Positions 1 through 63,014 of a stretch of DNA of 63,014 nt are shown piece after piece (position 1 is the stretch's first letter; the number at the start of each line of letters is the position of its first letter). Below the pieces are notes generated by a model. It was given only the letters and a program-made list of their open reading frames with translations, was not told the origin of the DNA and did no database searches. Made by a program: the position numbers and the translations under genes. Origin of the DNA: Halothiobacillaceae bacterium (GTDB lineage: Bacteria; Pseudomonadota; Gammaproteobacteria; Halothiobacillales; Halothiobacillaceae). The stretch lies in contig JAQVHL010000010.1 in NCBI GenBank assembly GCA_028696185.1, forward strand, positions 1 to 63,014, given 5' to 3'.

Positions 1-11
1 GGAGACATCCC

Positions 12-299
12 ATGAAAAACGCCACCTTGCCCCCCCTGCGCGTAGATAGCGCCCTGCGGGCTGCTGCCGAATCGGTCTTACGCGAGGGAGAAACGCTCTC
101 CAGCTTCGTACTGGAGGCGGTTCGTCTGAACATCGAGCGCCGGGAGACCCAACGCGAGTTCATTGCTCGTGGTTTGAGCGCACGCGAGGAAGCCCGTGCA
201 GCGAACGACTATGTGAGTGCCGATGAAATGCTCTCGCGGTTAGACACCGTTCTGGCCCAAGCTCAGGTACAGGCACGTGACAAGGCGGCGGGCTCTTGA
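12..299 (+). CDS. Type II toxin-antitoxin system antitoxin (RHH/ParD-like)
   Basis: A 95-residue protein with an N-terminal segment (about residues 8-45) typical of ribbon-helix-helix antitoxins and a charged helical tail (about 46-95), rich in Ala, Arg and Glu, of the sort that wraps a RelE/ParE toxin. The ATG follows a GGAGA Shine-Dalgarno. Its TGA stop overlaps the TTG start of the toxin (TTGA), so the two are translationally coupled. By family logic it should bind the toxin and repress the common promoter, which lies left of the window. The exact antitoxin family is uncertain; the assignment rests on size, composition and the partner gene. Confidence 0.75.
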   Translation: MKNATLPPLRVDSALRAAAESVLREGETLSSFVLEAVRLNIERRETQREFIARGLSAREEARAANDYVSADEMLSRLDTVLAQAQVQARDKAAGS

Positions 300-594
300 G
301 CTATCAGGTCCGGCTTGCCCCTGCAGCCGCTGAAGATTTGCAGCGCCTGTTCGCCTTTCTGGCGGAGCATGATCTTGCGGCGGCGGAACGGGCTCGGCAT
401 GCCATCGAGCGGGCGTTCATGTTCCTGCGTGATTTTCCCTTCGCCTGCCGCAAGGCTTCGTCCGAGCACCCGTTTTTGCGTGAAATGTTGATCGAATTCG
501 GCAGTGCGGGCTATGTCGCCCTGTATGAAATCGAATCCGGCAATACGGTGACGATTCTGGCCGTGCGCCACCAACGAGAGGACGATTATCACTG

Positions 595-595
<1 letters not shown>
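296..595 (+). CDS. RelE/ParE family toxin
   Basis: A 99-residue protein with the compact RelE/ParE layout: an N-terminal strand (YQVRLAPAAAEDL), two helices with a hydrophobic face (LQRLFAFLAEHD, ARHAIERAF) and C-terminal strands ending in a VRHQRED segment typical of ParE toxins. It begins with TTG overlapping the antitoxin stop and ends in TGATG, whose ATG starts cas1. The sequence does not decide between mRNA cleavage (RelE) and gyrase poisoning (ParE); the LRE...YEIES...ILAVRHQRED pattern favours ParE. The coupling to an adaptation module is unusual. Confidence 0.8.
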
Positions 596-1795
<1,200 letters not shown>

Positions 1796-1844
1796 AATTT
1801 CCGGGTGCCTGAAAGTTCTTTAAAAACAGTCAGACACAAGAAGT
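1796..1844 (+). promoter_or_regulatory. CRISPR leader
   Basis: A short A/T-rich stretch between the cas2 stop and the first repeat, with a TTCTTTAAAAACAG tract. It lies on the 5' side of repeats that read in the E. coli I-E orientation (GTTCCCCGC first), so this is the integration-proximal leader. At about 49 bp it is short; a pre-crRNA promoter may extend into the 3' end of cas2. No convincing IHF site was picked out by eye. Confidence 0.7.
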
Positions 1845-4008
1845 CCGTTCCCCGCACGCGCGGGGATGAACCGGATACCGCTCGACCAGCTACGACGATG
1901 GCGCGCCGTTCCCCGCACGCGCGGGGATGAACCGACCCAGGTGTTGATGTTGCCGATCACGTCATCCCGTTCCCCGCACGCGCGGGGATGAACCGTGCAG
2001 GTCACAGGTGTTGTGCCGCCGCCGAACCCGTTCCCCGCACGCGCGGGGATGAACCGCCGAACTGAGGGCACGGGCATGATCCGCGTAGCCGTTCCCCGCA
2101 CGCGCGGGGATGAACCGTCGAGACCGCGAACCCAAGACTCTACGGAGCCCCGTTCCCCGCACGCGCGGGGATGAACCATATCCAGAACAGGCGAGGTAGG
2201 GCTATGAGCCCCGTTCCCCGCACGCGCGGGGATGAACCGATGTCGGTGCTGCGGATCAGCTCGATCTTGCCCCGTTCCCCGCACGCGCGGGGATGAACCG
2301 GCGGCGCACAAGTAACAGGAAGGCCGCATGCACCGTTCCCCGCACGCGCGGGGATGAACCGTGAATATGAATATCTTATCAGCGATGAAAACACCGTTCC
2401 CCGCACGCGCGGGGATGAACCGCCATCGGTGGCTCGTCCAACCCGGTTGCTCGTCCGTTCCCCGCACGCGCGGGGATGAACCGGCCGAGCGTCCGAGTAT
2501 GTGGTGGCGCAAGGGCCGTTCCCCGCACGCGCGGGGATGAACCGTACCCGTGGAAGCGGGTCGGAAGCGCCGATGACCGTTCCCCGCACGCGCGGGGATG
2601 AACCGCCAAATTCGTGGGTGGAGAACCAGCCGCCGGACCGTTCCCCGCACGCGCGGGGATGAACCGCGCTCTCAGACGACCATCCGGTGGTCCGCGAGCC
2701 GTTCCCCGCACGCGCGGGGATGAACCGAAGATCGTCAATTTCCAGCTGGCCACCGCCACCCGTTCCCCGCACGCGCGGGGATGAACCGTCCATGACCGGG
2801 GGCGAACCGCTGCCGGCGCGCCGTTCCCCGCACGCGCGGGGATGAACCTTGTCTTCCATGTGGCGCGACAGTTCCAGGCACCCGTTCCCCGCACGCGCGG
2901 GGATGAACCCAAAGATTTTGGCGTAGGCTTCGAAGAATCGGCCCGTTCCCCGCACGCGCGGGGATGAACCGGTGACGCCACCAAAAATGAAGCCCTTGCG
3001 CATCCGTTCCCCGCACGCGCGGGGATGAACCGCTCCTTGATCCGGAAAACGACGAGGCGAACACCCGTTCCCCGCACGCGCGGGGATGAACCGACGCAAC
3101 CCTTGCTCAGGCGGGCATAGCCACTCCGTTCCCCGCACGCGCGGGGATGAACCGTGAAATCCCCCACCTGCCGGACGCGCAGACCGCCGTTCCCCGCACG
3201 CGCGGGGATGAACCGCGCGCCCGGATGAGCCCGGCCAGTTCCGCGCGCCGTTCCCCGCACGCGCGGGGATGAACCGAAAACCGTCACCGACGCCTGGTTC
3301 GCCTGCCCCCGTTCCCCGCACGCGCGGGGATGAACCCTGTGAGGCCCGCGTGTCCCGGCTGGAGGGCGTCCGTTCCCCGCACGCGCGGGGATGAACCGGT
3401 GGCCGCATGAACGTCTCCGCCGTCATCGCCCCGTTCCCCGCACGCGCGGGGATGAACCGAGGACAAGCTGATGCACCTGGCGGGAGTTGCCCCGTTCCCC
3501 GCACGCGCGGGGATGAACCGGTGTTGGTCGACGTTGCTCATGCCAGCACCTCCCGTTCCCCGCACGCGCGGGGATGAACCGGTTCATAGCGATTCCGGTA
3601 AATGGAGAAAAACCCGTTCCCCGCACGCGCGGGGATGAACCGGCCGGGAACGGCTCGGGCGCATGGGTGAAAGCCCGTTCCCCGCACGCGCGGGGATGAA
3701 CCGCTGTCGCCGATCAGGCCGATTTCCTTGGCCGCCCGTTCCCCGCACGCGCGGGGATGAACCGGCGATTGACAGCGTGGGGGGGATGTCGGCGCTCCGT
3801 TCCCCGCACGCGCGGGGATGAACCGGAATGGGCACGAGCATGAGAATCTGCTGGAGCCCGTTCCCCGCACGCGCGGGGATGAACCGTCCGCATGACCATC
3901 GACACCGCCCGCTTTCAGCCGTTCCCCGCACGCGCGGGGATGAACCGCGGGGGGGCAGATTGTCCCCGGCCTCGTCAAGCCGTTCCCCGCACGCGCGGGG
4001 ATGAACCC
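1845..4008 (+). CRISPR. Type I-E CRISPR array, block 1 (36 repeats, 35 spacers)
   Basis: Thirty-six copies of a 29-bp repeat (CCGTTCCCC...GGGGATGAACCG, with an inner GCACGCGC) at an exact 61-bp period, so every spacer is 32 bp. The repeats are invariant except for the last base. Repeats starting at 2150, 2821, 2882, 3309 and 3980 end in A, T, C, C and C instead of G. In type I-E the last repeat base comes from the PAM, so these mark atypical acquisitions. The block lies next to leader and cas2 and should hold the newest spacers. Confidence 0.99.
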
Positions 4009-4422
4009 GGAGATTGGCAAATGAAGGTGTGGGCGTTGACTGCGAGGGACATTCAGCTATTCTCATTGAACAGCGAGCCAGAGATGATCATTCAGCGTGG
4101 CGTGCAGCTTCGCCAAACAGGCTTCAGGTCTGGCTATCGTGATGTTATCGAAGAGGAGGGCGTTGACGTGAAAAAGAACCGGCAATTCAGCGCGCCGAGA
4201 GATACCGTGCGCACTCCTGAAGAAGAGCAGGCATTGCTTGAACACATGGCAAAGCATGGATATGGCACGATTGAACATGCTCGCCATGTCCTCGCCATGA
4301 TGGCAGAGGCCGGACCACGAGCCCGCGCCAAGCAGGACGAGTTCGACCGCAACGCCACGCCTGAGCAGAAAGCACGCGCCAAGGCGTTTCTTGATCGCTG
4401 CATGTTGTCTCTGACCGCCTGA
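4009..4422 (+). pseudogene. Phage head-cluster ADP-ribosyltransferase-like protein, 5'-truncated by the array
   Basis: An open frame entering from the repeat boundary and ending at TGA 4420-4422. It encodes the C-terminal about 137 residues: GDWQ, ALTARDIQLFSLNSEPEMII (the E-x-E strand of R-S-E ADP-ribosyltransferases) and a tail ending in KAFLDRCMLSLTA. It is clearly homologous to the reverse-strand gene in insert 2, which holds the missing N-terminal half. The ATG at 4021 is probably internal. In the intact phage the protein would be a head-associated or injected ART; here it is cut off. Confidence 0.65.
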
Positions 4423-4446
4423 CCGCATAACTTGCACGATCATCAA

Positions 4447-4470
4447 GCCCGGCCACGCGCCGGGTTTTTT
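4447..4470 (+). terminator. Phage intrinsic terminator after the ART-like gene
   Basis: Stem CCCGGC/GCCGGG (4448-4453 with 4459-4464) with a 5-nt loop, followed by six T. A matching hairpin sits at the same place in insert 2, so it belongs to the phage, between the ART-like gene and the protease gene. Confidence 0.8.
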
Positions 4471-4549
4471 CATGCGCCTGTCTCGCTTGCTGCGTGACCG
4501 GACACCTGCCCGCTTCGCCCCATGATCCACTCGCGTAACGATGCGCGGC

Positions 4550-5263
4550 ATGGACAAGAAAACCGCTCCGACACCGCCCGTCCTGACCTTCGCCGCCGCC
4601 ATCGCCCCGGCCACGCAGGATCAGCCGCGCCGCTTCACCGGCACCGCCTATTCGGGCGAGGTCATCCCCAACCACTGGGCATGGGGCGATGTGGTCTTTG
4701 ACCTCGCCTCCATGATCCTGCCCGACAAGGCTCCCGTCCTGATCGAGCACGACCGTCATCAGCGCGCGGGCGTGATCGATGCCTTCACCGTCTCCGACGA
4801 GTCCGGCCTGACCGTCTCGGGTTACCTGATGGACAACGAGGCGGGACGCGCCGTGGCGACCGAGGCCGATGCCGGGTTTCCGTGGCAAATGTCCGTCCAC
4901 ATCGAACCGGCGCGCATCGACCAGGCCAACGGCGCCAACATCAATGGCCGCGTCTTCGATGGCCCGACCACCGTATTCGTGGGCGGCTCCATTCGTGAAG
5001 TTTCGTTTACCCCGACCGGGGCGGACAAGTACACCGCCGCCCAGGTGTTCACCCACCAACCCGCTCCGATTGAGGATCACGCCATGACCGTTGAAGAGCT
5101 GCAGGCGCAGGTCGAAACCCTGCAAGCCGAAAACGCCGACCTGAAGGCCGCCTTCGCCGCCCGAGTGCTTGATGAGCGTGCCGAGAAATTCGCCGCCGCC
5201 ATGGGCGAGGCCCCGACCGACGAGGAAAAGTCGGCGATTGCGGGCATGACCGAGGCGCAATTC
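4550..5263 (+). pseudogene. Mu gpI-like phage prohead protease/scaffold, 3'-truncated by the array
   Basis: 238 residues of a Mu gpI-type protease: VLTFAAAIAPATQDQPRRF, the LIEHDRH strand, QMSVHIEPARI and the VGGSIREVSFTPTGAD motif common to phage prohead proteases. A coiled-coil scaffold-like segment follows from about residue 178 (MTVEELQAQVETLQAENADL). An internal ATG at 5083, after GAGGAT, may start a separate scaffold protein, as gene Z does inside Mu gene I. ATG 4550 was chosen by alignment with the homologous start in insert 2. The frame runs out at the repeat at 5264, so the C terminus is missing. Confidence 0.75.
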
Positions 5264-6757
5264 CCGTTCCCCGCACGCGCGGGGATGAACCGTCGTCCGC
5301 GATACGGCCGGGCTGCGGGGCCGTCCGTTCCCCGCACGCGCGGGGATGAACCGACACAGGCGCTGGCCTTCCGCGCTGTGCATCTCCGTTCCCCGCACGC
5401 GCGGGGATGAACCGGTCAAGGGCTTCAGGGTGACGAGCGATGTGACCCGTTCCCCGCACGCGCGGGGATGAACCGACCCTGACCGGCTGGTGGGGTACGA
5501 GGTGGGGCCGTTCCCCGCACGCGCGGGGATGAACCGCGGAAGCCCTCTGGCGTGGTGCCCACGGCCATCCGTTCCCCGCACGCGCGGGGATGAACCGGGC
5601 AGCGCGTCCAATAGCGCCTGCCGCCATTCCCGTTCCCCGCACGCGCGGGGATGAACCGGGCAAGCTGGACGAGCGGCAGAACTGGGAGGCCCGTTCCCCG
5701 CACGCGCGGGGATGAACCGGACCCGCGAACCGGTACGCACTCCACCATATGCCGTTCCCCGCACGCGCGGGGATGAACCGCCAGATCAACGCCGACCATC
5801 GCATCGAGATGACCGTTCCCCGCACGCGCGGGGATGAACCGTCATGGCGTCGGCATACTTGTCCAGCACGTCGCCGTTCCCCGCACGCGCGGGGATGAAC
5901 CGCCTGATTACTTGGAGATGGCGTTTGACCTTGTCCGTTCCCCGCACGCGCGGGGATGAACCGACGGGGAGGCCGTTGATCCGGCCTGTCCTGCCCCGTT
6001 CCCCGCACGCGCGGGGATGAACCGTTCTCGTAGGGCTTCAGGTCATCCAGCGTCCACCGTTCCCCGCACGCGCGGGGATGAACCGACATGGAGGAGAAGG
6101 ACGCCCACCTCTACGCCCCGTTCCCCGCACGCGCGGGGATGAACCGTCGGTGCCGAAATCGACACTTACCTTGCAGGGCCGTTCCCCGCACGCGCGGGGA
6201 TGAACCGCTGTTGCCGTCGCGCGTGGGCGGCCTGTTCATCCGTTCCCCGCACGCGCGGGGATGAACCGGCTGATGCCGCCCTCGCCTCTTTTTTGTCGTC
6301 CCGTTCCCCGCACGCGCGGGGATGAACCGGGTTACCAGTACCTGTCCGCCGAGTTCCACGACCGTTCCCCGCACGCGCGGGGATGAACCGGACTTTGTCG
6401 ATACGGCGGCCAAGTTCGAGAGCCCGTTCCCCGCACGCGCGGGGATGAACCGCCGTAGCCGACGTTGCAGCGCATGTCCACGCCCCGTTCCCCGCACGCG
6501 CGGGGATGAACCGGAATTCCAGGGCGCTTATGACGCCGCGCGCGCCCGTTCCCCGCACGCGCGGGGATGAACCGGCGCCAGAGCTGTAGTAGCTCTGCGA
6601 GCCGATCCGTTCCCCGCACGCGCGGGGATGAACCGCGTCTCAGCCACCGCGCCGGGGGCGATTGCGCCCGTTCCCCGCACGCGCGGGGATGAACCGCGGG
6701 ACTTCATGTAATCGGTCAGCGGCATACCCCGTTCCCCGCACGCGCGGGGATGAACCG
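5264..6757 (+). CRISPR. Type I-E CRISPR array, block 2 (25 repeats, 24 spacers)
   Basis: Twenty-five repeats identical to block 1, all ending in G, which implies AAG-type PAM choice throughout. The period is 61 bp except for one 33-nt spacer at 6391-6423. Orientation is the same as block 1. The block is bounded on both sides by phage inserts rather than by leader or trailer DNA. Confidence 0.99.
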
Positions 6758-6840
6758 CGGCGCGGCTGATCCTGCGTGGCCGGGGCGATGGCGGCGGCGA
6801 AGGTCAGGACAGGCGGCGTGCGGTCGGTTTTTACGTTCAT
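6758..6840 (-). pseudogene. Mu gpI-like protease, N-terminal fragment (second phage variant)
   Basis: The first 27 codons of a gpI-like protease, starting MNVKTDRTPPVLTF and continuing AAAIAPATQDQPRR, where the array cuts in. The residues after position 8 are identical to the protein in insert 1, while the first residues differ (MNVKTD versus MDKKTA). The two inserts thus come from two closely related phages or strains. Confidence 0.7.
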
Positions 6841-6924
6841 GCGCGCATGATGGTGGCGCATGCCACCGCAGAGAAGCGGGCAGGTGTCCGTTCAGGGATG
6901 GACGGTGGCGCGGTGGCGCGCATG

Positions 6925-6949
6925 AAAAAGCCCGGCGCTTGGCCGGGCT
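6925..6949 (-). terminator. Phage intrinsic terminator (insert 2)
   Basis: Stem AGCCCGGC/GCCGGGCT with a 5-nt loop, followed on the minus strand by five T. It is the counterpart of the hairpin at 4447-4470 and lies between the ART-like gene and the protease gene. Confidence 0.8.
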
Positions 6950-6970
6950 GTTGTGCGCGATGGCGCGTTG

Positions 6971-7603
6971 TCAGGCGAGATACTGGAGCATGCAGCGATC
7001 AAGAAACGCCTTGGCACGGGCTTTCTGCTCGGGTGTGGCGCTGCGGTCAAACTCGTCCTGCTTGGCGCGGGCAATTTTCGCCATTTCGCGCCCTTTCTTG
7101 ATCATATCCAAGGCGAACTCCACGCTTGGCCAACCATGCGCGGCCATATATTCAGCACGCTTGAGCAAGTCTTCGTCGGTATACGCCTCGGGCGGCAAAG
7201 ACTCCATCTTGAGCTTGTCATCATCTGTGAATTGTCTTGCCTTTTTCACATCAACCCCATCAACTTCAGTGAAGTCTCGGTATCCGGATTCAAACCTTTC
7301 CGCCTTCATCTTGGCACGTCTTGGAAGGATAACTTCAGGTTCGCCGTTTAGTGAGAATAGCTCCAAATCACGCGCTGTCAATGCGAGTAATTGCATCTGC
7401 CAATCTCCGCCATATTGCAAGCCTTCCACCTTGGAGAGCGAGGTATAGCCGCTTTGCTGCGTGACGCGACCAGTGCGGTGCGCATCTAGCCAGCGCGCCT
7501 GTAATGGCTCGGGCATGGCCTGTGTATCCACGCCGCGCCAGTAGATGCCAGGCATGGCGGGCAGCGCCTCCAGCGCGGCATCCAAGGCCATGACCAGCGG
7601 CAT
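6971..7603 (-). pseudogene. Phage head-cluster ADP-ribosyltransferase-like protein (insert 2 variant, edge at repeat)
   Basis: A 211-residue open frame with an R-S-E-type ADP-ribosyltransferase arrangement: IYWRGVD (Arg) near residue 22, GYTSLSK (Ser-Thr-Ser-like) near 52, and LFSLNGEPEVILPRR (E-x-E) near 85. The rest is helical and ends in a conserved tail (RAKAFLDRCMLQYLA). In Mu-like phages such domains are attached to or encoded next to minor head proteins. The frame begins exactly at the repeat boundary, so the ATG at 7603 may be internal and the true N terminus lost. ART function is inferred from motifs only. Confidence 0.6.
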
Positions 7604-8060
7604 CCGTTCCCCGCACGCGCGGGGATGAACCGGGTTGCAACCTACGGCAACAAGTGCGGCAAGCCCGTTCCCCGCACGCGCGGGGATGAACCGCTGCTTG
7701 TAATGGGTATCCAGAACCAGCGTGGCCGTTCCCCGCACGCGCGGGGATGAACCGCACCGTGTTGTGGATGAAATACCCTGTCTCATGCCGTTCCCCGCAC
7801 GCGCGGGGATGAACCGGGGTTCAGATGAGTGAATTGGCGGGCAACGCGCCGTTCCCCGCACGCGCGGGGATGAACCGCGTCCAGACATATCACCGACAGT
7901 ACAGCAGTTCCGTTCCCCGCACGCGCGGGGATGAACCGTTGGTCGTTGACGCGGGAAAAATCCTCTGCTGCCGTTCCCCGCACGCGCGGGGATGAACCGC
8001 AAAAGGAGATGTTGGGTCAACTACATCAACACCGTTCCCCGCACGCGCGGGGATGAACCG
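7604..8060 (+). CRISPR. Type I-E CRISPR array, block 3 (8 repeats, 7 spacers)
   Basis: Eight repeats identical to the other blocks, all ending in G. Six spacers are 32 bp and one, 7755-7787, is 33 bp. Both sides are bounded by phage inserts. Confidence 0.99.
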
Positions 8061-8062
8061 GC

Positions 8063-8398
8063 ATTGCCAAGGTCGAGAGCGAACTATACGACTGGGCGCT
8101 CGATCGGTACGCGCCGATTCATATCCGCAACGAGGACGGCGACGCCGCTGCCGAGGCGCGGCGCGGCCAGATCGCGGTTGCGGCTGATGATTACCGTCAT
8201 CTGCCACGCATCATTGATGCGCCGGACAGGATGGAGGATGCGGGAGTGACCGACACCGGTCGCCGGGCCGTGGAACTGGTCAAGGAAATCGATGGCGTGT
8301 CCTACCACGCTGTCTTCGAGGTGCTGACCAAGCGCCGCATGCTGGCGCTCAAGACCCCGTACAAGAAAGCGGGGCGTCCCCCCGTCCTACGTCCGTGA
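8063..8398 (+). pseudogene. Mu gpF-like/phage nuclease-domain protein, C-terminal fragment
   Basis: An open frame entering from the repeat and ending at TGA 8396-8398, about 111 residues. The C-terminal strands (ELVKEIDGVSYHAVFEVLTK, then a basic KTPYKKAGRPP end) resemble the barnase/EndoU/colicin-like nuclease domains at the C terminus of some phage minor head proteins. The assignment is a motif impression plus its place before gpG; an unrelated head protein tail is possible. Confidence 0.5.
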
Positions 8399-8456
8399 CG
8401 CTTCGCGGTATGAGCGCGACGACGGGATGCAACCGCCCCAAAAAGGACTCTAGCAC

Positions 8457-8560
8457 ATGATCCACATCGAGATCGACGACCTCGCTGTGCGCCAGGCGCT
8501 GGCGGAGCTTGGGCGCCGCGTGGGCGACCTCACGCCCGCCCTGCACGACATCGGTCAGGC
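8457..8560 (+). pseudogene. Phage virion morphogenesis protein (Mu gpG-like), N-terminal fragment
   Basis: Thirty-four codons starting MIHIEIDDLAVRQALAELG, the typical opening of gpG-family virion morphogenesis proteins. An AAAAGGA Shine-Dalgarno lies upstream. The frame is cut by the repeat at 8561. Confidence 0.6.
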
Positions 8561-8650
8561 CCGTTCCCCGCACGCGCGGGGATGAACCTGCGCAAGGTTC
8601 GCCGTTGGCTACGTCGCGGCCCCGTTCCCCGCACGCGCGGGGATGAACCT
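8561..8650 (+). CRISPR. Type I-E CRISPR array, terminal block 4 (2 repeats, 1 spacer)
   Basis: Two repeats at 8561 and 8622 with one 32-bp spacer (8590-8621). Both end in T rather than G, like a few repeats in block 1. The last repeat is otherwise perfect, which is unusual for a leader-distal end, where repeats often degenerate. Ordinary chromosomal sequence follows. Confidence 0.97.
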
Positions 8651-8684
8651 TTGAACACCCAGCCAAGGGGGGATTGATTAAGCT

Positions 8685-8924
8685 TCAGCGTCCGAGCAGA
8701 CGCCCGGCGAGGTTGAGCATCACGGCCCAGACGGCCAGCAGGATGGCGATACCGAAGGTGGCGCCAAGCGGGATGAGGAGGATCGCGGTCAGTAGCTTGC
8801 CGGGATCGGCGCCTGCCACGGCGGCCCACACGAAGAACGCCACGACTGCGCCAAGAATGGCGAATCCGATCCCCGTACCGTGTTTTTGTGAAGCGCGCAT
8901 GGCCAGCAACCTCGATACATCCAT
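8685..8924 (-). CDS. Small hypothetical membrane protein
   Basis: About 79 residues from MDVSRLLAMRASQ, with two hydrophobic segments (about 18-37 and 43-75) and a short basic end (GRLLGR). No family is recognised. A longer form from an upstream TTG is possible, but neither start has a strong ribosome-binding site. The stop lies 34 bp from the last CRISPR repeat, and transcription runs toward the array. Confidence 0.45.
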   Translation of the reverse strand: MDVSRLLAMRASQKHGTGIGFAILGAVVAFFVWAAVAGADPGKLLTAILLIPLGATFGIAILLAVWAVMLNLAGRLLGR

Positions 8925-9258
8925 CGGGATCAGTGTAGACCGGAGGGGGAGCGAGACCAAGCTTCAGGCATTCATGCGCGCCTTTAAGCGGGGATTTATG
9001 TTGAGAGCAATTCAGCGCCGGACGAAGGATTCCCTGCCCCCCTGGAGGCGCCATGGCCGGGGTTGTGGAGACCGGGTGAAAGGGCCATGGATGGCCCTTT
9101 CAGTCCCAGCGCGACAGGATGTCGCGGCGGAGCCAAATGGGCCAGTCCATGGCGGTCCCAAGGGGGCCATTCCCTCCGCCCACTTTCGTCCAACAAGCTT
9201 TTTTGCAACCACCTGCACGCGCGCGGGGATTGCGCCGTTCAACGCGGTTCCCCTTTCA
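8925..9258. other. Intergenic region with palindromic repeat element
   Basis: No convincing gene. It contains several GGCCATGG-type words and the strong inverted repeat described separately. The stretch 9040-9200 has the look of a dispersed intergenic repeat, with repeated GGGCCA/TGGCCC motifs, but no second full copy is visible in the window. Confidence 0.4.
9077..9102. repeat. 12-bp perfect inverted repeat
   Basis: TGAAAGGGCCAT and its exact complement separated by GG. It is downstream of the Sel1-repeat gene, so it could act as a transcript-end hairpin, but there is no T-tract on either side. Confidence 0.6.
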
Positions 9259-9996
9259 TCAAGGCTCTCGTGGCGGGCTCTGGAGGGCATCATGGGCAAG
9301 TGAGAACAGTACGCTGGCCTGGCTGTCGTCCGGCAAAAGCCCCAGTTCTCCATGCGCATGCGCCAGAGCCAGGGCCTGCAAGGCGCCCGCATGCTCAAGC
9401 GTGGCGGCCTGCTGGAAGCAGGCGAGGGCACGGGCGTCGTCTCGGTCCACGCCTTCGCCATACCTGTAGGCATTGCCAAGAAGGAACAGGGCCTCGGCGA
9501 TACCGCCGTCTGCGGCGCGCTGTAATTGCTCAAGCGCCCTGACCGGGTTGGCGGGGCCATTCAGACCGTTCCTCTCTATCAGTGCGAGGTAGTAAGACGC
9601 CGCTGGACGGCTGGCGGTGGCTTGCTCCAGCCAGTAACGCGCCAGAGCGTAATCCGGCAACCGGTCTTTGGCGCCGTGGAAATACAGTCGCCCAAGGTCC
9701 AGCGCGGCATCCTGCTCGCCTTGCCGCGCCGCGCGTTCGAGCAGTTCCATGCCGTGCTTCATGCGCTGCGGATGCCCTTGTGCGAGCAGGCTCAGGCCAC
9801 GCGCGCGCAAAGCCCGCGCGTTACCGGCCAGAGCCGCTGCCTCCAACGGCCAACGCGCCGCTTCCCTCCCCTGGGAAGCCTGCATCGCTAGCAGATCGAT
9901 ACGCGGCGCGGAAAGATGCCGGAGCCCCCCGTAGGCAGCGACGGACAGGCCCAGCAGGACGGCGAGCAGCGCGCCGATACGCAAAGTCCTTGTCAT
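9259..9996 (-). CDS. Sel1-repeat (tetratricopeptide-like) protein, membrane-anchored
   Basis: 245 residues. An N-terminal signal or anchor (about 5-26, RIGALLAVLLGLSVAAYGGL) is followed by Sel1-like repeats of about 36 residues with the A-x-x-x-L-G-x-x-Y-x-x-G pattern, for example AALDLGRLYFHG and ALFLLGNAYRYGEGV. Such proteins scaffold periplasmic or envelope complexes; the partner here is unknown. It is transcribed in the same direction as the 5'-nucleotidase but separated from it by a terminator, so it is probably its own unit. Confidence 0.8.
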   Translation of the reverse strand: MTRTLRIGALLAVLLGLSVAAYGGLRHLSAPRIDLLAMQASQGREAARWPLEAAALAGNARALRARGLSLLAQGHPQRMKHGMELLERAARQGEQDAALDLGRLYFHGAKDRLPDYALARYWLEQATASRPAASYYLALIERNGLNGPANPVRALEQLQRAADGGIAEALFLLGNAYRYGEGVDRDDARALACFQQAATLEHAGALQALALAHAHGELGLLPDDSQASVLFSLAHDALQSPPREP

Positions 9997-10015
9997 GGTT
10001 CATGTCTCACAAATG

Positions 10016-10043
10016 AAAAACGCGCTGGCAAAACCGGCGCGTT
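10016..10043 (-). terminator. Intrinsic terminator after the 5'-nucleotidase gene
   Basis: Stem AACGCGC/GCGCGTT (10019-10025 with 10037-10043), extended by inner pairs, followed on the minus strand by T5. It lies between the nucleotidase stop at 10213 and the Sel1 start at 9996. Confidence 0.75.
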
Positions 10044-10212
10044 ATGACGTAGATCATTCAACCCTTGCCGTGCCGCCGGAAGGGCTTGTTCCGGCACACG
10101 GACAGGGAAAAACCGGGTTTGCGCCCCAACAGCGCTGCTGGTCGTCGCGTCCGGGCCGTACCTGACGCGACGCGGCGGCAATGCGCCGGGAAGACGCCGA
10201 AGGCCCGTGCCG

Positions 10213-12243
10213 TTAGCGGGACAGGTCAATCCGGTAAATCGACAGCCCCTTGCCGCTGCCATCGTCGTCCTGGTAGAGGCTGATGTTGGTCAGGCCGATT
10301 TCCTGCGCCAGAGCGAGTTTGTTTTGCGAGGAATGGAAGACAACCGGCCCGGCGGTCGTCACTTGCTTGAAACGCCAGGAGCGATCGGCGCCGTGGCTTG
10401 CGCGGGTCAGGTGCTGGATATTCTTGATGTAAGAGATCAGCACGTCACGGTTGGCATCCGGGGATGCGTAAATGGTCTTGCTGCCATCCAGGCCCGGGAA
10501 GCTGCCGCCTCCACTGGCGCGGTAATTATTGGTTGCGACCACGAATTCGTCGGTCGAGCGCATGGCTGCGCCTTTGTACATCAGATTGACGATACGACTG
10601 CCAACGGGTTGGGTGACGTCGATCTGATAGCTGACGTCGGACGAACTGAATATGTCGAAGTTGTAGCCGGGGAAGGTGCTGATCAGCTCCTGCACCGTGG
10701 TCTGGGCCGGATCGATCTGATTGAAGCGTTTGGCCGCCGTTTCCAGCCAGTTTTTGATGTCGGCGCCTGTGACCTTCACCGCGTAGACCGTGTTGGCGTA
10801 AAGATAGAGGTCGGCCGCGTTATTGATAGCAAGACTGCCCTGAGCCACGTCGGTGTAATCGCTGCCGCCACCGAAGCCGCTCTTGAACGGTGCGGAGACG
10901 GACAGTACGGGCAGGCTGGCGTATTGGGGCAGGTTGTTCTTGATGTAATCGGCCACGTAGGCGGCCTGGGCCTGGTTGACCACTTCAATGGCGGACACGT
11001 CGCCTACGTCGGCAAAGTAGGTGCTCATACGGAAGTCCGTATCACCGATGGGCGTCTTCACATAGGCAATGGCGGCCTTGTGCGCGTCGGCGACCAGGGG
11101 AGCGATGCTCGGGTCTGCCGCCACATAGCTACCGTCGCTTTTACGTGTGGAGCGGACTTCCGTGGACGTGTTGGCCTGATCCACATACCAGCCCTCCTTG
11201 CCATAAACCAGGGCCAGCTTGATTACCCCCAGGTGTTTGCCCCAGTAGTTACCCATGACACTGGGCACACCGTTGACAGTGCCATTGGCCTTGTCCACGC
11301 CAGGCAGATTGAACTGCCCCACCGTGCTTTTGGCATCGGGGAAGACCTGATGGGAATGGCCAAGGAACATGGCATCCACGCCCTGGATGCGTGAAAGGTG
11401 ATACCCCATGGACTCGGTGCTGGGGCTGTAAACGGAGTTATCCAGGCCGCCATGCTCCAGAAACACCACGATATCGGCGCCTTTGGCCCGCACTTCATCC
11501 ACATAGGTCTTGGCTACCGTCAAGGTGTCGGTGATATAAACCTTCCCATCCAGCCAGCGCTTGTCCCAGTTCATGATGGGCGGGGTGGTAAAACCAATCA
11601 CCCCCACCTTGATCGTGCTTTCAATCGTCTTGCCGGAAGCATCGGTTGCTTTCAGGGTCTTGTTGATGATGGTGTACGGATTGAACAGCGGCTTGTTGTC
11701 CTTGCTGCTGTTAACGTTGGCCAGCACCTGCGGGAAATTGGGGCCAGCGCATTTTTTAGTCGGCATGCCTTCCGCGTCCACATTCAGGATGACGCCGGAA
11801 GTCTGGCTCAGAAACGGAAGGCCGAAGTTGAATTCATGGTTACCGATGGTGCCCGCGTCATAGCCCATCGTGTTCATCGCCTTGTACATCGCATGCGTGG
11901 TGTCGCAACCGATCGGATTGACGATGGCCTGGTAGTCACCGAGCACGGTGCCCTGAATGGTGTCGCCGTTGTCCAGCAACAGCGTATTGGCGAATTCGGC
12001 GCGCGCCTGCTTGATAAGGGTCGCGGTGCGCTCGAAACCGAGCGACTTGTCTTCGGCGAGCTTGAAATAGTCATAGCTCATGATGTTGGCGTGCAGATCG
12101 GTCGTTTCCAGCAATGCCAAGGTGGCCCGGGCACCGACCGGCGCTGAGGTTTCTGCATTGTTGCTATTGCTATCGCCATCGCAGCCGCCAAGCAGCAGTA
12201 GCGAGACGATCAGCGCCGACAGGCGAACGGCTTGGGTGTTCAT
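10213..12243 (-). CDS. 5'-nucleotidase / 2',3'-cyclic phosphodiesterase family lipoprotein
   Basis: 676 residues, UshA/CpdB-type two-domain layout. A lipoprotein signal ends at Cys21 (LLLLGGC). The calcineurin-like metallophosphatase domain shows LLETTDLHAN (D49, H51), GNHEFNFG, LEHGG and GHSHQ; a C-terminal 5'-nucleotidase substrate domain follows, ending in a variable region. It should hydrolyse nucleotides in the periplasm or on the outer membrane for phosphate and nucleoside salvage. The exact substrate (AMP or cyclic nucleotides) cannot be read off. It is monocistronic, closed by the hairpin at 10016-10043. Confidence 0.9.
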   Translation of the reverse strand: MNTQAVRLSALIVSLLLLGGCDGDSNSNNAETSAPVGARATLALLETTDLHANIMSYDYFKLAEDKSLGFERTATLIKQARAEFANTLLLDNGDTIQGTVLGDYQAIVNPIGCDTTHAMYKAMNTMGYDAGTIGNHEFNFGLPFLSQTSGVILNVDAEGMPTKKCAGPNFPQVLANVNSSKDNKPLFNPYTIINKTLKATDASGKTIESTIKVGVIGFTTPPIMNWDKRWLDGKVYITDTLTVAKTYVDEVRAKGADIVVFLEHGGLDNSVYSPSTESMGYHLSRIQGVDAMFLGHSHQVFPDAKSTVGQFNLPGVDKANGTVNGVPSVMGNYWGKHLGVIKLALVYGKEGWYVDQANTSTEVRSTRKSDGSYVAADPSIAPLVADAHKAAIAYVKTPIGDTDFRMSTYFADVGDVSAIEVVNQAQAAYVADYIKNNLPQYASLPVLSVSAPFKSGFGGGSDYTDVAQGSLAINNAADLYLYANTVYAVKVTGADIKNWLETAAKRFNQIDPAQTTVQELISTFPGYNFDIFSSSDVSYQIDVTQPVGSRIVNLMYKGAAMRSTDEFVVATNNYRASGGGSFPGLDGSKTIYASPDANRDVLISYIKNIQHLTRASHGADRSWRFKQVTTAGPVVFHSSQNKLALAQEIGLTNISLYQDDDGSGKGLSIYRIDLSR

Positions 12244-12692
12244 GTCTTGCGATCCGTGAGGTTAAATAAAACCCGCGAACGATAGAGCCCGGCCATGACC
12301 CGACCATGACATCGGGCTCACCGCTTCATGACACCGTACAGCCGCCCGTGCATCGCCCTCCCACCACGGCCACTCACAGGCACCGATCCGCACAAGGGCG
12401 AACAAGTTCGCCAGCCTTGCTTCGCACGCCGGCGTACAAAACAGCTCGCACGCTTCAATGACGCATTAACCCCACGTTCTGCGCCTTCTGATATGGAGAA
12501 ACCGGCAGCTATTGCATGTCTCTCAACCCGCTGGGGCCAACTTACCCTGACAGACGGCCTCCTGATTCAAGCCACTTGCGCGATAAAACCTGCATCGCTC
12601 CGTTCCTGATCTGGATAGGTCCGGTCGGTACGGGGCGAGGTGTAACGGCGGGAAGATGGCCTGGGACGCGCCTGCCCGCCTCAAGCTCACCG
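12244..12692. other. Intergenic region without a recognised gene
   Basis: About 450 bp between the start of the nucleotidase gene and the end of the small Anbu-locus gene. Short open frames here show no family features or ribosome-binding sites. It must hold the nucleotidase promoter; no clear hexamers were identified. Confidence 0.5.
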
Positions 12693-12959
12693 TCAGCCTC
12701 GCGGGCCGAAAACATAGCGCTCGGGCTTTTTCGCTTCGCGGCGGGCGCTGTCCGGCACATCGGGCAAGAGACCAATACGTGTGGCCACCTCCAGCGCCAG
12801 CATGAGCAGGTCTTCGTCGTCGGCATCTTCGGCTGTTTTGAGCGTTTCTTCGGCGTAAACCTTGTCGAGCATCATGCGGTGGATGTCCACCGGCATGTTG
12901 AGTTTGCGGCGGGCCATCAGTTTGAAGCGCGCCAGGTATTGCATCAGTTCCGGTTCCAT
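12693..12959 (-). CDS. Conserved-looking small protein at the Anbu locus
   Basis: 88 residues from MEPELMQYLARFKLMARRKL, largely helical and charged, with an acidic middle (EDADDEDLLML) and a basic end. ATG 12959 has GAGGAG seven bases upstream; the earlier in-frame TTG lies too close to that site. It starts 11 bp after the alpha-E gene stop and is therefore the third gene of that operon. No function is recognised; the position suggests a role with the ATP-grasp/alpha-E pair. Confidence 0.7.
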   Translation of the reverse strand: MEPELMQYLARFKLMARRKLNMPVDIHRMMLDKVYAEETLKTAEDADDEDLLMLALEVATRIGLLPDVPDSARREAKKPERYVFGPRG

Positions 12960-12970
12960 GGCCAATCTCC

Positions 12971-13951
12971 TCAGGCATCACAGGAAAGGCAGGCGGTCTC
13001 GCTTGAGGCGGTGACGACAGCCGGATGGAAATAGCGTTCGCGCAGGGCGTCATGCACGCGCGAAAGGCCCAGTTGCAATTCGTCCAGATGGGCGTGCAGG
13101 CTGACCGGGGCGAGGGGTTCGCGGCGGTCCAGAAGGCGGGCGAATTCCCGCAGGCGGCGCAGCGGCCAGCCGTTGTCCGGCAGCTCGCCCAGGGCGCTTT
13201 CCATCTCGTGCACGGCATGGCGCAGCGAGCGAGGAAAATGCGCGTCCTGACTGATGTATTGCAGCACGCTTGTTGGCTGAACCTGCACGGCCACATGCCG
13301 CCGGTACATCTGGTAGGCCGACAGGGCGCGCAGAACCTGCAGCCAGACGGCCTCGATACCCAGGTCGGCGGTGCTGGGCCGTGCAACATGGGTCTGGGTG
13401 GTGAGGTCGATGATGCGCGTGGTCATGTCGGCCCGCTCCAGTACGCTGCCCAGGCGAATGAACTGAAAGGCAACGTCATGCGCCATGGTTTCGTTCAGGT
13501 AGCCGGCGATCATCAGGCGGCGCTGTACGATCTCGCGCAGGGTGAGGTCCAGTTCGCGAGCGCTCATGTGCGGCACGAGTCTCGTGCGCGTGTAGAGGTA
13601 CAGCTCGTTGATCGCTTCCCAGACATCGCGCGGCAGCATTTCCCGGAAGGTGCGTGCATTCTCGCGCGCCTGGCGCAGGCTGGGCAGAATCGCGCCGGTA
13701 TTGCGCGGCTCCACACTGAGCAGGTGGATGACTTCCGCCGTAAGCGGCGCGGTTTCTTCTGTGTCCTCGATCAGGCCCGGCGCGAGGTGTTCAATGCCCA
13801 GCACGCTCAGTAGCGAGGACCAGCGCAGCACCACGCCGGGAGGCAGGTCCATGGTCATCTGGGTGGTGGCCTGGATCAGGCGGGCGGTATTTTCGGCGCG
13901 CTCCAGAGAGCGCCCCATCCAGTACAGGTTTTCGGCGATACGCGATAGCAT
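12971..13951 (-). CDS. Alpha-E domain protein (DUF403)
   Basis: 326 residues, all-helical alpha-E family. The N terminus MLSRIAENLYWMGRSLERAENTARL is the family hallmark (YWMGRxxERAEN). The family is encoded with circularly permuted ATP-grasp proteins and often with Anbu and a transglutaminase-like protease, and is thought to help in peptide synthesis or modification. Its ATG overlaps the ATP-grasp stop in TGATG, so translation is coupled. Confidence 0.9.
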   Translation of the reverse strand: MLSRIAENLYWMGRSLERAENTARLIQATTQMTMDLPPGVVLRWSSLLSVLGIEHLAPGLIEDTEETAPLTAEVIHLLSVEPRNTGAILPSLRQARENARTFREMLPRDVWEAINELYLYTRTRLVPHMSARELDLTLREIVQRRLMIAGYLNETMAHDVAFQFIRLGSVLERADMTTRIIDLTTQTHVARPSTADLGIEAVWLQVLRALSAYQMYRRHVAVQVQPTSVLQYISQDAHFPRSLRHAVHEMESALGELPDNGWPLRRLREFARLLDRREPLAPVSLHAHLDELQLGLSRVHDALRERYFHPAVVTASSETACLSCDA

Positions 13952-15393
13952 CACTGTCCCTCCCTCACGACCCAGGTGTCCTTGCTTCCGCCGCCCTGGG
14001 AGGAATTGACCACCAGCGAGCCCTCGCGCAGGGCGACGCGGGTCAGGCCGCCCGTGGTGGCGTACATCTTCGCGCCTTGCAGCACGAAGGGGCGCAGATC
14101 GAGGTGACGTGGCGCCAGGCCCGTTTCGGTCAGCGTCGGTGCGGTGGACAGATTCAGCATGGGTTGCGCCATGTAGTTGCGCGGCTGGGCGCGAATGCGT
14201 GCGGCGAATTCGGCGCGCTCGGACGCGGTGGCGAGCGGGCCGATGAGCATGCCGTACCCGCCCGATTCGTTGGCGGGCTTGACGACCAGTTTGTCGAGAT
14301 TATCGAGCACGTAGCGGCGGTCCTCCTCGAACAGGCACAGGTAGCTGGGCACATTCGGCAGGATCGGCTCTTCGTCGAGGTAGTAGCGGATGATGGCCGG
14401 CACGAAGGTGTAGACGACTTTGTCATCCGCCACGCCAGCGCCGGGGGCGTTGGCGATGGCGACATTGCCATGCCGCCAGGCGCGCATCAGGCCAGGCACA
14501 CCCAGCACGGAATCGCGATTGAACACCTCGGGGTCAAGATACATGTCGTCAACCCGCCGGTAGACGACATCGACGCGCTGGGGGCCGGCAATGGATTTCA
14601 TGTACAGCACGTTGTCATCGCCCACGAACAGGTCCGCACCCTCGACCAGCACGGCGCCTATCTGCTGTGCCAGATAGCTGTGCTCGAAATAGGCTGCGTT
14701 GTAGATGCCGGGGGTAAGCAGGACGATCAGCGGCCGCTCGCGCTCGCGCGGAGAGAGCGAGGCCAGCGTTTCATGCAGGTGGGTGGGATAGTCATCCACG
14801 GGCAGGATAGCGGAATCCTGGAACAGCTCGGGGAACAGGCGTTTCATCAGGGCCCGGTTTTCCAGCATGTAGGATACGCCGGAGGGCACGCGCAGATTGT
14901 CCTCCAGCACATACACTGTGCCGTCGGCATCGCGCACAAGATCCGTTCCGCAGATATGCGCCCACACGCCAAACCGGGGCTGCATGCCGATGCAGGCGTC
15001 ACGGAAATTGGCCGAACCCTGCAGAATTTCACGAGGGAACACACCGTCGGCGACGATGCTCTGCTCGTTGTACAGATCGTCGATGAACAGGTTCAGCGCG
15101 CGCAGGCGTTGCATCAGGCCGCGCTCGATAGGCTGCCATTCGCTATGCGGCATCACCCGCGGGATGATGTCGAACGGCCAGGCGCGATCGATATTGCCGG
15201 CCTCGCTGTAGACGGTGAAGGTAATGCCCATGTTCATGATCGCCGCATCCACGGCCTCACGCCGCGCCGCGATTTCCGCCTCACCCATACGCGCAAGCTG
15301 TTCGCACAGCCGACGCGCCGCCGGGCGGGCCCGGCCTTGGGGATCGATCAGTTCGTCATGGGTATTGGGAATCGGGTAATCTTCACAGCGCAT
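13951..15393 (-). CDS. Circularly permuted ATP-grasp protein (type 2)
   Basis: 480 residues of the DUF404/DUF407-type permuted ATP-grasp family, likely an ATP-dependent peptide-bond-forming ligase. Visible features are WPFDIIPRVMPHSEW near the N terminus, IHDLYN-like FIDDLYNEQ, VLEDNLRVPSGVSYMLENR, and a late KLVVKPANESGGYGMLIG loop for nucleotide binding. GGGAGGAG stands seven bases before the ATG. It is first gene of the minus-strand operon, 120 bp from the divergent Anbu gene, so the two probably share a regulatory region. Confidence 0.9.
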   Translation of the reverse strand: MRCEDYPIPNTHDELIDPQGRARPAARRLCEQLARMGEAEIAARREAVDAAIMNMGITFTVYSEAGNIDRAWPFDIIPRVMPHSEWQPIERGLMQRLRALNLFIDDLYNEQSIVADGVFPREILQGSANFRDACIGMQPRFGVWAHICGTDLVRDADGTVYVLEDNLRVPSGVSYMLENRALMKRLFPELFQDSAILPVDDYPTHLHETLASLSPRERERPLIVLLTPGIYNAAYFEHSYLAQQIGAVLVEGADLFVGDDNVLYMKSIAGPQRVDVVYRRVDDMYLDPEVFNRDSVLGVPGLMRAWRHGNVAIANAPGAGVADDKVVYTFVPAIIRYYLDEEPILPNVPSYLCLFEEDRRYVLDNLDKLVVKPANESGGYGMLIGPLATASERAEFAARIRAQPRNYMAQPMLNLSTAPTLTETGLAPRHLDLRPFVLQGAKMYATTGGLTRVALREGSLVVNSSQGGGSKDTWVVREGQ

Positions 15394-15513
15394 GATGGGC
15401 TCCTCCCGATGAGGAGCGATGCAATTCGCGGGCCACGGGCATCAGGGCAATGGCCGGTTTTTTGCAGGAAAACGGCATTCCTATCGCCGCATGACGCAAA
15501 CGAGGACTTGAGC

Positions 15514-16251
15514 ATGACTTATTGCGTGGGGATCCACGTTCACGACGGCCTGGTTTTCGCGGCCGACTCACGCACCAATGCCGGTATCGACCACGTCAGC
15601 ACCTACAGCAAGCTGCACTCGTTCATCTGGCCGAGGGAGCGGGTTTTCGTCCTCCTCTCGGCCGGCAACCTCGCCACCACTCAGGGCGTGGTCAAGCGCC
15701 TGCACCAGGATTGTGCGCAGGATGGGCCAAACCTGCGCAGCGTGGCGACATTGACCGAGGCGGCCGACTATATCGGGCAGGTCAGCAGCGAGTTGCAGCG
15801 CCAGCAAATGGCCCGCGACACCAGCAGTACAAGTTTCGAAGCCAGCTTCATCCTGGGTGGCCAGATTGCCGGCCAGCCCACCGAGCTGTTCATGATCTAC
15901 CCCCAGGGAAACTGCATCCACGAATCACAGAGCCACCCCTTTTTGCAGATCGGCGAGATCAAGTACGGCAAGCCTATTCTGGACCGTGTCATCGGTCGGG
16001 AAACGTCACTGGAGACCGCCGCGCGTTGCGCCCTGGTTTCGCTGAACTCCACGATACGCAGCAACCTGACGGTAGGAGCGCCCATTGACCTTATGATCCT
16101 GCCGCGCGACGCACTCGACGGCGGCTATCGCCTGCATCTGACTGAGGATGATCCGTTTTACCGTGATCTGGGCGAACGCTGGAACGAGGGGCTCATGGCC
16201 GCACTCGATCACCTGCCGCATTTTTTCTGGGAAGACCGGAACAGCGGGTAA
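15514..16251 (+). CDS. Anbu, proteasome-type peptidase (ancestral beta subunit)
   Basis: 245 residues, proteasome beta-fold hydrolase. The N terminus MTYCVGIHVHDGLVFAADSR carries the candidate Thr nucleophile right after Met1, with the FAADSRTNAG strand (D18) and Lys33 completing the catalytic set. Anbu forms a ring-like assembly in the cytoplasm; its substrates are poorly known. Here it is divergent from the ATP-grasp, alpha-E and small-protein operon. The transglutaminase-like gene that usually completes the locus is not seen. Confidence 0.92.
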   Translation: MTYCVGIHVHDGLVFAADSRTNAGIDHVSTYSKLHSFIWPRERVFVLLSAGNLATTQGVVKRLHQDCAQDGPNLRSVATLTEAADYIGQVSSELQRQQMARDTSSTSFEASFILGGQIAGQPTELFMIYPQGNCIHESQSHPFLQIGEIKYGKPILDRVIGRETSLETAARCALVSLNSTIRSNLTVGAPIDLMILPRDALDGGYRLHLTEDDPFYRDLGERWNEGLMAALDHLPHFFWEDRNSG

Positions 16252-16256
16252 ACGTG

Positions 16257-16289
16257 AAAAAACAAAGGCGAGTCCAAGACTCGCCTTTG
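16257..16289 (-). terminator. Strong intrinsic terminator at the end of the alpha operon
   Basis: Perfect 12-bp stem (16263-16274 with 16278-16289), 3-nt loop, then T6 on the minus strand. It lies 41 bp past the rplQ stop and also directly after the Anbu stop on the other strand, so the hairpin probably serves both convergent units. Confidence 0.9.
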
Positions 16290-16330
16290 CTTAGGGCAAG
16301 CACGACGTAAAGCCGTACTTATGTGACCGA

Positions 16331-16717
16331 TCAGGCCTGTGCCGCTTCTTCACCCGCACCGGCACGATCCACCAGTTCGACATAGGCCATGGGGGCGGCA
16401 TCGCCCGCACGGAAGCCGCACTTGAGAATGCGCAGGTAGCCACCCGGACGGCTCTGATAACGCGGCCCAAGGGTGGTGAACAGCTTGCCTACGGCTTCCT
16501 TGTTACCCAGACGGGCAAAAGCCAGACGGCGATTGGCTACGGAGTCGACCTTGGCCAGGGTGATGAGCGGCTCGGCAACGCGACGCAGCTCCTTGGCCTT
16601 GGGGACGGTGGTCTTGATCAGCTCGTGGCTGAGCAGCGAGATGGTCAGGCTGCGCATGAGCGCCTTGCGCTGCGCGGCGTTACGGCTCAGCTGTCGGCCG
16701 ATATTACGGTGACGCAT
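16331..16717 (-). CDS. rplQ: 50S ribosomal protein L17
   Basis: 128 residues. [24 protein letters not shown] is the universal L17 start, and the body matches the E. coli-type length. L17 sits near the exit tunnel of the large subunit. Last gene of the alpha operon, 29 bp after rpoA and followed by the strong terminator. Confidence 0.98.
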
Positions 16718-16746
16718 GGTGTGATTCCTCTGTCAGACGGTCTACT

Positions 16747-17745
16747 TCAGGAGACCTTCTCGGAAAGTGATTGCAGGTCGGCCGGCGGCCAGTTTTCCAG
16801 ACGCATACCCAGTGACAAGCCCTGCTTGGCCAGAACGTCCTTGATTTCAGTCAGGGATTTCTTGCCCAGGTTGGGGGTCTTGAGCAGCTCCATCTCACTG
16901 CGCTGAATGAGATCGCCGATATAGTAGATGTTCTCGGCCTTCAGGCAGTTGGCGGAGCGAACGGTCAATTCCAGATCGTCGACCGGGCGCAGCAGGATGG
17001 GATCGATGCTGGGCGCGGTTTCCTTAGGCTTCTCAGTCGTGGCGGCCTTGAGCTCAACGAAGACCGAAAGCTGCTCCATGAGAATGTTCGCCGCATGACG
17101 AATGGCATTCTCAGGACTGATCGAACCATTGGTTTCGATTTCAAGCACCAGGGAATCCAGGTCGGTGCGCTGTTCAACGCGTGCGCGCTCGACGCTGTAA
17201 GCCACCTTGTGGATCGGAGAAAAGGACGCGTCGAGCATCAGACGCCCAACCACCGTGCTCTCGGTCGCATCACGACGAACATTCGCCGGAACATAACCCA
17301 GCCCCTTCTCGACCTTCAGGGTCATGTTCAGCTCGCCATTGGCGTTCAGCGTGGCGATGACATGCTCCGGGTTCATGATCTCGACCGCATGATCCGCCTT
17401 GATGTCAGCGGCAGTGACGATGCCCGGCCCCTTCTTGCGAATGGTGAGCACAGCCTCATCACGCCCGTTCAGCACGACGGACAGCCCCTTGAGGTTCAAC
17501 AGGATGTCAATGACGTCCTCCTGAACCCCCTCGATGGCGCCATACTCATGCAGGACACCTTCGATTTCCGCTTCGACAACAGCCGCGCCCGGAATGGAAG
17601 ACAGAAGGATACGGCGCAGCGCGTTCCCCAGCGTGTGACCAAACCCACGCTCAAGGGGCTCAAGCACAACCTTGGCATGCTTTTCGCTGAAAGCTTGCAC
17701 GTTGACAAGGCGGGGCTTGAGCAGTTCGTTAACAGTTGGCTGCAT
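16747..17745 (-). CDS. rpoA: DNA-directed RNA polymerase subunit alpha
   Basis: 332 residues. The N-terminal assembly domain includes [21 protein letters not shown] (split here as [10 protein letters not shown] and [11 protein letters not shown]). A linker rich in Glu/Thr/Lys follows, then the C-terminal domain with [16 protein letters not shown] and the helix-hairpin-helix [14 protein letters not shown] that binds UP elements and activators. It is the platform for RNA polymerase assembly. Confidence 0.99.
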
Positions 17746-17761
17746 GGATTGCCGCTCCTAA

Positions 17762-18379
17762 TTACTTCGAGTAAAGCTCGACCACGAGGGATTCGTTGAT
17801 ATCCGACGGCAGGTCGGCACGCACGGGGATGCTCTTGAACACACCTTCCATCTTGCTGGAATCGACCTGCACCCAGTCGCAGCTGCGCGAGGAGGCCAGT
17901 TCAAGGGCATCCTTGACACGCTGCTGCTTGCTGGCGCCTTCACGCACGGCAACCACATCATTGGCACTGACCTGGAACGAGGGAACGTTTACAGTCACGC
18001 CATTGACGCTAATACCCTTATGGCTCACCAGCTGACGCGCTTCGGCGCGGGTAGAAGCAAAGCCCATACGGTAGACAACGTTGTCCAGACGGCATTCGAG
18101 CATCTGGAGCAGGTTTTCACCCGTGGAGCCTTTCTTCTGCGAGGCCTTGAGGTAGTAATTACGGAACTGACGCTCAAGAATGCCGTAGATGCGGCGCAGC
18201 TTCTGCTTCTCGCGCAGCTGCAGGGCATAGTCGGACACTTTGGCGCGACGAGCGCCGTGCTGACCGGGAACCTTGTCGTGATGACACTTGCTGTCAAGCG
18301 AACGAACGCCGGACTTAAGGGACAGATCCATCCCTTCGCGACGCATCAGTTTGCACTTGGGACCAATATATCTTGCCAT
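17762..18379 (-). CDS. rpsD: 30S ribosomal protein S4
   Basis: 205 residues, [15 protein letters not shown] start and the S4 RNA-binding domain in the middle ([20 protein letters not shown]). S4 begins assembly of the 30S body and in E. coli represses the alpha operon by binding the rpsM leader; that mRNA structure was not tested here. No zinc-binding Cys set is seen, so this is the Cys-poor form. Confidence 0.98.
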
Positions 18380-18396
18380 TTCTCAACAACCTCCAG

Positions 18397-18786
18397 TCAG
18401 ACGCGACGCTTCTTGGCCGGACGGCAGCCGTTGTGCGGGATCGGGGTCACGTCAGTAATCACACCGACCTTGAAACCGATGGCATTGAGCGCGCGAACGG
18501 CCGACTCACGACCCGGACCGGGCCCTTTGACTTCGACGTCAACGTTCTTCACACCATAGGCTTTCGCTGCTTCGCCGGCACGCTCTGCCGCAACCTGAGC
18601 GGCAAAAGGAGTGCTCTTACGCGAACCGCGGAAACCCGAACCACCGGAGGTAGCCCAGGACAGGGTATTGCCCTGTCGGTCGCTGATCGTGATGATCGTG
18701 TTGTTGAAAGACGCATGCACATGGGCAATGGCGTCGGTTACGACGCGCTTGACCTTCTTGCGCGGCTGATTGGAGGCTTTAGCCAT
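18397..18786 (-). CDS. rpsK: 30S ribosomal protein S11
   Basis: 129 residues with [33 protein letters not shown] and the C-terminal [18 protein letters not shown] motif. S11 forms part of the 30S platform near the E site. It lies between rpsM (38 bp upstream) and rpsD. Confidence 0.98.
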
Positions 18787-18824
18787 GAATTATCCTACTC
18801 TCTTGCGAAGAATATTGAGCCCGA

Positions 18825-19181
18825 TCACTTCTTGACCAGGCGACGCGGACCTTTGCGGGTCCGGGCATTGGTGCGGGTACGCTGACCACGCACGGGAAGG
18901 CCGCGACGGTGGCGCAGGCCACGATAGCAACCCAGATCCATGAGACGCTTGATGCTCATGGAAACCTCACGGCGCAGGTCACCCTCGACCGCGTACTTGC
19001 CGACCTCGGCGCGCAGCGCCTCGACTTCGGCCTCAACCAGCTCACGAACTTTCTTGTTCGGGGCCACACCCGCCGAGGCGCAAATAGCCTGGGCGCGGGT
19101 ACGACCGATACCGTAAATCGACGTCAGTGCGATCACGGTATGCTTGTTGACAGGGATATTGATACCAGCAATACGAGCCAT
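18825..19181 (-). CDS. rpsM: 30S ribosomal protein S13
   Basis: 118 residues; [20 protein letters not shown] start, the helix-two-turn-helix [11 protein letters not shown] and the basic tail [18 protein letters not shown] that reaches the P-site tRNA. First gene of the alpha operon, with its own near-consensus promoter directly upstream and AGAG before the ATG. Confidence 0.98.
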
Positions 19182-19213
19182 GAAAACTCTCCCAGCGAAC
19201 GGGAAAACGCGGC

Positions 19214-19242
19214 ATTATAGTTGCCGCGCCCCTCACGTTCAA
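19214..19242 (-). promoter_or_regulatory. Sigma-70 promoter for the alpha operon
   Basis: On the minus strand: TTGAAC (19237-19242), 17 bp, TATAAT (19214-19219). A near-consensus promoter in the secY-rpsM gap, so rpsM-rpsK-rpsD-rpoA-rplQ can be transcribed apart from the spc operon. The transcript leader would be about 25-30 nt. Confidence 0.8.
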
Positions 19243-19264
19243 GTGATGTTGTGTCGAATATGTT

Positions 19265-20611
19265 TCAACCCGGCGTGCCACCGAGCCCTTTGAAGTGCGC
19301 CTTGCGCATCAGACTTTCGTACTGATGGCTCATCAGATGCGACTGCACCTGCGCCATGAAGTCCATTACCACGACCACGATGATCAACAGGGACGTCCCA
19401 CCAAAGTAGAAGGGCACGTTCCAGTACAGGATCAGAAACTCGGGCAAAAGACAGACGGCGGTGATGTAGATCGCACCCCAGAAGGTCAGCCGGGTCAGCA
19501 CATTGTCGATGTACTTCGCCGTATGTTCACCCGGGCGGATACCCGGAATGAAGGCACCGGAACGCTTGAGGTTATCCGCCGTGTCACGGGCATTGAAAAC
19601 CAGCGCGGTGTAGAAGAAACAAAAGAAGATGATTGCGAGTGCGTAAAGCATCACATACAGCGGCTGCCCTGGGGAAAGGGTAGATGCAATATCCTTGAGC
19701 CATCCCATTCCTTCCGAGCGGCCGAACCAATCCCCCAGCGTGGCCGGGAACAGGATGATGCTGGACGCGAAGATAGGCGGAATCACACCGGCCATATTCA
19801 GCTTGAGCGGCAAGTGAGAGGATTGCCCCCCCACCATGGCCCGTCCCTGCTGGCGCTTGGCGTAATTGACCGTAATACGGCGCTGCCCACGCTCAACGAA
19901 GATCACAAAAGCGGTCACGGCCAGCGCCAGCGCCATCATGACCAGCATCGTCAGTACATGCATTTCGCCGGTACGCACCAGCTCAAAGGTACCACCGATG
20001 GCAGAAGGCAAGCCCGCAACGATACCTGCGAAAATGATGATGGAGATGCCATTACCAATTCCACGCTCGGTAACCTGCTCACCCAGCCATACCAGCAACA
20101 TGGTTCCCGTCACCAAAGTGACGGTGGCGGTGAAGAGGAACCCGAAGCCCGGATTGATAACGAGCGAGCTGCCCCCGATCTGCTGTCCCTGCAAGGCAAT
20201 GGCCACACCGACGGACTGCACCAGGGCAAGGCCCAGCGTCCCGTAACGTGTGTACTGAGTGATCTTGCGCTTGCCTGCCTCGCCCTCTTTCTTGATTTGC
20301 TCAAGAGCGGGCACCACGACAGTCAGTAGCTGCACGATGATCGATGCGGAAATATAAGGCATCACGCCTAGGGCGAAGATCGACATGCGTTCGAGCGCGC
20401 CACCGGAGAACATGTTGAACATGTCCAGGATGGAGCCACGACTCTGGTCGAACAAGGCCTGCATTACGTCGGCATCAATCCCCGGAAGGGGAATGAATGT
20501 ACCAATACGAAACACCACCAGCGCGATGATGACAAAAAAGATGCGCTGGCGCAGCTCGGTAAGTTTACCGGCTCCGACCAGCGCAGCTACATTCGGGGTC
20601 GCTCGCGACAC
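19265..20611 (-). CDS. secY: Preprotein translocase subunit SecY
   Basis: 448 residues with ten hydrophobic segments, the plug and lateral-gate arrangement of Sec[10 protein letters not shown] early, and the conserved [19 protein letters not shown] and [15 protein letters not shown] stretches. It forms the inner-membrane protein-conducting channel with SecE and SecG. Last gene of the spc operon here; the usual rpmJ after it is absent. Confidence 0.98.
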
Positions 20612-20614
20612 GGA

Positions 20615-21046
20615 TTACTCCACTTTGCCTCCGGCAGCCGTAATGGCTTGCGCGGCACCTTTGGTCACACGGATACCACGGACCTCGAAGGCACGGTTGA
20701 CTTCTCCTGAAAGGATGATCTTCACGTGCAGGATGTCGTGGCGGAGCACATTCGCGGCCTTGAGGGTCTCAAGGGTCACGATGCCGCCTTCGATCTTGTT
20801 CAACTCGGAGGTGCGCACTTCGGCAGAAAGCAGGGACTTCAGGGCGATGAAGCCGACTTTCGGCAGGCGACGCTGCAGGGGCATCTGACCGCCCTCGAAG
20901 CCCACCTTGTGGTAGCCACCGGCACGCGAACGTTGACCTTTGTGACCACGACCGGAGGTTTTGCCCATACCCGAGCCGATGCCGCGACCGAGGCGGACCT
21001 TCTCGCGGCGGCTGCCCTCGGCGGGCGCTATCGTGTTAAGACGCAT
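20615..21046 (-). CDS. rplO: 50S ribosomal protein L15
   Basis: 143 residues. [20 protein letters not shown] start, the glycine-rich [19 protein letters not shown] loop and the C-terminal [15 protein letters not shown] end. L15 joins late in 50S assembly. It is followed 3 bp later by secY, the usual tight coupling in the spc operon. Confidence 0.98.
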
Positions 21047-21048
21047 CT

Positions 21049-21237
21049 TCAGACAGCCTCCACCTTGAGCAGATAGTTGACCTTGTTGATCATGCCCCGG
21101 TTTTCCGGGGTGTCGATCACTTCAACCGTATGGTTCATGCGGCGCAGGCCGAGACCACGGACACAGGCTTTGTGCGCTGCCAGCCGTCCGTTGATGCTCT
21201 TGACCAGCGTCACCTTGATTTTGTTGGTAGCGCTCAT
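21049..21237 (-). CDS. rpmD: 50S ribosomal protein L30
   Basis: 62 residues, [25 protein letters not shown]-type L30 fold with the closing [15 protein letters not shown]. Two bases separate it from rplO and four from rpsE, so translation is probably coupled. L30 is not universal among bacteria but is standard in proteobacteria. Confidence 0.97.
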
Positions 21238-21241
21238 CGGA

Positions 21242-21745
21242 TTACCCCAGAATTTCTTCTACGCGCTTGCCACGCTTGGCAGCAATGCGCTCCGGCGAAT
21301 GAATGCCGGTGAGGGCATTCATGGTCGCACGGATCACGTTCTGCTGGTTACGCGTGCCGATGCACTTGGCCAGCACGTTGCGCACGCCGGCGGCCTCGAA
21401 GACGGCGCGCATGGCGCCACCTGCAATCAGGCCGGTACCTTCGCTCGCGGGCTTCATGAACACAGCGGCAGCGCCGTGTTCACCCTTGGTTTCGTAGTGC
21501 AGGGTGCCGTTGTTCAAGGGCACGTCCACCATGCTGCGACGCGCACGGTCCATGGCCTTCTGAATGGCTGCCGGCACTTCTTTTGCCTTGCCATAGCCAA
21601 AGCCGACTCGGCCATTGCCATCGCCTACTACGGTCAGTGCCGTGAAGGTGAACTGACGCCCACCCTTGACCACCTTGGACACACGGTTGACGGCGACGAG
21701 CTTCTCGATCATGCCATCGGCATTGGATTCGGTTTCGATCTTCAT
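21242..21745 (-). CDS. rpsE: 30S ribosomal protein S5
   Basis: 167 residues; the double-stranded RNA-binding-like N-terminal half ([20 protein letters not shown]) and the [19 protein letters not shown] loop are plain. S5 helps decoding fidelity at the mRNA entry channel. Eleven bp after rplR. Confidence 0.98.
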
Positions 21746-21756
21746 TATCGCTTTCC

Positions 21757-22113
21757 TCAGAACTCGAGACCGGCTTCACGAGCCGCATCGGCCAGGGCCT
21801 TGATGCGACCGTGATACAGGAAACCCGCGCGGTCGAAGGCGACACGCGAGAGCCCCTTGGCCTTGGCACGCTCGGCAATGGCGCGACCGACAGCTTGCGC
21901 CGCCTCGACATTGCCCGTGGACTTCAGACCGGCCTTGACATCCGCCATCAGAGTCGACGCGGCAACGACCACTTCGCTACCGGAGGGTGCGATGATCTGC
22001 GCGTAGATATGACGCGGGGTACGGTGAACAGTGAGGCGGTAGACCCCGAGCTCCCGGATCTTGGCCCGCGCACGGCGGGCACGACGAATGCGTTGTTCGC
22101 TCTTGGCGTTCAT
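21757..22113 (-). CDS. rplR: 50S ribosomal protein L18
   Basis: 118 residues with the basic N terminus ([19 protein letters not shown]), [16 protein letters not shown] and the [20 protein letters not shown] end. L18 binds 5S rRNA with L5 and L25. It starts 8 bp after rplF. Confidence 0.98.
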
Positions 22114-22121
22114 CTCACACC

Positions 22122-22649
22122 TTACTTCTTCTTGGCTTCCTTACGGAGGATCGTTTCATCCGAATACTTCACACCTTTACCCTTGTAAGGCTCAGGCGGA
22201 CGGAATCCACGAATCTCCGAGGCAACCTGACCGACCTTCTGCTTGTCCAGACCCTTGACGACGATTTCCGTCTGGGAGGGGGTCTCGATGCTGATGCCGG
22301 CAGGGACCGGATAGTTGATCGGATGCGAGTAACCCAGAGCGAGGTTGAGCATAGCGCCCTGAGCCTGAGCGCGGTAACCCACGCCGACCAGTTGCAGCTT
22401 GCGCTCGAAGCCCTGGCTGACGCCGATGACCATGTTGTTGGCAAGTGCACGCAGGGTGCCCGCCAGCTTCACATGCTCGTCGTCGTTTGCGCTGAAACGG
22501 ATCTCGCTGTTTTCAATGGCCACTTCGACGACAGAAGGCACGATCTGCTCAAGGGAACCTTTAGGGCCCTTGATGACCAGCACTTCACCGTCGATCTTCG
22601 CGTCTACGCCCTTCGGCAGGGTGACAGGTTTTTTGGCAACACGGCTCAT
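22122..22649 (-). CDS. rplF: 50S ribosomal protein L6
   Basis: 175 residues from [15 protein letters not shown], chosen because GGAGGTGACAGA directly precedes this ATG; a longer upstream frame overlaps rpsH and is not needed. Two repeated L6 folds are present, the second with [19 protein letters not shown] and [15 protein letters not shown]6 supports the GTPase-associated centre. Confidence 0.97.
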
Positions 22650-22662
22650 TCTGTCACCTCCA

Positions 22663-23055
22663 TCAGGACACGACGCACAGAACTTCACCACCCTCGTTGC
22701 GGGAACGGGCCTCACGATCCGTCATCACCCCCTTGGAGGTGGAGACGATCGCGATACCCATTCCGCCGAGTACGCGGGGCAGTTCATTCGCGCCCTTGAA
22801 GATACGCAGGCCGGGACGGCTGACACGACGGATATTTTCGATGACTGGAGCGCCCTCGAAATACTTCAGCCGCACGGTCATCACCGGCAGGGGGTTATTC
22901 TCTACCGAGAAGCTTTCCACATACCCTTCGTTCTTCAGCACGTTGGCAATCGCCAGCTTGAGCTTGGAGGAAGGCATGGAAACCTCGGCCTTGCGGGCAC
23001 CCTGACCGTTACGAATACGGGTCAGCATGTCCGCGATGGGATCGTTCATGCTCAT
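22663..23055 (-). CDS. rpsH: 30S ribosomal protein S8
   Basis: 130 residues; [20 protein letters not shown] start and the C-terminal [20 protein letters not shown] motif that binds helix 21 of 16S rRNA. In E. coli S8 also represses the spc operon at the rplE start. The first ATG (23055) has GAGGT at a good distance; an ATG two codons on is less likely. Confidence 0.98.
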
Positions 23056-23070
23056 TGATACTAACCTCGA

Positions 23071-23376
23071 TTACCAGCTCGCCTTACGCAGGCCGGGGAT
23101 CTCGCCACGCATGGCGTACTCGCGCAGCTTGTTGCGCCCCAGGCCGAACTTGCGATACACGCCGTGCGGACGACCACTGACGCTGCAACGATTGCGTGTA
23201 CGGCAGGGGCTGGAGTCACGCGGAAGCGTGCTGAGCTTGGCCATCGCGGACATTTTGTCCTCGTAGCTGGCGTCGGGATTGTTGATGACCGCCTTCAATT
23301 CGGCGCGCTTGCCCGCGTGTTTTTTCACGAGCTTGGCACGGCGCACTTCGCGGTTGATCATGCAGGTCTTGGCCAC
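23071..23376 (-). CDS. rpsN: 30S ribosomal protein S14
   Basis: 101 residues starting at GTG with AGGAG six bases upstream; residues run [19 protein letters not shown] and end PGLRKASW. The long, zinc-independent form: the C-x2-C zinc pairs of the short form are absent. The start is a GTG, unlike most ribosomal genes in this cluster, and follows rplE by 1 bp. Confidence 0.97.
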
Positions 23377-23377
23377 G

Positions 23378-23926
23378 TTACACTCCTGGGCGACGGAACG
23401 GGAATTCGAACGCTTCGAGAAGCGCACGTGCATGGTCATCACTGCTCGCGTTGGTCGTGAACGTAATGTCCATACCACGCAGCTTGTCGACCTTGTCGTA
23501 ATCGATTTCCGGGAAGATGATCTGTTCGCGCACGCCGAAGCTGTAGTTGCCACGACCATCAAAGGAGCGCGGGTTCAGACCGCGGAAGTCACGGATACGC
23601 GGAATCGAAATCGCGATCAGGCGATCGAGGAATTCGTACATGCGGGGTCCGCGCAGCGTCACCTTGACGCCCAGAGCCATACCTTCACGAACCTTGAACC
23701 CCGCGATGGACTTACGTGCGTTAGTCACGATGGGGCGCTGACCGGTAATCGCGGCAAGTTCGTTGACGGCGTTATCCACCATCTTCTTGTCACGAGCGTC
23801 ATCGCCCAAGCCCATGTTAACGGTGATCTTGGTCAGCTTCGGAACAGCCATGACGTTGTCGATGCCCAATTTTTCCTTGAGCTGACCGACAACCGTCTGT
23901 CGATAATAGTCCTGAAGTCTTGCCAT
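23378..23926 (-). CDS. rplE: 50S ribosomal protein L5
   Basis: 182 residues from [19 protein letters not shown] lies five bases before this ATG, making the in-frame GTG two codons earlier less likely. The [23 protein letters not shown] and [17 protein letters not shown] stretches are L5 signatures. L5 binds 5S rRNA and contacts P-site tRNA. Confidence 0.98.
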
Positions 23927-23935
23927 GTTCACACC

Positions 23936-24253
23936 TTATGCATCCACGACTTCGCCATTACCCTTGAAGAACCGTACCTTGCGGCCATCTTCGAGCAGGC
24001 GGAAGCCAACACGATCCCCTTTTTGGGTCGCGGGATTAAACAGCATTACATTTGAAATATCAATGGGCATCTCTTTTTCGATGATCCCACCGGGCTGGCC
24101 CGCCATCGGGTTCGGCTTCTGGTGCTTCTTCACCATGTTCACCCCCTCGACGATGAGTTCTTTATCTTCGATCACCTTGAGGACGGTGCCGCGACGACCC
24201 TTGTCCTTGCCAGTAATCACGACGACATCGTCGCCTTTGCGAATCTTGCGCAT
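23936..24253 (-). CDS. rplX: 50S ribosomal protein L24
   Basis: 105 residues with the KOW motif [20 protein letters not shown] near the N terminus and [13 protein letters not shown]. It starts 50S assembly by binding the 5' end of 23S rRNA. Nine bp separate it from rplE. Confidence 0.98.
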
Positions 24254-24267
24254 TTGGTGATCCTCGC

Positions 24268-24636
24268 TCAGAGAACCTCGGGCGCCAGCGACACGATCTT
24301 CATGAATTTTTCACCACGAAGTTCGCGAGTCACAGGCCCGAAGATGCGGGTGCCAATCGGCTCCTGCTTGTTGTTCAACAGTACGGCTGCGTTCGAATCG
24401 AAACGGATCAGAGACCCGTCCGGACGACGCACGCCCTTGCTGGTACGAACGACGACGGCGTTATACACATCGCCCTTCTTCACCTTGCCACGCGGAATGG
24501 CATCCTTGACGCTGACCTTGATCACATCGCCAATACCGGCATACCGACGGTGAGAGCCGCCGAGCACCTTGATGCACATCAGGCGCTTCGCACCACTGTT
24601 ATCTGCCGCATCCAGAATGGTTTGCATCTGAATCAT
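24268..24636 (-). CDS. rplN: 50S ribosomal protein L14
   Basis: 122 residues; [20 protein letters not shown] start and the [13 protein letters not shown] segment are diagnostic. L14 lies at the subunit interface (bridge B8). In the spc operon it comes first, just after rpsQ. Confidence 0.98.
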
Positions 24637-24649
24637 GGTGTCTGACTCC

Positions 24650-24907
24650 TCAGGAAGCGCTTTCTACGACGCGCACGAGGTTCCATGCCTTGGTCTTGGA
24701 GATCGGTCGGCATTCGACGATCTCCACGACGTCGCCTACCTTGCAGGCATTGGCTTCATCGTGAACGTGCAGCTTGGTCGTGCGGGTAATGTACTTGCCG
24801 TACAGCGGGTGTTTAACACGACGCTCGATGGCAACGACGATGGACTTGTCCATCTTGTCGCTCACCACGGTGCCGATTCGCGTACGCTGAATCTGTTCCG
24901 AGCTCAT
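24650..24907 (-). CDS. rpsQ: 30S ribosomal protein S17
   Basis: 85 residues, OB-fold, with [21 protein letters not shown] and the [19 protein letters not shown] motif. Its ATG overlaps the rpmC stop. S17 binds helix 11 of 16S rRNA. Last gene of the S10 operon. Confidence 0.98.
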
Positions 24908-25107
24908 GCCTGTACCCCCGCCTGCTCTTTCTCTGCAAGCACCATCTTGATGCGTGCGATGGATTTCTTGGTCACACGCAGCAGGTGCGGCTTGCCGCCC
25001 TGGGAGAGCGCCCGCTGCATGCGCAGGTTGAACTGCTCGCGACGCAGAGCGAGAAGCTCCGTGCGCAGCTCTTCAACCGATTTGGTTCGAAGTTCACTTG
25101 CTTTCAT
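24904..25107 (-). CDS. rpmC: 50S ribosomal protein L29
   Basis: 67 residues; [18 protein letters not shown] start and [16 protein letters not shown] helix are typical of L29. The ATG at 25107 sits in TGATG with the rplP stop; a GTG one codon earlier is also in frame. L29 lies next to L23 at the tunnel exit. Confidence 0.97.
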
Positions 25108-25520
25108 CACATCACCGTCCGGGAAACGAAAATGGTCTTCACCGGCAGCTTGGCCGCAGCCAGGGCGAACGCGTGACGCGCCACCTCTTCGCCGACACCT
25201 TCGATTTCATAAAGCATCTTGCCCGGCTGCACCTGGGCAACCCAGTACTCGACGCTCCCCTTACCCTTACCCATACGCACTTCAAGCGGCTTCTGGGTAA
25301 TGGGCTTGTCCGGGAAGATACGGATCCAGATCTTGCCGCCGCGACGCACGTAGCGGCTGATGGCACGACGTGCCGCCTCGATCTGACGGGAGGTGATGTT
25401 GCCGCGCTCGATGGTCTTCAGGCCGAATTCGCCGAAGCTGACCTCGTTGCCCACGTTCGCCAGCCCGCGGTTGCGGCCCTTGAACTGTTTGCGGTATTTA
25501 GTTCGCTTTGGAAGCAGCAT
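25107..25520 (-). CDS. rplP: 50S ribosomal protein L16
   Basis: 137 residues; [19 protein letters not shown] start and the [19 protein letters not shown] stretch containing the Arg of the L16 family near the A-site. L16 organises the tRNA-binding region of the 50S subunit. Overlaps rpmC by one base. Confidence 0.98.
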
Positions 25521-25535
25521 GTTTGTCGCTCCTGG

Positions 25536-26210
25536 TTACGCCGCCGCGGACTTCTTGGCGCCGATGGTGGCCCGATCGAACACCTCGCCCTTGAAGATCC
25601 AGACCTTGATGCCGATTACACCGTAAGTGGTACGGGCTTCTGCGAAGCCGTAGTCGATGTCCGCACGCAGGGTATGCAGCGGAACACGACCTTCACGGTA
25701 CCACTCGGAACGGGCGATTTCGGCGCCACCCAGGCGACCTGCTACGTTCACCTTCACACCCAGTGCGCCAAGACGCATGGTGGTCTGAACCGCACGCTTC
25801 ATGGCGCGACGGAACATCACACGACGCTCCAGCTGCTGGGCGATACCTTCAGCAACGAGCTGGGAATCGAGCTCGGGCTTGCGGATCTCTTCGACGTTGA
25901 TCTTCACGTTCGACGCTTCGATGCCCAGCATCGGAGCCACTTCGGCGCGCAGACGCTCGATATCCTCGCCCTTCTTGCCAATCACGATCCCCGGACGCGC
26001 CGTGTGGATGGTAATGAAGGCAGAACGGGCGGGACGCTCGATCTGGATACGCGACACGGAGGCGTGCGCCAGCTTTTTCTTCAGGTACTCACGCACCTTG
26101 ATGTCGTTGTGCAGGTTTCCGGCGAAGCTCTTGGAATCCGCGAACCAGCGTGACGACCAGTCCGAGGAAATGCCCAGACGGATACCTACGGGATGTACTT
26201 TCTGACCCAT
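25536..26210 (-). CDS. rpsC: 30S ribosomal protein S3
   Basis: 224 residues from [20 protein letters not shown], a highly conserved start; the open frame extends upstream into rplV and was trimmed. A KH domain with the G-x-x-G loop ([15 protein letters not shown]) is present at about residues 45-70. With S4 and S5 it forms the mRNA entry helicase site. Confidence 0.98.
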
Positions 26211-26223
26211 GTCCTGTCCCTCC

Positions 26224-26556
26224 TCAGACTTCAGCCACGGTGACGTTGATGTGGCTGGTACGCTTGAGGATACGCGTACCGCGACCCTTGGCGCGCGCCT
26301 GGAAGCGCTTGAGCACCGGACCCTCATCGACGCTGATGGACGTGATCTTCAGACGATCGACATCCGCGCCTTCATTGTGTTCGGCGTTGGCTACAGCGGA
26401 TTCAACAACCTTGCGCAGGATGTCTGCACCTTTCTTGTTGCTGAAATTCAGCACCTGAAGCGCCTGATCGACGTTCATGTTGCGCACGAGATCGGCCACC
26501 AGTCGAGCCTTCTGGGGCGAAATGCGCGCGTATTTCAATTTAGCGATGGCATGCAT
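26224..26556 (-). CDS. rplV: 50S ribosomal protein L22
   Basis: 110 residues from [19 protein letters not shown], with GAGGAGATAGCC just before the ATG. The extended beta hairpin that lines the exit tunnel ([20 protein letters not shown]) is intact, with no insertion of the macrolide-resistance kind. Confidence 0.98.
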
Positions 26557-26566
26557 GGCTATCTCC

Positions 26567-26839
26567 TCAGCGCGATTTCTTGTCGGCCGCGTGACCCTTG
26601 TAGGTACGGGTCGGCGCGAACTCACCCAGTTTATGCCCCACCATATTCTCGTTGACGAGAACCGGGACATGCTGGCGACCGTTGTGCACGGCGATGGTCA
26701 GCCCGACAAACTCGGGCAGAATCATCGACCGACGGGACCAGGTCTTTATCGGGCGCTTGGCGTTGGCTGCAACCGCCTCTTCCACTTTTTTCATCAGATG
26801 GTGGTCCACGAAGGGACCTTTCTTGAGAGAGCGTGGCAC
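26567..26839 (-). CDS. rpsS: 30S ribosomal protein S19
   Basis: 90 residues; [19 protein letters not shown] and [10 protein letters not shown]-like [13 protein letters not shown] segments identify S19, which contacts the A-site finger and S13. Eleven bp separate it from rplV. Confidence 0.98.
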
Positions 26840-26857
26840 CTTGATTCCCTCTATGAA

Positions 26858-27682
<825 letters not shown>

Positions 27683-27694
27683 GATGTTTTACCC

Positions 27695-27988
27695 TCAGCC
27701 GGCTGCGCCGAACTCGATGGACTGACCTTCGGCAACCGTCACATAGGCTTTTTTCCAGCCCTTGCGACTGCCTTCAAGCCCACGGAAACGCTTGACCTTC
27801 GCCTTGACGTTCAGCACGCGGACCTCAACGACGCGCACGGAGAAGAGGCTTTCGATGGCCTTCTTCACTTCGAACTTGTTCGCGTCGGAGGAAACCTTGA
27901 AAACATACTGATTGAGCGTATTGGCCTGAGCGGCCTTTTCCGTCACCACAGGCGCACGCAGAACCTGAAGAATACGTTCGGCACTCAT
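27695..27988 (-). CDS. rplW: 50S ribosomal protein L23
   Basis: 97 residues from MSAERILQVLRAPVVTEKA; GAGGAG lies eight bases before this ATG, better than the GTG three codons up. L23 is the docking site for trigger factor and SRP at the tunnel exit. Its start overlaps the rplD stop by 4 bp (ATGA). Confidence 0.97.
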   Translation of the reverse strand: MSAERILQVLRAPVVTEKAAQANTLNQYVFKVSSDANKFEVKKAIESLFSVRVVEVRVLNVKAKVKRFRGLEGSRKGWKKAYVTVAEGQSIEFGAAG

Positions 27989-28593
27989 GACAGCCACTCC
28001 TCGATCATTTTCAGCGCGGCCGCGGTGATGAGCACACGATCCGCACCCACCAGACTCACCGGATCCAGCGCAGCAACGTCCAGATAGCCCAGCTCGATCA
28101 CGTTACGCGAAGCCAGGTAGACGTTTTCGTCAAAACCATCGGTAACGATCAACCGACGACCTTCCGTCAGCCCCATGTCGCGCAGGGCACCAACCAGCAT
28201 GCGCGTCTTCGGGGCCTCGATAGTGAAGTTATCGACGACGTGCAGACGATCCTGACGCAGCAGCTCAGAGAGAATCACGCTGATTGCAGCGCGATACATC
28301 TTGCGGTTGACCTTCTGCTCGAAGTTGCGCGGACGCGCAGCGAAAGTAACACCACCGGTACGCCAGATCGGGGTACGGGTTGAACCGTGACGCGCACGAC
28401 CGGTCCCTTTCTGACGCCAGGGCTTGACGTTACCGCCACTGACCTCGGAACGGGAAAGCTGACGCTTGGTGCCGGCACGGGCGCCTGCCATGTAAGCCAC
28501 AACGACCTGATGAACCAGGCCTTCGTTGTAGTTACGCGCAAACACGGCGTCGGACACCGAAAGCTGCCCACCATTGTGCAGTTTGATTTCCAT
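27985..28593 (-). CDS. rplD: 50S ribosomal protein L4
   Basis: 202 residues; the tunnel-lining loop with KPWRQKGTGRARHGSTRTPIW is clear (residues about 55-78). In E. coli L4 also regulates its own operon by attenuation in the leader; an attenuator-like hairpin precedes rplC here rather than rpsJ. Confidence 0.98.
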   Translation of the reverse strand: MEIKLHNGGQLSVSDAVFARNYNEGLVHQVVVAYMAGARAGTKRQLSRSEVSGGNVKPWRQKGTGRARHGSTRTPIWRTGGVTFAARPRNFEQKVNRKMYRAAISVILSELLRQDRLHVVDNFTIEAPKTRMLVGALRDMGLTEGRRLIVTDGFDENVYLASRNVIELGYLDVAALDPVSLVGADRVLITAAALKMIEEWLS

Positions 28594-28606
28594 TAGCTAC
28601 GCCCCC

Positions 28607-29239
28607 TCACGCCTTGACCGACGGACGAACAAACACGTCGCCACCAGTCGCGCCCGGAACGGCGCCCTTGACCAGCAACAGACCGCGCTCAGCGTCAACG
28701 CGAACAACCTTCAGGTTCAGCGCGGTCACCCGCTCATCCCCCATGTGACCGGCCATGCGCTTACCCGGGAACACGCGCCCCGGCGTCTGTCGCTGACCAA
28801 TGGAACCCGGCACGCGGTGCGAGCGCGAGTTACCGTGCGTCATATCCTGGGTACGGAAGTTGTGACGCTTCACGGTACCAGCAAAGCCTTTACCCTTGCT
28901 GATGCCTGCCACATCAACGGCGCTTACGCCATCGAGCACGGACAGACCGATCTCGCCGCCGGCAACGAAGCCTTCGAGCGAATCAACACGAAATTCCCAA
29001 ACACCCCGACCCGCTTCGACATTCGCCTTGGCGAAATGCCCAGCCATGGCCGAAGTCACGCGGGTTGCACGCCGAACACCGGTAGTCACCTGCACAGCGG
29101 TGTAACCGTCTGCCTCGACGGTACGCAGCTGGCTGACCCGGTTCGGCTCCACTTGAATGACGGTCACCGGCACGGACACACCCGCATCGTCAAAGACGCG
29201 CGTCATGCCGAGCTTACGACCCACCAGACCTAGTGCCAT
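28607..29239 (-). CDS. rplC: 50S ribosomal protein L3
   Basis: 210 residues; [20 protein letters not shown] start, [18 protein letters not shown] and [18 protein letters not shown] near the peptidyl-transferase centre. The Gln in the GQR-x-x-P motif, a PrmB methylation target in E. coli, is present. It is preceded by a 115-bp gap with its own promoter and hairpin. Confidence 0.98.
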
Positions 29240-29290
29240 CGTTATTTTCCTCTTGAAAACCGATTACGATTGATCGGCCCGTACAAAAGC

Positions 29291-29323
29291 CTCAGCCCGG
29301 CGCGCCGAGCACACCGGGCTGAG
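29291..29323 (-). terminator. Attenuator-like hairpin upstream of rplC
   Basis: Perfect 10-bp stem CTCAGCCCGG/CCGGGCTGAG with a 13-nt loop, followed on the minus strand by GCTTTTG. It lies in the untranslated leader between the promoter at 29334-29362 and rplC (start 29239), so it can act as an attenuator or partial terminator for the rest of the S10 operon. Confidence 0.65.
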
Positions 29324-29333
29324 AAAGCGCAGT

Positions 29334-29362
29334 ACTATAACAGATAAATTTCTGTTAGTTAA
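29334..29362 (-). promoter_or_regulatory. Sigma-70 promoter for rplC and downstream genes
   Basis: Minus strand: TTAACT (29357-29362), 17 bp, TATAGT (29334-29339). A palindrome AACAGA-N6-TCTGTT fills the spacer. It overlaps the rpsJ stop, so the S10 operon apparently has a second start inside itself. Confidence 0.6.
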
Positions 29363-29666
29363 GCCTGATCTGCACGTCCACGCCTGCAGCGAGGTCCAGC
29401 TTCATCAGGGCATCCACAGTTTTGTCCGTCGGATCGACGATGTCGAGCAGACGCTTGTGGGTACGCAGTTCGTACTGATCACGCGCGTCCTTGTTGACGT
29501 GCGGGGAAATCAGCACAGTGAAGCGCTCGTTCTTGGTGGGAAGGGGAATCGGCCCCTTCACACGCGCACCGGTGCGCTTCGCGGTGTCCACGATTTCGCT
29601 GGCGGAACGGTCGATCAAACGGTGATCGAACGACTTCAGACGGATACGGATTGTTTGACCAGCCAT
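29355..29666 (-). CDS. rpsJ: 30S ribosomal protein S10 (NusE)
   Basis: 103 residues with [36 protein letters not shown] and [21 protein letters not shown]10 is also NusE, the NusB/NusG partner in antitermination. Only 4 bp separate it from the tuf stop, so it is transcribed with the str-tuf unit, while the following genes have a separate promoter. Confidence 0.98.
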
Positions 29667-29670
29667 TTTA

Positions 29671-30861
29671 TTACTCGATGATCTTGGCGACGACGCCGGC
29701 GCCTACGGTACGGCCGCCTTCGCGAATCGCGAAACGAAGACCTTCTTCCATGGCGATGGGGTTGATCAGCGCCACTTTCATGGACACGTTGTCACCCGGC
29801 ATGACCATTTCCACGCCTTCCGGAAGCTCGACCGAGCCGGTCACGTCCGTGGTGCGGAAGTAGAACTGCGGGCGGTAGCCGTTGAAGAACGGGGTGTGAC
29901 GACCACCCTCTTCCTTCGACAGGACGTACACTTCCGCATCAAACTTGGTGTGCGGCTTGATGCTGCCCGGCTTGCACAGTACCTGACCGCGCTCGACGTC
30001 GTCACGTTTGGTGCCGCGAAGCAGTACGCCCACGTTATCACCGGCCTGACCCTGGTCCAGCAGCTTGCGGAACATTTCCACGCCCGTGACGGTGGTCTTC
30101 TGGGTGTCGCGGATGCCGACGATTTCGACTTCCTCGCCCACCTTGATGATGCCGCGCTCGATACGACCGGTCACGACGGTACCGCGACCGGAAATGGAGA
30201 ACACGTCTTCAACCGGCATCAGGAATGCGCCATCTACGGCACGCTCCGGCAGCGGGATGTAGCTGTCCAGCGCTTCCAGCAGGCGCAGTACGGACGGGGC
30301 GCCAATTTCGCTCTGGTCGCCTTCCAGCGCCTTGAGTGCGGAGCCAATGACGACCGGGGTGTCATCGCCCGGGAAGTCGTACTGGGAGAGCAGGTCGCGG
30401 ATTTCCATCTCGACCAGCTCCAGAAGCTCGGCGTCGTCAACCATGTCAGCCTTGTTCAGGAACACGACAATGTACGGTACGCCGACCTGACGAGACAGCA
30501 GGATGTGCTCGCGGGTCTGCGGCATCGGGCCATCCGCTGCGGAGCAAACAAGGATCGCACCGTCCATCTGCGCCGCGCCGGTGATCATGTTCTTCACGTA
30601 GTCGGCGTGACCCGGGCAGTCAACGTGCGCGTAGTGGCGGTTCGCGGACTCATATTCCACATGAGAGGTGGAGATGGTGATACCGCGCGCCTTTTCTTCC
30701 GGCGCCTTGTCGATTTCGTCGAAGGCCTTCAGCTCACCACCAAAGGTCTCTGCCGCCACCTTGGTGATGGCCGCCGTCAGGGTGGTCTTGCCGTGGTCAA
30801 CGTGACCAATCGTGCCCACGTTGACGTGGGGCTTCTTACGCTCAAACTTTTCCTTGGACAT
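29671..30861 (-). CDS. tuf: Elongation factor Tu (copy 1)
   Basis: 396 residues; G1 [42 protein letters not shown] and the domain 2/3 barrels. It brings aminoacyl-tRNA to the ribosome. The protein is identical to copy 2 at 45993-47183 and the DNA also appears identical across the reading frame, diverging right at its ends. Last member of the str operon, with rpsJ immediately downstream. Confidence 0.99.
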
Positions 30862-30893
30862 GACTTAAAACCTCAGAATGTATATGGATTGAA

Positions 30894-32990
30894 TCAGGCG
30901 TTGCCCTTGATGACCGCCTCGGCAACATTGCGCGGGGTTTCGGCGTACTTGGCAAACTCCATGGAGTAGGTGGCGCGCCCCTGGGTAGCCGAACGCAGGT
31001 CAGTGGCGTAACCGAACATTTCAGCCAGCGGAACCTCCGCGCGGACAATCTTGGAACCACCCGGCGCATCATCCATGCCCTGGATCATGCCGCGACGACG
31101 GTTGATGTCGCCGATAACGTCGCCCATGTAGTCTTCAGGAGTTTCCACCTCAACCTTCATGATCGGTTCGAGCAGAACCGGATCGGCCTTGACGGCCCCC
31201 TCCTTGAAGCCCATCGAGCCAGCGATCTTGAACGCCATTTCCGAGGAGTCGACGTCGTGGTAGGAACCATCGAAGATCGTCACCTTGACATCAACGACAG
31301 GGTAACCGGCGATGACACCGTTCTTGATCTGCTCCTGAATCCCCTTATCGACAGCCGGGATGTATTCACGCGGAACCACCCCCCCGACAATGCCGTTCTC
31401 GAAGACGTAACCCGCCCCCGCCTCAAGCGGCTCGATACGCAACCAGACGTGACCGTACTGACCACGGCCACCAGACTGCCGGACGAACTTGCCTTCGGAC
31501 TCGACCGATTTGCGAATGGTTTCGCGGTAGGCCACCTGCGGCTTGCCAATGTTCGCCTCGACCTTGAACTCGCGACGCATACGGTCAACGATGATTTCAA
31601 GGTGCAATTCACCCATACCACCAATGATGGTCTGACCGGATTCTTCGTCCGTAAAGACACGGAAGGACGGGTCTTCCTGAGCCAGACGGGACAGGGCAAT
31701 ACCCATCTTTTCCTGGTCGCTTTTGGTCTTGGGCTCAACCGCGACGTGAATCACGGGCTCCGGGAAGTCCATGCGCTCCAGGATGATGATGTTGCTCGGA
31801 TCGCAAAGTGTGTCACCGGTAGTGACGTTCTTGAGACCAACGGCTGCGGCGATATCACCGGCACGGACCTCTTCGATTTCCTCGCGGGTATTGGCGTGCA
31901 TCTGCATGACGCGACCAATGCGCTCGCGCGACTGCTTGACCGAGTTGTATACGGTCTCACCTTTCAGCATCACGCCGGAGTAGACGCGAATGAAGGTGAG
32001 CGTGCCGACAAACGGGTCGGTCATGATCTTGAAGGCCAACGCGGAGAACGGCGCCTCATCGGCGGGCTTGCGCTCTGACGGCTCACCATTTTCCAGCTCG
32101 CCCTTGATCGCGGGAACATCGATCGGGGCCGGCAGAAACTCGATCACGCCATCGAGCATGCGCTGCACGCCCTTGTTCTTGAACGCGGAGCCACAGAAGG
32201 CCGGCACGATCTCGTTGGCCAGACAGCGGGCACGAAGACCCAGCTTGATCTCGTCGTCGGAAAGCTCGCCCGAACCGAGATATTTTTCCATCAGCTCTTC
32301 ATTGGCTTCGGCCGCCGCCTCGATCATCTTCTCGCGATACTCCTGCGCGAGCTCCAGCATATCTGCCGGAATGTCGCGGGTATCGTAAGTCATGCCCTTG
32401 TCGGCTTCGTTCCAGTAGATCGCCTTCATGCGAATGAGATCGACAACACCCTGGAAGTTGTCCTCGGCACCAATCGGCAGAACCACCGGTACCGCATTGC
32501 CGCCCAGACGCGCCTTGACCTGCTCCATAACGCGCAGGAAATTGGCGCCCGAACGGTCCATTTTGTTGACAAACGCAATGCGCGGGACGCCATACTTGTT
32601 GGCCTGACGCCAAACCGTCTCGGACTGCGGCTGAACGCCACCGACGGCGCACAGCACGAACACCGCACCGTCAAGCACGCGCAGCGAGCGCTCCACTTCG
32701 ATGGTGAAGTCCACGTGACCCGGGGTATCGATGATGTTGAAACGATGTTGGACAAACTGCTTGTCCATCCCCGACCAGAAGGCGGTGGTCGCAGCGGAGG
32801 TAATCGTGATACCACGCTCCTGCTCCTGCTCCATCCAGTCCATGGTGGCCGCGCCCTCATGAACCTCACCGATCTTGTGGGAAACACCCGTATAGAAAAG
32901 AATGCGCTCGGAGGTTGTCGTTTTCCCGGCGTCAATGTGAGCCATGATGCCGAAATTACGGTAGTGCTCAAGCGATGTCGTACGTGCCAC
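30894..32990 (-). CDS. fusA: Elongation factor G
   Basis: 698 residues, the canonical length. GTPase domain with [29 protein letters not shown] and [10 protein letters not shown]; domains II-V follow, ending with [18 protein letters not shown]. It drives translocation and, with RRF, ribosome recycling. Thirty-two bp to tuf and 15 bp to rpsG. Confidence 0.99.
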
Positions 32991-33005
32991 AGGTTTGCCC
33001 TCGTC

Positions 33006-33494
<489 letters not shown>

Positions 33495-33869
33495 TTAGCT
33501 TTTCGGTCGCTTGGCGCCGTACTTGGAACGGCCCTGACGACGCTTCGCAACACCCTGGGTATCCAGGCTGCCACGGACGATGTGATAACGCACACCCGGC
33601 AAGTCCTTTACACGACCGCCACGGATCAGGACCACGGAGTGTTCCTGAAGGTTGTGCCCTTCACCACCGATGTAGCCGATCACTTCGAAACCGCTGGTCA
33701 GACGCACCTTGGCGACCTTACGCAGCGCGGAGTTCGGCTTCTTCGGAGTGGTGGTATATACACGGGTGCAGACCCCGCGACGCTGCGGGCAGCCCGCAAG
33801 TGCGGGAACCTTGGTCTTTTCGACCAGGCGCTTGCGCGGCTTGCGTACAAGCTGATTCACTGTTGCCAT
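33495..33869 (-). CDS. rpsL: 30S ribosomal protein S12
   Basis: 124 residues from [16 protein letters not shown]. The streptomycin-region motif [18 protein letters not shown] has wild-type Lys. The second hot-spot loop ([12 protein letters not shown]) is also wild type, so the sequence gives no sign of streptomycin resistance. It is preceded by a strong promoter and a leader hairpin. Confidence 0.98.
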
Positions 33870-33888
33870 TGGTTCGGTATCTCCAACC

Positions 33889-33920
33889 AAAAAAGTAGCG
33901 ACAGGACGCCCGCCTGTCGC
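33889..33920 (-). terminator. Attenuator-like hairpin in the rpsL leader
   Basis: Stem GCGACAGG/CCTGTCGC (33898-33905 with 33913-33920), 7-nt loop, then TAC and T6 on the minus strand. It sits in the transcribed leader about 12 bases after the -10 box and before the rpsL start, so it would stop or pause transcripts before the str operon. Confidence 0.75.
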
Positions 33921-33931
33921 AAAGGGTTGAA

Positions 33932-33960
33932 ATTCTAGGGACGCGCCACCGGCCTGTCAA
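33932..33960 (-). promoter_or_regulatory. Sigma-70 promoter of the str operon
   Basis: Minus strand: consensus TTGACA (33955-33960), 17 bp, TAGAAT (33932-33937). It lies in the rpoC-rpsL gap, so rpsL-rpsG-fusA-tuf-rpsJ have their own strong start despite following rpoC. Confidence 0.88.
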
Positions 33961-33989
33961 CTTGGCAGGCGTCCCATGGGGTCGTTCGG

Positions 33990-38195
<4,206 letters not shown>

Positions 38196-38275
38196 CGCAA
38201 CTCCTGCAATACGCCGTGGGCGCTGCTGATATCGCGGGGCGCTGTACGCACCCCGCATGCCGGTTCGGGTAGGAC

Positions 38276-41200
38276 TTACTCGCCCTGTTCAAGCTCGATG
38301 TTGATGCCCAGCGAGCGGATTTCCTTCAACAGTACGTTGAAGGATTCCGGCATGCCGGCATCCATGCGGTGGTCGCCGTCGACGATGTTTTTGTACATCT
38401 TGTTGCGGCCATTCACATCGTCAGACTTGACGGTAAGCATTTCCTGCAGGGTGTAGGCCGCGCCATAGGCTTCCAGCGCCCACACTTCCATCTCCCCGAA
38501 ACGCTGGCCACCAAACTGTGCCTTGCCGCCCAGCGGCTGCTGGGTGACCAGGCTGTACGGACCGGTCGATCGGGCGTGCATTTTGTCGTCGACCAGGTGG
38601 TTCAGCTTGAGCATGTACATGTAGCCCACGGTGGTCGGGCGATCAAACGCCTCCCCGGTACGCCCGTCATAGAGCTGTACCTGACCGCTGGCCGGCAGAT
38701 CAGCGAGCTCAAGCATGTGCTTGATTTCTTCTTCCGCTGCCCCGTCGAACACCGGGGTGGCCATGGGCACGCCCTTGGTCAGGTTGCGCGCCATTTCCAG
38801 AAGCTCATCGTCACTGAACTGATCCAGGTCGACCTGCTTCTCGCCACGATGGTTGTAGACTTTTTCAAGGAAGTCCCGAATCTCGACCAGTGCCTTGGCA
38901 CGTTCCTGGCGCAGCATGGCTTCGATCTTGTAACCCAGGCCGCGTGCTGCAAGGCCCAGATGGGTTTCAAGGATCTGTCCGATGTTCATACGTGAAGGCA
39001 CGCCCAGCGGATTCAGACAGATATCGACCGGCTGCCCGTTGTCACGGTACGGCATGTCTTCTTCGGGCACGATCATGGAGACCACACCCTTGTTGCCGTG
39101 ACGGCCGGCCATTTTGTCACCCGGCTGAATACGGCGACGCACAGCAAGATAGACCTTGACCATCTTGAGCACGCCGGGGGCCAGATCGTCCCCTTGCTGA
39201 ATTTTCAGCTTCTTCTCGTGGAACCGACGCTCCGAGTCCTTGCGCTGCTCATCGAGCTTGGCGGCGAACTGCTCGACCTGACGGGCGACAGCCTCATCCG
39301 CCAGACGAATGCGGAACCAGTCTTCACGTGGCAGTGCCGACAACTGCTCTGTGGTGATGGCCATACCCGCTTTCACGCCCGGCCCCCCTTCTGCCTTCTG
39401 GCCTACCAGCAGGTTTTCCAGACGGGCGAAGATGTCATCCTCAATGATGCGCATGCGGTCCTTGAGATCCTTGCGCACGGCCGCAAGATCGGCCTCTTCG
39501 ATTGCTTTGGCGCGAGCGTCCTTCTCAACGCCATCGCGGGTGAACACGCGCACGTCGATAACAGTGCCTTCCATGCCCGGCGGTACGCGCAGGGAAGAAT
39601 CCTTCACATCGGAAGCCTTTTCACCGAAGATCGCGCGCAGAAGCTTCTCTTCCGGCGTCAGCTGGGTTTCGCCCTTGGGCGTCACCTTACCGACCAGAAT
39701 ATCGTTGGGCTTGACCTCCGCTCCGATGTGGACAACGCCAGACTCATCGAGCTTGTTGAGCAGACCTTCCGCGACGTTGGGGATGTCGGCGGTGATTTCC
39801 TCAGGCCCAAGCTTGGTATCGCGAGCGACGCAGGTCAGTTCTTCGATATGGATGGTCGTGAAGCGGTCTTCACGTACCACACGCTCGGAGAGCAGAATGG
39901 AGTCTTCGAAGTTGTAACCATTCCACGGCATGAACGCGACGAGGATGTTCTGCCCCAGCGCCAGCTCACCCATGTCGGTCGAGGGGCCATCGGCCAGCAC
40001 GTCGCCACGGGCGATGATGTCACCGGCTTTCACCAGCGGACGCTGGTTGATGCAGGTATTCTGGTTGGAACGGGTGTATTTGGTGAGGTTGTAGATATCG
40101 ACCCCCACTTCGCCGGCCGTGGTTTCCGCATCATTGACGCGAACCACCACACGGGAAGCATCCACCGCATCCACCACACCACCACGGCGGGCCACCACGG
40201 CAGAGCCGGAATCCACAGCCACCACGCGCTCCATGCCTGTACCGACCAACGGCTTGTCGGCACGCAGGGTGGGAACCGCCTGACGCTGCATGTTCGAGCC
40301 CATCAGGGCGCGGTTGGCATCGTCGTGCTCAAGGAACGGAATCATCGAGGCGGCGACGGAAACGATCTGACGCGGTGAAACGTCCATGTATTCGATCTTG
40401 TCCGGCGTGGACAGGGTGAATTCACCCGCCTGGCGTGCGGAGACGAGATCGCCAATCAGGCGACCTTCTTCATCGACAGTCGAATTGGCCTGCGCAATGG
40501 TGTACTTGGCTTCCTCAATTGCCGACAGGTAGTCCACCTGGGGCGTTACCTTGCCATCGACAACACGACGGTAGGGCGTCTCAAGGAATCCATACTCATT
40601 GGTACGGGCGTAAACCGCCATCGAGTTGATCAGACCGATGTTCGGACCTTCCGGCGTTTCAATCGGGCACACGCGACCATAATGGGTCAGGTGCACGTCG
40701 CGAACTTCGAATCCCGCCCGTTCGCGCGTCAAACCACCGGGCCCAAGGGCCGATACGCGACGCTTGTGCGTGACCTCGGACAGCGGGTTGTTCTGGTCCA
40801 TGAACTGCGAGAGCTGAGAGGAACCGAAAAACTCTTTGATCGCGGCCGCGACCGGCTTGGCATTGATCAGCTCCTGCGGCATCAAGCCTTCGGATTCCGC
40901 AAGGCCCAGACGCTCCTTCACGGCACGTTCGACACGCACCAGACCGATGCGGAAGACGTTTTCAGCCATCTCGCCCACCGAGCGCACGCGACGGTTGCCC
41001 AGGTGGTCGATATCGTCGGTCTGACCGTTGCCGTTGCGGATGTCGATCAACACCTTGATGACATCGATGATGTCGGCCGTATCGCCGCTGACTTCGAGCA
41101 GCTTACGTGCTTCCTCGTCACCGCGAGATGCCAGTGCGCCGAAGTACACCGGATCGCAAAGCACACCGGGGCCGACATCCCCTTCGCGGTTCACACGGCG

Positions 41201-42439
41201 GTTGAACTTCATGCGGCCCACGGTGGAGAGATCGTAGCGGTCCTCGGAGAAGAACAGCCCATGGAAAAGCGCTTCGGCCGCGTCTTTGGTCGGCGGTTCA
41301 CCCGGACGCATCATGCGGTAGATTTCAACCATCGCATCCAGCGGAGTGACGGTCTGATCGGCTCTCAGGGTCAGGGAAATGAACGGACCACGATCCACGT
41401 CGTTGAAATACAGCGTGGAGAATTCACGGATCCCGGCCTCGGCAATCTTGCGCAACAGTTCGACCGTGAGCTCGTCGTTAGCCTTGGCGATCAGCTCACC
41501 CGTGCTGGTATCGACAAGATCGCGCGCGAGGATCTGACCGATCAGATAGTCTTCGGGGACTTCAAGACGCTCGATACCCGCCTTGGTGATGTCGCGGACA
41601 TGCTTCGCGGTGATACGACGCCCGGATTCGACAATCAGCTGGTCACCGATGCGAATATCGAAGGCGGCGTTTTCGCCTTTAAGCCGCTCGGGAACCAGCG
41701 CGAGTTCGAAGCGCCCCATTCCCTCCACGTGGTAATCGTGGAAATCGAAGAACATCTCCAGCATCTGCGCATTGGTATAACCCAGGGCACGCAGCAGAAC
41801 CGTCACCGGCAACTTGCGACGGCGGTCGATACGCGCGAACAGCAGGTCCTTGGGGTCGAACTCGAAATCGAGCCACGAACCACGATAAGGAATCACCCGC
41901 GCGGAGAACAGCAACTTGCCCGAAGAGTGGGTCTTGCCCTTGTCATGATCGAAGAAGACACCAGGCGAGCGATGCAGCTGGGAGACGATCACACGCTCGG
42001 TGCCATTGACGACGAAGGTGCCGGAGTCGGTCATCAGGGGGATTTCCCCCATGTACACTTCCTGCTCGCGAACATCCTTAACGATGCGCGTGCCCGCCGG
42101 GGCATCCTTGTCATAAATCGCCAGACGCATCTTCACACGCAACGGCGCCGCATAGGTCAGACCACGAATCTGACATTCCTTCACGTCGAAGGGCGGCTCG
42201 CCGAGTCGGTAGTCAACGTACTCGAGCGTCGCGTTTCCCGAGTGACTGGAAATCGGGAATACGGACTTCAGCGCGGCGTGCAACCCCATGTCACGGCGAA
42301 CCGCCAGCGTCGAGCCTTCCTGCAGGAACCCCTTGTAGGAGTCAACCTGGGTGGCGAGCAGATACGGAACCTTGAGAATGGGGGGCCGTTTTCCGAAATC
42401 CTTGCGAATGCGCTTCTTCTCGGTGAATGAGTAGCTCAT
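38276..42439 (-). CDS. rpoB: DNA-directed RNA polymerase subunit beta
   Basis: 1387 residues from [20 protein letters not shown]; the open frame extends 36 codons upstream into the rplL gap and was trimmed. The rifampicin region reads [29 protein letters not shown], the sensitive form. The C terminus [21 protein letters not shown] contacts beta'. Eighty bp separate it from rpoC. Confidence 0.99.
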
Positions 42440-42563
42440 CTGGTTTCCTCTTCGGAACAGCGAAATCTGGCCCTGTCGGGGCGTAGAGGACTGTGCCTCT
42501 AAAGCAAGAAAAGGCCGGCAGCCTATTGCTGCCAGCCGATACATCATCCCGGGTTAGCCAGGA

Positions 42564-42938
42564 TTACTTCAGCTCGACCTTGGCGCCTGCCTCTTCGAGC
42601 TTCTTCTTCATGGTTTCGGCGTCGGCCTTGGAAGCCGCTTCCTTAACGGTAGACGGTACGCCCTCAACCATGTCTTTGGCTTCTTTCAGACCCAGGCCGG
42701 TGATCTCACGCACGGCCTTGATCACGCCGACCTTGTTCTCGCCGAAAGAGGTCATGACAACGTCGAACTCGGTCTTCTCTTCAGCAGCCGGAGCAGCAGC
42801 AGCCGGAGCAGCAGCCACAGCTACAGCCGCAGCGGCAGTCACGCCGAACTTCTCTTCCATGGCGGAGATCAGGTCAACAACCTCCATGACGGTCATGTTG
42901 GAGATTGCTTCGAGAATGTCGTCTTTGCTAACAGCCAT
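42564..42938 (-). CDS. rplL: 50S ribosomal protein L7/L12
   Basis: 124 residues from [20 protein letters not shown], the N-terminal dimer domain, an Ala-rich hinge (about 35-55) and a C-terminal domain with [20 protein letters not shown] that recruits GTPase factors. ATG 42938 was preferred to the GTG three codons upstream. Confidence 0.98.
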
Positions 42939-42980
42939 TTTGTTCACCTAAAAATACGAATGGGGTTTACGCGAAGCCGC

Positions 42981-43508
42981 TCAAGCGGCTTCTTTCTGAT
43001 CGCGGATCGCGGCAACGGTACGGACGAGTTTGCCCGGTACTTCGTTGAGCGTGCGAACGAACTTGGCGATCGGAGCCTGCATGACCGACATGAGCATGGA
43101 CAGAGCCTGCTCGCGAGTCGGAATGCTGGCGACGCGGTCGAGTTCGGATGCCGGGTAGAGCTTGCCACCAATGGATACAAGCCGGACAACCAGCTTGTTA
43201 TTATCCTTGGCGAAATCGCGCATCAGACGCGCGGCCGCGCCCGGATCCTCCAGCGAGAATGCAAGAACGAGCGGGCCACTCAGACCTTCGCTCATGCACT
43301 CGAATTCGGTTCCGGCAACGGCACGACGCGCCAGCGTGTTCTTGACGACGCGAACATAGACACCCTTTTCACGCGCCTGAACGCGCAGGGCCGTCATCTT
43401 TTCGACGGTCAGACCGCTATATTCCGCCGCAACGGCGGAAAGTGCGCGGGATGCAACTTCGGCTACCTCGGCAACGACGACCTTCTTGTCTTCCAGTGTC
43501 AATGCCAT
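42981..43508 (-). CDS. rplJ: 50S ribosomal protein L10
   Basis: 175 residues; MALTLEDKKVVVAEVAEVA start, LRVQAREKGVYVRVVKNTLARRAV, and a C-terminal helix that carries the L7/L12 dimers. In E. coli the L10-L12 complex represses its own mRNA by binding the leader; the 204-bp leader here fits that scheme. Confidence 0.98.
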   Translation of the reverse strand: MALTLEDKKVVVAEVAEVASRALSAVAAEYSGLTVEKMTALRVQAREKGVYVRVVKNTLARRAVAGTEFECMSEGLSGPLVLAFSLEDPGAAARLMRDFAKDNNKLVVRLVSIGGKLYPASELDRVASIPTREQALSMLMSVMQAPIAKFVRTLNEVPGKLVRTVAAIRDQKEAA

Positions 43509-43712
43509 TGATACAACCTCGATAGCGGAGAGACACTGCTCTCCTCTTGCCTTGAACGGAGGATTTCTCCTCCCCTTTCACGGCCAGCCATATGTTCGTA
43601 AACGCCCATGGGCTGCGCCGTCTACGCGGGCGACTTCGAAAAGTCCTTAAGCCCGAGAACGGGCACCCGCGGTCTCAGACAGGCCGGCGCTTGACGCCGG
43701 CCGCCCAAATCG
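43509..43712 (-). promoter_or_regulatory. rplJ leader (L10 autoregulatory region, candidate)
   Basis: About 204 bp between rplA and rplJ with several inverted repeats: a GGCCGGCG/CGCCGGCC stem just after the rplA stop, and a GGAGGAGAAATCCTCC-type hairpin closer to rplJ. Position and length fit the L10(L12)4-binding leader. No binding site was proven. Confidence 0.5.
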
Positions 43713-44408
43713 TTACGCAGTCACGGTCGAAGGATCGACCGCAAGACCCGGCCCCATGGTCGTGGAGACGGTGATGCGCTTCATGTAGATACCTTTCGCC
43801 GCCGAAGGCTTGGCGCGGTTCAGATCGGAGAGCAGTGCATTGAGGTTTTCAAGCAGCGCCTCGGGATCAAAACTGACCTTGCCAATGGTGCAGTGAATGA
43901 TACCGGCCTTGTCGGTACGGTAACGGACCTGACCGGCCTTGGCATTCTTTACCGCACCGGCGACATCCATCGTCACGGTACCGACCTTGGGGTTCGGCAT
44001 AAGACCGCGCGGACCCAGGATCTGGCCCAGCTGACCGACGACACGCATGGCGTCCGGCGTGGCGATGACCACGTCGAAATCCATGTTGCCCGCCTTGATG
44101 GAATCCCCCAGGTCTTCGAAACCGACGATGTCGGCCCCGGCCGCTTTAGCCGCCTCAGCATTGGCGCCCTGGGCGAATACCGCAACGCGCACGCTCTTGC
44201 CTGTACCGCGCGGAAGCACGGTGGCGCCACGCACAACCTGATCGGAGCGACGCGGATCGACACCGAGGTTCACCGCCACATCGACTGACTCAACGAATTT
44301 CACGCTGGAAAGCGACTTGAGGACATCGAAAGCCTCGTTCACCGGATAGAGGCGATTGGCATCGACCTTCTCGCGGATTGCCTTCTGACGCTTGGTAAGC
44401 TTGGCCAT
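43713..44408 (-). CDS. rplA: 50S ribosomal protein L1
   Basis: 231 residues from [15 protein letters not shown], with [22 protein letters not shown] and the [18 protein letters not shown] segment. L1 forms the mobile L1 stalk at the E site and represses rplKA in E. coli. The start follows the rplK stop by 1 bp. Confidence 0.98.
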
Positions 44409-44409
44409 C

Positions 44410-44841
44410 TCACACACCCTCCACGTTCAGACCCATACTGCGTGCACTGCCGGCGATGGTACGCACGGCAGCATCCATATCGGATGCAGTCAGATCGGGG
44501 CGCTTGGTCTTTGCGATTTCTTCAAGCTGAGCGCGGGTAACCGTACCCACTTTCTTGGTATTCGGGTTGCTCGAACCACTCTGGATACCCACTGCCTTTT
44601 TCAGCAGCACGGTAGCCGGCGGGGTCTTCATGATGAAGGTAAAGCTCTTGTCGCTGTACACGGTGATGACCACCGGCAGCGGCAGACCCGGCTCGACGCC
44701 CTGGGTAGCGGCATTGAACTCCTTACAGAAGCCCATGATATTGACGCCGTGCTGACCCAGTGCGGGACCGATCGGAGGACTCGGGTTTGCCTGCCCGGCC
44801 TTCACCTGCAGCTTGATATAAGCCTGGACTTTCTTGGCCAT
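44410..44841 (-). CDS. rplK: 50S ribosomal protein L11
   Basis: 143 residues; [20 protein letters not shown] start with the proline-rich NTD that binds thiopeptides ([20 protein letters not shown]) and the rRNA-binding CTD ending [10 protein letters not shown]. It is the base of the GTPase-associated centre and is needed for RelA activation. Confidence 0.98.
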
Positions 44842-44897
44842 GATTTACTCTCGATTTGGGTACAAACGCCTGATTAGGGCTCCCCGTTACTAACAGG

Positions 44898-45431
44898 TCA
44901 GACTTTTTCCACCTGACCAAAATCAAGCTCCACCGGAGTGGAACGACCGAAAATGCTGACCGCGACATGCAGCCGACTCTTCTCGTAATTGACTTCCTCG
45001 ACGACACCATTGAAGTCGTTGAACGGGCCATCGCAGACGCGAACCACCTCGCCCACCTCGAACAGGGTCTTCGGGCGCGGCTTGTCCACACCCTCACGGA
45101 CGCGATTAAGAATGGCGTCCGCCTCACGCTCGCTGATCGGCGCCGGCTTGTCTGCCGTACCGCCGATAAAGCCCAGAACGCGCGGTACAGAGCGAACCAG
45201 ATGCCAAGCCTCATCGTTCATGTCGATCTGCACGAGAACATAGCCGGGAAAGAACTTCCGCTCGCTCTTGCGCTTGACCCCTTCGCGCATCTCCACCACC
45301 TCCTCGGAGGGGACAAGAATCTGCCCGAAACGATCCTGGATACCCGAACGGGCAATGCGCTCCTCAAGGGAGCGCTTCACGGCATTCTCATACTGGGAGA
45401 AGGCCTGCACGACATACCAACGCATGGACAT
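44898..45431 (-). CDS. nusG: Transcription termination/antitermination protein NusG
   Basis: 177 residues starting [20 protein letters not shown]; the NGN domain (residues about 3-115) binds RNA polymerase, and the KOW domain (about 125-177, [20 protein letters not shown]) binds Rho or S10. Three ATGs cluster here (45434, 45431, 45425); the second best fits the AGGGGG site. It overlaps or abuts the secE stop, the standard secE-nusG pairing. Confidence 0.97.
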
Positions 45432-45433
45432 CA

Positions 45434-45811
45434 TCAGCCCCCTTGACCGGTCAGGCCGCGCACGGCCCACATCAACAACGAATCAACCAGCCACAGGAAA
45501 AGACCGATCAACACAACAACAAGAAGAACCACCAGAGTGGTCTGCACCGTCTCCTGACGAGTCGGCCAGACCATCTTGCGCACTTCGCTTCTGGAATCGC
45601 GGGCAAACGCCCACAAGCCCTTGCCGACCGCGGTGGTGTACACAAGCCCCAGCCCCACGGCAACAGCCGCAAGCACCACAGCAATGCGCACAAACAACGG
45701 CTGCGCTCCTAACGCATAAAAGCCGACAATCCCCGCCAACAGAACAATTAGCGCGGAGGCCAGCTTGAACGTGTCGAGCTTGGACGACTGGGTTTCTGCC
45801 TTCACAAGCAT
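45434..45811 (-). CDS. secE: Preprotein translocase subunit SecE
   Basis: 125 residues, the three-membrane-segment form of gammaproteobacteria (about 16-35, 40-62, 95-118). The conserved amphipathic stretch [20 protein letters not shown] precedes the last, essential segment. It clamps SecY in the inner membrane. Confidence 0.97.
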
Positions 45812-45843
45812 GGAGAAGAAATCTCTAGGAGCACCGCCAAAGG

Positions 45844-45919
45844 TGGCAGGGCAGGAGGGAATCGAACCCCCAACCTACGGTTTTGGAGACCGTCGCTCTG
45901 CCAATTGAGCTACTGCCCT
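45844..45919 (-). tRNA. tRNA-Trp (anticodon CCA)
   Basis: 76 nt on the minus strand, acceptor AGGGCAG paired with CTGCCCT, anticodon CCA within GGTCTCCAAAACC, and an encoded 3' CCA. It lies between tuf copy 2 and secE, a frequent position in proteobacteria. Confidence 0.98.
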
Positions 45920-45930
45920 GTGACGGTAAC

Positions 45931-45966
45931 GAAAAATGAAGCGGGGATCATACAACATATCCCCGC
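45931..45966 (-). terminator. Intrinsic terminator after tuf copy 2
   Basis: Stem GCGGGGAT/ATCCCCGC (45941-45948 with 45959-45966), 10-nt loop, then TTCATTTTT on the minus strand. It closes the tRNA-tuf unit before tRNA-Trp, so secE-nusG must be read from another start or by read-through. Confidence 0.85.
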
Positions 45967-45992
45967 ACTACCACAAGAAACCCGCGAAAGGT

Positions 45993-47183
45993 TTACTCGA
46001 TGATCTTGGCGACGACGCCGGCGCCTACGGTACGGCCGCCTTCGCGAATCGCGAAACGAAGACCTTCTTCCATGGCGATGGGGTTGATCAGCGCCACTTT
46101 CATGGACACGTTGTCACCCGGCATGACCATTTCCACGCCTTCCGGAAGCTCGACCGAGCCGGTCACGTCCGTGGTGCGGAAGTAGAACTGCGGGCGGTAG
46201 CCGTTGAAGAACGGGGTGTGACGACCACCCTCTTCCTTCGACAGGACGTACACTTCCGCATCAAACTTGGTGTGCGGCTTGATGCTGCCCGGCTTGCACA
46301 GTACCTGACCGCGCTCGACGTCGTCACGTTTGGTGCCGCGAAGCAGTACGCCCACGTTATCACCGGCCTGACCCTGGTCCAGCAGCTTGCGGAACATTTC
46401 CACGCCCGTGACGGTGGTCTTCTGGGTGTCGCGGATGCCGACGATTTCGACTTCCTCGCCCACCTTGATGATGCCGCGCTCGATACGACCGGTCACGACG
46501 GTACCGCGACCGGAAATGGAGAACACGTCTTCAACCGGCATCAGGAATGCGCCATCTACGGCACGCTCCGGCAGCGGGATGTAGCTGTCCAGCGCTTCCA
46601 GCAGGCGCAGTACGGACGGGGCGCCAATTTCGCTCTGGTCGCCTTCCAGCGCCTTGAGTGCGGAGCCAATGACGACCGGGGTGTCATCGCCCGGGAAGTC
46701 GTACTGGGAGAGCAGGTCGCGGATTTCCATCTCGACCAGCTCCAGAAGCTCGGCGTCGTCAACCATGTCAGCCTTGTTCAGGAACACGACAATGTACGGT
46801 ACGCCGACCTGACGAGACAGCAGGATGTGCTCGCGGGTCTGCGGCATCGGGCCATCCGCTGCGGAGCAAACAAGGATCGCACCGTCCATCTGCGCCGCGC
46901 CGGTGATCATGTTCTTCACGTAGTCGGCGTGACCCGGGCAGTCAACGTGCGCGTAGTGGCGGTTCGCGGACTCATATTCCACATGAGAGGTGGAGATGGT
47001 GATACCGCGCGCCTTTTCTTCCGGCGCCTTGTCGATTTCGTCGAAGGCCTTCAGCTCACCACCAAAGGTCTCTGCCGCCACCTTGGTGATGGCCGCCGTC
47101 AGGGTGGTCTTGCCGTGGTCAACGTGACCAATCGTGCCCACGTTGACGTGGGGCTTCTTACGCTCAAACTTTTCCTTGGACAT
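45993..47183 (-). CDS. tuf: Elongation factor Tu (copy 2)
   Basis: 396 residues from [15 protein letters not shown], trimmed from a longer frame into the upstream spacer. It is the tufB-position gene behind four tRNA genes, as in E. coli. Sequence identity with copy 1 runs from the first codons to the stop and stops at both ends, as expected from gene conversion. Confidence 0.99.
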
Positions 47184-47220
47184 GACGGACCACTCCGGGA
47201 AGAACGCGAACAAAGAAAAA

Positions 47221-47296
47221 TGGAGCTCATGGCCAGAATCGAACTGGCGACCTCGTCCTTACCAAGGACGTGCTCTACCGACTGAGCTACATGAGC
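47221..47296 (-). tRNA. tRNA-Thr (anticodon GGT)
   Basis: 76 nt, acceptor GCTCATG with CATGAGC, anticodon GGT inside GTCCTTGGTAAGGAC, and an encoded CCA end. It is the last tRNA before tuf copy 2 and is the thrT equivalent. Confidence 0.98.
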
Positions 47297-47307
47297 AAAT
47301 TTCGTAT

Positions 47308-47381
<74 letters not shown>

Positions 47382-47418
47382 GAACCCTGACCCCGCCGAA
47401 GCGCGGCCAAACTTGTTC

Positions 47419-47503
47419 TGGTGGTGGGGGAAGGATTCGAACCTTCGAAGGCAGTGCCAGCAGATTTACAGTCTGCCCCCTTTGGCCGCTCGGGAACCCC
47501 ACC
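47419..47503 (-). tRNA. tRNA-Tyr (anticodon GTA)
   Basis: 85 nt with a long variable arm (class II), acceptor GGTGGGG with CCCCACC, anticodon GTA inside CAGACTGTAAATCTG, encoded CCA. Confidence 0.98.
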
Positions 47504-47557
47504 AAAGTGAGCGCCGCATTTTAGCGACTGGCTCAACCTTGTCAACGCTTTTTTGCG

Positions 47558-47633
47558 TGGTGCCGACAGTGGGACTCGAACTCACGACCTACCGCTTACA
47601 AGGCGGTTGCTCTACCAGCTGAGCTATGTCGGC
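47558..47633 (-). tRNA. tRNA-Thr (anticodon TGT)
   Basis: 76 nt, acceptor GCCGACA with TGTCGGC, anticodon TGT inside CCGCCTTGTAAGGCGG, encoded CCA. First gene of the tRNA-tuf operon (thrU equivalent). Confidence 0.98.
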
Positions 47634-47647
47634 AAAAAGGCGGCGCC

Positions 47648-47676
47648 ATTTAACCACCGCATGACGCCGAAGGCAA
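47648..47676 (-). promoter_or_regulatory. Candidate promoter of the tRNA-tuf operon
   Basis: Minus strand: TTGCCT (47671-47676), 17 bp, TTAAAT (47648-47653), then a GC-rich stretch (GGCGCCGCC) like the discriminator of stringently controlled stable-RNA promoters. The hexamers match consensus at four of six bases each. Confidence 0.5.
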
Positions 47677-47688
47677 GCCCGCGACAAC

Positions 47689-48447
47689 TCAACGCAGGGC
47701 CCGCGCGAGCTCAGCCACCCCATCAAGCACCAGGTCCGGCACATACTCGATTGAGTCGCGCGCACCCAAGGCCCGGCGCAGCGCTTCGGCGTCCCCACCG
47801 GTAAGCACGACCTGCGTCCGCCCATCCCCCGCTGTGACTTCGTCAATCAGACGGTCCACACAGGCGGCCAGCATGAACATAGGTCCCATTTCCAGTGCAG
47901 CCTCGGTAGAGCAGGCAAGCCCCGCCCCATTGGACGCCGTCGCTTCGCACGGCGCCCCGCGATCTATCGCTGTCCCGGCCAGGAGTGCCGTGTGCATCAT
48001 GCCCAGCCCGGGCATGATGAGCCCGCCCTGATGATGCCCGCTCTCGTCCAGCAGGTCCGCCGTGAGCGCCGTGCCGGCATCGATCACGAGCAAGGGCTGA
48101 TTCCGGTGGATTTGCCGCGCGGCGACCAATGCGGCCAGACGGTCGATACCGAAACGCTCGGGGGTTTCGTAACACACGCGCACGCCACAAACGCTACGCC
48201 GGCTTTTCAGCCAGACCTGCCGGGCTTTTGGCCAACGCCCCTGAATCCAGCCGCGCAGCTCCAGTTGGGTTGCCTCGCGCGCCACTGCGGCGAGATAAAC
48301 GCTTTTGGGCGGCTCCAGACCGGCCCAGACCTCATCCAGCCAGCGCAAGCCTTCATGCGGCTCCGGCGGCAACTCGACAATTCCGACCGGACCGGAGCCC
48401 AGCCGCCATTTCAGCCGGGAATTTCCCAGATCGACATGCAGTTTCAA
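47689..48447 (-). CDS. coaX: Type III pantothenate kinase
   Basis: 252 residues if read from the TTG at 48447, whose TTGA overlaps the birA stop; that start puts LKLHVDLGNSRLKWRL at the N terminus, as in the family. The phosphate-binding DLGNSRLK, the middle FGIDRLAALVAAR and DAGTALTADLLDE motifs mark CoaX, which phosphorylates pantothenate in the first step of CoA synthesis and, unlike CoaA, is not feedback-inhibited. A longer form inside birA is open but lacks support. Confidence 0.9.
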   Translation of the reverse strand: MKLHVDLGNSRLKWRLGSGPVGIVELPPEPHEGLRWLDEVWAGLEPPKSVYLAAVAREATQLELRGWIQGRWPKARQVWLKSRRSVCGVRVCYETPERFGIDRLAALVAARQIHRNQPLLVIDAGTALTADLLDESGHHQGGLIMPGLGMMHTALLAGTAIDRGAPCEATASNGAGLACSTEAALEMGPMFMLAACVDRLIDEVTAGDGRTQVVLTGGDAEALRRALGARDSIEYVPDLVLDGVAELARALR

Positions 48448-49232
48448 ATCGGCAATCTCACGCTCACGTCGCCCACATCGAGCCACAGGCTCTCGGTGTC
48501 CGACTGCAATCTCAATCGGCCGGCCTCGTCAATGCCGAGTGCCCGCCCCGTTTTCAATTCTTCTTCACCGCGCCGCCACTGAACCGGGCGCTCGTACAAA
48601 GCGTCGTACACGCTCCAGCGCGCCAACCAGTCGGCCCGCCGAGCAGGCCAGTCTTCGAGCAAGCCCCACAGGGCATCGATCACGACGGCCACCAGCCTAT
48701 GGCGTGAGCCCTCGACCCAGGGGACGCGCTCGGTGAGATCCGCTGCCGGTTGCCCCACGGCGCCCAGGGTGAGCGGGTCCAGACCATAGTTCAACCCCAC
48801 CCCGACCACAACACGCCACTCGCCCGCCTGCTCAGGCCGGGTTTCGATCAGACAACCACCGAGCTTGCGATCCTCCAGCCACAAGTCGTTGGGCCACTTC
48901 AGGGCCACTTCGCCCGCGCCCCATTGCGCAAGCCCCTGGGCAACCGCCACACCGACCGCAAGACTCAGTCCCGCGAGGTGCTCGATCCGCAACACAGCCC
49001 GCACCGAAACATAGGCGTTGACACCGCCCGGCGACACCCAGGCACGCCCTCGCGTACCGCGTCCTTGCCGCTGCCGGTCCGCCACACAGGCCCGCACCTT
49101 CGGATCATCGCAGGCCAGAAGCCAGGCGTTGGTCGAGTCGATCTCGTCAAACACCGCAACCCCGGAGGGGGCCCTGCCCCGCGCCCGCAGGCAGGCGGCC
49201 AGGCGGGCATGCTTCAGGGGTTCGTGCGTCAT
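48444..49232 (-). CDS. birA: Biotin-[acetyl-CoA-carboxylase] ligase (group I BirA)
   Basis: 262 residues with GRGTRGRAWVSP (biotin/ATP loop), NAYVSVRAVLR, LKWPNDLWLEDRKLGG and VVVGVGLNYG. The N-terminal winged-helix DNA-binding domain of E. coli BirA is missing, so it should biotinylate AccB but not repress the biotin operon. Its stop overlaps the coaX start. The birA-coaX pair is common in proteobacteria. Confidence 0.93.
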   Translation of the reverse strand: MTHEPLKHARLAACLRARGRAPSGVAVFDEIDSTNAWLLACDDPKVRACVADRQRQGRGTRGRAWVSPGGVNAYVSVRAVLRIEHLAGLSLAVGVAVAQGLAQWGAGEVALKWPNDLWLEDRKLGGCLIETRPEQAGEWRVVVGVGLNYGLDPLTLGAVGQPAADLTERVPWVEGSRHRLVAVVIDALWGLLEDWPARRADWLARWSVYDALYERPVQWRRGEEELKTGRALGIDEAGRLRLQSDTESLWLDVGDVSVRLPI

Positions 49233-49331
49233 CGCACCTGTGGCCTTCGATGCGAAGCTGCGCGATTATAGCCGAACGCATCCGCAACGTTAGCCGTCAT
49301 GCGCTCATGACGAATGCGAAAGGGCAGATTC

Positions 49332-50117
49332 ATGGATTTCGCGACACTCCTCGGCATCATTGGCGCCTTCGCGGTCATGGTGGCCGCCATCGCCGTCGGT
49401 GGCGACATGGCGATTTTTTTCAACATTCCCTCGCTGTTCATTGTTGTGGGTGGCACGCTGGGTGTGACCATCGCCATGATCACCTTCCCCCAATTCATTG
49501 AGTCGTTCAAGGTCATTTTCAAAGCCTTCACCCACAAGCCGGTGGACCAGATCGCCCTGATCGACGAAGCCGCCCATCTGGCGCAGATCGCTCGGCGAGA
49601 AGGGATCCTGGCCCTGGAACGCGAGGAAATCAGCAACCCCTTCCTGCTGCGCGGCGTGCTGTTGTGTGTTGACGGTCATGCGCCTCAGGTCGTGCAAATG
49701 ATGCTGACACGGGACATCAACATGATGTTGCAACGCCACGAAAACGGACAGCGCATGATGAAAGCGGTCTTCGACGTGGCGCCGGCCATGGGCATGATCG
49801 GCACCCTGATCGGGCTGGTTCAGATGCTCACCAACATGGACGACCCGAAAAAAATCGGTCCGGCCATGGCGGTCGCCCTCCTGACCACCCTTTACGGCGC
49901 GCTGATCGCGCAGGTCGTCGCCCTGCCCATCATGGAAAAGCTTGCGCTACGCACACAGGAGGAAACCCTCAACAAGCAGATCATCCTCGAAGCGGTGAAC
50001 GGTATCCAGGAGGGACTGAACCCCAAGGTGCTGCGTGAGCTCTTGCTGAGTTTTCTCCCCGAGAATCGCCGCCCGGCCAGCGACTACAGCCCAGGCGGTG
50101 AGGGCAGCGCCTCATGA
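49332..50117 (+). CDS. pomA: Flagellar motor stator protein PomA/MotA
   Basis: 261 residues from MDFATLLGIIGAFAVMVAA, after AGGGCAG. Four membrane segments, two near the N terminus and two around 155-205 (VAPAMGMIGTLIGLVQML, MAVALLTTLYGALIAQVVAL), with a cytoplasmic loop between. It overlaps the next gene by ATGA. The MDxATLLGxIGxF start resembles the sodium-type PomA more than E. coli MotA. No other flagellar gene is in view. Confidence 0.92.
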   Translation: MDFATLLGIIGAFAVMVAAIAVGGDMAIFFNIPSLFIVVGGTLGVTIAMITFPQFIESFKVIFKAFTHKPVDQIALIDEAAHLAQIARREGILALEREEISNPFLLRGVLLCVDGHAPQVVQMMLTRDINMMLQRHENGQRMMKAVFDVAPAMGMIGTLIGLVQMLTNMDDPKKIGPAMAVALLTTLYGALIAQVVALPIMEKLALRTQEETLNKQIILEAVNGIQEGLNPKVLRELLLSFLPENRRPASDYSPGGEGSAS

Positions 50118-50947
50118 GTCGCCCGAAGAGCAGCGGTGCGCCGACGTGGATCACCACTTTTGCCGACCTGATGACCCTGCTTTTGTGTTTTTTCGTGCTT
50201 TTGCTGTCGTTTTCGGAAATGGATGTGCAGAAGTACCGGCAGATAGCCAGTTCAATGGCCAGCGCCTTCGGTGGCGACAAGAAGCGCCCACAATCCGCCC
50301 CGGACGAGTCGGCCAGTATCGACCCGAACATCACTCCCGGCAAGATGAGCGGTCTGCCCGGACTGCTGGTGTCCGGCACCCATCTCGAAGGCACCAGGCC
50401 CACCTCGGACATCCAGGCCGCGCTTCGCCAGCGCATGCAGGCTCGCGCCGACACGATCCGCATGGAGCTGTCCGATGAAGTCAAGCTCAAGCAGGTCGAA
50501 GTCATCCCGCGTGATAACGAAGTCATCATCCGCATCCATGAAAAAAACTCCTTCCCCTCCGGCAGCGCGGACCTGCAGGGCAGCTTCGGCCCGGTCATGG
50601 ACAAGATCGCCCAGATCGTCCGTCAATCCGGGGACAAGGTCGTCATTACCGGCTATACCGACAACGTCCCCATCACCGGACCGCGCTTCCGTTCCAACTG
50701 GGATCTTTCCGCTGCCCGCGCCGTCACGGTGCTGCACGAGCTGCTACGGCGAGGTAACATCGACTCAGGCCGCGTGGAGGTCAAGGGCATGGCGGACAAT
50801 CTCCCTATCGCCCCCAATGACACGGCGGATAACCGCGCGCTCAACCGGCGCGTGGAGATCGCCATCGTCCCGCCGATCGACGATGGCCCTGGAACGGCGC
50901 GTGTCATCGATGGCAATACGGCCGAAGGTCTCAATACCCTCCCGTAA
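50114..50947 (+). CDS. pomB: Flagellar motor stator protein PomB/MotB
   Basis: 277 residues. The single membrane helix FADLMTLLLCFFVLLLSFSEMD carries the ion-binding Asp (D18) and, with the Cys-Phe-Phe core and SEMDVQKYRQIA plug, matches PomB. The OmpA/MotB peptidoglycan-binding domain covers about 135-265 (GYTDNVPI, SAARAV, ADNRALNRRVEI). With PomA it forms the torque-generating stator; a sodium motive force is likely but not proven. Confidence 0.93.
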   Translation: MSRPKSSGAPTWITTFADLMTLLLCFFVLLLSFSEMDVQKYRQIASSMASAFGGDKKRPQSAPDESASIDPNITPGKMSGLPGLLVSGTHLEGTRPTSDIQAALRQRMQARADTIRMELSDEVKLKQVEVIPRDNEVIIRIHEKNSFPSGSADLQGSFGPVMDKIAQIVRQSGDKVVITGYTDNVPITGPRFRSNWDLSAARAVTVLHELLRRGNIDSGRVEVKGMADNLPIAPNDTADNRALNRRVEIAIVPPIDDGPGTARVIDGNTAEGLNTLP

Positions 50948-50963
50948 CAGAACGGGCCTTGCG

Positions 50964-52742
50964 TCAAGCGCCCGCGAGCCAGGCCCGTCTTCGCGCGTGG
51001 CACTCTGCCGGGGCCTGCTCATCAATCTCCAGAACCGGCTGCTCTGCCTGTTGCGCCACAAGCGTGACTTGGTACTCGCGCAGCTCATCCCGCCGGAAAA
51101 CGTGCAAGTGCAGCGCATCACCCGGCCGGCAGCGCTTCAGACGCGCCTCCCAGCCGCGCGCATCGACACGCACGCCATTGACCGCAATCAGTGCATCCCC
51201 CGCGCTCAAACCGGCCCGTGCCGCCGGCCCTTCGTCATACACATACCGCAGGACGGCCTCCCCCAGTGCGCCCGAGCTCACACTGACGCCCATCCCAGCC
51301 CCGGTTTCAGGCCAGAGCAGACGCAAGCCGACCGAGGCCAGCCCTTGCGCCAGCGGCAGCTCTCCGATACCGCGCAGTGCAGCGTTGAAAAAAGCATCCA
51401 GAGATTCGCCGGCAAGCTCTGCCGCCAGCCCCTCGATCTCCCGCCCCTCCGACACGGGCTTATCCGGCTCGCCGTGGCGCGACCAGAGCAGGCGCATCAG
51501 TACATCCAGACTGGATCCGGCCACCCGCAAGCGCCAGTCGAGCAGAAGCGCGACCAGTGCACCCCGTGTGTAGTAGCTTGTGATGGCGTTGGGTGCGTTC
51601 TCGTCCTGTTTGTAGTAGCGGGTCCATGTGTGAAAGCTGGCATCCTCCAGCGTCTGCAATGCGTGCCCACGCCCGCACAACGCACGCCCCAGAGTTTTCT
51701 CCAGAAGGTGCAGATACCCCGGCACATCCACACGCCCCGCGCGCAGCAGCATCAGGTCATCGTAATAGGACGTGATTCCCTCGAAAGCCCAGAGCAGGCG
51801 CGAATAGGCCTCGCTGCGCAAGGGCAGGCCGGCAAAAGCCGCCGGACGGATGCGCTTGACGTTCCAGGCATGGAAATATTCATGGCTGCACAGCCCCAGA
51901 AACTCCAGATAGCCTGGGGAGGGCGCCCCCTGCCCCGGTGCCGGCAGATCGTCGCGCCGGCAGATCAGCGCGGTGCTATCACGGTGTTCTAGGCCGCCAT
52001 ATCCCTCACCGACGGCCATGACCAGGAACAGGTAGCGGGAAAAAGGTGCCCGGCCGCCGAACATCGCCACCTGGGCCGCGCACACCGGCGCAAGATCAGC
52101 GGCCACACGCGCCAGATCCGCGTCGATACGCCCGGTCACCACCAGGCGATGCGACACGCCCGCTGCCATGAAATCCACCGACTGGAAGTCCCCCATCTCC
52201 ACGGGATGGTCGATCAGTGCTTCATACCCTTGCGCCCGATACAGGCCGAAACCGCGCGCATCCAGCGCAAGACCGGGCAGGGTCGTGGCGAGACGCCAGT
52301 CCAGCCCCCGCCCCGAAATCGTATCCGGCGGGCATAGTTCGACCGTGCAAGCGGCGTGTTCCTGCCCGTGCACACGCAGGAAGACACTGGTGCCGTTGAA
52401 AAACCCATGACTGTCATCCAGATGAGCGCCCCGTACCGATAGATCCCAGGCATAGACTTCGTATTCGATGGCCACCGGCCCCGCTGCGGGCGCCAGCCGC
52501 CAGGCGCTCTTGTCCAGCAGTTCAACCCCCACTGGCTGACCACTGCCCGCGTCGTGCGCGCGCAACCAGAGCACATGCCGGGCAAAATCGCGGATCATGT
52601 AGCTGCCCGGAATCCAGTCCGGCAGGCTTACCACCTGCCCCTCCGTCGCCGGGGCAGCAAGCGTACAAAGGACGCGAAAACGATGCGCTCCCGGATCGGC
52701 AGGCCACAGGCGGTAGTGGATGGCTTCGGTGACGTCGCTCAC
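50964..52742 (-). CDS. M61 family peptidase (glycyl aminopeptidase-like) with PDZ domain
   Basis: 592 residues. The zinc motif HEYFH is at 287-291 followed by AWNVKRIRP, the family hallmark, with GGLEHRDST about 35 residues before it. A PDZ domain is near the C terminus (about 470-560, ARAGLSAGDALIAVNGV). No signal peptide is seen, so it is probably cytoplasmic. The GTG start overlaps the slyD stop (GTGA). It ends 16 bp from the convergent pomB. Confidence 0.9.
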   Translation of the reverse strand: MSDVTEAIHYRLWPADPGAHRFRVLCTLAAPATEGQVVSLPDWIPGSYMIRDFARHVLWLRAHDAGSGQPVGVELLDKSAWRLAPAAGPVAIEYEVYAWDLSVRGAHLDDSHGFFNGTSVFLRVHGQEHAACTVELCPPDTISGRGLDWRLATTLPGLALDARGFGLYRAQGYEALIDHPVEMGDFQSVDFMAAGVSHRLVVTGRIDADLARVAADLAPVCAAQVAMFGGRAPFSRYLFLVMAVGEGYGGLEHRDSTALICRRDDLPAPGQGAPSPGYLEFLGLCSHEYFHAWNVKRIRPAAFAGLPLRSEAYSRLLWAFEGITSYYDDLMLLRAGRVDVPGYLHLLEKTLGRALCGRGHALQTLEDASFHTWTRYYKQDENAPNAITSYYTRGALVALLLDWRLRVAGSSLDVLMRLLWSRHGEPDKPVSEGREIEGLAAELAGESLDAFFNAALRGIGELPLAQGLASVGLRLLWPETGAGMGVSVSSGALGEAVLRYVYDEGPAARAGLSAGDALIAVNGVRVDARGWEARLKRCRPGDALHLHVFRRDELREYQVTLVAQQAEQPVLEIDEQAPAECHARRRAWLAGA

Positions 52743-53263
52743 GGTGACAGCAGGCTCTCGTCGAAGGAGGAATCCGACACCATGAGATGGTGCCCTGCCG
52801 GATGCACGCGATGATGCTTGATCTCATCTGGATGCGCGTCGCGGATCACACCAATCGTGCCCGTGAAGTGCAGGACATGTCCCGCCAGCGGGTGATTGCA
52901 ATCCAGGCAGACGGTTTCTTCGTCGAAGGCCACCACGGTCAGCTCGATGCGCCCGTGCGGCCCCTGCGTCTCCACCATCACCCCCAGGTCAAGCTCGACA
53001 TCCGGGCTCAGGCTCGCGCGCGGCACCTCTATCACACCGGCCGGATCATGTGCGCCATACCCTTCTTCGGGTTGCACGATCGCATCGAAATGATCGCCGC
53101 TGGCACGGCCTTCCAGCGCGCGCTCCAGACCCACGATCAGATTTCCATGCCCATGCAGATAGCTCAGCGGCCCACGGCCTGCGGTGCTGTCGACCACATT
53201 CCCCTCGCTGTCGCGCAGTTCGTACTCGATGAAAACCACCTTGTCCTTTTCGACGATATCCAC
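52739..53263 (-). CDS. slyD: FKBP-type peptidyl-prolyl isomerase SlyD-like
   Basis: 174 residues with the SlyD order: FKBP strands (VVFIEYELRDSEGNVVDST, GPLSYLHGHGNLIVGLERAL), the inserted chaperone flap (about 70-125) and VDCNHPLAG-type CLDCNHPLAGHVLHFTGTI. The C-terminal tail is short and His-containing, weaker than the metal-binding tail of E. coli SlyD. The GTG start has GGAGG seven bases upstream. Confidence 0.9.
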   Translation of the reverse strand: MDIVEKDKVVFIEYELRDSEGNVVDSTAGRGPLSYLHGHGNLIVGLERALEGRASGDHFDAIVQPEEGYGAHDPAGVIEVPRASLSPDVELDLGVMVETQGPHGRIELTVVAFDEETVCLDCNHPLAGHVLHFTGTIGVIRDAHPDEIKHHRVHPAGHHLMVSDSSFDESLLSP

Positions 53264-53287
53264 CCGTTAACCTCCAATGACTATGAA

Positions 53288-54205
53288 TCAGCCCCCGCCC
53301 CAGGCGAACCACAAGGGCAGGGTCAACAGACTGAGAATGACGGAAAGCGTGGCCGCCGTGGCATAAAGAGCGGTATCCAGACCATAGCGGTCGCAGAGCA
53401 CCAACCCCAGCACCATCACCGGCATGGCCCCTTCGAGCACAACGGCCACCAGACGCATGCCTGACAGCCCCATCGCGCTACCCACACCGAGCACGATCAA
53501 GGGCATGGCGAACAACTGGATCAACACGGCAGGCGCCACCGCAATCAACGAGGACGGGCGCAAGGCATCCAGCCGCAGGCTCATACCCAGGGCCACCAGC
53601 ATGATCGGCACCACGCCCGCCCCCAGGCGGTCCAGGATGCCGAAAAGCCATTCCGGCTGCGGGATACCGCCCAGATTGAGCGCCACAGCAAGCACGGCCG
53701 CCCATAAGGGCGGAACACGCAAAAGCGCACCCAGCGGATGCACCGCCTCCCCCTTGCCGCCCATGCGCGCGGCGATGTAAATCCCCAGGCTCAGCAGAAT
53801 CGGCGTGCAGGCAAACAGGTCATACTGAATGGCAATGGCACGCCCTGCGTCGCCATACAGGGATTCGAGCACCGGCAAGCCAAGATAGGTGGCGTTGGGA
53901 AACGAGGCGGCCAGCAGCAAGGCACCCAGGCGAGCACGCCCCGGACGCTGCACTCGCCCGACCAGCGCCATGAGCAGCATGGCACCGAAAACGCCGGCTG
54001 CCGCGGCAAGAGGAATACGCAGCGCATCGACATCCAGCGGCGCACGCCAGAGCACGGAAAGCACCAGTGCAGGCAGCATGAGGTAGTAGACGAGCGTGGT
54101 CAGCGCGGTACGCGCACGCTCAGCCTCCCACCCCCCGAAGCGCCACAGACGCCAGGCAATGCCGCCCAGTACCATGACGGCCATCTGACTGACCACGGAC
54201 AGCAT
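53288..54205 (-). CDS. AEC family transporter (auxin efflux carrier-like)
   Basis: 305 residues with about ten hydrophobic segments in two five-helix halves, and the AEC crossover-like stretch FPNATYLGLPVLESLYGD near residue 105. Members export or import organic acids and similar anions; the substrate here is unknown. Twenty-four bp downstream of it slyD begins, so the two are likely co-transcribed. Confidence 0.85.
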   Translation of the reverse strand: MLSVVSQMAVMVLGGIAWRLWRFGGWEAERARTALTTLVYYLMLPALVLSVLWRAPLDVDALRIPLAAAAGVFGAMLLMALVGRVQRPGRARLGALLLAASFPNATYLGLPVLESLYGDAGRAIAIQYDLFACTPILLSLGIYIAARMGGKGEAVHPLGALLRVPPLWAAVLAVALNLGGIPQPEWLFGILDRLGAGVVPIMLVALGMSLRLDALRPSSLIAVAPAVLIQLFAMPLIVLGVGSAMGLSGMRLVAVVLEGAMPVMVLGLVLCDRYGLDTALYATAATLSVILSLLTLPLWFAWGGG

Positions 54206-54227
54206 GGGCGTCTTCCTGCGTCAGCGA

Positions 54228-54593
54228 TCAGTTCTTTTCGGCCGCCTCGATTTCACGGCGCACGGCATCCATATCCAGCGCCTGCACCTGACGCACCAGC
54301 TCGGTCAGGGCCGAAGCCGGCAGCGCACCGGCCTGATTGAACACCAGAATCTGCTCACGGAAGGCCATCAGGGTCGGAATGGAGCGGATACCGAAATGTG
54401 CGGCGATCATCTGCTCTTCCTCAGTATTGACCTTGGCAAACACGGCCTCCGGGAACTGCTCGGCCACCGTTTCGAAGATCGGACCGAAGGTACGGCAAGG
54501 GCCACACCAGGGGGCCCAGAAATCGAGAATGACGATGTCATTGCCGGTAATGAGGGATTCGAAATTGGCCTGCGTGGCCTGCACTACGGACAT
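54228..54593 (-). CDS. Thioredoxin family protein
   Basis: 121 residues with the WCGPC active site at 29-33 (DFWAPWCGPCRTFGPIF) and the cis-Pro SIPTLMAFRE at about 74. No signal peptide, so it is cytoplasmic. The C-terminal 20 residues form an extra helix ending in basic/acidic residues. It is not certain that this is the main TrxA rather than a paralogue. Confidence 0.9.
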   Translation of the reverse strand: MSVVQATQANFESLITGNDIVILDFWAPWCGPCRTFGPIFETVAEQFPEAVFAKVNTEEEQMIAAHFGIRSIPTLMAFREQILVFNQAGALPASALTELVRQVQALDMDAVRREIEAAEKN

Positions 54594-54726
54594 GAGGATT
54601 ACCCGGTTCGGCTGTAAATGAGCGTTCGATTATACACAGGGCACCTTGCGGTGAACCGGGAAAAACCCTTCAGCTGCGCGAGTCATGCTCGCGAAGACAA
54701 AACGCACGATACTCTCCACACCGCAC

Positions 54727-55314
54727 TCAGTTCAGCGAGATACCCAGCCTGTCCACTGCCTCACGCAGGGCGCGCAGGGCACTGTCAATGTCATCGGAGT
54801 CCAGCACCTGCTGACGCTCCACCAGGCGGATAGGCAGACGCTCGGCCAGACGGTAGACCACCCAAACGGGGTCATCGAGTCGCCAGCGTACCGGCGGCAA
54901 GCGCTCCGGGTCCACAGCAAGCAGCGACTCCAGCAACCCTGCAAGCGGAGCCAGAGGCTCGCCGCATGCCTCAGGTTTGTCCGCCACGGGCTCGATTTCA
55001 CCCAAGAGCAGCTTATCCGGCCGATCCTGCAGGGAGAGGATACGAAAACGCTGCTCGCCCTGGGTGAGAATGCCCAGCAACCCATCGGATCGGGTACCGC
55101 TGTCGAGAATACGCGCCAGGGTGCCAACCTCGTGCGGTCGGGCATTCCCCCCGACCTCCTGTCCCTCGCGGATCAGGCACACTCCGAATGGGCGATCTTC
55201 GCGCAGACAGTCTCGAACCATATCGATATAGCGCGTCTCGAACACCCGCAGCGAGAGCGTCCCGCCCGGGAACAACACCGTATGCAAGGGAAAAAGCGCG
55301 ATCTGCATGCTCAT
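54727..55314 (-). CDS. LON substrate-binding-domain protein
   Basis: 195 residues, a stand-alone Lon N-terminal-type domain: IALFPLHTVLFPGGTLSLRVFE start, FGVCLIREGQEVGG and VGTLARILD. It has no ATPase or protease part. Role unknown, possibly protein quality control. It starts directly before the ubiX stop codon in the mpl-ubiX run. Confidence 0.9.
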   Translation of the reverse strand: MSMQIALFPLHTVLFPGGTLSLRVFETRYIDMVRDCLREDRPFGVCLIREGQEVGGNARPHEVGTLARILDSGTRSDGLLGILTQGEQRFRILSLQDRPDKLLLGEIEPVADKPEACGEPLAPLAGLLESLLAVDPERLPPVRWRLDDPVWVVYRLAERLPIRLVERQQVLDSDDIDSALRALREAVDRLGISLN

Positions 55315-55941
55315 TCAGTCCTCGTCCTCGTTCTCGCCCCAGCGTGGCAACAAGGTGTGCGGCACGGCGAGATGATCCAGGATGCGTGCCACGACGAAAT
55401 CCACCAGATCCTCGACACGGCGCGGCCTGTGATAAAACCCCGGATTCGGCGGCAGGATGGTCACACCAAGCCGGGCCAGCTTGAGCATATGCTCCAGGTG
55501 GATGGCCGAATAGGGCGTTTCGCGTGGTACAAGAATCAAGGGGCGACGCTCCTTGATGACCACGTCAGCGGCCCGCTCGATAAGGTTGTCGGACAGTCCG
55601 CAGGCGATAGCCGCGAGCGTGCCGGTCGTGCAGGGGCAAACCACCATCGCCTCGGGGACACTGGACCCGGAAGCCAAAGGCGCAGTCCAGTCCTCCCGGC
55701 CATAGGCGCGCAGCAAACCCGCCGGAGCGTCATAGCGTTCGCGAAGGTGTTCAGCCAGATCACGCGGATGCGCGGGCAGCGGTTCATCTGTTTCCAGTGC
55801 GGCCACGGCATGCGCCGCCTTGCTGAACAGCAGGGACACGCGCACATGCGATGCCAATAAACACTCCAGCAGCCGAAAGGCGTAGGGAATACCGGAAGCC
55901 CCGGTCACGGCCAAGGCGACATGCCCGGGCTTGGCGCTCAT
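55315..55941 (-). CDS. ubiX: Flavin prenyltransferase UbiX
   Basis: 208 residues; VALAVTGASGIPYAFRLLECL start, the middle VVCPCTTGTLAAIACGLSDNLIERAADV and PLILVPRETPYSAIHLEHMLKL are UbiX signatures. It makes prenylated FMN, the cofactor of the ubiquinone decarboxylase UbiD. An acidic tail (GENEDED) ends it. Its start overlaps the mpl stop (ATGA). Confidence 0.96.
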   Translation of the reverse strand: MSAKPGHVALAVTGASGIPYAFRLLECLLASHVRVSLLFSKAAHAVAALETDEPLPAHPRDLAEHLRERYDAPAGLLRAYGREDWTAPLASGSSVPEAMVVCPCTTGTLAAIACGLSDNLIERAADVVIKERRPLILVPRETPYSAIHLEHMLKLARLGVTILPPNPGFYHRPRRVEDLVDFVVARILDHLAVPHTLLPRWGENEDED

Positions 55942-57305
55942 GCCGACACACCGAAGCGCCGTTGCAAGGCATCCAGCAGACGCTCATGCGCCTTGTCGAA
56001 AGCGCCATTGCTCATCAGCACGACATGGTCGCCGGGGCGGGCTTGCGCCGCCACGTCCTCGACCAGACGGGCCACATCGCTCTCCACCCGCGCAGGGCAA
56101 GGCATGGACGGCAGCAACGCTTCCAAGGACCAGCTCATACCGGGCCCTTGCCACAGCCAGACCTGATCGGCCGCTGCCAGCGACGCCGGCAGCGTTTCCC
56201 TATGCACACCCATGCGCATGGTGTTTGAGCGTGGATCGAGCAACGCGAGTAAGCGCCCGCCACCGAGACGCGCGCGCAGCCCCTCAAGCGTAGTACGGAT
56301 CGCCGTCGGGTGATGGGCAAAATCGTCATACACCGTCACACCGCCAATCCGGCCGCGCACTTCCATACGGCGGCGCACACCACGGAACTGGCCCAGGGCC
56401 TCTACGGCCACAGCGACCGGCACACCCACATGCCGCGCGGCGGCAAGGGCAGCCAGGGCATTCGCCCGGTTGTGACGCCCGCTCAGTGCCCAGTCCTTCA
56501 GCGTCCCGACGTGCTGGCCATGCAAATCTATCGTGAACTCCTCCGCCTCGGCGGCCTGCCAATCTCCCTGCCCGAAACCGAAGGTTTCCCTGGGCGTCCA
56601 GCACCCCCGCTCGATGACACGGGCAATCGCGGCATCCGCCGCAGCCTGCACCACCAGCCCCGCTCCTGGAACAGTGCGCAGCAGATGATGAAACTGGGTT
56701 TCAATAGCGGCAAGGTCGGCAAAAATATCCGCGTGATCGAATTCGAGATTATTGAGGATCAGGGTGCGCGGCCGGTAATGGACGAACTTGGAGCGTTTAT
56801 CGAAAAAAGCAGTGTCGTACTCGTCGGCCTCCACGACAAAGAAACTCCCGCCGCCCAGCCGCGCTGAAACGCCAAAATCGAGAGGCACACCGCCGATGAG
56901 AAATCCCGGCTGCAGCCCGGCATACTCAAGAATCCACGCCAGCATCGAGGCCGTCGTCGTCTTGCCATGCGTACCGGCCACGGCCAGTACCCAGCGGTCC
57001 CTCAACACCGCCTCACCCAGCCATTGCGGACCGGAAACATAATCCAAACCCCGGTCGAGCAGGCACTCAACCGCCGGAATACCGCGCTTCATGACATTCC
57101 CGACCACCACACGCGCACCATCGGGTGCGGCCAGTGTGTCATATCCTGCATGCAAGCCAATACCGGCTGCCTCCAGCTGCGTGCTCATCGGCGGATAAAC
57201 CTGGGCATCCTGCCCGGTGACATGCCAACCAAGCTCGCGGGCCAATAGCGCGATACCGCCCATGAACGTCCCACAAATGCCCAGAATATGGATTGAATCG
57301 TTCAT
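55938..57305 (-). CDS. mpl: UDP-N-acetylmuramate:L-Ala-gamma-D-Glu-meso-DAP ligase
   Basis: 455 residues, Mur-ligase type. N terminus IHILGICGTFMGGIALLAREL (UDP-sugar binding), P-loop GTHGKTTTASML at 111-122, LEFDHADIFADL, and the C-terminal MSNGAFDKAHERLL. It re-uses murein tripeptide from recycled peptidoglycan, which complements AmgK-MurU at 61127-62805. It overlaps ubiX and the upstream membrane gene by ATGA. Confidence 0.96.
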   Translation of the reverse strand: MNDSIHILGICGTFMGGIALLARELGWHVTGQDAQVYPPMSTQLEAAGIGLHAGYDTLAAPDGARVVVGNVMKRGIPAVECLLDRGLDYVSGPQWLGEAVLRDRWVLAVAGTHGKTTTASMLAWILEYAGLQPGFLIGGVPLDFGVSARLGGGSFFVVEADEYDTAFFDKRSKFVHYRPRTLILNNLEFDHADIFADLAAIETQFHHLLRTVPGAGLVVQAAADAAIARVIERGCWTPRETFGFGQGDWQAAEAEEFTIDLHGQHVGTLKDWALSGRHNRANALAALAAARHVGVPVAVAVEALGQFRGVRRRMEVRGRIGGVTVYDDFAHHPTAIRTTLEGLRARLGGGRLLALLDPRSNTMRMGVHRETLPASLAAADQVWLWQGPGMSWSLEALLPSMPCPARVESDVARLVEDVAAQARPGDHVVLMSNGAFDKAHERLLDALQRRFGVSA

Positions 57306-57826
57306 GCCACATCCAGCCAGTCGAGTGCAAGCACGCTAAGTATCAGATACGCCAGGGCGGCAAGGAACCCTTGCCAGAGCTGCAGCTGCAAGGCATGACG
57401 CAGCACATGCCCCAACACCATCAGGTTCCAGAACAGCAGGCCCAGCAGCAGATAGTCGGGTAGCGATGCCTGGAAGGTATCGGGGTTCACCTCGCCCAGC
57501 AAGCCCGGCTCAGTGGCGATTATGGGCCAGGCAAGCAGCCCCAGCATGAAATTGAGCCCGTAGGCCGCGGTCAGCGTCTGAAAATAGCGCTCCGGATGGC
57601 CGCGCAGCCTGAGCAAGGCCCCGATATAGGCAGCCAGTACAAGAATATCGGTCATTGCCTCGACCGCCACATCGCCATGCCCGAGCGCAGGCCCGAAACC
57701 GAGCACGCTCACCAGCAGGTATCCCAAGGCCGCAACCAGTACCGGCCACCCTCCAGCGGGCAGATCCTGCGGACCGATACGGAACAGGCAGAGCAACAGG
57801 AACTGTCGCGGCAAGGAAAGGGACAT
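57302..57826 (-). CDS. Hypothetical inner-membrane protein upstream of mpl
   Basis: 174 residues with about four to five hydrophobic segments (around 27-47, 58-72, 88-105, 121-140, 148-170). No family recognised. Its stop overlaps the mpl ATG, so it leads the mpl-ubiX-LON run; such proteins upstream of mpl are seen in some gammaproteobacteria, but their role is not known to me. Confidence 0.7.
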   Translation of the reverse strand: MSLSLPRQFLLLCLFRIGPQDLPAGGWPVLVAALGYLLVSVLGFGPALGHGDVAVEAMTDILVLAAYIGALLRLRGHPERYFQTLTAAYGLNFMLGLLAWPIIATEPGLLGEVNPDTFQASLPDYLLLGLLFWNLMVLGHVLRHALQLQLWQGFLAALAYLILSVLALDWLDVA

Positions 57827-57880
57827 GGGGGATGCGCTTCCGCGAGGAACGTGGACTGGCTCTGCAGACTAGCGCATCCA

Positions 57881-57910
57881 GTGGCCCGCCGGCAATGCCG
57901 GACGGGCCAC
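57881..57910. terminator. Hairpin between SQR-like gene and membrane-protein gene
   Basis: GTGGCCCG-CCGGC paired with GCCGG-A-CGGGCCAC, a 13-bp stem with one bulged A and a 3-nt loop. It stands 8 bp after the SQR-like stop on the minus strand but has no T-tract, so it may be a 3' end stabiliser or a Rho-type end. Confidence 0.5.
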
Positions 57911-57917
57911 ACCGGGC

Positions 57918-59048
57918 TCAGCCCCGGTACGGACGCAGGTAGATTTGCTCGAAGGCGCGCTTGGCGTAGTGCAGCAAGCGGCAGGGTGGCAGGACGAAGG
58001 CGCGTTTTTCATCACGATACACCAGGACGCCCCGATCCAGGCTGTCGATGATGCAGATCAGCTCCCAGCGGAACCCCTGACGCGCAGCTCCCCCGCCCAG
58101 GTCGCCAAGTAGATTGGCCGCAGCGGCGCGGGCCTGAAGATCCGCCATGTGTGCCTGTTTCGGCGCCCAGTCCGGACCGGGATAACTGCCCGAATCACCG
58201 GCGACATACACACGTTCAAAGCCTTCAACCGCACACTCAGCGTTGGCGCGGATCATCCCGCCCGGAGAGAGTGGCAGTCCGGCCGCTTCCGCCCAGGCAG
58301 GCCCGATCATCCCCGGCATGAAGAGGATCAGATCGGCGGGAATTTCCCCACCTTCAGTGACCACCCGATCCGCTTCGAAACGCTCAAGCTTGTGCGCGAG
58401 ATGGGTTTCTATACCCCGCTTGAACATGCGGTCAAGCAGGCGATCCACCGCCGCCTCACCCAGGCGGTTGCCCGGACGCGCTGCAGGATTGAAAAACACG
58501 AGGCGGAACTTGTCCCGCCGTTTCTGACGACGCAACAGGGTATCCAGCCCGAAGAGAAGCTCGAAGACCGGGCCACCCCGCACGGCCGAAGGTTCGTTCG
58601 GGTTGCCACCAAAACCGACGGCAATTGTTCCACCGTCCAGGGCTTCGAGCCGGTCACGGATTTTCTCTGCCGCTTCAACGCCTTCGCACAGGGTGATGGC
58701 GTTTTCGATGCCGGGCAGCTTGCGAATGAAGCGTCCACCACTGGCAATGATCAGGCCGTCGTTTTCGACCTCGCCCTGATCGGTAATGACTCGCCTCCCG
58801 CCATCGGCAAGCCCGGTAACCTGTCCTGCATGCCACTCAATGCGCTCGCGCCGCAAAAACCCCTTCAAGTCGATACGCAGGTCTTTGCCTTCGCGCAAGC
58901 GCGAGGGAATCCAGATCAGGCTGGGCAGGTAGACAAACTCCGCACGCGGCGTAACAAGGGTGATCTCCAGCGAGGCATCCCGTTTGCGCAGCTCACGCAG
59001 AGCTGTCAGGGCCGCAAACCCGGCCCCCAGTACGGTCACCCGCTTCAT
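57918..59048 (-). CDS. FAD-dependent pyridine nucleotide-disulfide oxidoreductase (sulfide:quinone reductase-like)
   Basis: 376 residues from MKRVTVLGAGFAALTALREL, trimmed from a longer frame inside the next gene. FAD-binding GxGxxA at 7-13, the SQR-like start of ETHE partner enzymes (AEFVYLPSLIWIPSRL), and VYVAGDSGSYPGPDWAPKQAHMADLQA near the end. Cys residues are present (LCEG, AECA, PPCR) but their match to the SQR catalytic set was not shown. Coupled to the persulfide dioxygenase gene by ATGA; together they could oxidise sulfide. Confidence 0.8.
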   Translation of the reverse strand: MKRVTVLGAGFAALTALRELRKRDASLEITLVTPRAEFVYLPSLIWIPSRLREGKDLRIDLKGFLRRERIEWHAGQVTGLADGGRRVITDQGEVENDGLIIASGGRFIRKLPGIENAITLCEGVEAAEKIRDRLEALDGGTIAVGFGGNPNEPSAVRGGPVFELLFGLDTLLRRQKRRDKFRLVFFNPAARPGNRLGEAAVDRLLDRMFKRGIETHLAHKLERFEADRVVTEGGEIPADLILFMPGMIGPAWAEAAGLPLSPGGMIRANAECAVEGFERVYVAGDSGSYPGPDWAPKQAHMADLQARAAAANLLGDLGGGAARQGFRWELICIIDSLDRGVLVYRDEKRAFVLPPCRLLHYAKRAFEQIYLRPYRG

Positions 59049-59731
59049 GCCGCCTCTCCGCAACGCAGATTCGCGGGCACAGCCACATCGATCTTGCGCG
59101 GCTTGGGCAGGTTCAATGCATTGAGCTTTTCGATGAACTCCGCCTTCGTCAGGCCAGCCCAATACGGGTTTATGCCGGCCTCCTGGCTCAATGTACTGAC
59201 ACGGCGACCATTATAATCGTGACCGGGAAACACCAGTGTCTCGGCAGGAAACTCAAAAAGCCGCGACAGGCTGTTGTAGAGACGCTCCGCACTACCCTGC
59301 TGGAAATCGGTACGTCCGCAGGCATCGATAAGCAGGGTATCCCCCGTGAACAGGCGGTCGCGCCAACGGTAGGTGGTGCAACCATCCGTATGCCCAGGCG
59401 TGGCCAGGGCATGAATCACCTCATTGCCGAAACTCAGACTGTCACCATCAGCAAGCAGAAGATCGGCACATTCAAGACGACTTCCAACGCCGGCCACAAA
59501 ACGCGCCCCAGTCTCCTCGCGCAAACGCCCTCCCCCGGTGATGTGATCGGCATGCACATGCGTTTCGAGGATGTACTTCAGCCGTACCTCCATGTCGCAG
59601 ATTTCCGCCAGATCCCGGTCGAACTGCTCGTGCACCGGATCGATGATGATGGCGTCGCGCGTCACAGGGTCTGCGAGGATATAGGTCAGGGTCGAAGTGT
59701 CATCATCAAAAAGCTGGCGGAACAGAATCAT
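59045..59731 (-). CDS. Persulfide dioxygenase (ETHE1/Blh-type metallo-beta-lactamase)
   Basis: 228 residues. The iron site is clear: THVHADH at 57-63, PGH114, D131 in FTGDTLL and H171 in FPGHDY, and the ETHE1 hallmark CGRTDFQQG at about 138-146. It oxidises glutathione persulfide to sulfite. No rhodanese domain is fused. AAGGAG precedes the ATG. A 14-bp palindrome sits 16 bp upstream. Confidence 0.93.
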   Translation of the reverse strand: MILFRQLFDDDTSTLTYILADPVTRDAIIIDPVHEQFDRDLAEICDMEVRLKYILETHVHADHITGGGRLREETGARFVAGVGSRLECADLLLADGDSLSFGNEVIHALATPGHTDGCTTYRWRDRLFTGDTLLIDACGRTDFQQGSAERLYNSLSRLFEFPAETLVFPGHDYNGRRVSTLSQEAGINPYWAGLTKAEFIEKLNALNLPKPRKIDVAVPANLRCGEAA

Positions 59732-59746
59732 GCCCTACTCCTTAAT

Positions 59747-59760
59747 TTATACCGGTATAA
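59747..59760. promoter_or_regulatory. Palindromic operator candidate TTATACCGGTATAA
   Basis: A perfect 14-bp palindrome 16 bp upstream of the persulfide dioxygenase start and also in the divergent spacer toward the MgtC-like gene. An A/T-rich stretch with TATATAA follows at 59770. Position and symmetry fit a repressor of sulfide oxidation (BigR/SqrR/CsoR-like function), but no regulator gene is in view. Confidence 0.55.
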
Positions 59761-59868
59761 AGTTTTACTTATATACCACGTTTGCTCCCGATACGCACGA
59801 AGCACCCCGCTCGCATGACCGTTCAGTTTGCGGTTAAATGTCGGGACAGGCAAAACCGGAAGACCGCC

Positions 59869-61122
59869 ATGGAACCGATACTTCCCTTGCAGGATCTTGC
59901 CATCGCCCTGGCCATCGGCTTGCTCGTCGGTACCGAACGCGGCTGGCATGAGCGCCATGCAGGTGAAGGACGGCGTGTTGCCGGTATACGCACCTTCGGC
60001 CTGATTGGCCTGCTGGGCGGGTTGGTTGGCCTGATTGCACAGGAACTCAACGTGCTCTTTGCCGGCATGGCCTTCGCCAGTTTCGCGGCATTGATGATCG
60101 TCGGTCATGTGATTGCTTCGCGCAAGACCGAAGCAGAGCTTGGACTCACAACTGAAGTGGCGGCCTTGCTGACCTTTGGCCTGGGCATACTCTGCGCTCT
60201 TGGGCAGCCCATCGTGGCTGCCGCCGTGGCCGTGGTTGTCACCATACTGCTGGGAATAAAGGCCACACTACATAATTGGCTGCAGACCTTGTCAGAACAG
60301 GAACTCCATGCTGCACTGAAGTTCCTTCTCATCTCGGTCGTATTCCTGCCGCTACTGCCCAATGTTGGATACGGGCCGTGGGAAGCGCTGAACCCATATA
60401 TCGTCTGGTGGATGGTCGTTCTCGTTTCGGCAATTTCCTTCATAGGCTACTTCGCCATCAAGTTTGTCGGTGCTGAACGCGGCATTTTGGCCATGGGCGT
60501 ACTTGGCGGCCTGATGTCCTCAACCGCGGTTACTTTGAGTTTTTCCCGATTTGCCAAAGCCGGCAATTACCCGGCGGCCCTGCTTGCCTCGGGTATCGTA
60601 GCCGCCGCAAGCATCATGTTCCCACGGGTCTGGATCGAAGCGTACGCATTCAATCGAGAACTGGCCGACGCCCTCCTGATACCCTTGATTGCCATGGGAG
60701 GAACAGGAATTGCGGGCGCCGTGATTCTATGGCGATTCGGCAGCGCAGCTACGCATGTCCAGTCGCCCCAGCTACACAACCCCTTCGAATTGGGGCCTGC
60801 CGTACGCTTCGGCTTGCTGCTGGCCCTTATCATGCTGCTGGCCGCCGGTGCCCAGGATCAATTTGGGCAGAAGGGCCTGTACATCGTCGCTCTGGTTTCC
60901 GGAATTGCCGATGTTGATGCCTTGACCCTATCCGTGGCCAATATGTCGCGCGGCGGGCTGGATATCGATATCGCCCGCAATGCCATTCTGATTGCCGCAC
61001 TGACAAATACCTTCATCAAGGCCAGCCTAGCCCTTTTCATCGGTGGTCTGGCTCTGGGCATGCGCGTCTATGCGGTCATCGCCCCTATGGTGCTGGTCCT
61101 CGTTTCCACCTTCATGTTTTGA
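59869..61122 (+). CDS. MgtC/SapB-domain and DUF4010 membrane protein
   Basis: 417 residues from MEPILPLQDLAIALAIGLLVGTERGW, the MgtC-type start with the G-x-ERG motif. An N-terminal MgtC/SapB domain (about 1-140) is joined to a C-terminal DUF4010 membrane domain (about 180-415, GGLMSSTAVTLSFSRFA). About twelve membrane segments. Function unknown; MgtC proteins relate to low-magnesium growth and ATP synthase, but that does not establish this one's role. It ends 4 bp before amgK. Confidence 0.85.
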   Translation: MEPILPLQDLAIALAIGLLVGTERGWHERHAGEGRRVAGIRTFGLIGLLGGLVGLIAQELNVLFAGMAFASFAALMIVGHVIASRKTEAELGLTTEVAALLTFGLGILCALGQPIVAAAVAVVVTILLGIKATLHNWLQTLSEQELHAALKFLLISVVFLPLLPNVGYGPWEALNPYIVWWMVVLVSAISFIGYFAIKFVGAERGILAMGVLGGLMSSTAVTLSFSRFAKAGNYPAALLASGIVAAASIMFPRVWIEAYAFNRELADALLIPLIAMGGTGIAGAVILWRFGSAATHVQSPQLHNPFELGPAVRFGLLLALIMLLAAGAQDQFGQKGLYIVALVSGIADVDALTLSVANMSRGGLDIDIARNAILIAALTNTFIKASLALFIGGLALGMRVYAVIAPMVLVLVSTFMF

Positions 61123-61126
61123 ACCC

Positions 61127-62134
61127 ATGCCTCATACCCAGCGTTTTTTCATATTGCATCAATGGCTTAACAGCCATACCGGCTTTGAACAAGCCCAAAT
61201 CGAACCTGCATCGTCCGATGCTAGCTTCAGGCGCTACTTCCGTACACACGACCGGTTCGGGCACAGCTATATCTTGATGGACGCCCCTCCAACACATGAA
61301 GACGTGCGACCGTTTCTAGCGGTGGGGAAGATTCTTCGCGATGGCGGTGTACTTAGCCCACGGGTCTATGCCAGCGATATTGAAAACGGGTTTCTGCTTC
61401 TGGAAGACTTTGGCAAGCGCTCCTTGCTTGATGCCCTCCAAACCATGCAAAGCCAACACTATTACAACTCGGCGCTCGACACACTGTTGCGCATGCACAG
61501 TTGCCAAACCGATGGGCTTCCCGTTTACGACGACATCCGCTTACAACAGGAAATGCAACTTTTCCCGGTCTGGTATCTCGAACATCAAAGAAGTATCACC
61601 CCAACGGGGATCGAATCACGTGTACTGGTGAATGCCTTCGATTACATCGCGCAACAGTGCGTGGCCCAGCCTCAGGTTTTCGTTCATCGCGACTACCACT
61701 CACGCAACCTGATGCTTACCCCGCAGGAGCAATTAGGGGTGATCGATTTTCAGGACGCGGTACGGGGGCCGTCCTCCTATGATCTGATATCCCTGTGGCG
61801 TGACAGCTACCATGATGTGGGTGAAGTTGCCTTCTGGGAATGGGTTGAGCTGTATTATCAGCAGGCCAAACCCATGGGGCTTGTCGATGCTTCCTGGGAT
61901 AAATTCCGGTTACAGGTCAATTTGATGAGCGCTCAACGTCACCTCAAAGTCATGGGAATATTCGCGAGGCTATACCACCGGGATGGAAAATCGGGCTATT
62001 TGAAGGATCTTCCTCTCACGGCGCGTTATCTTGACCGCGCCACAGTGGATGTTTCACCCCTTGCCGATCTGCGCCTGTATCTAAGTGATATTGGGGTTTT
62101 TGACGTGACGACTCAGGCTACAGGTACCGCTTGA
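61127..62134 (+). CDS. amgK: N-acetylmuramate/N-acetylglucosamine kinase AmgK
   Basis: 335 residues, aminoglycoside-phosphotransferase fold. SSDASFRRYFR near 29-39, LLEDFGKRSLLDAL, the catalytic VHRDYHSRNLM (187-195) and DFQDAVRGPSSYDL (207-220). It phosphorylates anomeric MurNAc and GlcNAc from recycled cell wall. It overlaps murU by TGATG, the usual pairing, which bypasses de novo UDP-MurNAc synthesis and gives intrinsic fosfomycin tolerance in Pseudomonas. Confidence 0.92.
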   Translation: MPHTQRFFILHQWLNSHTGFEQAQIEPASSDASFRRYFRTHDRFGHSYILMDAPPTHEDVRPFLAVGKILRDGGVLSPRVYASDIENGFLLLEDFGKRSLLDALQTMQSQHYYNSALDTLLRMHSCQTDGLPVYDDIRLQQEMQLFPVWYLEHQRSITPTGIESRVLVNAFDYIAQQCVAQPQVFVHRDYHSRNLMLTPQEQLGVIDFQDAVRGPSSYDLISLWRDSYHDVGEVAFWEWVELYYQQAKPMGLVDASWDKFRLQVNLMSAQRHLKVMGIFARLYHRDGKSGYLKDLPLTARYLDRATVDVSPLADLRLYLSDIGVFDVTTQATGTA

Positions 62135-62805
62135 TGCAGGCCATGATTCTTGCGGCTGGCCGGGGTGAAAGAATGCGGCCATTGACCGACCTTTGCCCCA
62201 AGCCCCTGTTACTGGCAGGCGGAAAACCGCTGATCGTTCATCAAATCGAACGACTCAAGCAGGCGGGTTTCGATGAGGTCATCATCAATACGGCCTATCT
62301 AGCCAACCAGATCCACGAGCGACTCGGCGACGGAAAGGACTTCGGCTTAAGGATTCATTACAGTGACGAAGGCTCCCAAGCGCTGGAAACTGCTGGAGGC
62401 TTGCGTTACGCACTTCGACTCGTAGACAGTCCAACCCTTCTCGTCATAAACGGTGACATCTATACCGATTTTGATCTGGAAAGACTCCTCCCACAAGCCG
62501 GAAACCCAAGACCATACCTTGTGCTTGTCCCCAATCCAACACATCATCCTCAAGGGGACTTTCACCTCGGGAGAGACAACAGACTGGTCAATAAAATGCC
62601 ACCCAACCCCTGGACCTTCAGTGGAATCGGATGCTATCCCACCGCATTGCTTGCCCAGATCCCTAAAGGCCCAGCCCCCCTGGCTCCCTATTTGCGACAA
62701 TGGATCGATGGCCCTGGAATTGAGGCTGAGGTTCATAACGGACTGTGGATGGACATTGGCACACCGCAGAGGCTTGCCGATCTGGACAGGCGGCTCAACG
62801 AATAA
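62134..62805 (+). CDS. murU: N-acetylmuramate alpha-1-phosphate uridylyltransferase MurU
   Basis: 223 residues from ATG 62134, within TGATG of the amgK stop. The nucleotidyltransferase signature MILAAGRGERMRPLTDLCPKPLL opens it; VINGDIYTDFDLE holds the metal-binding Asp. It makes UDP-MurNAc from MurNAc-1-P. The frame is intact and ends in LADLDRRLNE. Confidence 0.93.
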   Translation: MQAMILAAGRGERMRPLTDLCPKPLLLAGGKPLIVHQIERLKQAGFDEVIINTAYLANQIHERLGDGKDFGLRIHYSDEGSQALETAGGLRYALRLVDSPTLLVINGDIYTDFDLERLLPQAGNPRPYLVLVPNPTHHPQGDFHLGRDNRLVNKMPPNPWTFSGIGCYPTALLAQIPKGPAPLAPYLRQWIDGPGIEAEVHNGLWMDIGTPQRLADLDRRLNE

Positions 62806-62850
62806 GGTCTTATGCCTGCGCCCAGTCAGACACAAATTTCGCGCCAAAGG

Positions 62851-62882
62851 AAAACCCCAGCTGTATAGATAGAGCTGGGGTT
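62851..62882 (-). terminator. Intrinsic terminator of the rRNA operon
   Basis: Stem AACCCCAGCT/AGCTGGGGTT (62853-62862 with 62873-62882), 10-nt loop, then TTTT on the minus strand. It follows the 5S rRNA 3' end by about 12 nt. Confidence 0.9.
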
Positions 62883-62893
62883 CAGGGATGGGA

Positions 62894-63010
62894 GCCTGGC
62901 GGTGACCTACTTTCACATGGGGAGACCCCACACTATCATCGGCGATGGCGCGTTTCACTTCTGAGTTCGGGATGGGATCAGGTGGTTCCACGCCTCTATG
63001 GCCGCCAGGC
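62894..63010 (-). rRNA. rrf: 5S ribosomal RNA
   Basis: About 117 nt on the minus strand, beginning GCCTGGCGGCCATAGAGGCG and ending GTAGGTCACCGCCAGGC, with the conserved CCATCCCGAACTCAGAAGTG core. The ends pair to form helix I. The 23S and 16S genes would lie to the right, beyond the window. Confidence 0.97.
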
Positions 63011-63014
63011 GAAT

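Follow-up and report, generated by a model that had tools for sequence, protein, structure and literature searches.

Three oversized phage segments at exact repeat boundaries in a type I-E CRISPR array, tentatively read as giant spacers

The window analysed here, a complete contig of 63,014 bp (C104) from a genome of 2.92 Mb in 112 contigs, carries a type I-E CRISPR array in which three of the intervals between repeats are occupied by phage-derived inserts of 1255, 846 and 500 bp, 15 to 40 times longer than the normal 32-base spacer. We prefer, at a little under an even chance, the hypothesis that the three segments are real giant spacers, integrated at three times by the Cas1-Cas2 adaptation machinery; it is favoured because of the exact repeat boundaries, the phage identity of the inserts, their three sources and an assembly k that is too long for joins through a spacer. 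Taking all real mechanisms together, we consider it fairly likely that the inserts, which are known here from assembled sequence, physically exist. The features to which we refer, in window coordinates, are the following.

595..1515, forward strand: cas1, the type I-E integrase (Pfam Cas_Cas1, E 6.4e-14)
1493..1795, forward strand: cas2 of the CT1978 type, I-E (Pfam Cas_Cas2CT1978, E 7.9e-37)
1845..8649, forward strand: type I-E CRISPR array with 71 identical repeats, 68 normal spacers and 3 giant intervals; leader side most likely left
2850..2881, forward strand: spacer s16, preceded by an atypical repeat-terminal T that equals the phage base (PAM CGT) in phages L007 and L057
2972..3003, forward strand: spacer s18, which matches L007 and L057 next to an AAG
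4009..5263, forward strand: insert 1 (1255 bp), with the last 137 codons of an F-like head protein, a terminator-like hairpin and the first 240 codons of a head-maturation protease
4633..4635, reverse strand: AAG (CTT on the forward strand) in insert 1, homologous by alignment to the position at the left boundary of insert 2
5228..5230, forward strand: AAG before the last 33 bp of insert 1, read directly in the sequence
6697..6728, forward strand: spacer directly left of insert 2, which matches phage L057 with 7 mismatches
6758..7603, reverse strand: insert 2 (846 bp), with the last 210 codons of an F-like protein (6971-7603) and then the start of a protease (about 6758-6841)
8061..8560, forward strand: insert 3 (500 bp), with the PBECR3 domain that ends an F-like protein (8060-8398) and then the first 34 codons of a gpG-like gene (8457-8560)

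The system belongs to type I-E, having cas1, cas2, repeats of about 29 bp with 32-bp spacers and, in the same genome, cse1 (Cas8e; PF09481, E 1.8e-99, C68:92596-93957). Its cas1 is 95% and 93% identical to the cas1 genes that adjoin arrays in two related genomes. The repeat, CGTTCCCCGCACGCGCGGGGATGAACC, is present in 71 exact copies, and 65 of the 68 ordinary spacers measure 32 bp; the other three measure 33 bp, so that the "perfect 61-bp" array described in an earlier sequence-only reading was nearly right. The 3' end of contig C68 overlaps the start of the window by 127 bp and the remainder of the cas operon lies on C68; this makes the left side of the array the most likely place of the leader, so that insert 1 would be the youngest and insert 3 the oldest. 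Directly upstream of cas1, at 12-595, we observed a parDE-like toxin-antitoxin pair (ParE_toxin, E 8.9e-16) whose stop overlaps the cas1 start. A pair that is 69-74% identical also precedes cas1 in the related genome G002 (L042), and no match to it was found beside cas1 in the related genome G007 (L041). An exact 21-mer of the ordinary spacer s44 (5780-5813) recurs in the terminal region of contig C63 in the same genome (L177:18636-18656) and may be a partial self match.

Counting the repeat-terminal base and the initial C of the next repeat, the exceptional intervals run from 4008 to 5264, 6757 to 7604 and 8060 to 8561; without those two bases they have the lengths given above. All six insert ends sit exactly at intact repeats, in agreement with the earlier reading. 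The inserts thus resemble spacers in being flanked by intact repeats on both sides and differ from them in exceeding 32-33 bp. The head-maturation protease of insert 1 matches phrog_3244 (E 2.8e-32). The alignment of inserts 1 and 2 starts at the first base of insert 1 and extends to the boundary on the left of insert 2; within it BLAST reports a stretch of 316 bp with 78% DNA identity and one of 85 bp with 71%, and a perfect match of 53-54 bp between the two ends exactly at that boundary. Of the F C-terminal region present in insert 2, a large part is missing from insert 1. In insert 3 the PBECR3 domain (E 5.7e-14) gives the F protein a C-terminus different from those in inserts 1 and 2, and the gene that comes next is gpG-like. 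Each of the three inserts spans the end, with the stop codon, of an F-like minor head gene, for which we calculate a p of about 0.0016 with random pieces of a 37-kb phage; this is unlikely under random capture, and capture does not explain it. Neither the inserts nor the phage contig C27 showed repeats, inverted ends or an integrase.

Contig C27, from the same assembly, is 92% identical to insert 3 over 501 bp (G000:C27:2216-2716) and encodes Portal_Mu, Phage_Mu_F, virion morphogenesis, Phage_tail_S, I protease and gpT proteins. Its gene order, with a Mu-type portal, F, gpG, I protease and gpT, points to a Mu-like origin for insert 3, and homology of the F-like and protease genes points to the same origin for inserts 1 and 2. 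The previous assignment of all three to one Mu-like head-gene neighbourhood thus holds for the phage content and the F gene end, but the sequences indicate three different Mu-like source phages. In their own genome inserts 1 and 2 have no match outside the array, and insert 3 has only its 92% relative. Nothing close to insert 1 was found by BLAST among 50,697 phage records, its best relative being 70% identical at the protein level in a cave MAG, and searches of IMG/VR with exact patterns from all three inserts and with proteins returned no close source. Phage sequence flanking the inserts was not found in the assembly or in IMG/VR. As an observation on the contig itself, C27 (L056:1-11404) is an 11.4-kb piece of a Mu-like phage or prophage, its ends cut within the portal and tape-measure genes, with a PBECR3 nuclease-like domain at the end of its F protein. 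The E. coli Chi sequence GCTGGTGG occurs at L056:2715-2730, right after the base that corresponds to the right-hand boundary of insert 3; we rejected this Chi-like sequence past exit 3 as a signal, for it probably reflects codon bias.

None of the 68 ordinary spacers matches inside the inserts. They do match the same phage family, within the same few kilobases, which are also the only kilobases open to matching. The phage L057, matched by the spacer directly left of insert 2, is the closest relative of insert 1, and the match lies on the same strand about 700 bp from the insert 2 boundary. Spacers s13, s16 and s18 (2667-3003) match L057-type phages at positions spread over about 900 bp of L057, a pattern that fits, as expected, an acquisition burst from one phage family.

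In type I-E systems the terminal base of the repeat is taken from the phage. Here that base is G before 62 of 68 ordinary spacers, AAG adjoins the phage matches of s18, s49 and s55, and the repeat T before s16 equals the phage base in CGT; the sequence comparison therefore indicates that the terminal base is copied from the phage. At the left ends of the inserts (the entries) the corresponding motifs would be GGC for insert 1, as deduced from insert 2, AAG for insert 2, from insert 1, and TCG for insert 3, from C27. At the exits, AAG is found for insert 1 at 33 nt only, TCC for insert 2 and GAC for insert 3, the latter two lacking AAG at both 32 and 33 nt. The individual bases reported earlier are all present, namely the AAG at 5228-5230, the CTT at 4633-4635 and the atypical C that ends the repeat before insert 1, which equals the phage base, insert 2 having on its reverse strand a C before GGAGATTGG. 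Of the ends that the earlier reading took for spacer-protospacer junctions, the two that adjoin a PAM are confirmed. Altogether AAG is seen at two of six insert ends, one entry and one exit. Were the exits genuine spacers, whether in the computer or in the cell, nearly all should show AAG; since they do not, their AAG frequency looks like chance. The likelihood ratio against spacer-mediated exits is about 25 if 88% of spacers have AAG, and 2 to 10 if 40-80% do. A variant in which the giant spacers were flipped was rejected, CTT not following exits 1 and 3 in the relatives.

These exits bear on both explanations that proceed through spacers, since a chimera and a recombinant alike call for AAG 32-33 bp before every exit, and we find it before one of three. 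The chimera, formed through shared k-mers, had been put forward as the simplest explanation: the true array would read repeat-E-repeat-X-repeat, where E and X are two spacers that derive from one phage, and the assembler would have entered the phage at E and left it at X through the approximately 33 bp common to spacer and protospacer. The genome is probably a short-read MAG, its smallest contig of 2525 bp suggesting a 2.5-kb cut-off and hence a metagenome bin, and chimeras are a general hazard in such MAGs. (The absence of 16S was dropped as proof of a MAG, four contigs being fully masked with N.) An AAG does precede exit 1 and, in the homologous insert 1, entry 2; ordinary spacers match the same phage family, and chimeric contigs at CRISPR arrays have been described (PMC6617893). 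However, the explanation fits this assembly poorly. An overlap of exactly 127 bp is found at 22 pairs of contig ends, the window start with C68 among them. Such overlaps are the mark of a de Bruijn graph with a final k of 127, and the final graph therefore used k=127, in which a common spacer of 33 bp, about the most that array and phage share, could not join the two. At that k a join requires either 128-base reads containing the junction or a chimeric contig inherited from one of the first rounds, with small k; such an error might be carried over from there or brought in by a reassembly of the bin with untrusted contigs. In a simplified multi-k simulation with contig carry-over (k=33-127, array coverage 8-40, phage coverage 3-80; not the real assembler), no chimeric junction arose in 576 opportunities, and every run assembled the true junction. 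A chimera would also require four genuine graph branches to be dropped at each of three sites in an otherwise perfect array, and the source phages were not found in the assembly. We regard it as unlikely, although it keeps appreciable weight, because no precedent for kilobase spacers was found in the literature searched.

In the cell, a break between neighbouring spacers E and X of one phage might have been repaired by copying the phage from E to X, with replacement of the intervening repeat. Such recombination predicts exact repeat boundaries, which are observed, and AAG at both ends, and the neighbour of insert 2 on its left, a spacer that matches this phage family on the same strand, shows that adjacent spacers from one phage occur. 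We nevertheless judge it improbable: with AAG missing from four of six ends the exits are unlike spacers, two crossovers within 32 bp of homology would be demanded three times over, and the common rearrangement of arrays is simple repeat-repeat deletion (PMC8047081). The recurrence of the F stop codon in three inserts from three phages speaks for some other process, such as a phage-borne repeat unit or an element that delivers the F gene end into repeats; we give this only a slim chance, as neither inserts nor C27 show the repeats, inverted ends or integrase, and the absence from insert 1 of much of the F C-terminal region makes a conserved functional cassette unlikely. A toxin-like cassette under selection was dropped on the same ground. 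Giant-spacer capture, one of the alternatives in the earlier reading, is the hypothesis that fits better than the chimera. Against it stands the single AAG among three entry ends, compared with the terminal G before nearly all normal spacers. Among about 450 spacer intervals in 21 related arrays we found no giant spacer, so that systems of this kind do not generally have them; what looked like long gaps in three of the related arrays turned out to be degenerate repeats or a leader lookalike.

Under the capture hypothesis, long linear fragments of infecting Mu-like phages would have been integrated at the leader-side repeat in place of normal 33-bp prespacers, by the type I-E Cas1-Cas2 and with the usual repeat duplication, in three separate events, the inserts being later buried by ordinary spacers. 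The fragments may have been wrongly measured or trimmed, for example through two Cas1-Cas2 complexes each gripping one end, in a manner analogous to a casposase, and entry ends without AAG would fit mis-positioned capture. According to a type I-F study, Cas1-Cas2 acts as a ruler for spacer length, which speaks against capture, and PAM errors correlate with spacers of aberrant length, which speaks for it (PMC5059440). A casposase joins two separate DNA ends, and Cas2 binding is thought to have converted this activity to the insertion of a single short piece (PMC6977970). Should that restriction fail in nature, inserts like those observed would result. It is conceivable, though somewhat short of an even chance, that the I-E machinery, in repeatedly integrating phage fragments of 0.5-1.3 kb, displays a residual casposon-like activity of Cas1-Cas2 on long DNA. 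The giant spacers would probably give no normal crRNA.

CRISPR adaptation has been proposed to descend from casposon-type integration of long DNA. If the inserts are real, this descent becomes directly testable with a natural Cas1-Cas2 pair, the 33-bp ruler can fail more than 10-fold in nature, and the oversized products persist through dozens of later acquisitions. If they are an artefact, phage genes can end up spliced into arrays even in assemblies with k=127, a concern for catalogues of spacers and for the prediction of hosts.

The short-read chimeras described at CRISPR arrays share with our case a repetitive array and a probable metagenome origin (PMC6617893); here, in contrast, the shared stretch is shorter than k=127, and it is non-repeat phage DNA that is joined, precisely at the edges of repeats. 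Ordinary type I-E adaptation has in common with the array the I-E repeat, cas1-cas2 beside it, spacers of 32-33 bp, the AAG PAM beside several phage-matching spacers and the phage-derived terminal repeat base, but three of the pieces here are 500-1255 bp long where 33 bp would be normal, and AAG is missing from the majority of their ends. The aberrant-length spacers of type I-F likewise combine a non-canonical PAM with a non-canonical length; there the deviations arise when the acquisition complex slips at the PAM, and the passages cited report none of hundreds of bases (PMC5059440). With casposons and their casposase (PMC6977970) the case would share a Cas1-type integrase that joins both ends of a long DNA molecule to a target, and the duplication of that target. 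The inserts, encoding only F, protease and gpG fragments, are not casposons, for they have no terminal inverted repeats, casposase or polB, and the resemblance is one of mechanism only.
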